The notes under the pieces: generated by a model
Databases searched by the model: none
What the model was told of the DNA's origin: nothing
Seen by the model: only the letters and a program-made list of their open reading frames with translations
Position numbers and translations under genes: made by a program
Shown: positions 1 to 44,088 of the stretch, piece after piece
Numbering within the stretch: the first letter of the stretch is position 1
Layout of the letters: each line of letters begins with the position of its first letter
Origin: Gemmatimonadota bacterium
Lineage (GTDB): Bacteria; Gemmatimonadota; Gemmatimonadetes; Gemmatimonadales; Gemmatimonadaceae
NCBI GenBank assembly: GCA_947462095.1
Contig: CANHNQ010000015.1
Span: forward strand, 1 to 44,088
DNA: 44,088 nt
Direction of reading: 5' to 3'

Positions 1-383
1 CCGACGGCGCGCCCCTGCTGCTGCTCGGCATGGCCAGCGTGGACGCACTGAACGCGCGTCTGGTCGAGCGCGGTCACGCTGAGGTGATGGACCCGCGACG
101 GTTCCGCGCCAACATCCTGCTCACCGGCACGCTCCCACACGACGAGGACACGTGGCGCGATATCCGGATCGGTGACGTGTCACTGAGCGTCGGGTCGGCC
201 TGCACCCGCTGCGTGCTCACCACCGTCGATCCCGACACGGCGGAGAGCGGCCAGGAGCCACTGCGCACCTTCGCGCAGTATCGTCGCGGCGACGGCGGTG
301 TGATCTTCGGCATGAACACCACACATCGCGAGCCCGGCGTGATCCGCGTCGGCGATGCCGTGCAGGTCGTCAGCCTGCGCTAG
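1..383 (+). CDS. MOSC domain protein (C-terminal part, 5' truncated by window)
   Basis: The reading frame is open from base 3, so the gene begins outside the window; the Met at base 30 is internal. The visible ~126 residues read as the end of a MOSC (molybdenum cofactor sulfurase C-terminal) domain of the YcbX/mARC type. Landmarks are a Ser-Ala-Cys-x-Arg-Cys stretch followed by TTVD, then EPLRTFAQYR, an FGMN segment and a terminal G-V-I-R-V-G-D-A-V strand. In this family the domain binds molybdenum cofactor, and a conserved Cys ligates Mo; Cys in the ACTRC segment is the likely candidate here. YcbX-type proteins reduce N-hydroxylated compounds with a ferredoxin-like partner, but no such partner is visible. 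The gene converges on the alpha/beta hydrolase gene, with 14 bases of overlap at the 3' ends. The family call is confident; the substrate is unknown. Confidence 0.85.
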   Translation, partial: DGAPLLLLGMASVDALNARLVERGHAEVMDPRRFRANILLTGTLPHDEDTWRDIRIGDVSLSVGSACTRCVLTTVDPDTAESGQEPLRTFAQYRRGDGGVIFGMNTTHREPGVIRVGDAVQVVSLR

Positions 384-1218
384 GCGCGTCGCCCGACAGG
401 TACTCGGCGATGGCGGCAATCGTGATCGGGTCGCGCAGAATCCGCCGGTGCCCCACATGCTCCACCGGCAGGAGGGTGGCGCCCGGCCAAAATCCCGCGA
501 TCCGTTGCGCATCGGCGAACGGAACTTCCTTGTCGTCGAGCGCGTGCACGATCAGCGCCGGGACCGTGACCGAACGCAGCGCGCCCTCGATGTCATCGGT
601 GCGATAGCCGCGCGCGGTAATGCGCCGTCGAGCGTCGTGCACGAAGTGCGCGGTGGCCCGCGGCGACAGATGCATCGCGGCGGAAAAACGGTGCAACACA
701 TCATGCAGCGACGACGGGCTCGCAATGAGCGCGGCCCGCGTCAACGACAGTCCCGACGAGAGGGCCAGCGCCACGCTGCCGCCTCCCATGGAGTGACCGA
801 CCGCCGCGTGCAGGGGGCCGAAGCGTGCGCTGACCTCGATCAACGCCTCGGCAAACCGGTAGGGGTCGGACTCCTTCCCCCGCGAATGGCCGTGCCCCGG
901 CGCATCGATGGCGATCACGCGGAACCCGCGCGCGAGCAGGGCAGGGGCCATGGCGGCGAACTGCGTGGCCCGTCCTTCCCAACCGTGGATCAGCGCCACC
1001 GTCGGACCGTCGCCGGCCCGCAGCACCGAGAGACCGCCCGGCAGGCGATCGCGTCTGGCGGTGGCCTCGAACGGCAGCTCCCATTCGCGCGGCGTGAACT
1101 TGCGTGGCGTCGAGAAAATCCGTCGGCTCAGCCGCGAGGCCAGCGACGGGGCAACGCGGCCGAGGGTGCGGTTCGCCCCGCGGATGATACGGATGCCGGC
1201 TGGGATGTCGTTGGCCAT
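370..1218 (-). CDS. alpha/beta hydrolase
   Basis: A 282-residue alpha/beta-hydrolase-fold enzyme, probably an esterase or lipase-like hydrolase. From the ATG at 1218, the oxyanion-type HGW motif is near residue 78 and the nucleophile elbow GHSMGG has Ser at about 143. The acid is probably in the ALDDKE segment (Asp 228/229), and the catalytic His lies in the EHVGH segment (about 254-257). No signal peptide is seen, so it is probably cytoplasmic. A GTG eight codons upstream (1242) is also in frame, but it would start inside the hairpin that ends the tRNA transcript, so I prefer 1218. Neither start has a strong ribosome binding site. The 3' end overlaps the MOSC gene convergently. The substrate cannot be read from sequence. 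Confidence 0.85.
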   Translation of the reverse strand: MANDIPAGIRIIRGANRTLGRVAPSLASRLSRRIFSTPRKFTPREWELPFEATARRDRLPGGLSVLRAGDGPTVALIHGWEGRATQFAAMAPALLARGFRVIAIDAPGHGHSRGKESDPYRFAEALIEVSARFGPLHAAVGHSMGGGSVALALSSGLSLTRAALIASPSSLHDVLHRFSAAMHLSPRATAHFVHDARRRITARGYRTDDIEGALRSVTVPALIVHALDDKEVPFADAQRIAGFWPGATLLPVEHVGHRRILRDPITIAAIAEYLSGDAPSAG

Positions 1219-1241
1219 GCGGGAAGTATCGCTGACATGCA

Positions 1242-1275
1242 CGAAGGGCGGCCACCTGTCGGCGACCGCCCTTCG
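1242..1275 (-). terminator. hairpin downstream of tRNA-Asn
   Basis: A perfect 10-bp inverted repeat (cgaagggcgg, 1242-1251, against ccgcccttcg, 1266-1275) with a 14-base loop lies 22 bases beyond the 3' end of the tRNA on the minus strand. There is no run of T after it. It is likely the terminator or 3' processing structure of the tRNA transcript, placed just before the hydrolase start. Confidence 0.6.
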
Positions 1276-1296
1276 CGTTGTAGACCTTGTGTTTAG

Positions 1297-1370
1297 CTCC
1301 CGGGGAGGGACTCGAACCCCCGACAGGGTGATTAACAGTCACCTGCTCTACCTGGCTGAGCTACCCGGGA
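1297..1370 (-). tRNA. tRNA-Asn (anticodon GTT)
   Basis: Read on the minus strand, this 74-base segment folds as a tRNA. The acceptor arms TCCCGGG and CCCGGGA pair over 7 bp with discriminator G. The D arm is GCTC...GAGC. The anticodon stem GGTGA/TCACC encloses loop CTGTTAA, giving anticodon GTT, hence Asn. The T arm is GGGGG-TTCGAGT-CCCTC, with a mismatch-tolerant stem. The 3' CCA is not encoded (CTA follows the discriminator) and must be added by the CCA-adding enzyme. It stands alone, between the hydrolase and uvrA. Confidence 0.97.
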
Positions 1371-1429
1371 ATAACGACGGCCGTCGCCGCCGCCTCACAT
1401 AACCGCGAACGGCCGTGCAAGAGCCTCAT

Positions 1430-1458
1430 AGTATCGTCTCCCCGCCCCACTGAGTCAA
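1430..1458 (-). promoter_or_regulatory. sigma-70-like promoter for tRNA-Asn
   Basis: On the minus strand TTGACT (1458-1453) is followed after exactly 17 bases by GATACT (1435-1430), a fair match to -35/-10 consensus. It would start transcription about 50 bases before the mature tRNA 5' end. The -35 box overlaps the last codons of uvrA, which is transcribed in the same direction, so the tRNA appears to have its own promoter. This rests on sequence match only. Confidence 0.55.
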
Positions 1459-4292
1459 GCGGGGAGCACCGTCTTGAGCCACCGCCCCGTGTGCGACGCC
1501 GCCACCTGCACGATCTCCTCCGGCCTGCCCATCGCCACCAGATGCCCGCCGCCGTCGCCGCCGTCGGGGCCCATATCCACGATCCAGTCGGCCAGCTTGA
1601 TCACGTCGAGGTTGTGCTCGATCAGCAGCAGCGTGTGCCCCTGATCGAGCAGGCGCTCGAACACCTGCGCCAGCTTCCGGATGTCCTCGAGGTGCAGCCC
1701 CGTGGTGGGCTCGTCGAGCACGTACAACTTCCGGGCGCCGCCCCGCGCCGTGAGCGCGAGCTCGCGGGCAATCTTCAGGCGCTGCGCCTCACCGCCCGAG
1801 AGCGTGGTGGCCGGCTGCCCGAGGCGCAGGTACCCCAGCCCCACCTGCTGCACGTGCCACAGCGCCTGCGCCAGCTTGTCCTCGCGGGGGAAGAACTTGA
1901 TCGCTTCGTCCACCGTGAGCTCCAGCACGTCGGCGATGTTCCGGCCACGGACCCGCACCTCGAGCACGTCGGGCTTGAAGCGCTTGCCGCCGCAGGCATC
2001 GCATGGCACGAACACGTCGGCCATGAACACCATCTCCACCTCGATCGCCCCCGCGCCCTCGCACTGCTCGCACCGCCCACCGGCCACGTTGAACGAGAAA
2101 TGCCCGGGCCCGTAGCCACGCGTTTTCGACAGCGGCATCTCGGCAAACAGCTTGCGCACCTCGTCGTACGCTTTCACGTACGTCACGGGGTTCGACCGCG
2201 GGGACTTACCGATCGGACTCTGGTCCACCAGCACCACGTCGTCGAGAAACTCGTCCCCTGACAACGACGTGAACGTGCCCACGGTCTCGCCCAGATGCTC
2301 CTTGGCCGAATGTTCGCCGTGCAGCCGGGCTTCCACCGCATGAAAGAGAATGTCGTGCACCAGCGTACTCTTGCCCGACCCGGACACGCCGGTCACCACC
2401 GTCATCGCGCCCAGCGGAACGCGCACGTCCACGTGGTTCACGTTGTTGGCGCTCGCCCCCTTGAGATCGAGCCAGCGCGGCCCCACCGTGCGCCGCTTGG
2501 CGGGCAACGGAATGGTGCGCGCGCCGGTCAGATACTGACCGGTGAGCGGACTGTTGGCGATCTCCGCAATCGGGCCGGCGAACACCACCTCGCCGCCATG
2601 TTCACCGGCGTGCGGCCCCAGCTCCACCATGTAGTCGGCAATGCGCATCGCCTCGAGATCGTGCTCCACCATGATCACGGTGTTCCCGTGATCGCGCAGC
2701 CGCATGAGCAGGGCCAGCAGCTTGTCGAGGTCGCGCGGATGCAACCCGATGCTGGGTTCGTCCAGCACGTACGTGGCATCCACCAGCGCCGCGCCCAGCG
2801 CATTCGACAGCGTGATGCGCTGCGCCTCGCCGCCCGACAACGTGCGGGTCGCGCGATCGAGCGTGAGATACGTGAGCCCCACGTCCGACAAAAAACGCGT
2901 GCGGCTGCGCGCTTCGCGCAGCACCGCCTCCGCGATCTGTGTTTCACTCGGCGACAGCGACAGTGTGTCGAGCCACGTGTGCAGATCACGCACCGGCATC
3001 TGCGTGACGTCGGCGATCGTGCGCTCCTGAATACGCACCGCCATCGCGTCGGGCTGCAGTTTGCTGCCACCGCAGTCGCGGCAGGAGCGCGCGCTCTGAT
3101 ACTTCCGCAGGAAGATGCGGATATACTGCTTGTAGCGCTTCTCCTCGAGCGCCTCGAGAAACGGGAAAATGCCGGTGTAGGCGCGCGACTTCGAGCGCAG
3201 GAGCTGCTCGCGGGCCTTCGCCGGCAGCGTCTTCCACGCCGCATCGGGGGACACGCCCAACGAGCGCGCGAACTCCACCACCGTGCGTCGCTGTTTCTCG
3301 TAGCGCGGCGCCGTCCACGGATCGATCGCACCATCGCGCACCGAGCGGTCCTGATTCGGCACGATCAGCGCCTCGTCATAATCGAGCGTCGCACCGAAGC
3401 CGTTGCAGGTGGGGCAGGCGCCACGCGGATTATTGAACGAGAACAGCTGCGGCGACGGCGTGGGCGCGCGCGTGCCGTCGTTCGGGCATTCGAATCGCTC
3501 GGTAAAGGCCAGACGCGACACCGCCGTGTTCCCCGTGCTCGCCCGCAGGGCCTCCGGTGGCAGCACCGGCTCGGGGAACAGCAGTACCGTGTCGCCGTCG
3601 CCTTCGTTGAACGACGTCTGCACGGCATCGGCAATGCGACCGCGGGCGGACGCCTCCACACGCAGCCGGTCGATCACGATCTGTACGTCGCGCGCCGCCG
3701 CCAGATCGATCCCCTCGGCGTCCACGTCGTCGAGATGCACGATACGCTCGCCGAGCGCCACGCGTACCAGCCCGCGCGCGCGCAGGTTCTCGGCGATCAC
3801 GGCGTGCGTCACATCGGCGGAGCGAATGAGCGGACACGCCACCATGAAGCGCGTGCCCTCGGGGAGCGCCATGACCGCGTCCGTCACGCTCTGCACCGTG
3901 TCGGGGCGCAGCTCGCGACCGCACACGCGGCAGTAGGTGCGCCCCACCCGCGCCCACAGGAGTCGCAGATAGTCGTAGATCTCGGTCGCCGTGCCCACCG
4001 TCGAGCGCGACGTCCGCGTGGGATTCTTCTGCTCGATCGCCACGGCCGGCGACAACCCCTCGATCGAATCGACCGCCGGTTTCTCCATCCGCTCGAGAAA
4101 CTGGCGGGCATACGCCGACAGCGACTCCACATAACGCCGCTGGCCTTCGGCATAGATGGTATCGAAGGCGAGCGACGATTTGCCCGAGCCCGACACACCG
4201 GTCACCACCGTGATGGCCCGTCGGGGAATGTCGAGGTCGAAGCCCTTCAGATTGTGCTGACGGGCGCCACGAATGCGAATGCGATCCTTCAT
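1455..4292 (-). CDS. uvrA: excinuclease ABC subunit A (UvrA)
   Basis: This 945-residue protein (E. coli UvrA is 940) is the damage-recognition ATPase of nucleotide excision repair, acting with UvrB in the cytoplasm. The first ATPase module has Walker [10 protein letters not shown] (about 32-40); both modules carry LSGGEAQR signatures and LDEP Walker B segments; the second Walker A is GVSGSGKST. The C-terminal zinc module is intact (CEQC and CDAC pairs, about 740-770). The first zinc module is incomplete: CPND (Cys269, Asp272) replaces the usual CPxC, while the CPTC pair (293/296) remains. The start at 4292 ([17 protein letters not shown]) matches the family. The same frame stays open to 6377, but that extension is antisense to the ABC exporter and is not coding. 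It is divergent from the exporter, with only 42 bases between the start codons. Confidence 0.97.
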
Positions 4293-4334
4293 GCCGTGAA
4301 AACTATCGGGGCGGCCCGCTAGATTCCGCATCTC

Positions 4335-6344
4335 ATGGCTGCTCCCGCGAAGACGACGGCATCCCCCGACGACGAAGCACTCGGCAAAGCGTACGACGCC
4401 CGGCTCGTACAGCGGCTGCTGGCGTACGTGCGCCCGTATCGTCCGCTGGTCGTCGCGGCACTGGCGTGCATCATGATCCAGTCCGGAATGCAGCTGGTCG
4501 GCCCCCTGCTGACCCGCTGGGTCATCGACCAGGCGCTGCCGGCGCGGGACGTGGGGCTGGTCGTGCAGGTCGCCGTCCTGTATGCGGCCTTGCTCGTGGC
4601 CCAGTTCGGCGCGGCGTTCGGGGAGAACCTGTTCACGTCGCTGCTGGGGCAGCGTGTGATGCGTGATCTGCGTCGTGAGCTCTTCGCGCGGCTGCAGCAC
4701 CTCCCGGTCTCCTTCTTCGACCGCAATCCAGTGGGCCGGCTGGTCACGCGCGTGACCAGCGACGTGGAGGCCCTGAATGAGTTGTTCACATCGGGCGTCG
4801 TGGCCGGCGTGGGTGACCTGTTCACCCTGATCGCGATCGGCGTCGTCATGGTCGTGGTGGACTGGCAGCTGGCCATGGCCGCGTTCGTGGTCATTCCGCT
4901 GGTGCTGATCGCGTCGCGGGTGTTTCAGAATGCGGTACGCACCAGCTATCGCGACATCCGGACGCGGTTGGCGCGGCTGAATGCCTTTATCGGCGAGCGG
5001 ATCGGCGGCATGCGGATCGTGCAGCTGTTCGGGCGGGAAGCGCACGAACTCCGTCGCTTCGACGTGCTCAACCAGTCGCACCTCGATGCCCATCTGAAGT
5101 CGATCACGGTGTACGCGCTCTACTTCCCGGTCATCGAGTTCCTGACCACCTTCGCGCTGGCCAGTCTGCTGGTTACCGCCGGATTCCGGGTTGGGAGCAG
5201 CGCCATCACGGTGGGCACGGTGGCCGCGTTCCTGCAGCTGGTGCGGCGCTTCTTTCAACCGCTGCAGGATCTCTCCGAGAAGTACAACATTCTGCAGGGG
5301 GCGATGGCTGCGTCGGAGCGCATCTTCGGCCTGCTCGATACGCCGGAAGCGGCGGGCGTCACGACCACCCCCGACCGGGACGCGCGCGTGGAGGCCCTGC
5401 GGTCGGCCGGCGTGACGGTGGTGTTCGAGGATGTCTGGTTCGCCTACGACCTGGAGCAGGGGGTGTCGGAGGATCTGTCGCCGGCCTCGTACACGGCGGC
5501 CCATGCGCTCGTGCCCGCGGCGGCTGGCGGCGAAGCCACGGGTGGGCGCTGGGTCCTGAAGGGGGTGAGCTTCCGCGTCGCGCCCGGCGAAGAGATCGCG
5601 CTGGTGGGGCATACCGGCGCCGGCAAAACGACGATCGTGAACCTGCTGCTCCGCTTCTATGAACCGCAGCGCGGTCGCATCCTGGTCAATGGCGTCGACA
5701 TCCGTGAGCTGCCGGTGGACGTCCTCCGTGCGGTGGTCGGCTATGTGCAGCAGGACATTTTTCTCTTTGCGGGCGACGTCGCCGGCAACCTGCGGCTCGA
5801 CGCCGCGATCGATGACGCAACGCTGGCGGCGGCTGCCGCGCGGGTAGGCGCCGACCGGGTCATCGAGCGTTTGCCCGGCGGCTGGCACCACGAGCTGGCT
5901 GAACGAGGGGGCGGCGTGAGCGTGGGCGAGCGACAGCTGCTGGCCTTCGCGCGCGCCGTGGCGGCCGATCCCGCGTTGCTGATCCTCGACGAGGCCACCA
6001 GCGCGGTCGATTCGCACATCGAGGCCGAGATCCAGCGAGCCGTGTCGGCGCTCATGCGTGGCCGCACCACGATCGCCATCGCCCATCGGCTCAGCACCAT
6101 CATTGACGCCGATGAAATCCTCGTGCTCCACCATGGGGAAGTGCTGGAACGGGGGACCCATCGCGAGCTGCTGGCCCATCAGGGGCTCTACGATCGGCTC
6201 TTCCGCTTGCAGGTCGGCGAGCCGGAGCGCGACGCATCGGGGGACAACGGCTCGCGACCGTCCGATCCGGCAGCCCCCGTTCAAGACACGGATCTGTCGG
6301 CGAGCCCGGCCACGCGCTTGCCAACCGACGCCGCTCTCGGGTAG
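4335..6344 (+). CDS. ABC transporter, fused permease/ATPase (MsbA/MdlB-type exporter)
   Basis: A 669-residue half-transporter with an N-terminal six-helix exporter domain (about residues 30-330) and a C-terminal ATPase. The nucleotide-binding domain shows an A-loop Tyr (FAYD, about 367), Walker A GHTGAGKTT (about 425), a Q-loop in YVQQD, signature VSVGERQ (about 528, in place of LSGGQ), Walker B LLILDEAT (about 549) with the catalytic Glu, and the AHRL switch His. The signature resembles the MdlB/YheH class, whose members often form heterodimers; no partner half is adjacent, so a homodimer is possible. A roughly 33-residue low-complexity insertion separates the A-loop from the next strand. 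The C-terminal ~40 residues are Pro/Asp-rich. The substrate is unknown; lipid or drug export is typical of the family. Confidence 0.92.
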   Translation: MAAPAKTTASPDDEALGKAYDARLVQRLLAYVRPYRPLVVAALACIMIQSGMQLVGPLLTRWVIDQALPARDVGLVVQVAVLYAALLVAQFGAAFGENLFTSLLGQRVMRDLRRELFARLQHLPVSFFDRNPVGRLVTRVTSDVEALNELFTSGVVAGVGDLFTLIAIGVVMVVVDWQLAMAAFVVIPLVLIASRVFQNAVRTSYRDIRTRLARLNAFIGERIGGMRIVQLFGREAHELRRFDVLNQSHLDAHLKSITVYALYFPVIEFLTTFALASLLVTAGFRVGSSAITVGTVAAFLQLVRRFFQPLQDLSEKYNILQGAMAASERIFGLLDTPEAAGVTTTPDRDARVEALRSAGVTVVFEDVWFAYDLEQGVSEDLSPASYTAAHALVPAAAGGEATGGRWVLKGVSFRVAPGEEIALVGHTGAGKTTIVNLLLRFYEPQRGRILVNGVDIRELPVDVLRAVVGYVQQDIFLFAGDVAGNLRLDAAIDDATLAAAAARVGADRVIERLPGGWHHELAERGGGVSVGERQLLAFARAVAADPALLILDEATSAVDSHIEAEIQRAVSALMRGRTTIAIAHRLSTIIDADEILVLHHGEVLERGTHRELLAHQGLYDRLFRLQVGEPERDASGDNGSRPSDPAAPVQDTDLSASPATRLPTDAALG

Positions 6345-6403
6345 CTTCGCTTCTCTCCTGCGGGTTCCACGCGTCATTTTCGGTCTGACCCCTTCCTATT
6401 CAC

Positions 6404-7195
6404 GTGCAGCTATCCGTCGCCGCCGGCACAGATGTCGGACGCATTCGGGCCGGCAACGAAGACAGCCTTTATGCGGACGCCGATCAGGAGCGAGGGCTCT
6501 TTATCGTTGCGGATGGCATGGGTGGTCACGCTGCGGGCGAGGTGGCCAGCGAGATGGCGGTGCAGATCGTTGCGCGCGACCTGACCGACGTCCGTGATCT
6601 CACCGGCAACCCGCCGCTCGCGCGTATGGGCGAAGCGCTCAAGGCCGCCAATCGGGCCATCTACGAGCGCACGATCCAGGAAGCCGACAAGCAGGGCATG
6701 GGGACCACCGCGTCCTGTATCATGATCGGGCAGGGACGCTGGATCATCGGCCACATTGGCGATTCGCGCGTCTACCTGCTGCGTGACGGCACGCTGCACC
6801 AGCTCACCAAGGACCATTCCTATGTGCAGGAACAGGTCGACGCGGGCTTTCTGACCCCCGAGCAGGCGCGCTACCACCCCTACAGCAACGTGATCACACG
6901 GTGCGTGGGCGCCAACGCGGCCGTTGAAGCCGACGTGCTGCATGGTGAGATCCAGAACGACGATCTCTACCTGGTGGCCTCCGATGGCCTGACCGGCATG
7001 GTCGAAGATCCGCAGCTCAAGAAGATCCTCGAGTCGCGGCAGTCGCCTGGCCGCATGGTCGATGCGATGATCACCGAGGCGAATCGCCGAGGCGGTCTGG
7101 ACAACATCACGGCCATCATCGTGCAGGTGATTCAGGTGCATGGCGCGGCAAGCACCGGGACCACTGGCGAGCAGGCCGCCCCGTCGCGTGCCTGA
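6404..7195 (+). CDS. PP2C-family Ser/Thr protein phosphatase (Stp-like)
   Basis: A 263-residue metal-dependent protein phosphatase starting at GTG 6404. Family motifs appear in order: AGTDVGRIRAGNEDS near the N-terminus, VADGMGGHAAGE (metal-binding Asp-Gly), IGDSRVYLLRDG, VASDGLTGMVED and a C-terminal DNIT with the last metal-binding Asp. In bacteria such enzymes reverse Hanks-type Ser/Thr kinase phosphorylation; no kinase gene is in the window. It is a single cytoplasmic domain with no membrane segment. The GTG of the next small gene overlaps its last codons by 8 bases, suggesting a shared transcript. Confidence 0.95.
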   Translation: MQLSVAAGTDVGRIRAGNEDSLYADADQERGLFIVADGMGGHAAGEVASEMAVQIVARDLTDVRDLTGNPPLARMGEALKAANRAIYERTIQEADKQGMGTTASCIMIGQGRWIIGHIGDSRVYLLRDGTLHQLTKDHSYVQEQVDAGFLTPEQARYHPYSNVITRCVGANAAVEADVLHGEIQNDDLYLVASDGLTGMVEDPQLKKILESRQSPGRMVDAMITEANRRGGLDNITAIIVQVIQVHGAASTGTTGEQAAPSRA

Positions 7196-7391
7196 GGAGT
7201 CGGTCGGGGAGGTTGCCGAGCTCTACCTTGGCAACCTGTTGTATGCGATCGAGCGATGTGCGCTGTCGCTCGAGGCCGACGAGAAGCCCCTCGATGCCGC
7301 CTTCTATCGCGGCATCGGACGCAAACTGGCCGACGCGCACGGGCGCACGAAGCCCCGCGCCCCCCACCAACACGCACCGGATCGCCCATGA
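7188..7391 (+). CDS. small protein of unknown function (67 aa)
   Basis: A short frame from GTG 7188 to TGA 7391. Its start overlaps the end of the PP2C gene by 8 bases and its stop forms an ATGA overlap with the next gene at 7388. These two overlaps are the main evidence that it is real. The product (MPEESVGEVAELYLGNLLYA...) begins acidic and probably helical, then becomes basic, with a Lys/Arg/His/Pro-rich tail. No family is recognised, and no signal peptide or membrane segment is seen. Lying between a phosphatase and an exported thioredoxin-like protein, it may be co-expressed with both. Confidence 0.6.
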   Translation: MPEESVGEVAELYLGNLLYAIERCALSLEADEKPLDAAFYRGIGRKLADAHGRTKPRAPHQHAPDRP

Positions 7392-8104
7392 TGTCATCCA
7401 CGCGATTTCGCGCCGGCCTGCTGGCCGCCCTCTCCGCGATGCTCGTGGCCGTCGCGGCCGCGCCGGCTCGTGCCTTGACGGCTCGTGGCTTGACGGCGCG
7501 TGCCGCCACCGTGCATGCGGCGCGTTGCGACGCCGCGTCCGATAGCACCTTGCTGACGCTGTTCGCCAGCGGGCAGAGCTTCCCTGATTTCCTGGCGGCC
7601 GCCAAGGCTCGCCGCGAGGGGTGGCTCAAAATGGCCGATAGCGCGCGGGTTCAGGATGCACTCGTGGCGCGCGCCCGGGCGGTGGGTGGCAGCTGGCACC
7701 TGTTGGTGGTGGCGATCGACGCCTGCGGCGATTCCATGAACAACGTGCCGTATCTTGCCAAGCTGTCGGAGCTGGTACCCGGGCTCGACCTGCGTATCGT
7801 GTTGCCGGTGAACGGCCGGCCGGTGCAGGAGACGCACCGTTCGCTCGATGGCCGTACCGCCACCCCGACGATCGTCTTGCTGGACAGCCGGGGGAACGAC
7901 GTGGGGTGCATCGTTGAGCTGCCGCGCGAGATCCGCGACTGGGCCCACGGCGTGCGCGGTACCGTGAGCAGCGATTCGCTGCACGCCGGTATCCGCACCT
8001 TCTACGCCGCCAATCGCGGCGCCGCCATCACCACCGAAGCGGTGGAGATGCTGGAAGCGGCGAAGGCCGGATCACCGCGCTGCGCACGCGGAACCCGGCC
8101 GTAG
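7388..8104 (+). CDS. secreted thioredoxin-fold protein
   Basis: A 238-residue protein from ATG 7388 (an adjacent ATG at 7391 is equally possible), with an N-terminal signal peptide ending near ARA (about residue 29). The core resembles thioredoxin-like proteins of the Thioredoxin_9 kind: a beta strand LLVVAID runs into ACGDSMNNVPYLAKL, where CGDS replaces the CxxC active site, and the typical cis-Pro motif is RTATPTIVLLD. Only one Cys remains at the active-site position, so classical disulfide exchange is unlikely and a reductase or binding role is possible. It is probably periplasmic. It overlaps the upstream 67-aa gene by 4 bases and ends convergently 34 bases from the HD gene. Confidence 0.75.
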   Translation: MMSSTRFRAGLLAALSAMLVAVAAAPARALTARGLTARAATVHAARCDAASDSTLLTLFASGQSFPDFLAAAKARREGWLKMADSARVQDALVARARAVGGSWHLLVVAIDACGDSMNNVPYLAKLSELVPGLDLRIVLPVNGRPVQETHRSLDGRTATPTIVLLDSRGNDVGCIVELPREIRDWAHGVRGTVSSDSLHAGIRTFYAANRGAAITTEAVEMLEAAKAGSPRCARGTRP

Positions 8105-8138
8105 CCCGGTCGTCACCCGGCCACGCCGTGCGCGTGCG

Positions 8139-9422
8139 CTAGCCGAGCAACCGTGTCCCGGCGTCGAGTCGGGCGCGCACCACATCGGCGTCTTCGCGGA
8201 GCGCCATGAGTACCCGCTCTTCGGGGACGGGCGCGCGACCGATGGTGAACACGCGGAGCCGTCGCGCGCTGCGGTACAGCTCGTCGCTGAGGCGGGGCAG
8301 GTTGATGGCCCCTTCCCATCCGGCCGCCGTGAGTTGCTCCACGCGGCCATCCCGACGCTGCATCGGGATATCGAGTCCCAGCATCTGCGTTTTCGCGGGA
8401 TAGTCGAGCAGTACGGCGCCCGCCGGTAATCCCAGCTCGCGGGCGAACGCATCTTCCACGCGACGCGTGAGATGAAAATCGCTGGCGATCCACTCGCCCA
8501 CGTCCTCGCCGAGTGTGGCGGCGGGGCACTCGTAGGCGCGCTTGTGCAGCCGGCGGTAGCGCAGTCCATCCAGCATCACGCGCGCCTCGGCGGGCAATGT
8601 CGGCACATCGAGATGCACCAGCAGCCCTTCGTCGGTGAAGTGCGCGACCGCGTCGGACGCGACGTGCCCGGAGTCGAGGGCCACGGCGACCAAGCGCTTG
8701 TACATTGCCGTTGCGCTGCGCACGGCGTGATGCCAGTACACGTTGCGGTACATCTGGTATTTCGCGAACAGCAGCGACTCGAGCGCCGACAACCCCTTCT
8801 CGTGCACACCGACCATGCGCGTGGTGCGCTCGGGCGTGTGCACAATCACCAACGAGTTGAGCAGGCGGTCCACATCGATCTCGCCGTACGGCACGCCGCA
8901 CATGGTGGCGTCGCGCTTGAGATATTCGATCTTGTCGAGATCGAGGGAGCCCGAGATGAGCCCCTGCAAGGCATCGGTGCTGCGCCCCGTGATCAGCGCA
9001 AAGACCTCGTCGGGCGCCGTGTCGCCGAGCGCGGTGCGCAGCACGTCGGCCACCGGACCGGTCGTGATGAGCGGGTGGGCGACCTGTTCGTGATGGGTCA
9101 CGCCGATCTCTTCGAGCGCATGCGAGAACGGATAGTGTCCGACGTCGTGCAGGAGGGCGGCGGCCCGCACGACCTGCTGGGCCCGCGCGTCGATGCCATC
9201 CAGGGCCCCGCGCTCTTCGAGGAGGCGCAAGGCGACGCCGGCGAGATGCCACGCGCCAAGGGCATGCTCGAACCGGGAGTGCGTGGCCCCGGGGTAGACC
9301 AGAAAGGCCAGCCCCAGTTGCCGCACGTAGCGCAGGCGCTGAACGACCGGCGTTTCCAGCAGCGCCAGCGCCAGCGGATCAAGGCGGATGTTGTTCCAGA
9401 GCGGATCGCGAAGAATCTCCAT
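8139..9422 (-). CDS. HD-domain phosphohydrolase (dGTPase/SAMHD1-like)
   Basis: A 427-residue cytoplasmic HD-superfamily protein. The opening segment (DPLWNNIRLDPLALALLETP) and the pattern RLRYVRQLG then THSRFEHALG (His53) then LLHDVGHYPFSH (His92, Asp93) are typical of the SAMHD1-like, YdhJ/YwfO-like bacterial family. These are dNTP triphosphohydrolases or related phosphohydrolases using a metal held by His and Asp residues. The segment SLDLDKIEYLKRDA fits the distal metal-ligand region. The start is ATG 9422. The gene lies divergent from the Oar-like receptor, 247 bases away, and converges with the thioredoxin-like gene. The exact substrate (dGTP or other nucleotide) is not decidable from sequence. 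Confidence 0.88.
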   Translation of the reverse strand: MEILRDPLWNNIRLDPLALALLETPVVQRLRYVRQLGLAFLVYPGATHSRFEHALGAWHLAGVALRLLEERGALDGIDARAQQVVRAAALLHDVGHYPFSHALEEIGVTHHEQVAHPLITTGPVADVLRTALGDTAPDEVFALITGRSTDALQGLISGSLDLDKIEYLKRDATMCGVPYGEIDVDRLLNSLVIVHTPERTTRMVGVHEKGLSALESLLFAKYQMYRNVYWHHAVRSATAMYKRLVAVALDSGHVASDAVAHFTDEGLLVHLDVPTLPAEARVMLDGLRYRRLHKRAYECPAATLGEDVGEWIASDFHLTRRVEDAFARELGLPAGAVLLDYPAKTQMLGLDIPMQRRDGRVEQLTAAGWEGAINLPRLSDELYRSARRLRVFTIGRAPVPEERVLMALREDADVVRARLDAGTRLLG

Positions 9423-9473
9423 GCCGAAAGATATGAAGGGGATCCGTCATCGGGGCATCAGCGGGACGCGCGC

Positions 9474-9503
9474 GGACACCGGCGGACACCGGCGGGCACC
9501 GGT
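9474..9503. repeat. three tandem 10-bp repeats upstream of the HD gene
   Basis: Three head-to-tail copies of ggacaccggc, the last as gggcaccggt, lie between the divergent HD-hydrolase and Oar-like receptor genes, about 50 bases upstream of the HD start. The rest of the 247-base gap shows several TTAA/GCGTTA elements (9517-9540 and around 9636) but no convincing promoter match. The repeats could be a regulator site or simple slippage products. Confidence 0.6.
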
Positions 9504-9669
9504 GGGGGGCGGCCGGCGTTAGTTAATCGGGCGTTAAGACTTCTCGCGTCATCAACGAAATCACGGCGCCCGGTGTAATTGGCATAGGTAGTCTGACGTC
9601 GGCGCCCTCTCTGCTTCGACGTCCCGGATCCGCTCTTAACGCGGCTCCCGTTTCCTCGTCTACATTGTC

Positions 9670-12600
9670 GTGAACCATACCTCTCTGTTTTTCAGGCGCC
9701 TGCTCGGTGCCCTCGGATTGCTCCTCGTGTGCAGTCTGCAAGTCGCCGCGCAGGCAGTCGATATCATTCGTGGCCGCGTGATCGGCACGGATCAGCAGGC
9801 GATCCCGAACGTGCTGGTCACCGCCACGACGCTCAGTGGCAACGTCAGCCGCTCGTCACGTACCGACAAGAACGGTCGCTACACGATTTCCTTCCCCGGC
9901 GGAGAAGGCGATTACTGGGTGACCTTCTCGGCCGTCGGTCTGGGACCGCGCCGGTATCAGGTGAAGCGCACCGCGGATCAGGAAATCCTGATCGCCGATG
10001 CCCGCATGACGCCCGCGACGATCACGCTCGACGCCGTGCAGGTTACCGAACGGGCGGCCGCGTCACGCACCGATACGGTGTCCGACGTGTCCGGCACCGA
10101 GAAGTCGGTGGACGACGCGACCGCCGGCTTCCTCAACGCCGACCAGTTGGGCGACCTGGCCGCGATGGCCTCGGCGATTCCCGGCGTGCAGCTGTTGCTC
10201 GGGTCCGACGGTGGCGCCGATGCCTTCTCCGTGTTCGGGCTGGGCGGCGATCAGAACAATACGCAGCTCAACGGCCTCAACTTCGGTGACGCCGCCTTGC
10301 CGCGCGACGCCAACGTCATGACATCGCTCTCCACGTCGCCGTACGACGTGTCACGCGGTGGCTTCTCGGGCGGTCAGCTGCAGGTGCGCACGCGCTCCGG
10401 CTCGAACTTCATCCGGCGCAGTCTCAGCGGCAATCTCATCACGCCGCAGATGCAGTGGCTCGATCAGACCGGACTGGCCACCGGTCAGCAGTACACGAAC
10501 ATGTCGCTGGGTGGCTCCGCGTCTGGACCGATCAAGGCCGATCGCGCGTTCTTCAGCTCGTCGTTTCAGTACGACCGTCGCCTGCAGGATCTGCAGACGC
10601 TGCTGAGCGAAAGCTCGCTGGGTTTCGAAACGGCCGGTGTGGCCGCCGACTCCGTGTCGCGCCTGCTCAGCATCCTCGGCTCCAGCAATGTGCCGATCAC
10701 GGTGGGCGGCTACTCGCCGCAGCGGATCGTGAACCGCGCCACCGTGCTGAACAGCTTCGACTACGTGCAGCCGAATTCGAATCGCGGCAACACCTTCGCC
10801 ATCACGCTGTCGGGCAACTACTCGGGCACGGCACCGGTGGGTGGCGGCGGCGGTGGTTTCGGCGGCTTCGGTGGCGGCTCGGCCAGCCTGTTCACGCCCA
10901 CGCGTGACGGTACGCGCGACAGCTACGGTGGCGCAGTGCAGGCGCGCCACAGCGGCCTGCTTGGCTTCAAGGGCATCTTCACCGAAAGCACGCTCGGCTA
11001 CAGCCTGAGCCAGAACCAGTCCGATCCGTTTGCCGTGCTGCCGGCCGGCACCGTGCGCGTGAACTCGCAGCTCGTGGACGGTTCGGCCGCCGTGAGCAGC
11101 CTGTTGTTCGGTGGGTCGCCGAGTCTGAACACGGCGTTCAGCACTGCGTCGCTCGCGGCGAATAACACGATGTCGTGGTTCTCGAACGACAACCGGCACC
11201 GCGTGAAGCTCACCAGTGAACTGCGGAAGGACGAGTTCTCGCAGAATATCACGTTCAATCAGTACGGTTCCTTCAACTACAACTCGCTGGCTGATCTGCA
11301 GGCCAACACGCCGGCCTCGTTCACCCGCACGTTGTCGCCCCGCACGCGCACCGGTAGCCAGATCGTCGGCGCCATGTCGCTCGGCGATGCCTGGCGTCCG
11401 TCGAACGACCTGCAGGTGCAGTATGGCGTGCGCGTGGACGGCAATCACTTCTCGAAGGGCCCGCAGACGAATCCGGCGGTGCTGTCCGCCTTCGGCTACG
11501 ACAACGCGGAAACGCCGAACCGGCTCTACGTGAGCCCGCGCGTTGGTTTCTCGTGGACGGTGGGGCAAGCCGATCAGATGGCGCTGCTCCCCGGCATGAT
11601 TCGCGCGCCGCGCGCCGTGGTCCGTGGTGGTGTGGGCGTGTTCCAGAATACGCCGGGCACGCAGCTCATCTCGAATGCCATCGACAACACCGGGTTGCCC
11701 TCCGCGCTGCAGCAGCTCACCTGCCTCGGCGTGGCGACGCCGGTGCCGAACTGGAAGGCGTACGCGGTGGACGCGGCGAATATCCCCAGCGCCTGCGCCG
11801 ACGGAACGAGCGGCAGCGTGTTCGCGAACAGCTCGCCCAACGTCACGTTGTTCGTGCCCGACTACCTCGCGCAGCGCTCCATCCGCGGGAACCTGCAGTG
11901 GGCGGGGGCGGTGCTGAAGAACCGCTTCATGCTGTCGGTGGACGGCACGTACTCGCGCAATCAGCATCAGCAGGGGGGTATCGATCTCAACTTCCCCGGT
12001 ATCCAGCAATTCACGCTGGCCAACGAACTCGGGCGTCCCGTGTACGTCACCCCGTCGGCGATCGTACCGACCACGGGTCAGGTGGCGTGGCGCAATGCCC
12101 GCGTGGTCGATGCCTTCGGCCGCGTGACCGGGCAGACCTCCACGCTCGAGTCGGAGAGCAAGCAGATCAACGTGAGCCTCCGGCCCGCCGTGTTCAATTC
12201 GCACTACAGCTGGAGTCTGGCGTACGTGCTGGCCGACGTGCGCGAACAGTTCCTTGGCTTCACCAGCACGGTGGGGTCGCCCGCCGGGACCGAATGGTCG
12301 AAGGGGGCGTTCTTCTCGCGCCATCAGATCCAGTACTCGTTCAGCTACAACGCCTGGGACGCGGTGCGTATCTCCTGGAACGGCAACTTCCGGTCGGGCA
12401 TCAATTACACGCCGACGATCAATCAGGACGTGAACGGCGACAGCTACGGCAACGACCGCGCGTTCATCTATGACCCGGCCACGGTCACCGATCCGACGCT
12501 CAAGGCTGGCCTCGAGAACCTGCTGGCCACCGGCACCCGTGAAGCGGTGTCGTGCCTGCGCAGTCAGATCGGGCAGTTCGCGGCGCGCAACTCCTGCACG

Positions 12601-13452
12601 AGCCCGTGGACGATGCAGGGCAACCTGAACATCTCGTTCAATTCGCTCAAGATCGGATTGCCGCAGCGCGCGAATCTTCGCCTGCAGATCGCCAATCCGC
12701 TCAATGGCCTCGATCGCCTGCTCAACGGTGAATCCGGCCTGAAGGGGTGGGGCGCAAATCCCAGCCCGAGCGGCCAGCTGTTGTACGTGCGCGGCTTCGA
12801 CCCCGCCTCGAGCAGCTTCAAGTATGAAGTAAACGAGCGATTCGGATCCACGCGCCCAGCGCAGACCACGCTGCGCTCCACGCCGATGTCGATCACGATG
12901 TCGATGAGCGTCGACGTCGGCCCCACGCGCGAACAGCAGCAGCTGTTACAGCAGCTCGATCGCGGTCGCTCGCGCGCCGGCAACAAGCCGTCGCTGCAGC
13001 AGCTCCGCGGCACTGCGACTTCCGGCATCATCAACCCGATGCAGCAGCTGCTCCAGCAGTCGGATACGCTGAAGCTTACGCGCAAGCAGGCCGACAGCCT
13101 CGCCACGCTCAACCGCTACTTCGTGCTCCGCTCCGACAGCATCTGGAACCCGGTCACCAAGTTCCTCTCCGAGCTGCCCGACAAGTACAACCATGACGAC
13201 GCGTACGGCCGCTACAAGGATGCCCGCGAACAGACGGTCGACATGCTGATCAAGTTCGTGCCGGGTATCAAGAGCATGCTGACGCCGGCGCAGTACCGTG
13301 TGCTGCCCACGTCGCTGGCCAGCTTCCTGGACAAGCGCACGTTGCAGGGACTGCGCTCGGGCACCGCGGGTGGCAACCAATTCGGTGGCATGGGCGGGAT
13401 GGGTGGCATGGGTGGTGGCGGTGGTGGTGGTGGTGGCCGAGGAGGCAACTGA
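9670..13452 (+). CDS. Oar-like TonB-dependent receptor with C-terminal LTxxQ domain
   Basis: A 1260-residue outer-membrane protein starting at GTG 9670. A signal peptide (to about residue 28, ...CSLQVAAQA) is followed by a CarboxypepD_reg-like beta sandwich (about 32-118), a plug-like region (about 140-245, with FGLGGDQNNTQLNG) and a long beta barrel ending near residue 1083 (SITMSMSVDVG). Unusually, about 175 residues follow. A Gln-rich linker leads to a helical region with two LTxxQ motifs (LTRKQ at 1136, LTPAQ at 1204), as in Spy/CpxP periplasmic proteins, then a Gly/Met tail with GGMGGMGGMGG. By barrel topology this extension should be periplasmic. The next gene starts 3 bases after the stop. 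There is no SusD partner and the ligand is unknown. The receptor class is confident; the Spy-like reading is inference. Confidence 0.9.
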   Translation: MNHTSLFFRRLLGALGLLLVCSLQVAAQAVDIIRGRVIGTDQQAIPNVLVTATTLSGNVSRSSRTDKNGRYTISFPGGEGDYWVTFSAVGLGPRRYQVKRTADQEILIADARMTPATITLDAVQVTERAAASRTDTVSDVSGTEKSVDDATAGFLNADQLGDLAAMASAIPGVQLLLGSDGGADAFSVFGLGGDQNNTQLNGLNFGDAALPRDANVMTSLSTSPYDVSRGGFSGGQLQVRTRSGSNFIRRSLSGNLITPQMQWLDQTGLATGQQYTNMSLGGSASGPIKADRAFFSSSFQYDRRLQDLQTLLSESSLGFETAGVAADSVSRLLSILGSSNVPITVGGYSPQRIVNRATVLNSFDYVQPNSNRGNTFAITLSGNYSGTAPVGGGGGGFGGFGGGSASLFTPTRDGTRDSYGGAVQARHSGLLGFKGIFTESTLGYSLSQNQSDPFAVLPAGTVRVNSQLVDGSAAVSSLLFGGSPSLNTAFSTASLAANNTMSWFSNDNRHRVKLTSELRKDEFSQNITFNQYGSFNYNSLADLQANTPASFTRTLSPRTRTGSQIVGAMSLGDAWRPSNDLQVQYGVRVDGNHFSKGPQTNPAVLSAFGYDNAETPNRLYVSPRVGFSWTVGQADQMALLPGMIRAPRAVVRGGVGVFQNTPGTQLISNAIDNTGLPSALQQLTCLGVATPVPNWKAYAVDAANIPSACADGTSGSVFANSSPNVTLFVPDYLAQRSIRGNLQWAGAVLKNRFMLSVDGTYSRNQHQQGGIDLNFPGIQQFTLANELGRPVYVTPSAIVPTTGQVAWRNARVVDAFGRVTGQTSTLESESKQINVSLRPAVFNSHYSWSLAYVLADVREQFLGFTSTVGSPAGTEWSKGAFFSRHQIQYSFSYNAWDAVRISWNGNFRSGINYTPTINQDVNGDSYGNDRAFIYDPATVTDPTLKAGLENLLATGTREAVSCLRSQIGQFAARNSCTSPWTMQGNLNISFNSLKIGLPQRANLRLQIANPLNGLDRLLNGESGLKGWGANPSPSGQLLYVRGFDPASSSFKYEVNERFGSTRPAQTTLRSTPMSITMSMSVDVGPTREQQQLLQQLDRGRSRAGNKPSLQQLRGTATSGIINPMQQLLQQSDTLKLTRKQADSLATLNRYFVLRSDSIWNPVTKFLSELPDKYNHDDAYGRYKDAREQTVDMLIKFVPGIKSMLTPAQYRVLPTSLASFLDKRTLQGLRSGTAGGNQFGGMGGMGGMGGGGGGGGGRGGN

Positions 13453-13454
13453 TC

Positions 13455-15161
13455 ATGTCTGACCTGACGAATCGCAATATCTCCCGAACACAGAGCACGA
13501 CTCGCATGAGCATGTCGCGTACGAAGTCCGCGGCGTGGACGATGGTTGGTGTGTCGATCCTGGCCGCCACCGCATCGGCCGCGTCGGCGCAGGTCTCGCC
13601 GGAAACGCCGTCAACCGCCACGATACCGGTGCGTGATGTCACGGCCCCGCTGGCGAAGGCCACGCGCCCGATCGGTGGTGCGAACATGCTGCGCGCCTTG
13701 CCCGATGGGTCGATCTTCATCAACGACGTGCAGCGCCGGCAACTGCTGCGCTTCGATCCCACGCTGCAGAACGTGGTGGTCGTGGCGGACACCGCGCCGG
13801 GCGCGCTGATGCCGTACGGACAGCGCCCGATCGGCTTGTTGCCCTACCTCGGCGACTCGTCGATCGTGGTCGATCCGGCCACGCTCTCGATGGTGGTGCT
13901 CAACAAGGACGGGAAGACGGTGCGCGTGATGGCCTCGCCGCGCACCAACGATGTGAATACGCTGTCCAATATGAACCTCGGATCGCATGCCTTCGATCCG
14001 CAGGGGCGCTTGTACTACCGCCAGAGTGGCGGCGGCGCTGGCGGCGGGATGGCGATGATGTTCGGCAGCGGCAATGACCGTGGCGGCGGTAACGACCGTG
14101 GTGGTGCGCGTGGCGGGCCGCCGGGCGGGCAGGGTGGGAACCCGCAGCAGGGACGAGGAGGCGCACCGTCAGGGCGTCCAGCGGCCGGGGATGATCCCGC
14201 GTTCGGCGGTCGTGGCGGACAGGGCGGCGGCCAGCCGTTCGGTGGACCGGGCGGACGCGGATTCAACCCGCAGAGTCAGCCGGACTCGGTGCCCATCGTT
14301 CGCGTGGACTTCGACACGCGGAAGGCCGACACGGTGGCGTTCGTGAAAGTGCCGAAAAACGAAACGCAGATGACGCGTGGCGAGGACGGCAGCACCAAGC
14401 TCTCCATCAAGATCAATCCGCTGCCGCAGGCCGACGACTGGGCGCTCCTGAGCGACGGTACCGTGGCGGTGATGCGTGTGCTCGACTTCCATGTGGACTA
14501 CTACCGTCCCGATGGATCGCATTCCTCGTCGGACAAGCTGCCGTTCGACTGGAAGCGGATCACGGACGACGACCGCACGAAGCTCGTGGATTCGCTGCAG
14601 TCCCTTGCCAAGGCCGCCACGGAACGGTCGGCCGGGGGCGGTGGCGGTGGCTTCCGTATGTCGTTCGAGCCCGTCGCGGCGGAGAAGCTGCCCGACTACT
14701 ACCCGCCCATCCGCGCTGGCACCTCGATGGCCGACTTCAACGGCAACCTCTGGGTGCTGCCGGCCACGTCGAACTTGTCGGCGCAGCTCGCCGCGCAGTT
14801 TATGGGGGGCATGGGCGGGATGGGTGGTGGCCGTGGCGGACCACCGGGCGCCCCGGGCGCACCCGGTGCCCCCGGTGGCGCGCCTGGCGCCGCGGGCGCG
14901 GCCCGTGCACCTGGTGCCGCTCGCGCACCCGGTGACACCGCCCGTGCCGGCATGCCGGCCGCTGCCATGGGCATGATGGCCGCGATGATGAATCAGCCGC
15001 CGCTCGTGTACGACGTCATCAGCCCGGCGGGCACGATGATCGAACGCGTGAAGCTGCCCGCTGGTCGGCAGCTCCTCGGCTTCGGCCCGAATGGCGCGAT
15101 CTACCTCGGCGCGCGCGACGGCCGTCAAATCATCGTCGAAAAGGTGATGCGGAAGGAGTAA
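13455..15161 (+). CDS. secreted Gly-rich, propeller-like protein of unknown function
   Basis: A 568-residue exported protein. The ATG at 13455 is supported by GGAGG at 13440-13444; in-frame ATGs at 13506 and 13512 would give a more ordinary signal peptide, which ends near ASAQ (about residue 46). The sequence after it (RALPDGSIFINDVQRRQLLRF) reads like NHL/propeller blades, with similar segments at SDGTVAVMRVLD and GPNGAIYLGARDG. Two long low-complexity insertions interrupt it: a Gly/Arg/Asp-rich stretch (about residues 195-275) and a collagen-like GxPGAPGAP region (about 450-510) containing MGGMGGMGGGRGG, which echoes the tail of the preceding receptor. It is almost certainly co-transcribed with that receptor and may act with it at the cell surface. 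No enzymatic motif is recognised. Confidence 0.8.
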   Translation: MSDLTNRNISRTQSTTRMSMSRTKSAAWTMVGVSILAATASAASAQVSPETPSTATIPVRDVTAPLAKATRPIGGANMLRALPDGSIFINDVQRRQLLRFDPTLQNVVVVADTAPGALMPYGQRPIGLLPYLGDSSIVVDPATLSMVVLNKDGKTVRVMASPRTNDVNTLSNMNLGSHAFDPQGRLYYRQSGGGAGGGMAMMFGSGNDRGGGNDRGGARGGPPGGQGGNPQQGRGGAPSGRPAAGDDPAFGGRGGQGGGQPFGGPGGRGFNPQSQPDSVPIVRVDFDTRKADTVAFVKVPKNETQMTRGEDGSTKLSIKINPLPQADDWALLSDGTVAVMRVLDFHVDYYRPDGSHSSSDKLPFDWKRITDDDRTKLVDSLQSLAKAATERSAGGGGGGFRMSFEPVAAEKLPDYYPPIRAGTSMADFNGNLWVLPATSNLSAQLAAQFMGGMGGMGGGRGGPPGAPGAPGAPGGAPGAAGAARAPGAARAPGDTARAGMPAAAMGMMAAMMNQPPLVYDVISPAGTMIERVKLPAGRQLLGFGPNGAIYLGARDGRQIIVEKVMRKE

Positions 15162-15191
15162 GAGGTCCGCCGCTCACCCACGGAAAAACAC

Positions 15192-15222
15192 ACCGCCCCG
15201 GAGCGTCATGCTCCGGGGCGGT
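15192..15222. terminator. strong bidirectional terminator between convergent genes
   Basis: A perfect 13-bp GC-rich stem (accgccccggagc, 15192-15204, with its complement 15210-15222) has a 5-base loop, GTCAT. On the minus strand it is followed by TGTGTTTTTCC, a good intrinsic terminator for pckA. On the plus strand it is followed by TCTCGTTG and would also stop the receptor operon. It lies between two convergent transcripts, as expected. Confidence 0.88.
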
Positions 15223-15255
15223 TCTCGTTGTAGCACCGTGACCGCGTGCGCAGGC

Positions 15256-16878
15256 TCAGCCCTGCGGGCCCGCGCTCAGGATGGCCGGTGACACGGCCGC
15301 TCCGAACTTCGTGATGTTGTCCCGGAACATGCCGGCCAGTTTGCTCGCCTGCGTGTCGTATGCGGCGCCATCGGCCCACGTACGACGCGGGTCGAGCACC
15401 TCGCTGGGCACGCCGTTGATCGCGTTGGGTAGGTGCAACCCGAAGATCGGATCGGCGGCAAAGCTCGCGTTGGCCAACGAACCGTCGAGCGCCGCGCGCA
15501 CCATCGCGCGGGTGTAGCTCAGCTTCATGCGCTGCCCCACGCCGTACGCACCACCGCTCCAGCCGGTGTTCACCAGCCACACCTGTGAGCCGTGCGTGCG
15601 CAGCAGCTCGCCCAGCATCTCGGCGTACTTGGTCGGGTGCCACACCAGGAACACCGCGCCGAAGCAGGCCGAGAAGGTGGCCTGCGGCTCGGTCACGCCA
15701 CGCTCGGTGCCGGCCACCTTGGCGGTGTAGCCCGACAGGAAGTAGTACATCGCCTGTTCGGGGGTGAGCTTCGCGATCGGCGGCAACACGCCGAACGCAT
15801 CGGCCGTGAGGAACACCACGTTCTTCGGGTGTCCACCGCGGCCGCTCGGCACGTGGTTCTTGATGTAGTGCAGCGGATACGACGCGCGCGTGTTCTCGGT
15901 GACCGACTGGTTCGCAAAGTCCACCGACCGCGAGGGCTCGTTGAGCACGACATTCTCCAGCACCGTGCCGAACATCTGCGTGGTCTGATAGATGTCCGGC
16001 TCGTTCTCGGGCGACAGGTTGATCACCTTCGCGTAGCAGCCGCCTTCGAAGTTGAAGGTGCCTTCGGCCGACCAGCCGTGCTCGTCATCGCCGATGAGCC
16101 CACGCGTGGGGTCGGCCGACAGCGTGGTCTTGCCCGTGCCCGACAGGCCGAAGAACAACGCCGTGTCGCCCTCCGGACCGATGTTGGCGGAGCAATGCAT
16201 CGACAGCACGCCCTGCTTCGGCAGCAGGTAGTTCATGACGGTGAACATCGCCTTCTTGAGTTCACCCGCGTAGCGCGTGCCGCCGATCAGGATAGTGCGT
16301 TCGGCGATGTTCAGCACGATGAACGTGCCGGTGCGCGTGCCGTGCTTCGCCGGGTCGGCCTGATACTCGGGCGCGTGGTACACCGTAAAGTTCGGCGCGA
16401 ACGTGGCGAGATCTTCGACGGCCGGGCGAATGAACATGTTGCGCACGAACGACGCGTGCCACGCATTCGGCATGACGTAGCGCACGCTGAGTCGCGTGGA
16501 CGGATCGGCGCCGCAGTACAGGTCCTGGACGAACAGCTCGGAGAGCGTGTTCAGGTACCGCTTCACGTCTTCCTTGAGCGCTTCGTAGTGCGCCTGCGCC
16601 ATCGGCTGGTTCACCTTGCCCCAGTCGACATCGGCCTCACTCGACGACTCCTGCACGACGAACTTGTCGTTCGGAGAACGGCCCGTGTGCGGCGACGTGA
16701 CCGCGACGAACGGCCCCATGTCGGCCATCCGCCCTTCGCCGCGGCGGATGGCCGCCTCGACGAGTTCAGGGGCGACGAAGTTCCAGTGAACGTCACCGCT
16801 CGGCTTCAGGCCCTGGGGAGCGAGACCTTCGATGCTCTCGCGGCGAACGGCGGCGGACGGAGTGACCTGTGTCGCCAT
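15256..16878 (-). CDS. pckA: phosphoenolpyruvate carboxykinase (ATP)
   Basis: A 540-residue ATP-dependent PEP carboxykinase, the normal length for the family. It converts oxaloacetate and ATP to PEP, CO2 and ADP, the first committed step of gluconeogenesis, in the cytoplasm. Diagnostic segments are HTGRSPNDKF near the N-terminus, the kinase-1a P-loop GLSGTGKTTLS, the metal-binding region GDDEHGW, and the adenine-binding part near RTRASYPLHYI. The start at ATG 16878 has GAGGG eight bases upstream. The roughly 160-base leader contains a hairpin followed by T5 and a pair of direct repeats, so carbon-source control at or after initiation is plausible. A strong terminator follows. It is monocistronic. 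Confidence 0.98.
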   Translation of the reverse strand: MATQVTPSAAVRRESIEGLAPQGLKPSGDVHWNFVAPELVEAAIRRGEGRMADMGPFVAVTSPHTGRSPNDKFVVQESSSEADVDWGKVNQPMAQAHYEALKEDVKRYLNTLSELFVQDLYCGADPSTRLSVRYVMPNAWHASFVRNMFIRPAVEDLATFAPNFTVYHAPEYQADPAKHGTRTGTFIVLNIAERTILIGGTRYAGELKKAMFTVMNYLLPKQGVLSMHCSANIGPEGDTALFFGLSGTGKTTLSADPTRGLIGDDEHGWSAEGTFNFEGGCYAKVINLSPENEPDIYQTTQMFGTVLENVVLNEPSRSVDFANQSVTENTRASYPLHYIKNHVPSGRGGHPKNVVFLTADAFGVLPPIAKLTPEQAMYYFLSGYTAKVAGTERGVTEPQATFSACFGAVFLVWHPTKYAEMLGELLRTHGSQVWLVNTGWSGGAYGVGQRMKLSYTRAMVRAALDGSLANASFAADPIFGLHLPNAINGVPSEVLDPRRTWADGAAYDTQASKLAGMFRDNITKFGAAVSPAILSAGPQG

Positions 16879-16893
16879 GATGCGACCCTCACG

Positions 16894-16955
16894 AAAAACG
16901 TACGGCGGGACAGGCGCAGTCGAGCGCGCACGGTGCAGCGCTTGACCTGTCCCGC
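16894..16955 (-). promoter_or_regulatory. terminator-like hairpin in the pckA leader (possible attenuator)
   Basis: On the minus strand GCGGGACAGG (16955-16946) and CCTGTCCCGC (16914-16905) form a perfect 10-bp stem around a 31-base loop, followed by CGTACG and then TTTTT (16898-16894), only 15 bases before the pckA ATG. This has the geometry of an intrinsic terminator or attenuator. The ribosome binding site lies just downstream. Alternatively the arms are a protein-binding inverted repeat. No known riboswitch is recognised. Confidence 0.5.
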
Positions 16956-16995
16956 AGAAAGTGGGCTTCAGAGATGTAGAACGGTGGCCAACGCA

Positions 16996-17014
16996 ATTCG
17001 GTCTTTATTCGGTC
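16996..17014 (-). promoter_or_regulatory. direct repeats GACCGAAT x2 upstream of pckA
   Basis: On the minus strand GACCGAAT occurs twice (17014-17007 and 17003-16996), 11 bases apart, one helical turn. The copy nearer the gene falls where a -35 box would be if CTACAT/TACATC near 16974-16979 were the -10. Same-face spacing of identical octamers is typical of an activator site. No particular regulator can be named. Confidence 0.4.
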
Positions 17015-17083
17015 ATACGTTGCACCGAAACTGAAACATGACCGACGAGGCCCCTCGGCTCAAGCGGAGATGCCCCATTTTTC

Positions 17084-17122
17084 GCATGAATTCTCGGGAT
17101 ACCACACCGCGCGAATTCATGC
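17084..17122. repeat. spaced inverted repeat GCATGAATTC/GAATTCATGC
   Basis: Two perfect 10-bp arms (17084-17093 and 17113-17122) flank 19 bases and run into a second palindrome, gcgcatgcgc (17121-17130). It lies in the 268-base gap between the start of pckA and the 3' end of the metalloprotease gene. There is no T run after it on the minus strand (A-rich instead), so it is not a classical terminator for the protease gene; an operator or processing hairpin are alternatives. Confidence 0.5.
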
Positions 17123-17146
17123 GCATGCGCCGCGCGCAGGCCGTGC

Positions 17147-17848
17147 TCAGAGCGTGATGTCGGCCGCTCGCCCCAGCAGGTTGCGCAGCGTGGCCCGATC
17201 CCGGTCGGTCGGGGTGCTCACCGTGGGCCGCGTGTACATCACATCGGTGGTCTGCGGGCTGTGCCCACCGATGCCCACGGCATGCCCCATTTCGTGCGCC
17301 ACCAGCGCATCGAGCGCGGGCTGCGTCGCGGTGGTGGTCATGTCCACCCGGATGACCATGGCGGCGGTCAGCACCGTGGAGCTGACCGGTCGCAGCTTCT
17401 CGGCGCGACCGTTGACCGGACAGAAGTACGTATAGCCCGCGGCGCCCGACGGATTGAACGGGCAGGAGCCGGTGACGACGGGCTGCGGCGTGCTGCGGTC
17501 GTACACGATGACATCCGCCGCGTCGCGGTTGGCGACGACCTCGAGCGAGACCTCACGCGCCTGCGGCACGGCGTTCCAGGCGAGCGCGGCGCGCTGCACC
17601 GCCACCCTCAGGTCGATGCTGCCGGCCGCCATGGGTTCCACGAAGACGCGAACCTTCGCGCCGGTGCTCCAACGGTAGAGCAACCCACCCGTGAGCTCGG
17701 TCGGGTTGTACGCGAAGTCCGGGCGCACCACCGTGGGATTGTCACACCCTGCCGTGAGCGCGGCAGTCCCGACGAGCAGTCGGGCCACCACCCGTCGCGC
17801 AGTCTGGCGCCGACCGCGCGGCGCGCAGAATCGGAGGGAGGATCGGCA
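17147..17848 (-). CDS. matrixin-like zinc metalloprotease, predicted lipoprotein
   Basis: A protein of about 233 residues with a metzincin zinc site: HEMGHAVGIGGH fits HExxHxxGxxH, and DVMY a few residues on supplies the Met-turn. The N-terminus is Arg-rich followed by LLVGTAALTAGC, a good lipobox, so the mature protein is probably lipid-anchored in the periplasm or outer membrane with Asp at +2 (CDN). The start is uncertain: ATG 17848 is used here, ATG 17887 lies 13 codons upstream, and a GTG closer to the hydrophobic segment would give a standard short signal. The catalytic Glu and all three His are present, so activity is expected; the substrate is unknown. It is divergently arranged with the DUF2946-like gene, about 80 bases away. 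Confidence 0.85.
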   Translation of the reverse strand, partial: CRSSLRFCAPRGRRQTARRVVARLLVGTAALTAGCDNPTVVRPDFAYNPTELTGGLLYRWSTGAKVRVFVEPMAAGSIDLRVAVQRAALAWNAVPQAREVSLEVVANRDAADVIVYDRSTPQPVVTGSCPFNPSGAAGYTYFCPVNGRAEKLRPVSSTVLTAAMVIRVDMTTTATQPALDALVAHEMGHAVGIGGHSPQTTDVMYTRPTVSTPTDRDRATLRNLLGRAADITL

Positions 17849-17928
17849 CATCAGACAAAGGTGACTGCTCGCCCGAGGATCTTCCATGGGTGGTTGCGTG
17901 CGATTCGCGGATCACACACGTTACCCGC

Positions 17929-18276
17929 ATGGCACGCTCGCGCTCACCGATGCTCACGCGCTTCCTGTTCCTGTTGGCCTGGTTTCAGGTCGTCGGGCCA
18001 ACCGTGTCGGCGATCGCCGATGCGTGGCGGCTGGACCGGCGCGAAGCGTATGTGCACGTGGAGTCGGAGTCGACGCCTGGGTGCGTGCTCGTGCACGACC
18101 ACGACTGCCTGCTGTGCAGCGTCGCGACTGGGGCCACGGGGCGTCCCCCCGAGCCGATGCGCGTGTCGCTGGCCGGCGGCCCTTCCGCGGCGCCCACGGC
18201 CGTGCTCGTGGTGTCACGCGACTCCCTCTGCCGCGGCCGCCCCTCGCCGCGTGCACCTCCGGTGATGTCGGTCTGA
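17929..18276 (+). CDS. DUF2946-like small exported protein with His/Cys motif
   Basis: A protein of about 115 residues, using ATG 17929 (ATG 17950 also possible; an earlier ATG at 17890 abuts the divergent gene). An N-terminal hydrophobic segment (MLTRFLFLLAWFQVVG) looks like a signal or anchor. The middle has CVLVHDHDCLLC, a C-x6-H-x-H-x-C-x2-C pattern suited to binding copper or zinc. The C-terminus (RAPPVMSV) resembles the RxPP ending of DUF2946 proteins, which are often found next to TonB receptors for metals. It lies 84 bases upstream of a ZnuD-like receptor and is probably co-transcribed with it. The family assignment is tentative; the metal-binding role is inferred from residues. Confidence 0.65.
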   Translation: MARSRSPMLTRFLFLLAWFQVVGPTVSAIADAWRLDRREAYVHVESESTPGCVLVHDHDCLLCSVATGATGRPPEPMRVSLAGGPSAAPTAVLVVSRDSLCRGRPSPRAPPVMSV

Positions 18277-18360
18277 CGTATCGGCCGTGCCCCGCGCACG
18301 GCCCCGGACCATGCGGCGACGTCATCACGACGCGTCGCTCCCATCACTTCTGGAGTCTTC

Positions 18361-20688
18361 ATGCTGCCGAACTTTCTGCGCCGCGCCGCCGCGGCGCGTC
18401 CGTGCGCGCGCACGGTGCGTGCTGCGCGCGCGCTCTGTGCCGCACTCGTCGTCGTCACGCTCGTGACGGCGTTCATTCCGACCGTCGCCGCCGCGGCCTC
18501 CGCGTCGCCGCGGGTGCGCATCGACAACCTCGTGAGCGGTGTCGTCAAAGACAGCGCGGGGGCGCCGTTGTCGAACGTGCAGGTGGTCGTGAGCGGCGCC
18601 AACCGCTCCGCCCTCACCGACGAGCGTGGCCGCTTCACGGTGCGCGGTCTGCCGCCCGGCACGTACCATCTCGACTTCGTCCGCATCGGCTATTCGAGTG
18701 CGCATGAAGTGATCACCGTGAGCGCGGGTGGCGCCGACGTCCAGGTCACGGTCACGATGCGCGTGGCGACGGTGCGCCTGTCGAGCGTCAACGTGACCGC
18801 CACCCCCACCGGCAGCGATCCGCTCAACGTCACGCAGGCCACGGTGCAGCTGGCCGGCAAGGAGCTGCAGCGCGCCCTCAGCACGTCAATCGGTCAGACG
18901 CTGTCGAAGGAGCCGGGCATGGCCACGCGCTTCAATGGCCCGCTCGCCTCCACGCCGGTTATCCGCGGTCTCACGGGCGAGCGCGTACTCGTCCTGCAGG
19001 ACGGCGAGCGCGCCGGAGATCTCTCGGCCGGCGCGGCCGATCACCTCAACGCCGTCGACCCGAGCACCGCCGAACGGATCGAAGTGATTCGTGGACCCGC
19101 CTCGCTGCTGTACGGCAACAATGCGATCGGTGGTGTGGTCAACGTGATTTCTTCGGACATCCCCACCGCCGTGCCGGGGCGCGCCACCGGCTACGTGCTG
19201 GGGCAGGGGGAAAGCGTTACGCCGGGCGGCGTCGGATCGGCTGGTATCACCATTCCACTCGGCAGCCGGTTCGCCGTCACCGCGCGTGGCGGCCTGCGGC
19301 GGTTCGAGGAGATGCGTGTCGGTGGTGGTGCGGTGCAGCCCAACACCAATGGCAACACGTCGCAGTTCGCGCTCGGTGGCGGGGCCGTGGGCACCGGCGG
19401 TACCGTGGGCGTCGTGTACCGCCAGATGGGCTTCGAGTACGGCCTGCCGCACCCCGACGGCGACGAGGGGATCCGCATTGACGGCATCCGTCGCATGGCG
19501 GCGCTGCAGTCCACCGTGAACACCGGATTCGCACCCATCGCGACCCTGCGCGTGGACGGCACCTCGCAGTGGTACTCGCACAACGAAATTGAGCCCGATG
19601 GCGCGATCGGCACCCAGTTCAAGCTCAACACGCAGACCGTGAACGTGACCGGCCGGACGCAGGTGGGGCGTATGACGGGCGCGATCGGTGTACAGGGACT
19701 CTTCCGGCAGTACAGCCCCACGGGCGAGGAAGCCTTCGTGCCGGCCTCCACCAACGACAACGTGGCCGCCTTCCTGTTTCAGGAGCTGCCGTTGAGCGTG
19801 GGCGCGTCGGAAACGCACTCGCCGCGGCTGCAGATTGGCGCCCGCGTCGACCGTTTTTCGATCGCCACCGATCCGGCGGACGAGGCCGAGCGTTTCGGCG
19901 CGGCGCAGTCGCGCACCTTCAACAACCTCGCGGCGTCGCTGGGCGTGAGCATCCCGGTGTCCACCGACGTGTCCTTCACGGCCAACACGTCACGCGGCTT
20001 CCGCGCACCGGCGGTGGAAGAGCTGTACGCGAACGGGTTCCACGCTGCCGTGGGCACCTACGATGAGGGGAACGCCGCGCTCGAGCCCGAGCGTAGCACG
20101 GCCATCGAAGCCGGCCTGCGCGCGCAGACGCCGCGCACCTTTGCGCAGCTCAACAGCTACTACACGCGCATCGATCGGTACATCGTGCCCACCGCTGTTG
20201 GTCGGGCGAACATCGACGGGGACGCCGTGCCGCGCGTCAACTTCCTGCAGCGTGACGCGGCCATGTACGGTCTGGAAGGGCAGGTCGAGACCAAGCTCGC
20301 GCATCAGTTCGTGGGCGGTGTGATGGGGGACTACGTGCGCGCCACCATTCGCGGGACCGACGACAACCTGCCGTACATCCCCGCCGGTCGTGTGGGAGCG
20401 TCGCTGCGCTATGACAACGGCCGCATCTCCGCCGGCGGCGACATGCGGCGGGTGTTCGCGCAAACGCAGGTGAGCGGCGACGATCTCGATGTCACCACCG
20501 ACGCCTACACGCTGCTCGACCTGAGCGCGTCGTGGCTGTTCACGGTGAAGGGAAGCCAGGTGCACTCGGTCACGCTGCGCGTGGACAACGCCTTCGATGC
20601 GCAATACCGCGATGCAACCAGCCGGATCAAGAGCTTCGCTTACAATCCGGGGCGGAATGTGAGTGTGGTGTATAAGCTGCTGTTTTAG
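18361..20688 (+). CDS. TonB-dependent outer-membrane receptor (ZnuD-like)
   Basis: A 775-residue outer-membrane receptor. A long basic, then hydrophobic N-terminus (to about residue 45) is a signal peptide. It is followed by a CarboxypepD_reg-like domain (SGVVKDSAGAPLSNVQV, with GRFTVRGLPPGTYHLD), then the plug (RGLTGERVLVLQDG, RIEVIRGPASLLYGNNAIGG) and a barrel ending in an aromatic residue (NVSVVYKLLF). This is standard for ligand-gated importers energised by TonB-ExbBD. The plug segment resembles ZnuD-type zinc receptors, and the upstream His/Cys-rich small protein supports a metal ligand, but there is no direct proof. No His-rich extracellular loop is obvious. It is followed by a long hairpin before the convergent nfo gene. 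Confidence 0.92.
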   Translation: MLPNFLRRAAAARPCARTVRAARALCAALVVVTLVTAFIPTVAAAASASPRVRIDNLVSGVVKDSAGAPLSNVQVVVSGANRSALTDERGRFTVRGLPPGTYHLDFVRIGYSSAHEVITVSAGGADVQVTVTMRVATVRLSSVNVTATPTGSDPLNVTQATVQLAGKELQRALSTSIGQTLSKEPGMATRFNGPLASTPVIRGLTGERVLVLQDGERAGDLSAGAADHLNAVDPSTAERIEVIRGPASLLYGNNAIGGVVNVISSDIPTAVPGRATGYVLGQGESVTPGGVGSAGITIPLGSRFAVTARGGLRRFEEMRVGGGAVQPNTNGNTSQFALGGGAVGTGGTVGVVYRQMGFEYGLPHPDGDEGIRIDGIRRMAALQSTVNTGFAPIATLRVDGTSQWYSHNEIEPDGAIGTQFKLNTQTVNVTGRTQVGRMTGAIGVQGLFRQYSPTGEEAFVPASTNDNVAAFLFQELPLSVGASETHSPRLQIGARVDRFSIATDPADEAERFGAAQSRTFNNLAASLGVSIPVSTDVSFTANTSRGFRAPAVEELYANGFHAAVGTYDEGNAALEPERSTAIEAGLRAQTPRTFAQLNSYYTRIDRYIVPTAVGRANIDGDAVPRVNFLQRDAAMYGLEGQVETKLAHQFVGGVMGDYVRATIRGTDDNLPYIPAGRVGASLRYDNGRISAGGDMRRVFAQTQVSGDDLDVTTDAYTLLDLSASWLFTVKGSQVHSVTLRVDNAFDAQYRDATSRIKSFAYNPGRNVSVVYKLLF

Positions 20689-20701
20689 GAAACTGCGAAC
20701 T

Positions 20702-20803
20702 GCTTAGGGGGCAGGGTGGAGGGTGTCAGGGTGGAGAGTACAGGACAGCCGCGTTGTGCTCCTGCGTCCTCCTTCCTGACACCCTCCGCCCTGCCCCCTA
20801 AGC
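20702..20803. repeat. long G-rich inverted repeat between convergent genes
   Basis: Arms of 29 bases (20702-20730 and 20775-20803) are complementary at 28 positions plus one G-U wobble, around a 44-base loop that can itself pair partly. The left arm contains four G-runs (20707-20731) spaced 2, 4 and 5 bases, a G-quadruplex motif; the right arm puts the same motif on the other strand. It lies between the receptor stop and the end of nfo and probably terminates both transcripts. It is related in character to the repeats at 21863 and 30784. Confidence 0.9.
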
Positions 20804-20813
20804 CGTTGGCCGT

Positions 20814-21803
20814 TCACCCCGCCGCGTAACTCCGCAGCAACCGCAGCATCCGCCCGTCCGTCTCCGCCGGCGTATCGCCCTTCGGTGTTTCGATGATTTT
20901 CGGCACCGCCGCCAGATCCTCGTGCGTCATGATGCGCCGGAACGCCTCGCCGCCGATCGTGCCTTCGGCGATCAGTTCATGGCGATCGAGGTGCGACCCC
21001 AGCTTCGCCTTCGAGTCGTTCAGGTGCAGACAGCCGAGCGACGCGAAGCCCAGCACGTCGGCGTAGCGGGCGAAGACACCGTCGAAGTCGCCTACCAGGT
21101 CGTAGCCGGCCGCCCACACGTGCGCCGTGTCGAGGCACACACCCACCCGTGTGCGGAGCGGGGCGGGAATCCGGGACAGGAGATCCGCCATCTCCTCGAA
21201 CGTCGAGCCGAGCACCGTGCCCTGGCCGGCGGTGAGTTCCATGAGCAGGCGCGTGGGGCCCGACTCCGCCTCCAGTGCCTCCGTGATCGCGTCGGCGTTG
21301 CGCGCGATCCCACTGGCGCGGTCGTCCATGAAGTTGCCCGGGTGCGACACCAGCGCGTCCAGCCCCAGCGCATGGCACCGGCGCAGCTCCGCCCGGAAGC
21401 TCTCGATCGACCGCGCACGCAGCGCGTCATCCGGTGAGGCCAGATTGATCAGATACGAATCGTGCGCGCACGTCCATCGCACCTGCGTTTCCGTCATCGC
21501 CGTGCGATAGCGCGTGGACTCGGTGTCCTCGATGTCGCGCTCGAGCCAGCGGTTGGCCTGCTTGGTGAAAATCTGCGACCCCGTGGCGCTGATCTCGCGG
21601 GCCCGGGCGGCTGATTCCCAGCTGCCGCCGGCCACCGACACGTGCGATCCCAACGGCGCGCGGTCCTTGGTCCAGTCACCCGCATCGACCACGATGGGGG
21701 CCGAGATCGACGGAGCCGGCGGCGACGGCGCCTTCCGGGTGGAGACCTTCTTCGCCGGCGCCGCAGTGGCGGACACCGCGCTGGCAACTTTCTTGGCAGG
21801 CAT
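20814..21803 (-). CDS. nfo: endonuclease IV (AP endonuclease, Nfo)
   Basis: A 329-residue TIM-barrel AP endonuclease of the Nfo family (usual length about 280-300). It cuts 5' to abasic sites in base-excision repair using three metal ions. Family segments are LGSHVSVAGG near residue 52, SHPGNF, CLDTAHVWAAGYD, CLHLNDSKAKLGSHLDRHE (metal ligands and the LGS-x-DRH signature), EGTIG and IIETPKGD. The first ~45 residues are an added Lys/Ala/Pro-rich tail (AKKV...PAKKV...RKAPSPPAPS), which could be a DNA-binding or flexible extension. The start is ATG 21803, 84 bases after envC. It may be the last gene of the minus-strand array, with the 20702 hairpin ending transcription. Confidence 0.95.
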   Translation of the reverse strand: MPAKKVASAVSATAAPAKKVSTRKAPSPPAPSISAPIVVDAGDWTKDRAPLGSHVSVAGGSWESAARAREISATGSQIFTKQANRWLERDIEDTESTRYRTAMTETQVRWTCAHDSYLINLASPDDALRARSIESFRAELRRCHALGLDALVSHPGNFMDDRASGIARNADAITEALEAESGPTRLLMELTAGQGTVLGSTFEEMADLLSRIPAPLRTRVGVCLDTAHVWAAGYDLVGDFDGVFARYADVLGFASLGCLHLNDSKAKLGSHLDRHELIAEGTIGGEAFRRIMTHEDLAAVPKIIETPKGDTPAETDGRMLRLLRSYAAG

Positions 21804-21862
21804 GGTAGCAAGAGTACCACCGCGGCGGCGCCATCTCCACCGCTCACCCTACTGCGCACGCC

Positions 21863-21883
21863 GTACTCCCGACTCCCGACTCC
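21863..21883. repeat. three 7-bp repeat units between envC and nfo
   Basis: On the plus strand gtactcc, cgactcc, cgactcc lie head to tail; on the minus strand this reads GGAGTCG GGAGTCG GGAGTAC. The same heptamer type (GGAGTNN) occurs as four copies at 30784-30811. The 84-base gap holds nothing else recognisable. Confidence 0.6.
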
Positions 21884-21887
21884 GCCG

Positions 21888-23117
21888 TTACCGTTGTCCC
21901 CGCAACCACTCCAGCGGATCCACCGACCGTCCCTTGGGCCGGATCTCGAAGTGCAGGTGCGGTGGCAGATCGGGATCGGTGGCGCCCACCGTACCGAGGG
22001 GCTGTCCCTTCGGGATCTGCTGCCCCTTCCGCACGTCGATGCGGGCCAGTGACCCGTACACCGAGTAGTCACCGCCACCGTGCTGCACGATCACGGTGGG
22101 GCCGTAGGTGCCGACGTTGTCGGCCAGCACCACTTCGCCCGCGGCGATCGACTTCACGGCGGTGCCCACCGAGGCGCCGATGCCGATGCCGTTCCAGCGC
22201 GTGGTGGTGTTGTTCGGATTGATCACGCGGCCGAAGCGGTACAGGATCGTGCCGTCCACGGGCCAGTCCAGTTTGCCAAGATCCGATGTCCGGATACTCG
22301 ACGGCGCGGCCGGACGTGCATTCGGCGACATCTCGGCCCGGCGTCGTACGGTCTCCAACGAGGCGATCACGCCGGCGACCTTGGCTTCGGCCCGCGCCAG
22401 TTGTGTGAGCCGTTCGCGTGTTTGCGTCGCCGTACGCTGGACGGTGCTGAGATTGCGCTGCAGCCGTGACTCGAGGTCCGTCAGTCGACGCGCTTCGCGT
22501 CCCTTCTCGGCGCGGTTGCGCTCGACCTCGTCCTGAAGGCGTACCAGGAGCAGTCGCTGAGAGATGATCTGGTCACGCAGCCCTTCCACCCGGCGCACCA
22601 GCCCGCGGTCGTGCAGGGCCAGCTCATGCAGGTACTTGTAGCGTGCCACCAGTCCGGCAAACGACTGGGCGGAGAGCATGGCCTCCACGTCGTACACGCT
22701 GCCGCGCTTGTAGATGTCGACCATCCGCCGCTGCAGCGCAGAGCGCTTGTTCACCAGATCGCTCTCGGCCTTCGCGAGGCCGGAACCGGCCTTGAGGACT
22801 TCGGTGTTGATCGTCTCCAGCTGTTGATCGAGCGCGCGGACGAGTTGAGCCGTCGCCTTCCGTTGCGCCTCGAGATTGTTCATTTCGTCCGCCAGCGAGC
22901 GCGCGCTGCGCTGCAGTTGCGCCATCTTCGACTCGAGGTCGGCGCGCTCCTTGCGCAGCTTGTCGAGCTCATCCTGCTGCTGACGCAGTCGCTGTTCCGG
23001 CGCGCCGCTGGCCTGCGCCCACGCCGTCGCGGGCGTGCCCCCCCACGCCGTCGTGCCGGCGAAGATGAGCACACCGGCGAAGACCCCGCGATGCACGAGG
23101 CGCGTCGCGCACCGCAT
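21888..23117 (-). CDS. envC: EnvC-like murein hydrolase activator
   Basis: A 409-residue exported protein: signal peptide (to about ...TAWAQ), a long coiled coil (about residues 37-260, heptad-rich Glu/Arg/Leu) and a C-terminal LytM/M23 domain. The LytM domain matches E. coli EnvC more than active M23 peptidases. The usual HxGxD metal segment reads NGIGIGAS, and the YxHL segment reads VYGSLAR, so zinc ligands are missing; only HLHFEIRP remains. EnvC-type proteins do not cut peptidoglycan themselves but activate amidases at the septum when FtsEX cycles ATP. The gene follows ftsX directly, as in many genomes. The start is ATG 23117; a GTG at 23129 is possible. Confidence 0.93.
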   Translation of the reverse strand: MRCATRLVHRGVFAGVLIFAGTTAWGGTPATAWAQASGAPEQRLRQQQDELDKLRKERADLESKMAQLQRSARSLADEMNNLEAQRKATAQLVRALDQQLETINTEVLKAGSGLAKAESDLVNKRSALQRRMVDIYKRGSVYDVEAMLSAQSFAGLVARYKYLHELALHDRGLVRRVEGLRDQIISQRLLLVRLQDEVERNRAEKGREARRLTDLESRLQRNLSTVQRTATQTRERLTQLARAEAKVAGVIASLETVRRRAEMSPNARPAAPSSIRTSDLGKLDWPVDGTILYRFGRVINPNNTTTRWNGIGIGASVGTAVKSIAAGEVVLADNVGTYGPTVIVQHGGGDYSVYGSLARIDVRKGQQIPKGQPLGTVGATDPDLPPHLHFEIRPKGRSVDPLEWLRGQR

Positions 23118-23140
23118 CGCATACTTCACTACGGCGCGCA

Positions 23141-24001
23141 CTACGCGTCGCGCCACACGCGGCGCAGGTGACGCCCCACCGACAGCCAGCTGCCCAGGAG
23201 CCCCAGCACGCTGCCGGCGGCAATGCCGAGCATGACTTGGTTCGCCGTGAAGAACTGCGCGACCATGAGATTCTTTGACACGACTTGCACCGTGGCCCAC
23301 GACAGCATCGCCGCCAGCACGCCGCCGGCCAGTCCTTTGAGTGCGCCATCGATCAGGTAGGGGAGGCGCACGAACATGTTCGTGGCACCGACCAGACGCA
23401 TGACCTCGATTTCCTTGGCGCGTGCAAGAATCGCCATACGGATCGTCGATCCGATGATGATGATCGCGACCAGCGCGAAGACACTGCCGAGCACCGAACC
23501 GGCAATGCCGGCGATGTTGCGGAGGCGATATAGCTTCTCCACCCACTCGCGTCCGTAGCGCACGTCCTCGACCACGGGGTACGTCTGCAGGCGGCGTGAG
23601 ATGGCCTGTACGGTTTCCGGATCGCGATCGCCCGACTTCAGGCGCAGCTCCACCGAGCCGGGGAGCATGGCGCCTTCCATCACATCGCGGAACTCCTCGA
23701 GCTCGGCCCGCGCCCGCTGCAATGCCGAGTCGGGACTCACATACCCGACGTCGGCCACCTGCGGGATCTTGTTGATCCCCTGTATCAGCTCGTCGACCTG
23801 CGCGTCCGTGGCGCCGTCGATCAGGAACGCACGGATCTCCACGCGATCTTCGATCTCGAGCAGGGCCGACTTGATGTTGATCGCCACCAGCCCGAACAGC
23901 CCGAACGCAAACAGGGAGAACGCGATGGTCGTGATGCCGAGCATCGCCAGCAGCGGGGCGCGCATGAACGCCAGATACACTTCACGAAGGGCCAGTCTCA
24001 T
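23141..24001 (-). CDS. ftsX: cell division protein FtsX
   Basis: A 286-residue inner-membrane subunit of the FtsEX complex. There is one transmembrane helix near residues 17-43, a periplasmic domain (about 45-165, where EnvC would bind), then three helices in the FtsX/MacB-like C-terminal part (about 168-190, 220-245, 250-272). The segment RAKEIEVMRLVGATNMFVRLPYL is split here by positions about 195-217 and is the typical cytoplasmic coupling region. Its ATG overlaps the ftsE stop by 4 bases. FtsX passes ATP-driven conformational signals from FtsE to the periplasmic hydrolase activator. Confidence 0.97.
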   Translation of the reverse strand: MRLALREVYLAFMRAPLLAMLGITTIAFSLFAFGLFGLVAINIKSALLEIEDRVEIRAFLIDGATDAQVDELIQGINKIPQVADVGYVSPDSALQRARAELEEFRDVMEGAMLPGSVELRLKSGDRDPETVQAISRRLQTYPVVEDVRYGREWVEKLYRLRNIAGIAGSVLGSVFALVAIIIIGSTIRMAILARAKEIEVMRLVGATNMFVRLPYLIDGALKGLAGGVLAAMLSWATVQVVSKNLMVAQFFTANQVMLGIAAGSVLGLLGSWLSVGRHLRRVWRDA

Positions 24002-24711
24002 CGGCGCCCCCGCATATCGGCGATCAGCCGTGCCACGTCGGTGCCATCGTGGACCAGCGCCCCGTGGTCCAGTTCCAGAAAGCGCAGATTCGTGCGCTGG
24101 ATCATCGCCACGTCGTGCGTGGCCATGAGCACCGCCGTGCCTTTCGCATTGATCTCGCGCAGCAGCAGAAAAATGGCGTGTGTCGCGCGGTCGTCGAGAT
24201 TGCCGGTGGGTTCGTCGGCCAGCAGCACGAGGGGGTCGTTCACCATCGCGCGCGCAATCGCCACGCGCTGTTGTTCGCCGCCGGAGAGTTCGTGCGGAAA
24301 GGCCGTGGCCTTCGAGGAAAGGCCGACCTGCGTCAGCAGGCGCGCCACCTTCGGGCGGATGTGCGCGTGCGGCGCGCCGGTCACTTCCAGCGCGAACGCC
24401 ACATTCTGCTCGGCGGTGCGATCGGGGAGGAGGCGGAAATCCTGAAACACGATGCCCAGCCGACGACGCAGAATCGGAATGTCGCGCGGCGTGATCGACA
24501 GACTGGAAAAGCCCGAGACGCGCAGCTCCCCGGAGGTGGGGCGCTCGGCCATCGACAACAGTTTCAGCAGGGTGCTCTTGCCCGCGCCGCTGTGCCCCAC
24601 CAGGAAGACGAACTCTCCCTTCTGCATCTCAAAGGAGATGTCGCGCAGGGCGGCGCCTGAGCGCGGATACTCCTTGCTGACGTTCGTCAGCCGAACAATG
24701 GCGGACACCAC
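23998..24711 (-). CDS. ftsE: cell division ATP-binding protein FtsE
   Basis: A 237-residue ABC ATPase. Walker A is GHSGAGKST (39-47), followed by the Q-loop in VFQDFRLL, signature LSGGEQQR, Walker B VLLADEPTGNLD and a switch His in ATHD. This is the normal FtsE size and pattern (about 220-240 residues). It partners FtsX at the septum. The start is GTG at 24711, immediately after the stop of the upstream gene; a second GTG follows as codon 2. It overlaps ftsX by 4 bases. Confidence 0.97.
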   Translation of the reverse strand: MVSAIVRLTNVSKEYPRSGAALRDISFEMQKGEFVFLVGHSGAGKSTLLKLLSMAERPTSGELRVSGFSSLSITPRDIPILRRRLGIVFQDFRLLPDRTAEQNVAFALEVTGAPHAHIRPKVARLLTQVGLSSKATAFPHELSGGEQQRVAIARAMVNDPLVLLADEPTGNLDDRATHAIFLLLREINAKGTAVLMATHDVAMIQRTNLRFLELDHGALVHDGTDVARLIADMRGRR

Positions 24712-25740
24712 CTACTCCAATGCCTGAGTGAGATCGTCGATCACGGTCGACGCATCGTCGAGTCCGATGTTGAGCCGGATCGATCCGTCGGGGAGTGCAC
24801 TCGCCACCGATTCGATGCCGCCGAGTCGCGCGGTATCGTCGGCCGGCTGCACGCGGATGTGCTGCAGACGGCCGAGCAGCGCGCCCACCGCCGCGTCACC
24901 GCCACGCAACGCGATGGCGATCAGGGAGCCGTACCCTGAGAAACATGCGGAAGCCACCGCATGATCGGGGTGTGTGGCGAGACCGGGATAATACACCGCG
25001 CGTAGTGCACGCCGGTCGGTGGCCTGCGCGGCAGCCCATTGCGCCACCGCCATCGCCGTGGCGTTCTGCTGCGCGACGCGCACCTCGAGGGTCTTGAGCC
25101 CGCGGGCCAGATGCTCCACGGCGACGGGATGCGGCTCGGCCCCCCAGGACCGCATCTTGGCGCGGACCTCGTCAACCACGGCGTCGCTGCCGCACACAAC
25201 ACCGGCCACGCCATCCGCATGGCCGTCGAGAAACATGCTCGCAGAGTGCAGCACCACATCGGCCCCGTGCGCCACGGGACGGAAGTTGATGGGACTGGCG
25301 AGCGTGGCATCGACCACCAGCGCGAGCCCGAGTTCGTGCGCCAGCGTAACCGCCGGGCGCATGTCGACGATGCGGGTGGTGGGATCGACGGGCGACTCCA
25401 GGTACATCAGTCGCGTGGTCCGCGTGAGCGACCGCCGCCAGCCACGCGTTTCGGTAGGGTCGACGAAGCTGACCTGCACGCCGAGTGCCGGGAGCTCGTG
25501 CTCGAAGAAGCGGCGCGTGTCCGGACGGAGCCATCGGCTGGCGAGCAGATGGTCACCTTGGCGGAGCAACGACACCATGGTGCCGGCCACGGCAGCCATG
25601 CCGCTGGCCAGCACGAGGGCGGATTCGGTCCCCTCGAGCCGCGCCAATTGCCGCACCACAGAGCGGTCCGCGTGCCCGGAGGCCACGGCGTCGGACCGCC
25701 CGGGCGACGGCATGGGGGGCATCGGATCGATGTCACTCAT
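24712..25740 (-). CDS. Cys/Met-metabolism PLP-fold protein lacking the catalytic Lys
   Basis: A 342-residue protein of the cystathionine gamma-synthase/beta-lyase fold from ATG 25740 (GTG 25749 possible; the earlier open frame overlaps the preceding gene). Clear family segments are LEGTESALVLASGMAA (about 35-50), LVVDATLASP (Asp144, PLP pyridine ligand) and VLHSASMFLDGHADGVAGVV (split across about 164-182). In family members the last reads HSxTKYxxGHSD, with Lys forming the PLP Schiff base; here that position is Met169 (codon 25236-25234). The YGRxGNPT and GYGGT-type Tyr segments are also replaced, and the loop after ESVAS is shortened. The C-terminal Arg (RLNIGLDD) remains. It is therefore probably a pseudoenzyme or has a changed role. 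It lies between the regulatory genes and ftsE. Confidence 0.85.
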   Translation of the reverse strand: MSDIDPMPPMPSPGRSDAVASGHADRSVVRQLARLEGTESALVLASGMAAVAGTMVSLLRQGDHLLASRWLRPDTRRFFEHELPALGVQVSFVDPTETRGWRRSLTRTTRLMYLESPVDPTTRIVDMRPAVTLAHELGLALVVDATLASPINFRPVAHGADVVLHSASMFLDGHADGVAGVVCGSDAVVDEVRAKMRSWGAEPHPVAVEHLARGLKTLEVRVAQQNATAMAVAQWAAAQATDRRALRAVYYPGLATHPDHAVASACFSGYGSLIAIALRGGDAAVGALLGRLQHIRVQPADDTARLGGIESVASALPDGSIRLNIGLDDASTVIDDLTQALE

Positions 25741-25792
25741 GTCGGGCACGGCGATGGGAATGCAGAGGTGGACAGCGAAGCGCCGAACCGGG

Positions 25793-26125
25793 TCAGACGC
25801 GCGTCCGCGAGTCGGTATCCAGCTTGACCACGCGCACGAGTTCGGACGGAGCGGCCCCGACGACGTCTCGCAGGACACACCCGCCGCGAGGCAAGCTGTC
25901 GTCGATCTGCAGTTCGGCCAGTTCGGAACGTCGCTCCGATACCACACGCACCAGTTCGTGTCCCGTCACCAGACGCACCAGCGCGTCATCGGAGCGCAGG
26001 CGCACCATCGGCCCCCGCTCGGCGTCGCCGGGGCGGCTGCTGATGAATCCCACGACCTGCAGCACCGGGGAGAACCCGCTGAACATCCCCAGCTTTCTGG
26101 CTTTGGCCTTCTCTTCCTCGTTCAT
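25793..26125 (-). CDS. small beta-barrel-like protein of unknown function
   Basis: A 110-residue protein from ATG 26125, which overlaps the upstream stop as ATGA and has GAGGGG just before it; the longer frame to 26263 is not needed. A charged start (MNEEEKAKARKLG) is followed by short beta strands (LQVVGFISSR, PMVRLRSDDALVRLVTG, ELVRVVSERR, ELQIDDSLPRGGCVLRD). These recall the double-psi beta-barrel of molybdopterin-dinucleotide-binding domains (the VxVSSRRG...DDSLPxG pattern). It is much too short for an oxidoreductase, so only the fold similarity is suggested. There is no signal or membrane segment. Its place in the overlapping gene chain suggests it works with the STAS/ATPase pair. Confidence 0.65.
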   Translation of the reverse strand: MNEEEKAKARKLGMFSGFSPVLQVVGFISSRPGDAERGPMVRLRSDDALVRLVTGHELVRVVSERRSELAELQIDDSLPRGGCVLRDVVGAAPSELVRVVKLDTDSRTRV

Positions 26126-26679
26126 GTTCCCCTCGCCACGGTGCCGGGCACCGCATAGCCGTCGTCCCGACGCATGATCAGCCGACGGCCGCGCAGTCGT
26201 TCCAACTGCGCGGCCACCGCGGTCTCGCTGACTGCCAGGATCGGCGCCAACGATGCCGCCCAAATCGGCCCATGATCGCGTACCGCTTCCCAGTGCAGCC
26301 GTTCCTCGTCGTCCACGTGGCCGAACAGTTCGGCTGCCCCCTCATGCCATGATACCAACGCCAGCGCATGACGTTCGAGGACGGTCTCGATCGGGTCGAT
26401 GTGCCCCTCGTGAATCCCGCGGAACGTGAGAAAGCCCGGGAGGCCATCGTCGCTCGCGTAGCGCAGCAGGAGCTTGGCGACGATCTCGTCGGCGCACGAG
26501 AAATCGAGCAGGTTGACCTGCGAGAAATCGATCGTGGTCACGACCGAGGCCCCCAGTTCGACCACCTGCTGCTCGATCGCCGTGCGCACGGCGGCGCCGG
26601 TGGGACGTGTGACCAGATTGGAGTACAGATCGCACACCGTGCCGCGCAACACGGTCCCGACGTCGATGTTGACCGTCAC
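26122..26679 (-). CDS. STAS-like (DUF4325-type) protein with C-terminal winged-helix-like region
   Basis: A 185-residue protein from GTG 26679, which overlaps the preceding stop as GTGA; its own stop overlaps the next ATG. Residues about 1-100 resemble STAS-like/DUF4325 domains: GAAVRTAIEQQVVELGA, then IDFSQVNLLDFSCADEIV (50-67). Ser61 in DFSCADE falls about where anti-anti-sigma proteins are phosphorylated, though this is inference. Residues about 115-185 (HWEAVRDHGPIWAA..., SETAVAAQLERLRGRRLI, YAVPG) look like a MarR/winged-helix unit. The protein could thus link a partner-switch domain directly to DNA binding. The adjacent GHKL ATPase is the natural partner kinase. Confidence 0.75.
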   Translation of the reverse strand: MTVNIDVGTVLRGTVCDLYSNLVTRPTGAAVRTAIEQQVVELGASVVTTIDFSQVNLLDFSCADEIVAKLLLRYASDDGLPGFLTFRGIHEGHIDPIETVLERHALALVSWHEGAAELFGHVDDEERLHWEAVRDHGPIWAASLAPILAVSETAVAAQLERLRGRRLIMRRDDGYAVPGTVARGT

Positions 26680-27623
26680 AACGTGCTCCGCGTCCGCCCG
26701 CGGGATGCACCGGCAGTGCGGCTGCGCACGGGCGCCTCGCCCAGTCGTTCGGGAATCGTGACCTGCATCTGGGCGCCGGGAAAGAAGGGCAGTCCTTCGG
26801 TCATCGGCATATCTTCGTCCCACTCGGGGGTGATGGCAATGCGGGCGGTGCCGCTGCGCACCGAGAGCTTGCCGTCCCAGCGTCCCACGAAGCGACGGAT
26901 ACCGGCCAACCCCTGACCGCGGCCTTTGTCACCGTGCCGGAAGCGGCTCACGGCGCGCAGCACGGCATCTTCGAGCGCCATCGCATCATCCCAGCGATCG
27001 CTGCGACGATGTCCCGGCGAGCTCTCGAGCGACTTCCGGAAGCCCACGCCGGCATCGCACACGGCAATCACTACCACGCGACGGCCGAGGCGGCGGGAAT
27101 ACTTGTACGTCTGCACCGCCACCCATCCCCCGAGGCCCGCGTGCTCCACGATGTTCTGACACGACTCACTGAGCGTCATGCCGAAGGCGCCGGTGATCGC
27201 CGTGTCGAGATTGAGCTGACCGTGGAGAATGTCGGCGGCCTTCTGCTGAATCCGCCCGACGACCCCATGTACGTCGTCGCTCTTGGTGATCGGGGTGATC
27301 TCGAGCAACACATCCGACTCGTGCACGTCACGCGCCCGTGGCACGGTGCCGTGCATGTCGTACAACTCGGCCGCATGCCGGAAGAAGCCCGCGCGCGACC
27401 AGTACGACACCGTGTCGGCATGCTCCGGCACGGCGAAGCCCATGCGGTCAGGGCGCGACTGTGCGACACACAGCAGGGCCGTCAGTCCATACGGCGACGC
27501 CCAGCGCGCATGACGCGCGTCGACGAGAATCTTGGCGCCGTCGGGGACCAACGCCAATTGCTCGAACACCTGCTCGAAACTGTGCTCATCGAGTGATGGC
27601 GGTACGCTGATGACAGTCGTCAC
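26676..27623 (-). CDS. GHKL ATPase with N-terminal STAS-like region (anti-sigma-type kinase)
   Basis: A 315-residue protein from GTG 27623 (GTGA overlap with the upstream stop). Residues 1-110 look like a STAS domain (GAKILVDARHARWASPYGLTAL, split around 29-50). Residues about 125-295 form a HATPase_c domain: N-box LSESCQNIVEHA (151-162, with Glu153 and Asn157), G1 box CDAGVGF (189-195) and G2 box GDKGRGQGLAGI (231-242). There is no His phospho-acceptor domain, so it is a Ser-kinase-like, RsbW/SpoIIAB-type ATPase rather than a sensor His kinase. The C-terminus is Arg/Ser-rich. Being fused to STAS and overlapping a second STAS gene points to partner-switch signalling. Confidence 0.82.
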   Translation of the reverse strand: MTTVISVPPSLDEHSFEQVFEQLALVPDGAKILVDARHARWASPYGLTALLCVAQSRPDRMGFAVPEHADTVSYWSRAGFFRHAAELYDMHGTVPRARDVHESDVLLEITPITKSDDVHGVVGRIQQKAADILHGQLNLDTAITGAFGMTLSESCQNIVEHAGLGGWVAVQTYKYSRRLGRRVVVIAVCDAGVGFRKSLESSPGHRRSDRWDDAMALEDAVLRAVSRFRHGDKGRGQGLAGIRRFVGRWDGKLSVRSGTARIAITPEWDEDMPMTEGLPFFPGAQMQVTIPERLGEAPVRSRTAGASRGRTRSTL

Positions 27624-28669
27624 GAAAGACTCAGCTCTCCGCGAAGATGATTCGCGAGCCCGGTGGCCCCGCGATGCTCGACGTTGCGCGACGCGGCCGC
27701 ATTCGCCGTCGCAATCGCATCCGTTAACCTATCACCGGCAAGCAGTCGCGAGAAATGGGTCGCGCCCCAGACATCACCACATCCGGTGGGATCACCGGGG
27801 CCATCGACCCGTGGTGGAACACTCGGTACCAGCCCCGTACGCAGCGCCCCAAGGGCGCCGCTGCCACCGCGCGGCGAGGTGGACAGCGCAGAGGTATGCC
27901 CTCGCGCGGGCGGGAGGTCACTCAGGTGCTCGAAGCCAGGGGCCGCCACGTAGACCGCCCCGCGCTTGCCGAGGGTGACGCACAGGCACGATACACCGGC
28001 GGCCATCGCGGTGGCCGCGAGCGCCATCGAGTCGGGCGCCATCATCTGCATCTCGTCTTCGTTCACCTGAAGCACATCGAAGCAGGCGCACCACGCCGCC
28101 ACATCGGGCAGCGGTTGCGCCACGCGCAGCCCATCGGGGAGCACCGCCATGATCTTCATGTGCAGATCACAGTAGATCGGGCCGCTGAAGTGCGCCCGCA
28201 CCAACTGCGTGGTCTCGAGGTCGAGCTCCCAGCCGCTCAGAAAGTTGATGTACAGCGCATCCAGTCGCGCGGCATCGAGCACGGGCTTGAGGCCCATCCA
28301 CGTCCATGCCGGCACGCCACCGGTGAGATGTTCCGTGCGCCGTTCATCATCGAGATAGCGCAGCTCTACGCGGTTGTTCGGATACGGCACGCCGATGATC
28401 TCCGCATCCGGCGCCATGTGACGCAACGACCGGCAGAACAGGCGCGCGCGATCGACCAGATCGTCGCCCACCCGCGCGAGCGGCACGATCTCCCAGTCGT
28501 CCGGCAGTGCCGCGTCGAGGGCCGACAGCGAGTACGTGATGCCACCCCATTCTTCCACCGGGACGCTGCGCTTGTCACGACCATGCAGCACGTCCCAGAC
28601 GAACGAGCCGATCACGCCCACCCGCTTTTTCCGCGACGCCGTTGGCGCCCCACCGTCGGTGTGCGTCAC
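27620..28669 (-). CDS. PfkB-family carbohydrate kinase
   Basis: A 349-residue PfkB/ribokinase-like sugar kinase from GTG 28669, which overlaps the ROK kinase stop as GTGA. An N-terminal strand VGVIGSFVWD is followed by WGGITYSLSALDA (about 41-53, substrate-side Gly-Gly), NEDE (203-206, the NxxE motif binding Mg) and DPTGCGDVWGAT (293-304) with catalytic Asp299. An insertion of about 37 residues (254-290, Ser/Gly/Pro-rich) precedes the last motif. The substrate, whether sugar, sugar phosphate or nucleoside, cannot be read. It also overlaps the GHKL ATPase by 4 bases, an unusual partner for a sugar kinase. A longer upstream frame is antisense to the ROK gene and is rejected. Confidence 0.88.
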   Translation of the reverse strand: MTHTDGGAPTASRKKRVGVIGSFVWDVLHGRDKRSVPVEEWGGITYSLSALDAALPDDWEIVPLARVGDDLVDRARLFCRSLRHMAPDAEIIGVPYPNNRVELRYLDDERRTEHLTGGVPAWTWMGLKPVLDAARLDALYINFLSGWELDLETTQLVRAHFSGPIYCDLHMKIMAVLPDGLRVAQPLPDVAAWCACFDVLQVNEDEMQMMAPDSMALAATAMAAGVSCLCVTLGKRGAVYVAAPGFEHLSDLPPARGHTSALSTSPRGGSGALGALRTGLVPSVPPRVDGPGDPTGCGDVWGATHFSRLLAGDRLTDAIATANAAASRNVEHRGATGLANHLRGELSLS

Positions 28670-29673
28670 GCGGGCGGCCGACCGGTATGCTGCGCGATGA
28701 ACGTAGCCACGGCGCCCACCACCCCGGCGGTGCCGGGGAGGGTCCCGGGTACGATCCGGCAGGCATCCACCGCCGGCTTGAATGCGCGACGACGGACTTC
28801 CTGACGGAGCGGCCCGAACAACGCCTCGCCGGCCTGCGTCACGCCGCCGGCGATCACGACGCAATCGGGGTTGAACACGTTCAGCAGATTCGCGATGCCG
28901 GTGCCGAGGAAACGGGCCGTGTCGCGGACGATTTCGACGGCCACGACATCGCGCTGCGCAGCGGCCGCATACACCGTGGCGGCCGTGATCTTCGATACGT
29001 CGCCGTTCACCAGGTCCGGCAGAATCGACTGCTGCTCGAACGACAGCGCCTCGCGCGCGCGTTCGGCAATCGCCGTCCCGGAGGCATAGGCCTCGAGGCA
29101 GCCGTAATTGCCGCACCCACAGCGACGACCGGTTTGGTCGATCGTGGTGTGACCGATTTCTCCCGCCACGTCACTCGACCCGTGATACAGCTTGCCGTCG
29201 AAGATGATGCCGCCGCCGATGCCCGTCCCGATCGTCATGCCGATCACATTGCGCGCGCCCTTGGCGGCACCCACCCACCACTCGCCGTACGTCGCACAAT
29301 TCGCGTCGTTGTCGAGCGCCGCCGGCAGTCCGGTCAGCGCCGTCATACGATCGCGCAGCGGGATGTTGTGCCAGTTGAGATTCGGCGCCACGAGTACGAT
29401 GCCTTTCTCGCGGTCCAGCGGTCCCGGTGCGCCCACGCCCACGCCAAGAAACGCGTCGCGCGTGACACCCGCCTCGCGCATGGTCGCCGTCACGGATTCG
29501 TTCACCATGCGGGCCATGCGCGCGATCACCCCATCGGCACCCTCATGGGCCGTGGTGGGTTCGGAGCTCAAGCCGTACTGGCGCGATCCGTCGGCGGACA
29601 TGGCGCAGACGACAATGTTGGTGCCGCCAAGATCGACACCGACAATGAACTGGTTGGCAGGGAGGGCAGTCAT
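28666..29673 (-). CDS. ROK-family glucokinase-like sugar kinase
   Basis: A 335-residue ROK kinase from ATG 29673 (a GTG at 29697 is possible). The ATP-binding loop VGVDLGGTN lies at 11-19. Further on are LDNDANC (catalytic Asp region), GTGIGGGII, the ROK Zn/sugar signature GEIGH followed by CGCGNYGCLEAY, and the adenosine motif VIAGGV. This pattern fits glucokinase or N-acetylhexosamine kinase; the Cys cluster CxCGxxGCxE is complete, so zinc should be bound. It is the first gene of the four-base-overlap chain and lies 66 bases after the GT9 gene. Confidence 0.93.
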   Translation of the reverse strand: MTALPANQFIVGVDLGGTNIVVCAMSADGSRQYGLSSEPTTAHEGADGVIARMARMVNESVTATMREAGVTRDAFLGVGVGAPGPLDREKGIVLVAPNLNWHNIPLRDRMTALTGLPAALDNDANCATYGEWWVGAAKGARNVIGMTIGTGIGGGIIFDGKLYHGSSDVAGEIGHTTIDQTGRRCGCGNYGCLEAYASGTAIAERAREALSFEQQSILPDLVNGDVSKITAATVYAAAAQRDVVAVEIVRDTARFLGTGIANLLNVFNPDCVVIAGGVTQAGEALFGPLRQEVRRRAFKPAVDACRIVPGTLPGTAGVVGAVATFIAQHTGRPPA

Positions 29674-29739
29674 ACGGGCAAAAGATAACGCCGCCACCCA
29701 GTGCCAGCCTCGGCACCGGCGAGAGGCATCGCCTCGCCC

Positions 29740-30771
29740 TCACGACGTCTGGCTGATCCTCGTGACCGCCTCGGCCACGCGTCCCGCCGACAGGTCGCGC
29801 ATGCACTGCCAATGGGCCAGCGGACACGCGCGACCGCCGTGGGCGCTGCACGGCCGACAGGGGAGCCCCTCCCGTTCCAGCACGGCGTGCCGATCCGCCA
29901 CCGGCCCGAATCCCATCGCGGGCACCGTGGGCCCGAAGAGGCTGATGGTCGGCGTGTTCATCGCCGAGGCCAGATGCAGCGGCGCCGAGTCGTTGGTCAC
30001 GAGCGCCGTGCAGCGCGCGAGCAGGGCCGCCGATCCGAGCAGCGAAAGCCTGCCGGTCGTATCGACGATCGGGCGGCCGCCGCGTTGCCGCACGGCGTCC
30101 GCGATGGCCGCGGCCAGCGGGGCATCACCACCGGCGCCGATCACGACCACGCGATGGTCCGGAAGGCGCGCCACGAGCTCACCCGCCAATGCGTCATACG
30201 ACGGCCAGCGCTTGGTCGCCCACACACTGCCGGGAGCGAGCGCGATCAGTGGCGCACCGGGGGGGATGTCGGCGGCCTCCAGCAGCGCGGTCACCTGCGC
30301 CTCGTCGGGGGCGCCGGGATACAGCGAAGGGCGTAGGCGGGTCGGGGTGGGCGCGGGATCGCGCGGATCATCGGCCAGCGCCCACAGGCGCACGGCGTGA
30401 TGCCAGTCGTTGCGGTACGCCACACGGCGCGAGTACAACCACCGTCCCGCCGAGGTGTCGAACCCGACGCTCTCCACACCGGCGAGCCGCGCCAATGCCG
30501 CCGTACGCCACGAGCCCTGCGCCATGTACGCCGTGGTCGCGCCGGTCGCCCGCACTCGCGCCGCCACCCGACGCAGCCCGGTAACGCCCGCGTCGGACTT
30601 CCGTTTGTCGTACACAATCACCGACGACACCGCCGGATGATTCGCCAGCACCGCCGCATTCGCCGGCGTCGCCACCACATGGACGTCACCCGCACGCGCC
30701 AGCCGCTCGATGAGCGGGGTCGTGAGGATCATGTCGCCTAGGAACGAGGTTTGGAGGACGGCGGAGACCAT
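29740..30771 (-). CDS. glycosyltransferase family 9 (heptosyltransferase-like)
   Basis: A 343-residue GT-B glycosyltransferase. The opening QTSFLGDMILTTPLI is typical of ADP-heptose:LPS heptosyltransferases (WaaF/WaaC family). The C-terminal half shows LAPGSVWATKRWP, a PIVDTTGRLSLLGSAALL segment and the donor-site region VTNDSAPLHLASAMNTP followed by LFGPT. Such enzymes add heptose or other sugars to lipopolysaccharide core at the inner face of the inner membrane. A C-terminal Cys-containing segment (CRPCSAHGGRACPLAHWQC) is also common in the family. It is the first gene downstream of the 30784 repeat and is likely transcribed separately from lepA. Confidence 0.9.
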   Translation of the reverse strand: MVSAVLQTSFLGDMILTTPLIERLARAGDVHVVATPANAAVLANHPAVSSVIVYDKRKSDAGVTGLRRVAARVRATGATTAYMAQGSWRTAALARLAGVESVGFDTSAGRWLYSRRVAYRNDWHHAVRLWALADDPRDPAPTPTRLRPSLYPGAPDEAQVTALLEAADIPPGAPLIALAPGSVWATKRWPSYDALAGELVARLPDHRVVVIGAGGDAPLAAAIADAVRQRGGRPIVDTTGRLSLLGSAALLARCTALVTNDSAPLHLASAMNTPTISLFGPTVPAMGFGPVADRHAVLEREGLPCRPCSAHGGRACPLAHWQCMRDLSAGRVAEAVTRISQTS

Positions 30772-30783
30772 ACAGCAAAGTAA

Positions 30784-30854
30784 GGAGTACGGAGTATGGA
30801 GTACGGAGTAGGGGGTAAGGAGTCGTCGACTCCCTACCCCCTAGTCCCTACGCC
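30784..30854. repeat. 7-bp tandem repeats inside an imperfect inverted repeat
   Basis: Four head-to-tail heptamers (ggagtac, ggagtat, ggagtac, ggagtag; 30784-30811) run into an inverted repeat of two 28-base arms (30798-30825 and 30827-30854) matching at 24 positions around a central T. It lies in the 97-base gap between the lepA stop and the GT9 start. It may terminate lepA transcription or be a dispersed chromosomal repeat. It is related in unit sequence to 21863-21883. Confidence 0.85.
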
Positions 30855-30868
30855 CTACTTCGCCGTCA

Positions 30869-32665
30869 TCAATCGACCTGCAGCACCGCAAGAAACGCTT
30901 CCTGCGGAATCTCCACGCTGCCCACCTGCTTCATGCGCTTCTTTCCTTCCTTCTGCTTCTCCAACAGCTTGCGCTTCCGCGAGATGTCGCCGCCGTAGCA
31001 CTTCGCCGTGACGTCCTTGCGCAGCGGCTTCACGGTTTCACGCGCGATGACCTTCATGCCGATCGTGGCCTGAATGACCACTTCGAACATCTGGCGCGGG
31101 ATCAGTTCCTTGAGCTTCTCGGCCACCTTGCGCCCCCACTCGTACGCCTTGTCCTTGTGCACGATCACCGAGAACGCGTCGATCGCGTCGCCGTTGATGA
31201 GCATATCGAGGCGCACGAGATCGCTTTCGCGGTACTCGAGGATCTCATAATCCAGTGAGGCGTAGCCGCGGCTCACCGTTTTCATCTTGTCGAAGAAGTC
31301 GAGAATGATCTCGCCGAGCGGAAACTCCCAGTCGAGCTCCACGCGCACCGTGTCGAGGAAGCGCGTGTTCTTGTAGATGCCACGACGCTCCATGCCGAGC
31401 GTCATGATCGGGCCGATGTAGTCCGACGGGCACATGATGCGCGCGCGCACGTACGGCTCTCGCACGCGCGTGATCACCACCGCCGGCGGCATGAGTGCCG
31501 GATTTTCCACCAGCAGCTCGGTGCCATCGGTCTTGAGGACCTGGTACTCCACGCTGGGCACCGTGGTCACGAGATCGAGATTGTACTCACGCTCCAACCG
31601 CTCCTGCACGATTTCCATGTGCAGCAGCCCCAGGAAACCGCAGCGGAAGCCGAAGCCGAGCGCGGTAGACGTTTCCGGCTCGTACTGCAGCGACGCGTCG
31701 TTGAGCTTCATCTTCTCGAGCGCATCACGCAGCGTTTCGTACTGCGTGGTGTCGGTCGGGTAGATACCGGCAAACACGAACGACTTCACTTCCTGGTAGC
31801 CGGGCAGCGCTTCGGGGGCGCGATTGTCCTGATCGAAAATCGTGTCGCCGGCGCGCGTTTCACGCACCGAGCGCACGGCGGCCAGCACGTAGCCCACTTC
31901 ACCGGCATGCAGCACCTCGGTGGGGACCTGGCGCAGCTGCAGGTAGCCCACTTCGGCCACCTCGTACACGTTGTCGGACGCGCCGAAGGTGATCTTGGTG
32001 CCTTTGCGCATCGAACCGTCGACCACGCGGATGCTCGGGATGGCACCGCGATACTTGTCGTAGTACGAGTCGAAGATGAGCGCCCGCAGCGGACCGTTCA
32101 CATCGCCCGAGGGCGGCGGCACGCGCCGCACGATCTCTTCGAGCAACTCGGGCACCCCGGTGCCTTCCTTGCCGCTCACCTGCAGCACGTCTTCCGGCCG
32201 GCAGCCGATCAGATCGACCACTTCCTGGCGACGGCGTTCCGGCTCCGCGCCCGGCAGGTCGATCTTGTTCAGCACCGGAATGATTTCGAGACCGGCGTCC
32301 ATGGCGAGGAACAGGTTCGACAGCGTCTGCGCCTGAATGCCCTGCGACGCGTCGACCACCAGGATCGCGCCTTCGCAGGCGGCCAGCGACCGCGAGACTT
32401 CGTAGGTGAAGTCCACGTGCCCCGGCGTGTCGATCAGGTTGAGCTCGTAGTTCTGCCCATCGCCCGCTTTGTAGCTCATGCGCACGGCATTGAGCTTGAT
32501 CGTGATGCCGCGCTCACGCTCGAGGTCGAGCGTGTCGAGCACCTGAGATTTCATTTCGCGCTTCTGCAACGTGCCGGTTTTCTCGATCAGGCGGTCCGCG
32601 AGGGTGGACTTGCCGTGATCGATGTGCGCGACGATGCAGAAGTTGCGGATGTGACTGAGTTCCAA
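30869..32665 (-). CDS. lepA: elongation factor 4 (LepA)
   Basis: A 598-residue translational GTPase (E. coli LepA is 599) that acts on ribosomes during initiation or back-translocation. The G domain has AHIDHGKST (G1, about 13-21), DTPGHVDF (G3) and NKIDLPGA (G4). The LepA-specific C-terminus ends [19 protein letters not shown], split here at the Lys-rich stretch. The start appears to be TTG at 32665 (reading MELSHIRNF); no in-frame ATG exists near it, and the family N-terminus agrees. A GC-only 13-bp hairpin lies in the gap upstream. Confidence 0.97.
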
Positions 32666-32751
32666 CGGTTTGCCTTGCTAGAAGGGGCGATGCGTGGACA
32701 GCCATTTAAGATAATCGATTCGCCCCGCAATCTGGGGACCGGATACGAGAC

Positions 32752-32780
32752 CGGCGGCCGCCCCGAGGGGGCGGCCGCCG
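32752..32780 (-). terminator. GC hairpin between the DUF4384-like gene and lepA
   Basis: A perfect 13-bp stem (32752-32764 and 32768-32780, ending cggccgcc) with loop GAG lies 24 bases beyond the stop of the minus-strand secreted-protein gene. There is no T tract. It is a likely terminator, separating that gene from lepA. The rest of the 139-base gap, which includes ATTATCTTAAAT near 32706-32717, may hold the lepA promoter, but no consensus pair is clear. Confidence 0.65.
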
Positions 32781-32804
32781 TGTAACGCGTTGGTTCCCCG
32801 TGGG

Positions 32805-33680
32805 TTAACGCGGAGGTGGAGGCGGCGGCGCGGTGCCGGGACCGCCGCCGCCCTGTTTGCCCAGCTGCTCGGCGGTGGGTGGCTTCGGTGGCGGAGGCAG
32901 GTACACGATGCGACCCTGCTCGATCGCCGCCGTCGCGCCACCCTTCAAGGTGAAGGGAGCACCGCTGATCGAGCCCTGCGGCAGCATACCGCTTTTCTGG
33001 TACACGTCGGCCGTCATGATGACCGGATCGAGGGACGCCTCGATCCGGCCCGTGATACTCGTCGCGAACCGGGCGAACGTGATCGGCCCGTGCGTGAACG
33101 AGAACGCATCGGCGATCGTGGGAACCGGTGTGAGCGCGCTCGGCGCACTGACCACGGCGTCGAACGGCACCCCGGCGGCATAAATCGTCTTGGCCAGGAT
33201 CTCGACCATCTGCTGTTCGCTCCCCGCCAGCGTGTCGAGCAGCAGGTCGTGCCCCCAGCGTTCGCCAGCCGTGAACGCCGACAGCTCCGGCTTCACCGCC
33301 GATGCGAAGGCCACGATCAGGGGGGACTCGCCGTAGTTCAACAGGTGCATCGCCTCATCCCCGAGCAGGCGGCGGGGCGCGACGATCTTCCCCGCCTTCA
33401 CCTTGCCGGTGCCATGTGGTTGGGTCGGCGAGAGGATCTGAATCGGCAGCGCCGACCCCTTGGTCCGCGTGACGGCGAAGACCGTGACGTAGGCGTCCCT
33501 GTTGACCGACAGTTGGAGGCCGGGCCAGTTCGCCAGCGACGTCACGGCGGTGAGGCCGCTCACGATCACCTGCGGCGTGCGCGCCGCCGGCACGGAACCC
33601 GTGGCCGTACCTTGCGCCAGTGCCGTGCTGCTCAGCGTCACACACGCCATGGCGGCCAGCATGCCAAACCGGCTGGTCAT
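32805..33680 (-). CDS. secreted DUF4384-like protein with Pro-rich tail
   Basis: A 291-residue exported protein from ATG 33680, chosen because a clean signal peptide follows (MTSRFGMLAAMACVTLSSTALAQ, split at the hydrophobic core). The longer frame to 33827 overlaps the divergent promoter region. After the signal, LSVNRDAYVTVFAVTRTKG resembles the DUF4384 strand pattern (AYVxVF). The middle is a mixed alpha/beta region without known motifs. The C-terminus is Pro/Gly-rich (PPPPKPP, GGGGPG, PPPPPPR). Its function is unknown; it may be periplasmic or surface-exposed. Confidence 0.75.
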   Translation of the reverse strand: MTSRFGMLAAMACVTLSSTALAQGTATGSVPAARTPQVIVSGLTAVTSLANWPGLQLSVNRDAYVTVFAVTRTKGSALPIQILSPTQPHGTGKVKAGKIVAPRRLLGDEAMHLLNYGESPLIVAFASAVKPELSAFTAGERWGHDLLLDTLAGSEQQMVEILAKTIYAAGVPFDAVVSAPSALTPVPTIADAFSFTHGPITFARFATSITGRIEASLDPVIMTADVYQKSGMLPQGSISGAPFTLKGGATAAIEQGRIVYLPPPPKPPTAEQLGKQGGGGPGTAPPPPPPR

Positions 33681-33743
33681 CGTCGCGCTCCGATTGGGGG
33701 TAATCCGCGGATCCTCAACTAAGGATGGGGGCTCGGACGTAGA

Positions 33744-33749
33744 TGTCAA
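33744..33749 (-). promoter_or_regulatory. consensus -35 box for the secreted-protein gene
   Basis: TTGACA on the minus strand (33749-33744) is a perfect -35 match, about 64 bases before the ATG at 33680. The sequence 17 bases further (ATCCTT) is a poor -10, so the promoter is only tentative. The 139-base divergent gap also holds two copies of ATCCGCGG (33703 and 33789), the first part of a palindrome. Confidence 0.3.
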
Positions 33750-33819
33750 ACAGTTCAGTCCCGAGGTGCCGGCGGCTCCCCACCCCAAATCCGCGGTCAT
33801 CGGGCTATCCTTCACGCAC

Positions 33820-34728
33820 ATGTCCAAGCCACGCGCCGATCAACTCGACCCCACCGTCCTGGCGGCCCTTGGCCACCTGGAACTCGTTGCGCGCTGGGTC
33901 GTCGACGGCTTCGTGACCGGAATGCACCGCTCGCCGCGCAAAGGCTTCAGCGTCGAGTTTGCGGAGCACCGCCCCTACATGCCCGGCGACGATCTGCGCT
34001 ATCTCGACTGGCGCATCGCCGGTCGCGCCGATCGCTGGGTGGTCAAGCAATTCGAGGAAGAGACCAACGCCCGGGCCATGCTGGTGCTCGATGTGAGCGC
34101 CTCCATGCAGTGGACCAGCGACCCGGCCCGCCTCACCAAGCTGGCCTATGCCGAGCGCCTGGCGGCGGCCGTGGCGCTCCTGCTGCTGCGGCAGCGTGAT
34201 GCGGTCGGGCTCGTGCGCTTCGATACGACGTTGCGCGATGTGGTGCCGCCGCGCTCGCAGCGCACCCAGTGGCGCCGGCTCATGGCGGCGTTCTCTGAGC
34301 CGGGTGGCGGGACGAGTTCCGATGTGGCTGGGGCGCTGCTTCAGGCCGGCCGCCTGGTGCGCCGTCCAGGGTTCGTGGTGTTGCTCTCCGACCTGCTCAC
34401 CGACCCCGAGCCGGTCGCGGATGCCGCGCGCACACTGCGGGCGCGTGGCCACGAGGTGCTGGTGCTGCATGTGATGGATCCGGCCGAACGTGATTTCCCC
34501 GAGTCCGGTGAGGCACGCTACCGCGATCCCGAATCGAAGATCGAGGTCCCGGCGTCGCCCGCCGATGTGCGTACCACGTATCAGGCCACCGTGCAGGAGG
34601 CGCTCGCCGAGTGGCGCGCCGCACTGGGCCGGGCCGGCGCGCGGTATGCCGTGGCCATGACCGATGAACCGTTCGGCCGCCCGCTGCGCCAGCTGGTCGG
34701 TGTGAACGGTCGCGGTGCCATGATCTGA
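33820..34728 (+). CDS. DUF58 protein (vWA-like)
   Basis: A 302-residue cytoplasmic protein starting at ATG 33820. The signature is the DUF58 core GFSVEFAEHRPYMPGDDLRYLDWR (split at about 45-68), then VLDVSASMQW, a MIDAS-type DxSxS metal site, and a long vWA-like C-terminal half (VVLLSDLLTDPEPV). DUF58 proteins usually accompany a MoxR AAA ATPase and BatA/BatB-like membrane proteins in envelope stress or enzyme-maturation clusters. The BatA-like partner follows 56 bases on, but no moxR gene is visible. The longer open frame to 33502 is antisense to the secreted-protein gene. Confidence 0.93.
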   Translation: MSKPRADQLDPTVLAALGHLELVARWVVDGFVTGMHRSPRKGFSVEFAEHRPYMPGDDLRYLDWRIAGRADRWVVKQFEEETNARAMLVLDVSASMQWTSDPARLTKLAYAERLAAAVALLLLRQRDAVGLVRFDTTLRDVVPPRSQRTQWRRLMAAFSEPGGGTSSDVAGALLQAGRLVRRPGFVVLLSDLLTDPEPVADAARTLRARGHEVLVLHVMDPAERDFPESGEARYRDPESKIEVPASPADVRTTYQATVQEALAEWRAALGRAGARYAVAMTDEPFGRPLRQLVGVNGRGAMI

Positions 34729-34784
34729 TTCACCCGCCTCTCCCGGTGTTCCCGACTTCGTTGTAGTCCTCTCGCAGCCTTTCG

Positions 34785-36704
34785 ATGGCGTTTCTCGCTC
34801 CGCTGTTTCTGACGCTGGCCACCCTGGTCGGCGTGCCGTTGTTCGTGCATCTGTTGCGTCGGAAGGTCGGTCGCACGGTGGATTTTCCCGCCGTGCGCTA
34901 CCTCACGCGCATGGAACAGGAACACAGCCGCGATCTCAAGCTGCGTCACCGCCTGTTGCTGCTGCTGCGCATCCTCGCGGTGCTGGCGCTGGCGCTCGCG
35001 GCGGCGCGTCCGATCGCCACGCTGGCCGGGTTCGGGCATGCGCCGGTGGCCTTGGCGGTCGTGCTCGATAATTCCATGAGCACCGGCATCATCGGCACCG
35101 AACGGTCGGTGTTCGACAGTTTGCGGGCGGATGTGCGCGGCCTGCTGGCCGAGCTGTCCAGCGACGATCGCGCCTGGATCGTGACCGCCGATGGCCGCGT
35201 GATCGGCGGCAGTGCGCCGTCGCTGCTGGAGTCACTGAACGGGCTCGCGCCGTTGGGTGGGCGCGGTGACCTCGCGGCCGCCACCCGTCGCGCCGTGGGG
35301 CTCGCCCGCAGCGGGCGTCCGCGTGCGCCGGTGGTCGCCGTGGTCAGCGACGGACAGCGCAATGCGTTCGCGACGGACAGCCTTGTCGATGCGGGGGCGG
35401 TCCCGGTGGTGATGCTGGCCCATGGCGCGTCCACCGTGCGCAATCGCGCGGTGGTGGCGGCCCGGGCCGAGCCCGCCCGCTGGACGCCGTCGGGCACGGT
35501 GAGTTTCGCGATCAGCGCCCCCGACTCGTCGGAGTGGCGACTGCAGCTGGATGGACGCACGGTGGCGCGTGGCGCGGTGGCGAGTGCGCCGGTGGGGGCA
35601 CCGGTGCGGCTCACCCAGCGGTTGGCGAGCAACACGACAGGCTGGGTGCGCGGCAAGGTCGAGGTGGATGCGGACGCGCTGCGCGGCGACGACGCCCGAT
35701 GGTTTGCCGTGCGCGTGGCCCCGCCGCCGATGGTTGCCGTTCGTCGCGAGGGGGGACCCTTCCTGTCCGCCGCACTGGCGACCCTCGTGGAAGAAAAGCG
35801 CCTCGAGCCGGGCGCCGAAGGCACGGCGCGCAGTGTGACCGTGGCCGGTGCCGACGCCGCCGGTGTCCGCTTGCCGGTGCTGCTCACCGCACCGCTCGAT
35901 CCGGTGCGCATCGGTGAAGCGAATCGCACGCTCACGCGCCTCGGGATCCCGTGGCGCTTCGGCGCGATCGCGCGGAACCTCGTGCTGGCGCGGGCGGCGA
36001 GTTCGGACGGCGCGCCCCTCGACACCACGGCCGCCTCGGCGCGCGTGTTCGAAGGGACGCCGGTGCGCCTGCGCTATCCGCTCGTGTATTCGCCCGGTGG
36101 CGCCTCCTCGACCGGCACGAGCACCCCGGTCATTCCGGACACGCTGGCCACCGCCGGCGGATCGGCCTGGGCCGTCGCGGGCGATGGCTATGTGCTCATC
36201 GGTTCGCCACTCGAGCCCGAGGCCACTGAGCTCCCACTGCGCGCGGCGTTCGTGCCGTGGCTGCTGGAGGCACTCTCGCGCCGGCTGGGTGAAGATGGGC
36301 GTCTCATCGAAGCCGTCCCCGGCGAACATCTGGCCGGCGTGCGTGGCGTCACGGGGCTCGAAGGCCCCGATGGAAAAGTCGTGGGCACCAATGGCGACCG
36401 TCTCACCGTTCCCAATGCAGCGGGGGTGTACTACCTCCGTCGGCAGACCGCGCGCATCGGCGCGTTGGTGGTGAATCCGGAGCCGGAGGAGTCGGACGTG
36501 GTGGGGATCGGGCAGGGGGGAGCAGACAGCGCGGTCGCCGCCATGCGTACCCACATTGCCGGACGTGATGTCACGCCGGCCACCAGCGCGAGTGCGTGGC
36601 GCACGCTGGTGTTTGAGCGCGCGGCCGGTCATGGCCTGCTGGTGCCGCTGGTGGCCCTCGCCCTCGCGGCCTTGTTGGCCGAAGCCTGGTTGGCGAGACA
36701 CTGA
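34785..36704 (+). CDS. BatA-like membrane protein with vWA-type region
   Basis: A 639-residue inner-membrane protein. The N-terminus (FLAPLFLTLATLVGVPLFVHLL, then LRHRLLLLLRILAVLALALAA, each within the BatA N-terminal two-helix pattern) gives two membrane helices at about 3-25 and 50-72. A vWA-like domain follows: VVLDNSMST (MIDAS DxSxS only partly kept), VVAVVSDG. A large extracytoplasmic beta-rich region runs to about residue 600 and a last helix (LLVPLVALALAALLAEAWL) ends the protein. It pairs with the upstream DUF58 gene. Its stop overlaps the mfd start by one base (TGATG). Confidence 0.88.
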   Translation: MAFLAPLFLTLATLVGVPLFVHLLRRKVGRTVDFPAVRYLTRMEQEHSRDLKLRHRLLLLLRILAVLALALAAARPIATLAGFGHAPVALAVVLDNSMSTGIIGTERSVFDSLRADVRGLLAELSSDDRAWIVTADGRVIGGSAPSLLESLNGLAPLGGRGDLAAATRRAVGLARSGRPRAPVVAVVSDGQRNAFATDSLVDAGAVPVVMLAHGASTVRNRAVVAARAEPARWTPSGTVSFAISAPDSSEWRLQLDGRTVARGAVASAPVGAPVRLTQRLASNTTGWVRGKVEVDADALRGDDARWFAVRVAPPPMVAVRREGGPFLSAALATLVEEKRLEPGAEGTARSVTVAGADAAGVRLPVLLTAPLDPVRIGEANRTLTRLGIPWRFGAIARNLVLARAASSDGAPLDTTAASARVFEGTPVRLRYPLVYSPGGASSTGTSTPVIPDTLATAGGSAWAVAGDGYVLIGSPLEPEATELPLRAAFVPWLLEALSRRLGEDGRLIEAVPGEHLAGVRGVTGLEGPDGKVVGTNGDRLTVPNAAGVYYLRRQTARIGALVVNPEPEESDVVGIGQGGADSAVAAMRTHIAGRDVTPATSASAWRTLVFERAAGHGLLVPLVALALAALLAEAWLARH

Positions 36705-39700
36705 TGGGTCTTCCCAGACTGCTCGATGCGATCGAGGCGCTGCCCGCGTTCGCACGAGTGCACAAATCGATTCCCGGTCCTGGTCAGAGCCTCCGCGTTG
36801 GTGGACTCGCCGGGTCGGCCGACGCGGTGTTCGTGGCCGCCCTCGCCCGCGCGCTGCCGCAGCGGTTGGTGGTGGTCATCACCGATCAGGTCGGGGACGC
36901 CGAACGGTGGCTGGCCGACCTGCAGTCGTTGGTCGACGACATCCCCGTGGCGTTGTATCCGCCGCGCGAAGGCTTCGGCGAAGTGGAGCCGCACGCGGAA
37001 GTGGCCGGCGAGCGGGTGGAAACGCTCGAGAAGCTCGGGCGCAGCGGGGTGCGGCTGCTGCTCACCACGGCGCGCGCCGTGCTCGAGCAAACCGCGTTGC
37101 CACGGGCCCTCGCCGGCGCGCGGCTCGAGCTGCGCAAGGGCGACGTGCGTCGTCTCGAAGACCTCACGGCGCATCTCGAGTCGATTGGGTTCGAGCGCGT
37201 CCCGATGGTGGAAGACGTCGCGCAGTTCGCCGTACGCGGCGGCATCATCGACATCTACTCATTCGGCATGGCCGAACCGGTGCGCCTCGAGTTCTGGGGC
37301 GACGACATCGTCGAGCTGCGCCACTTCGATCTCAACACGCAGCGTAGCACGCGCGACGCCGAGCTGGCGCTGATCCTGCCGGTGGATGGGCGCGTGCGCG
37401 ACGACGAGGGGGACGCCGAACGCGTGTCGCTCCCCTCGCTCTGGCCGCCTGATGCCGTGGTTATCATGCCGTCGGGCACGTCGGTGCTGCCGGAGCTGGT
37501 GCGCACGTGGGACGAAGCCGCGCACCATCTCGAACTCGCGCGCCGTCGCGGGGAAGAATGGGTGCGTCGGGAGCGGCTGTTTGTGGCGCCGCCCGAGATG
37601 GCGAGTACACTGGCGCGCTTCGGCACCATTCGCATCGCGCCGCCGCCGCAGCGCGCGGTGAGTGCCTCGTCGGCCGACCTCCAGCCGCAGGGCGCGGAAC
37701 CCGACGTGGCGTTTGCCACCCGTCCGCCCGAATCGATTTCGCGCGATCTGCGCGTGTTGCGCAAGCTGCAGCGCGACGGGCTGCACACGGTCATTCTGTG
37801 CGACAACGCCGGGCAGGTGGAACGCCTCGACGAACTGCTGGGCGAAGACGGCCCGCTGTCGGCGTCGCTCGCCATCGGTGTGTTGGGCGGCGGGTTCATT
37901 ATCCCGAACGTCGTGCGGGTGCTCACCGATCACGAGATCTTCCGTCGTGATCGCCGGTTGCGCCGCACGCGCAAGTACAGCACCGGCGCCCCCCTCGATA
38001 CCATCGGGGCGCTCAAGCCGGGTGACTACGTCGTGCACCTCGAGCACGGCATCGGCATCTATCGGGGCATCGAAAAAATCTTCGTGCGCGAGAGCACGAT
38101 CGAAGCCGCGGTCATCGAGTACGAAGGGGGCGATCGCCTGAACGTGCCGTTGTACCGCATCGATCAGATCGAGCGGTACCGCAGCGCGAGTGACGTGTCC
38201 GAAGACGCCCCGGCGCCCCGGCTGCACAAGCTGGGCGGCAATCGCTGGAAGCAGCAGCGCGAAAAAACGCGCATGGCGATTCTCGAGATGACACAGGAGC
38301 TGCTCGATCTGTACGCCCGCCGCAAAGTGGCCACGCGCCCCACGCACGGCGTGGACACGGCGTGGCAGCGGCAGCTCGAGAGCTCGTTCCTGTTCGAGGA
38401 CACGCCCGATCAGCGGAAAGCCACCGAAGACGTGAAGCGCGACCTCGAGAGCGATCGGCCCATGGATCGCCTGCTCGTGGGCGATGTGGGGTACGGCAAG
38501 ACCGAGATCGCGATTCGGGCCGCCTTCAAGGCGGTGCAGGGGGGGCGTCAGGTGGCGGTGCTGGTGCCCACCACGATTCTGGCCGAACAGCACGCGCGCA
38601 GCTTCGGCGATCGGTTGGCCGACTTCCCGGTAACCGTGGAAGTCATGAGCCGATTTCAGACGGCGAAGGAACAGGCCGTCGTGGTGGAGAAGCTCAAGAA
38701 GAAGCAGATCGACATCATCATCGGCACGCATCGCCTGCTCAGCCCCGACGTCGAGTTCGCCGACCTCGGGCTGATCATCGTGGACGAAGAGCACCGCTTC
38801 GGTGTGAAGCACAAGGAACGGCTCAAGCAGCTCAAGCTGCAGACCGATGTGCTCACCCTCACGGCCACGCCGATTCCGCGTACGCTGCACCAGAGCCTGG
38901 CGGGGCTTCGCGATCTCACGCTCATGCAGACCCCGCCGCGCGACCGCTCGCCGGTGCTCACGTTCGTGGAGCCGTTCGACGACGCCCTGATCGAGGAAGC
39001 CATCTCACGCGAGCTCGACCGCGGGGGGCAGGTGTTCTTCGTGCACAATCGCATCGAAACCATCGAAGCGATCGCCGATCATCTGCGTCGGATCGTGCCG
39101 CGCGCCACGGTGGCCGTTGGGCACGGGCAGATGAAGGAGCGCGAGCTTGAAGTGGTGATGCGCCAGTTCGTGGAGCATGAGGTGGACATCCTGGTGTCCA
39201 CCCTCATCGTGGAGAGCGGCCTCGACGTGCCGAACGCCAACACGATGTTCGTGAACCGGGCCGATCACCTGGGGCTGGCGCAGCTCTATCAGCTGCGCGG
39301 GCGCGTGGGGCGGTCGCATCGTCGCGCGTACTGCTACCTGCTGGTCCCCGATCGCGTCGACGAAGACGCCGAACGTCGTCTGGCCGTGCTCGAGCACCAC
39401 ACCGAGCTCGGCGCCGGCTACCGCATTGCCCTGAAAGACCTCGAACTGCGCGGCGCGGGGAATCTGCTCGGGTCGGAGCAGTCGGGCTTCGTGCATTCCG
39501 TGGGCTTCGATCTGTACCTGCGGCTGCTCGATGAGACCGTGCGGCAACTGTCCGACGCCGGCGGCCAGAAAGCGTGGATTCCGGCCGACGTGTCGCTCGA
39601 TTTCCCCTCGTTCCTCCCCGACGACTATATCACGTCGCAGGAGGCCAAGCTCGACGTGTACCGCCGTCTCACGGCGTTGCGCGAGCCGCAGGACATCGAG

Positions 39701-40015
39701 GCGCTTCAGCTGGAGGTGCGCGACCGGTTCGGCCCGATGCCGGCGGCGGCGCAGGCGCTCTTTGCCAGCGCCATGCTTCGGGTGCTGGGCGCGGCGCTTG
39801 GCGTGGAGGGGGTGCTTGTGCGGGCCTCCGAAGCCCGTGTTAGTTTCAGGGCTGACGCAGTTCCTCGCCTGAAGGGGCTGTCAGCGGCGTTTCACGGAGT
39901 CCAGTTCCAAGTGGACGTCCGTCGGACCCAGCCGCTGGCGCTCAAGTTGACCCGATTGGGTGGGGCGGAAATGCTCGAGGGCCTGGTGCGCGCGCTGCGT
40001 GCCCTCGCTCCCTGA
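36704..40015 (+). CDS. mfd: transcription-repair coupling factor (Mfd)
   Basis: A 1103-residue SF2 translocase (E. coli Mfd is 1148). It displaces stalled RNA polymerase and recruits UvrA. The N-terminal UvrB-homology part is followed by the polymerase-interacting domain (GDYVVHLEHGIGIYRGI, about 441). The motor then shows Walker A GDVGYGKTE (about 593), DEEH (about 693), TATPIPRTLH and motif VI RVGRSHRR (about 867). The C-terminal TRCF domain that binds UvrA is present. The start at ATG 36704 overlaps the preceding stop, so it may be read on the same transcript as the BatA-like gene. uvrA is also in this window. Confidence 0.97.
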   Translation: MGLPRLLDAIEALPAFARVHKSIPGPGQSLRVGGLAGSADAVFVAALARALPQRLVVVITDQVGDAERWLADLQSLVDDIPVALYPPREGFGEVEPHAEVAGERVETLEKLGRSGVRLLLTTARAVLEQTALPRALAGARLELRKGDVRRLEDLTAHLESIGFERVPMVEDVAQFAVRGGIIDIYSFGMAEPVRLEFWGDDIVELRHFDLNTQRSTRDAELALILPVDGRVRDDEGDAERVSLPSLWPPDAVVIMPSGTSVLPELVRTWDEAAHHLELARRRGEEWVRRERLFVAPPEMASTLARFGTIRIAPPPQRAVSASSADLQPQGAEPDVAFATRPPESISRDLRVLRKLQRDGLHTVILCDNAGQVERLDELLGEDGPLSASLAIGVLGGGFIIPNVVRVLTDHEIFRRDRRLRRTRKYSTGAPLDTIGALKPGDYVVHLEHGIGIYRGIEKIFVRESTIEAAVIEYEGGDRLNVPLYRIDQIERYRSASDVSEDAPAPRLHKLGGNRWKQQREKTRMAILEMTQELLDLYARRKVATRPTHGVDTAWQRQLESSFLFEDTPDQRKATEDVKRDLESDRPMDRLLVGDVGYGKTEIAIRAAFKAVQGGRQVAVLVPTTILAEQHARSFGDRLADFPVTVEVMSRFQTAKEQAVVVEKLKKKQIDIIIGTHRLLSPDVEFADLGLIIVDEEHRFGVKHKERLKQLKLQTDVLTLTATPIPRTLHQSLAGLRDLTLMQTPPRDRSPVLTFVEPFDDALIEEAISRELDRGGQVFFVHNRIETIEAIADHLRRIVPRATVAVGHGQMKERELEVVMRQFVEHEVDILVSTLIVESGLDVPNANTMFVNRADHLGLAQLYQLRGRVGRSHRRAYCYLLVPDRVDEDAERRLAVLEHHTELGAGYRIALKDLELRGAGNLLGSEQSGFVHSVGFDLYLRLLDETVRQLSDAGGQKAWIPADVSLDFPSFLPDDYITSQEAKLDVYRRLTALREPQDIEALQLEVRDRFGPMPAAAQALFASAMLRVLGAALGVEGVLVRASEARVSFRADAVPRLKGLSAAFHGVQFQVDVRRTQPLALKLTRLGGAEMLEGLVRALRALAP

Positions 40016-40076
40016 CGACGGCCGACCGGCTGCCGTCGGGGTCTCACCAACACTTCTCTTCACTCCGGTGCCGGAG
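40016..40076 (+). other. small hairpins between mfd and the parvulin gene
   Basis: cgacggc (40016-40022) pairs with gccgtcg (40032-40038) directly after the mfd stop, and ctccgg/ccggag (40063-40076) forms a 6-bp hairpin with a TG loop ending 9 bases before the next ATG. The first could be a weak terminator. The second sits over the ribosome-binding region and might modulate translation. Neither has a T tract. Confidence 0.35.
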
Positions 40077-40085
40077 TTCGACCTG

Positions 40086-41510
40086 ATGAAATCGTATCGT
40101 TTGTCCGTGCTCGCTGCCGTCGCGTTCGCCGTTGCCTGTGGCGCCGCGTCCAATCCGGACGTCGCGGCGTCGGCCGGTGACCAACAGCTCTCCGTGACGC
40201 GCCTGGCGGACATCCTGGGCACCTCGCAGGCCCCGCTCGAAAAGGACGTCGCGCGCTCCATCGCCGAGCTCTGGGTGAACTACCAGCTCGTGGGCGTGGC
40301 CGCCGCCGAGGGCGACTCGCTTGCCGACAAGAAGACCATGGATCAGGCGCTGTGGTCGAACATCGACAACATCCGCGTCAAGAAGTTCTATGACAACGTC
40401 TCGAAGGGCTGGGATACGCTCACCCCGGGACCGGACGAGCAGCGCTACATGAACGGCGAGGCGATGGCTGCCCGTCACATTCTCGTGAAGGTTGACGCCG
40501 GCGCGACGCCGGAGCAGAAGGCCGCCGCGCTGAAGAAGGCCGAAGGTATCCGTGCCGAAGCCACGCCGGCCAACTTCGCCAAGCTGGCCGCCAAGAGCGA
40601 CGAGCCGGGCGCGGGTGAGCGCGGCGGTGACCTTGGTCTGTTCGGCAAGGGCATGATGGTGCCCGAGTTCGAGAAGTGCGTCATGGCCATCAAGCCGGGC
40701 GAGATCTCGCCGGTGTGCGCCACGTCGTTCGGGTACCACGTGATCTATCGCTCGCCGTATGCCGACGTCGCCGAGAAGTTTGCGCCGATCGCCAAGCAGC
40801 GGAACGTGCAGATCGCCGAGAGCACCTATCTCGCGAAGGTCGAGTCGTCGAACGCGGTGCAGCTGACGTCGGGCGTGGCGGTGAAGGCCAAGGCCATCGC
40901 GCGCAACCCGCTGGGCTACGCGAAGGACAACGACAAGCTCGCCACGTACAAGAGCGGCGAACTCACGGCGTCGGAATTCGCCGATTGGGTCGCGGCCTAC
41001 CCGCCCAACTCGCAGATCCGTCCGCAGCTCATGAACGCGCCGGACACGCTGGTCGAGAAGTTCGTGCGCCAGATCGTGCGCAACGAGCTCGTGCTCCATC
41101 AGGCGGACAGCGCCAAGTCGGTGCTCGACACCGCGGAGATGTCGAACCTGTATCTGAACTTCAAGAACGCCGTCACGCAGACGTGGACCTCGCTCAACGT
41201 CGAGCCGTCGAAGCTCGCCGACAGCGCGAAGGCCGGTGGCGACAAGGCGAAGGTCGCGGCCGCGCGGATCGAGGCGTTCTTCGACAAGCTGATCAAGAAC
41301 GAAGTGCCGTTCGTGGACGTGCCGTACCCGGTGGCCCGCGCGGTGCAGAAGAAGTACGACTTCTCGATCAACGACGCGGGGCTCGACAAGGTGATCGAGA
41401 AGGCCAAGACCGTGCGTGCCACGGCCGACTCGCTCAAGGCGGGCAAGGGCGCCGCGGGCGCGGCCGCTCCTGGTGCGGCGGCTCCGACGCCTGACACGAC
41501 CAAGAAGTAA
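40086..41510 (+). CDS. parvulin-type peptidyl-prolyl isomerase, predicted lipoprotein
   Basis: A 474-residue exported PPIase. The N-terminus MKSYRLSVLAAVAFAVACG ends in a lipobox-like AVAC, suggesting a lipid anchor. A helical N-terminal part resembles the SurA/PrsA chaperone domain. The single parvulin domain is at about residues 125-220: ARHILVKVD, GGDLGLFGKGMMVPEFE, then GEISPVCATSFGYHVIYRS. The C-terminal half is helical, ending in a Gly/Ala/Pro/Lys tail. Such proteins help outer-membrane or secreted proteins fold. The start is ATG 40086; the upstream open frame overlaps mfd. A second, SurA-like gene follows 48 bases on. Confidence 0.92.
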   Translation: MKSYRLSVLAAVAFAVACGAASNPDVAASAGDQQLSVTRLADILGTSQAPLEKDVARSIAELWVNYQLVGVAAAEGDSLADKKTMDQALWSNIDNIRVKKFYDNVSKGWDTLTPGPDEQRYMNGEAMAARHILVKVDAGATPEQKAAALKKAEGIRAEATPANFAKLAAKSDEPGAGERGGDLGLFGKGMMVPEFEKCVMAIKPGEISPVCATSFGYHVIYRSPYADVAEKFAPIAKQRNVQIAESTYLAKVESSNAVQLTSGVAVKAKAIARNPLGYAKDNDKLATYKSGELTASEFADWVAAYPPNSQIRPQLMNAPDTLVEKFVRQIVRNELVLHQADSAKSVLDTAEMSNLYLNFKNAVTQTWTSLNVEPSKLADSAKAGGDKAKVAAARIEAFFDKLIKNEVPFVDVPYPVARAVQKKYDFSINDAGLDKVIEKAKTVRATADSLKAGKGAAGAAAPGAAAPTPDTTKK

Positions 41511-41558
41511 GCCCGTCTTTCAACGAACCCCTGGTCATCCGACCGGGTACTATACGGA

Positions 41559-42950
41559 ATGATGCCCAGACTGCTTTCTCTGCTGACCGGCGCCGCGATC
41601 ATCGCGGCGCCGTTGTCGGTTACGCTCGCGCAGGACGCGCCCAAGCCGGCCCCCAAGGCGGTCGCCGATACGGCGCCGCCCAAGGGGTTGCCCGTGGACG
41701 GCGTTGCAGCCGTGGTTGGTGATCAGGTCGTGCTCGTCTCGGAGGTGCTGGCCGCCGTGAATTCGGCCCGCCAGGCTGGCGCCAAGGTCACCTCGGCGCA
41801 GGATCTCGTGAAGCTCGAGCAGGAAATTTTGCAGCAGCTGGTGGAAGCCGAGCTGCTGGTGCAGAAGGCGAAGGAGCTGAAGGTCGAGCCCAACGAGGCC
41901 GAACTGCAGCGCTCCGTGGACGACAACGAGAAGCAGATCCGCGCGCAGTTCAAGACGGAAGGCGAGTTCAAGACGGCGCTCAAGGAGGCGGGCTTCGGGA
42001 CGGTCGATGAGTGGCGCAAGCTGCAAAATGACCAGCTCAAGCGTCGCAACCTGCAGCAGGAAGTCGTGGGCAAGCTGAAGCGCGACGGCAAGATGACGGC
42101 GGTGAATGTCACGGAAGCCGAGATCAACGAGGCGTTCGAGTCCAACCGCACGAAGCTGCCGCGCAAGGAAGCGCGCGTGGGGCTGCGGCAGGTGGTCATC
42201 GCCACCAAGCCGTCGGACGAGTCGAAGAAGAAGGCCCGCGCCAAGATCGACTCGATCCGTGTCGAGCTGGATAAGCACCCCGAAGACTTCGAGAACATCG
42301 CCAAGAAGGAATCGATGGACGGCACGAAGGAACTCGGTGGGGATCTCGGCTGGAATCGCCGTGGTCGCATGGTGCCGGAGTTCGATCGCATGATGTTCGC
42401 GCTCAATCCGGGGATCATCAGCCCCGTGGTCGAAACGGCGTTCGGCTTTCACATCATCCGCGTGGATCGTGTGCAGCCGGCCGAAGTGAAGGCCCGCCAC
42501 ATCCTCATCCGTCCCACGGTCGACACGGCCGATGAAACGCGGGCGAAGGCGTTGGCGGACAGCATCGTCACCGCGTGGCGGGCCGGTGGCAGCTTCGATT
42601 CGCTCAGCGTGAAGTATCACGATAATGCGGGTGGCGAAGACAAAACCATCCCCGAGTATCCGCGCAGCGAGCTGCCGGAGCCGTATCGCAACGCCCTCGA
42701 AGGGAAGAAGCTGGGGGACATCATCGATCCGTTCCCGATGCCGGATCCGTCGGCCGGCGTGAGCAAGTTCATCGTGGCGCAGGTCACGTTCCTTGACGAA
42801 GCGGGCGAGTACACGCTCAAGGAAGTGCGTGAGCGGTTGCGTTCGCAGCTCTCCGAAGAGCGCAGCATGCGTCGCCTCATCGATTCGCTCAAGAAGCAGA
42901 CGTACGTGTCCGTGCGGTACGATCCGTCGAAGCAGACGGTCACGCCGTAA
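41559..42950 (+). CDS. surA: SurA-like periplasmic chaperone/PPIase with two parvulin domains
   Basis: A 463-residue exported chaperone. The signal peptide (MMPRLLSLLTGAAIIAAPLS, cleaved before QDAPK; ATG 41562 is an alternative) is followed by the SurA N-domain (VDGVAAVVGDQVVLVSEVL, typical of SurA). The first parvulin domain (about 208-305) has LGGDLGWNRRGRMVPEF and FGFHIIRVD. The second (about 310-410) begins VKARHILIRP and lacks some parvulin landmarks. SurA escorts unfolded outer-membrane proteins, such as the two TonB receptors here, to the BAM complex. It directly precedes pdxA, the same order as in enterobacteria. Confidence 0.9.
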   Translation: MMPRLLSLLTGAAIIAAPLSVTLAQDAPKPAPKAVADTAPPKGLPVDGVAAVVGDQVVLVSEVLAAVNSARQAGAKVTSAQDLVKLEQEILQQLVEAELLVQKAKELKVEPNEAELQRSVDDNEKQIRAQFKTEGEFKTALKEAGFGTVDEWRKLQNDQLKRRNLQQEVVGKLKRDGKMTAVNVTEAEINEAFESNRTKLPRKEARVGLRQVVIATKPSDESKKKARAKIDSIRVELDKHPEDFENIAKKESMDGTKELGGDLGWNRRGRMVPEFDRMMFALNPGIISPVVETAFGFHIIRVDRVQPAEVKARHILIRPTVDTADETRAKALADSIVTAWRAGGSFDSLSVKYHDNAGGEDKTIPEYPRSELPEPYRNALEGKKLGDIIDPFPMPDPSAGVSKFIVAQVTFLDEAGEYTLKEVRERLRSQLSEERSMRRLIDSLKKQTYVSVRYDPSKQTVTP

Positions 42951-42963
42951 GGCGGTAACGGTG

Positions 42964-43860
42964 ATGCGCCTCGCGCTCACGCTCGGCGATCCTCGTGGCA
43001 TCGGCCCGGAGATCGCCGCCAAGGCGCTCAGTGACCCGCGGATCGCGGCGCTGGGCGCTTCGTGGTATGTGATCGGCCCAACAGGCACACCGGTGCCGGT
43101 GCACGAGTCGATCGGTGCATGGTCCCCCACCGGCAACACCGCCGTTGATATCGCCCATGCCGGAGAGCTGGCCGGGCGGGCGGTGGAGCGCGCCGCCCGC
43201 ATGGCGCTGGCGGGCGAGGTGGACGGCCTCGTGACGGCGCCGCTCGACAAGGCGGCGCTGCAGGCGGGCGGCTTCGATTTCCCGGGGCACACCGAGATGC
43301 TGGCCGAGATTGCCGGCGCACCGGCCACGATGATGCTGGCGTCGGACCGGTTGCGGGTGGTGTTGGCCACGACGCACATCGCGTTGCGGGATGTGCCGGC
43401 GGCGGTCACGCGCGAGGCGCTGTTGCAGGCGGCGCACGCCACCCGCGATGGGCTGCGCCGCGACTTCGGTATCGCCGAGCCCCGGCTGGCCCTCTGCGCC
43501 CTCAATCCGCACGCGGGGGATAGCGGGCGGTTTGGACACGAAGACGATGACCTGCTGGCGCCGGTGGCCCGGGAGGCGGGGATGGCGGGGCCGTACCCGG
43601 CCGATACCGTGTTCGTGCGGGCGATGCGCGGCGAGTTCGATGCCGTGATCGCACCGTATCACGACGTGGGGATGACGGCGATCAAGGTGGCGAGTTTCGG
43701 CAGTGCGGTGAACGTCACGCTGGGGCTCCCGTTCGTGCGCACGAGCCCCGATCATGGCACCGCACTGGACATCGCGGGGCAGGGGGTGGCCAGCGCCGAG
43801 AGCCTGGTGGCGGCCATGCGGCTGGCGGTGGAGATGGTGGAGCGACGTCGCGCCGAATGA
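42964..43860 (+). CDS. pdxA: 4-hydroxythreonine-4-phosphate dehydrogenase
   Basis: A 298-residue PdxA, shorter than the usual ~330. It oxidises 4-phosphohydroxy-threonine in the deoxyxylulose-dependent pathway to pyridoxal phosphate. Seen in order: GDPRGIGPEI, TAPLDK, FPGHTE, TTHIALRDVP, NPHAGDSGRFGHEDDD, YHDVGM (normally YHDQG) and RTSPDHGTALDIAG. The three metal-binding His (in FPGHTE/TTHI, NPHAG and YHD) are kept. The ~30 missing residues lie mainly before TAPLDK, in the N-terminal lobe. ATG 42964 is used; a GTG at 42961 is also in frame. It is 13 bases after surA, so likely co-transcribed. PLP made by this pathway has no visible link to the PLP-fold pseudoenzyme. Confidence 0.94.
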   Translation: MRLALTLGDPRGIGPEIAAKALSDPRIAALGASWYVIGPTGTPVPVHESIGAWSPTGNTAVDIAHAGELAGRAVERAARMALAGEVDGLVTAPLDKAALQAGGFDFPGHTEMLAEIAGAPATMMLASDRLRVVLATTHIALRDVPAAVTREALLQAAHATRDGLRRDFGIAEPRLALCALNPHAGDSGRFGHEDDDLLAPVAREAGMAGPYPADTVFVRAMRGEFDAVIAPYHDVGMTAIKVASFGSAVNVTLGLPFVRTSPDHGTALDIAGQGVASAESLVAAMRLAVEMVERRRAE

Positions 43861-43877
43861 GCGCCGCCGGGTGAGGG

Positions 43878-43897
43878 CCGTCACGGGCCCGTGACGG
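43878..43897 (+). terminator. 20-bp perfect palindrome after pdxA
   Basis: ccgtcacggg followed directly by its complement cccgtgacgg forms a perfect 20-bp palindrome 17 bases after the pdxA stop. A hairpin with a small loop is possible, followed by AGCCCCCCATTGTCTCT, not a T run. It may be a terminator or, being between pdxA and typA, an operator. No clear promoter for typA is seen; TTGTCT at 43907 has no good -10. Confidence 0.5.
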
Positions 43898-43944
43898 AGC
43901 CCCCCATTGTCTCTAAGTGCATGGCCCCACTAACTTTTGAGGCT

Positions 43945-44088
43945 ATGCAGATTCGCAACGTCGCCATCATCGCGCACGTCGACCACGGGAAGACCACCCT
44001 CGTCGACAAAATGCTCCGCCAGGCTGGAGCCTTCCGCGAAAATCAGGTCGTAGAAGAACGCGTGATGGATTCCAATCCGCTTGAAAAA
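43945..44088 (+). CDS. typA: translational GTPase TypA/BipA (N-terminal part, cut by window end)
   Basis: Forty-eight codons from ATG 43945 run off the end of the window. [20 protein letters not shown] contains the G1 loop AHVDHGKTT, and VMDSNPLEK is the switch I region before the expected ERGIT motif. This opening is characteristic of TypA/BipA, a ribosome-associated GTPase involved in stress growth and 50S assembly; LepA has AHIDHGKST instead. GAGG lies 4-8 bases before the ATG, a close ribosome binding site. Confidence 0.93.

Follow-up and report, generated by a model that had tools for sequence, protein, structure and literature searches.

A near-universal CapK-CapS-like kinase-STAS pair in a conserved gene row of Gemmatimonadota

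GHKL kinases and STAS proteins act together in switches such as SpoIIAB/SpoIIAA and RsbW/RsbV, in which the kinase phosphorylates a serine of the STAS protein and a sigma factor is released, the STAS proteins of these switches being devoid of any winged helix. The window, a stretch of 44,088 nucleotides from a bacterium of the phylum Gemmatimonadota, whose signalling is to our knowledge little known, resembles these systems in containing genes for a GHKL kinase and for a STAS protein with a conserved serine, but differs from them in that the STAS domain is linked to a winged helix. The original prediction combined this pair with two sugar kinases and a 110-aa protein into a cassette that corresponded to no described system, might respond to the state of a sugar kinase and might act directly on DNA. 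The question raised by the locus is what kind of switch the pair forms, and by which output it acts.

The gene row and the two proteins of the pair

Four overlaps of four bases, all on the minus strand (GTGA at 28666-28669, 27620-27623 and 26676-26679, ATGA at 26122-26125), successively link the genes for a ROK kinase, a PfkB kinase, a GHKL protein, a STAS-winged-helix protein and a 110-aa protein, and direct reading bears out both the overlaps and the five genes of the original prediction. A survey of homologues showed that the row is kept throughout the order, in line with the conserved adjacency that had been anticipated, with LepA, WaaF, ROK, PfkB, CysMet, FtsEX and EnvC as recognised conserved neighbours. 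The PfkB-GHKL junction is a 4-base overlap in 32 of the 34 order-level loci holding both genes and the GHKL-STAS junction in 27/35, counts for which the script chose the start nearest the expected one, with a mild bias towards overlaps; the overlaps in the order-level loci are more than chance. The STAS-winged-helix gene follows the kinase gene in 24/24 class-level loci, all picked for having the kinase, and in four of these, belonging to family f6, 518-1334 nt separate the two genes. Outside f6, the GHKL-STAS gap does not exceed 37 nt (55 loci) and the PfkB-GHKL gap 72 nt (52 loci with PfkB).

The kinase-like protein P0002 (26676..27623, minus strand) matches the Pfam profile HATPase_c slightly below the cut-off (E 2.7e-5, 25.0 bits for 26.4), a profile matched by all 35 rows of alignment A2 at E<=0.01. 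Its GHKL domain (about 26748-27281) is preceded in the predicted structure (pLDDT 84, pTM 0.84) by an alpha/beta domain (about 27339-27623), in which Pfam names no domain and which, judging from the order of its elements and from the match to CapK described below, would be STAS-like; the profile of the STAS protein, compared with that of the kinase, left this domain unmatched. Eight positions of the GHKL kinase motifs are invariant in the 59 orthologues, including the N-box E153 ... N157 (27153..27167, minus strand), equivalent to E214/N218 of CapK.

The partner protein P0003 (26122..26679, minus strand) has no Pfam match at E<=1, and DUF4325 (PF14213) is found at E<=0.01 in three of the 36 rows of alignment A1, the window protein not being among them. 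Its model (pLDDT 92, pTM 0.87) consists of a STAS domain (residues 1-112, about 26344-26679) and a winged helix (residues about 122-180, about 26146-26316), and the prediction of a STAS partner with its own winged helix was thereby upheld. Foldseek searches with the STAS model returned nothing reaching E 0.001, RsbS occurring among the structural matches at E 0.023. Ser61 (codon 26497..26499, minus strand), the predicted phospho-acceptor, is invariant in 60/60 Gemmatimonadota orthologues, in support of the original choice of this serine, and so are D59 and E65.

Relationship with described kinase-STAS systems

According to a recent paper (Chambers et al., EMBO J June 2026, PMC13373217), CapK is a GHKL kinase that phosphorylates CapS, a STAS-winged-helix repressor, and the two together have been presented as controlling immune operons, which CapKS adjoins while having its own palindromic promoters. 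Phosphorylation by CapK, stimulated by single-stranded DNA on which the aromatic residue W68 stacks, splits the STAS dimer and releases the repression exerted by CapS, which is thought to contact DNA via N145, K151 and the glycines of the wing. The same source equates CapS Ser54 with the serine position of SpoIIAA/RsbV, finds no effect of deleting the N-terminal HTH of CapK and, in the sections consulted, describes a pair acting without any sigma factor (PMC13373217).

The Gemmatimonadota pair displays the same architecture, a STAS-GHKL kinase gene followed by a STAS-winged-helix gene, with N-box and G-boxes intact and Ser61 aligned with CapS Ser54. Both halves match by profile: hhalign aligned P0002 with CapK over 266 columns (probability 98.3, E 1.4e-14) and P0003 with CapS over 144 columns (probability 92.5, E 4.8e-7), and a search of PDB profiles with the STAS profile gave 9Z71, i.e., CapS, as the top match. 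Therefore, the statement that no described system has this composition fails for the pair. Among the papers listed from the open-licence PMC literature, the CapKS paper has the only abstract describing such a composition, and zero papers were found on Gemmatimonadetes together with the STAS domain.

The two systems differ in several respects. P0002 starts with a strand of its first alpha/beta domain and the match begins at about residue 60 of CapK, so that the N-terminal HTH is missing. The position aligned with CapK W68 is never W, F or Y in the 59 orthologues, in a poorly aligned stretch where MAFFT places a gap opposite W68 for all 59; W41, a tryptophan in 57/59 and otherwise a phenylalanine, could stand in for it. 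Unlike CapKS, the pair has no recognised immune operon among its neighbours, and the short gaps outside f6 leave no space for an own promoter in most loci. An immune island was considered and rejected, since PADLOC applied to four proteins gave only DrmA-profile matches, to P0002 (E 3.4e-9) and weakly to P0003 (0.051).

Other kinase-STAS pairs share some features with the Gemmatimonadota pair. As published, VapK is a kinase without HTH, whose partner VapS, with a conserved Ser/Thr, binds a protein instead of DNA (PMC13373217). By this published description, P0002 and P0003 resemble VapK-VapS in the HTH-less kinase and the conserved serine of the STAS partner, and differ in that no VapC-like gene occurs among the recognised genes of the row. 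Plasmids of Nostoc (L190), Janibacter (L192) and Cytobacillus (L193) similarly encode HTH-less GHKL kinases of 282-290 aa next to a gene for a STAS-winged-helix-like protein with the serine kept, the kinases sharing 25-27% identity with P0002 in the matched part. The Janibacter and Cytobacillus pairs lie near ThiF-family genes, as does the CapKS of locus L181, in contrast to the Gemmatimonadota pair.

Inheritance, winged helix and probable output

The GHKL kinase occurs in 281 of the 298 genomes of the phylum (the six members of another class all lacking it) and the STAS protein in 291 of the 297 genomes of the class, which we take to be Gemmatimonadia. The predicted co-occurrence and adjacency proved close: of the 17 genomes without the GHKL kinase, 15 are likewise without the STAS protein, the other two having it at a contig start (G294) or as a partial match only (G162). 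Of the six STAS-less genomes, only G258 possesses the kinase, the gene of which is cut off by the end of the contig, and this genome was discarded as an exception to the pairing. In another genome (G206), the LepA-WaaF-ROK-PfkB-CysMet matches are in place and only the pair is gone. The gene tree follows the families, 10 groups being explained by 9 changes, the smallest number possible. The branch between the Gemmatimonadota and CapK sets is weakly supported (54%), with long branches and a great distance to CapK. The pair is best read not as a mobile immune regulator like CapKS but as a core module of the class that is passed on vertically, usually in a single copy. Relatives outside Gemmatimonadota were sought in plasmids, phages and viral contigs: 43 plasmid records carry a CapS relative, the phages yielded one, in a Gordonia phage (28.9%), the viral contigs none, and a plasmid search with the Nostoc kinase as query found only itself.

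The winged helix evolves differently from the STAS domain. The equivalent of CapS N145 is kept in 0/60 orthologues (5 gaps), K151 is a lysine in 1/60 and acidic in 33/60, and the wing glycines are found in 14/60 and 21/60. Mean pairwise identity of the orthologues reaches 46.4% for the STAS domain versus 27.4% for the winged helix, an order that is reversed in nine CapS-type proteins (25.0% versus 31.8%). The charge of the recognition helix, counted in 55 orthologues after leaving out five short ones, averages -0.27 (29 negative, 11 zero, 15 positive), compared with +1 to +3 in 9/9 CapS-type proteins, the whole-domain charge of which (-2 to +4) overlaps the range of the orthologues. Moreover, the winged helix is mostly absent from five of the 35 order-level orthologues (L056-L060), located on two branches. 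A direct action on DNA, as originally proposed, thus finds no support in a winged helix that changes fast, can be lost and does not keep the contact residues of CapS.

We lean towards reading the pair as a vertically inherited housekeeping phospho-switch of the CapKS type, the output of which, judging from the sequences, is probably no longer a CapS-style repression of DNA. By homology and from the invariant residues, P0002 would phosphorylate Ser61 in the STAS domain of P0003 and so change what P0003 binds, the pair being built into a LepA/sugar-kinase/FtsEX row. Given the strong conservation of the STAS domain, and a winged helix that lacks the contact residues, has no basic character on average and is largely gone from five orthologues, P0003 would most likely act in the greater part of the class by switching between protein partners.

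That P0003 is instead a true CapS-like repressor, dimers of which bind operators by their winged helix until phosphorylated by P0002, appears rather unlikely. The domain order shared with CapS, for which repression and its release are reported (PMC13373217), and the confidently predicted winged helix argue for it, and the winged helix is clearly positive (+4 to +7) in three of the four f9 orthologues (L158, L159, L168) and in an f5 orthologue (L176); DNA binding may therefore be alive in these four proteins, and elsewhere the drift could come from a changed operator specificity. The unkept contacts, the losses in L056-L060 and the little room for a promoter argue against it. The LepA-WaaF gaps (25 loci) and the stretches upstream of LepA (13 loci), read by inspection, contain some hairpins, which differ between relatives.

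A classical partner switch, with P0002 as anti-sigma factor, P0003 as its antagonist and a sigma factor encoded elsewhere, seems improbable. It would agree with a GHKL protein and a STAS protein bearing its serine at the SpoIIAA/RsbV position, through the published equation with CapS Ser54 (PMC13373217), and with the RsbS match, but the profile matches found, in direct comparisons made with CapK and CapS, are to these two proteins, described there as sigma-free. Nor does any sigma factor occur among the recognised conserved neighbours of the order- and class-level loci, as originally predicted.

Beyond the favoured phospho-switch, a more speculative and rather doubtful extension is that a CapK-CapS-type switch became, or always was, a class-wide core housekeeping regulator which shed its reading of DNA and has come to act on a protein target connected with the LepA-FtsEX row, in translation or cell division, the immune CapKS/VapKS and the Gemmatimonadota pair being branches of a wider, mostly undescribed sigma-free kinase-STAS family. 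The existence of a near-universal, vertical chromosomal relative of CapKS suggests a role in housekeeping, too, for sigma-free kinase-STAS switches; it offers data from a whole class on the fate of such a switch as its DNA-binding head decays, and a testable regulator in the phylum.

The small protein and the sugar kinases

In the favoured reading, the switch does not require the remaining genes of the original cassette (PfkB, ROK and the small protein), which lie beside it in the row. The 110-aa protein P0004 (25793..26125, minus strand), recognised by synteny and a 13-row alignment and with a Molydop_binding match below the cut-off (E 0.0047), was matched in 12/12 loci of the window's own family, in 0/23 loci of the two other families of the order and in none of the 24 class-level loci, where distant homologues could be missed. 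It was rejected as a general effector because it was found in one family only, and it does not belong to the cassette in general. Downstream lies a PLP enzyme of Cys/Met metabolism (24712..25800, minus strand; Pfam 3e-73), the N-terminus of which is provisional.

A switch reading the state of a sugar kinase, PfkB or ROK binding or modifying the pair, is very improbable: the overlap with PfkB in 32/34 order-level loci and its position next upstream of the pair in 20/24 class-level loci speak for it, but PfkB is lost or moved in the other four and occurs without the pair in genomes G278 and G288. Three of the four PfkB-less loci belong to genomes without a PfkB match at E<=1e-15, incomplete genomes in which a divergent PfkB could be missed, and the fourth has PfkB on another contig. 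Since PfkB can occur without the pair and the pair without PfkB, sugar sensing by PfkB was rejected as a necessary link, and with it the predicted response to sugar-kinase state. The ROK-family sugar kinase P0005 (28666..29697, minus strand; Pfam ROK, E 3.6e-71) is an upstream neighbour also recognised by synteny. The divergent PfkB-family kinase P0001 (27620..28669, minus strand; Pfam PfkB, E 4.2e-10, 39.9 bits for a cut-off of 25.8), a loosely linked partner, keeps G296, C297, G298 and D299 invariant in 35 rows, the aspartate of this motif presumably being the catalytic one.

Gene order around the kinase and STAS genes

The gene row of the window is encoded entirely on the reverse strand and comprises LepA (30869-32665), the heptosyltransferase-like WaaF (29740-30771), a ROK kinase (28666-29697), a PfkB kinase (27620-28669), the GHKL kinase-like protein P0002 (26676-27623), the STAS-winged-helix protein P0003 (26122-26679), a small protein of 110 residues (25793-26125), a Cys/Met PLP enzyme (24712-25800), FtsE, FtsX and an EnvC-like protein. 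LepA, WaaF, FtsE, FtsX and EnvC were named by reading translated frames, not by family search. The four start/stop overlaps and five reading frames of the original prediction, read directly in the window, were found as described. Judged by its named relatives, the window belongs to Gemmatimonadota, near Gemmatimonas.

Within the order, the STAS protein is present in 58 of 61 genomes. Among 35 order-level loci, selected for having the STAS protein, the kinase gene is always directly upstream of the STAS gene, and PfkB and ROK precede the kinase in all 34 loci that extend far enough. The wider row is conserved apart from a few cases: a WaaF match is absent from L053, L055, L056, L061 and L065 among the loci extending further, and L052 is devoid of the Cys/Met enzyme. 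Across the phylum, sampled evenly, the kinase occurs in 281 of 298 genomes and in none of the six genomes (one family) of another class, and the STAS protein is found in 291 of 297 class genomes (completeness floor 90%). Among 24 class-level loci from families f4, f5, f6, f7 and f9, in which presence of the kinase was the selection criterion, the kinase is invariably followed by the STAS gene and is preceded by PfkB in 20, two of these PfkB genes being cut by a contig end. In family f6, the PfkB-kinase gap measures 359-422 nt in two loci and the kinase-STAS spacing 518-1334 nt in all four; by eye, a cyclophilin-type peptidyl-prolyl isomerase gene lies between the kinase and STAS genes in three of them (L163, L164, L166). 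The FtsEX-LepA setting may reflect function or just old synteny.

In the LepA-WaaF gap (30772-30868) lies a hairpin made of GGAGTACGGAGTA-like units (3 matches at ≤1 mismatch versus 0.00 expected), its 36-nt arms being 83% complementary and 1 nt apart; other close relatives exhibit different hairpin-like stretches or almost no gap. The WaaF-ROK gap, 42 nt in the window, reaches about 1.0-1.3 kb in L032, L033, L035 and other same-genus loci, a size as if holding an additional gene. A UvrA-like frame of 1640 aa (1455-6377, reverse strand) is much longer than the usual UvrA, and Pfam's two UvrA domains start only past residue 800.

The pair as unit

The unit consists of the GHKL kinase and the STAS-winged-helix protein. 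The kinase was still missing from all 17 kinase-less genomes upon renewed search, and the STAS protein is absent from 15 of them, G294 possessing a STAS protein at a contig start and G162 a partial STAS match. Only one genome without the STAS protein, G258, carries a kinase, and there the contig breaks off within that gene. In G206 the LepA, WaaF, ROK, PfkB and Cys/Met matches are all in place and the pair alone is missing, and in G278 PfkB lies beside LepA, followed by 6.7 kb of sequence without the pair.

PfkB is distributed unlike the pair. At a threshold of E≤1e-15, below which a divergent PfkB could go undetected in these incomplete drafts, the pair is kept without a PfkB match in G234, G190 and G142, PfkB occurs without the pair in G278 and G288, and PfkB is absent from 11 of the 17 kinase-less genomes, six of the 11 from the other class. 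In G079, PfkB is located on a different contig from the pair; this genome also contains second, divergent relatives, STAS-like (25%) and GHKL (31%), on separate contigs (L200, L201). Since the pair and PfkB occur apart in both directions, the proposed response to sugar-kinase state is not borne out. The original prediction had correctly singled out the pair and its serine (Ser61); pairing is near-obligate and the serine is kept in 60/60 proteins.

Relation to CapK-CapS

The pair is a real, strongly conserved module and a new housekeeping variant of the kind described in 2026, CapK-CapS (EMBO J 2026, PMC13373217). The top PDB match of the STAS profile is 9Z71 (E 0.0045, positions 29-172), which that paper identifies as CapS from Enterobacter roggenkampii (PMC13373217). 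In profile-profile comparisons with plasmid-derived profiles (CapK, 5 rows; CapS, 6 rows), the kinase matched CapK with 98.3% probability (E 1.4e-14, 266 columns) and the STAS-winged-helix protein matched CapS with 92.5% probability (E 4.8e-7, 144 columns). The P0003 model, built with 36 sequences (pLDDT 92, pTM 0.87), is predicted to combine a STAS-like domain with a winged helix; among its Foldseek hits were winged helices, such as the CggR DNA-binding domain at rmsd 1.0, and Bacillus subtilis RsbS, none of the hits being at E≤0.001. The P0002 model (pLDDT 84) best matched ATPase domains of histidine kinases and GyrB, with a single match at E≤0.001.

When 59 kinases and 60 STAS proteins from Gemmatimonadota were aligned jointly with their CapKS counterparts, the equivalents of CapK E214, N218, H222, D249, G251, G253, G307 and G309 are kept in 59/59, and those of CapS D52, S54 and E58 in 60/60. 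Homology, invariant motif and acceptor residues, and near-obligate pairing are established. The comparison set is heterogeneous, with Cys at the serine position in L187 and Ser or Thr for N145 in the Nostoc and Cytobacillus rows. CapK K237 and K239 are not conserved in Gemmatimonadota, nor in most comparison-set rows. None of the 59 kinases has an aromatic residue at the position aligned with the ssDNA-stacking W68 of CapK, which MAFFT gapped against all 59 rows and which was mapped by hhalign and by distance to a Phe kept in 47/59. W41 of the kinase (57 W, 2 F) may substitute for W68.

According to the same paper, in the presence of ssDNA CapK phosphorylates Ser54 of CapS, the CapS dimer splits and repression ends; for VapK-VapS-VapC, a like release of the VapC nuclease is proposed, the VapK activity being itself a proposal there (PMC13373217). 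By homology and the invariant residues, P0002 would phosphorylate Ser61 of P0003, and the partners of P0003 would change upon phosphorylation. In most families the output would be a protein partner.

Winged-helix drift and descent

The putative DNA-reading part has drifted. Domain identity in Gemmatimonadota amounts to 46.4% for STAS versus 27.4% for the winged helix, and in nine CapS-type proteins to 25.0% versus 31.8%. The recognition-helix charge averages -0.27 over 55 orthologues, the five short proteins being excluded: it is negative in 29, zero in 11 and positive in 15. In the nine CapS-type proteins it lies between +1 and +3 without exception. The wing glycines G169 and G170 of CapS are found in 14/60 and 21/60. 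Direct action on DNA, as originally suggested, is not borne out, the equivalents of the CapS DNA contacts being Asn in 0/60 for N145 (5 gaps) and Lys in 1/60 for K151 (Asp or Glu in 33/60), but it may still occur. Against decay of the DNA head, whole-domain charge overlaps between the Gemmatimonadota and CapS-type sets, and a clear positive charge is seen in L158, L159, L168 (f9) and L176 (f5). Five order-level STAS orthologues of 143-146 aa (L056-L060) have lost most of the winged helix and offer a natural test of its importance; in the kinase tree L057-L060 group as a single clade, with L056 apart from them, giving two branches.

In that tree, a quick maximum-likelihood one, the Gemmatimonadota kinases occupy one side of a branch with weak support (54%). 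Each family except f2 forms one group (f4 at 27% support only), and the ten family labels need nine changes, the minimum; the tree is in step with the families. The distances from the Gemmatimonadota kinases to the CapK and plasmid rows are very long, so that either the immune or the housekeeping form may have come first.

Plasmids of Janibacter and Cytobacillus (L192, L193) encode HTH-less CapK-like kinases and STAS-winged-helix-like partners with ThiF-family genes nearby, and a relative in Gordonia phage Phishy is annotated as a histidine kinase. The PADLOC DrmA profile (1750 positions) matches P0002 at its positions 100-246 (E 3.4e-9) and, weakly, P0003 at its positions 311-366 (E 0.051), so in the same order.
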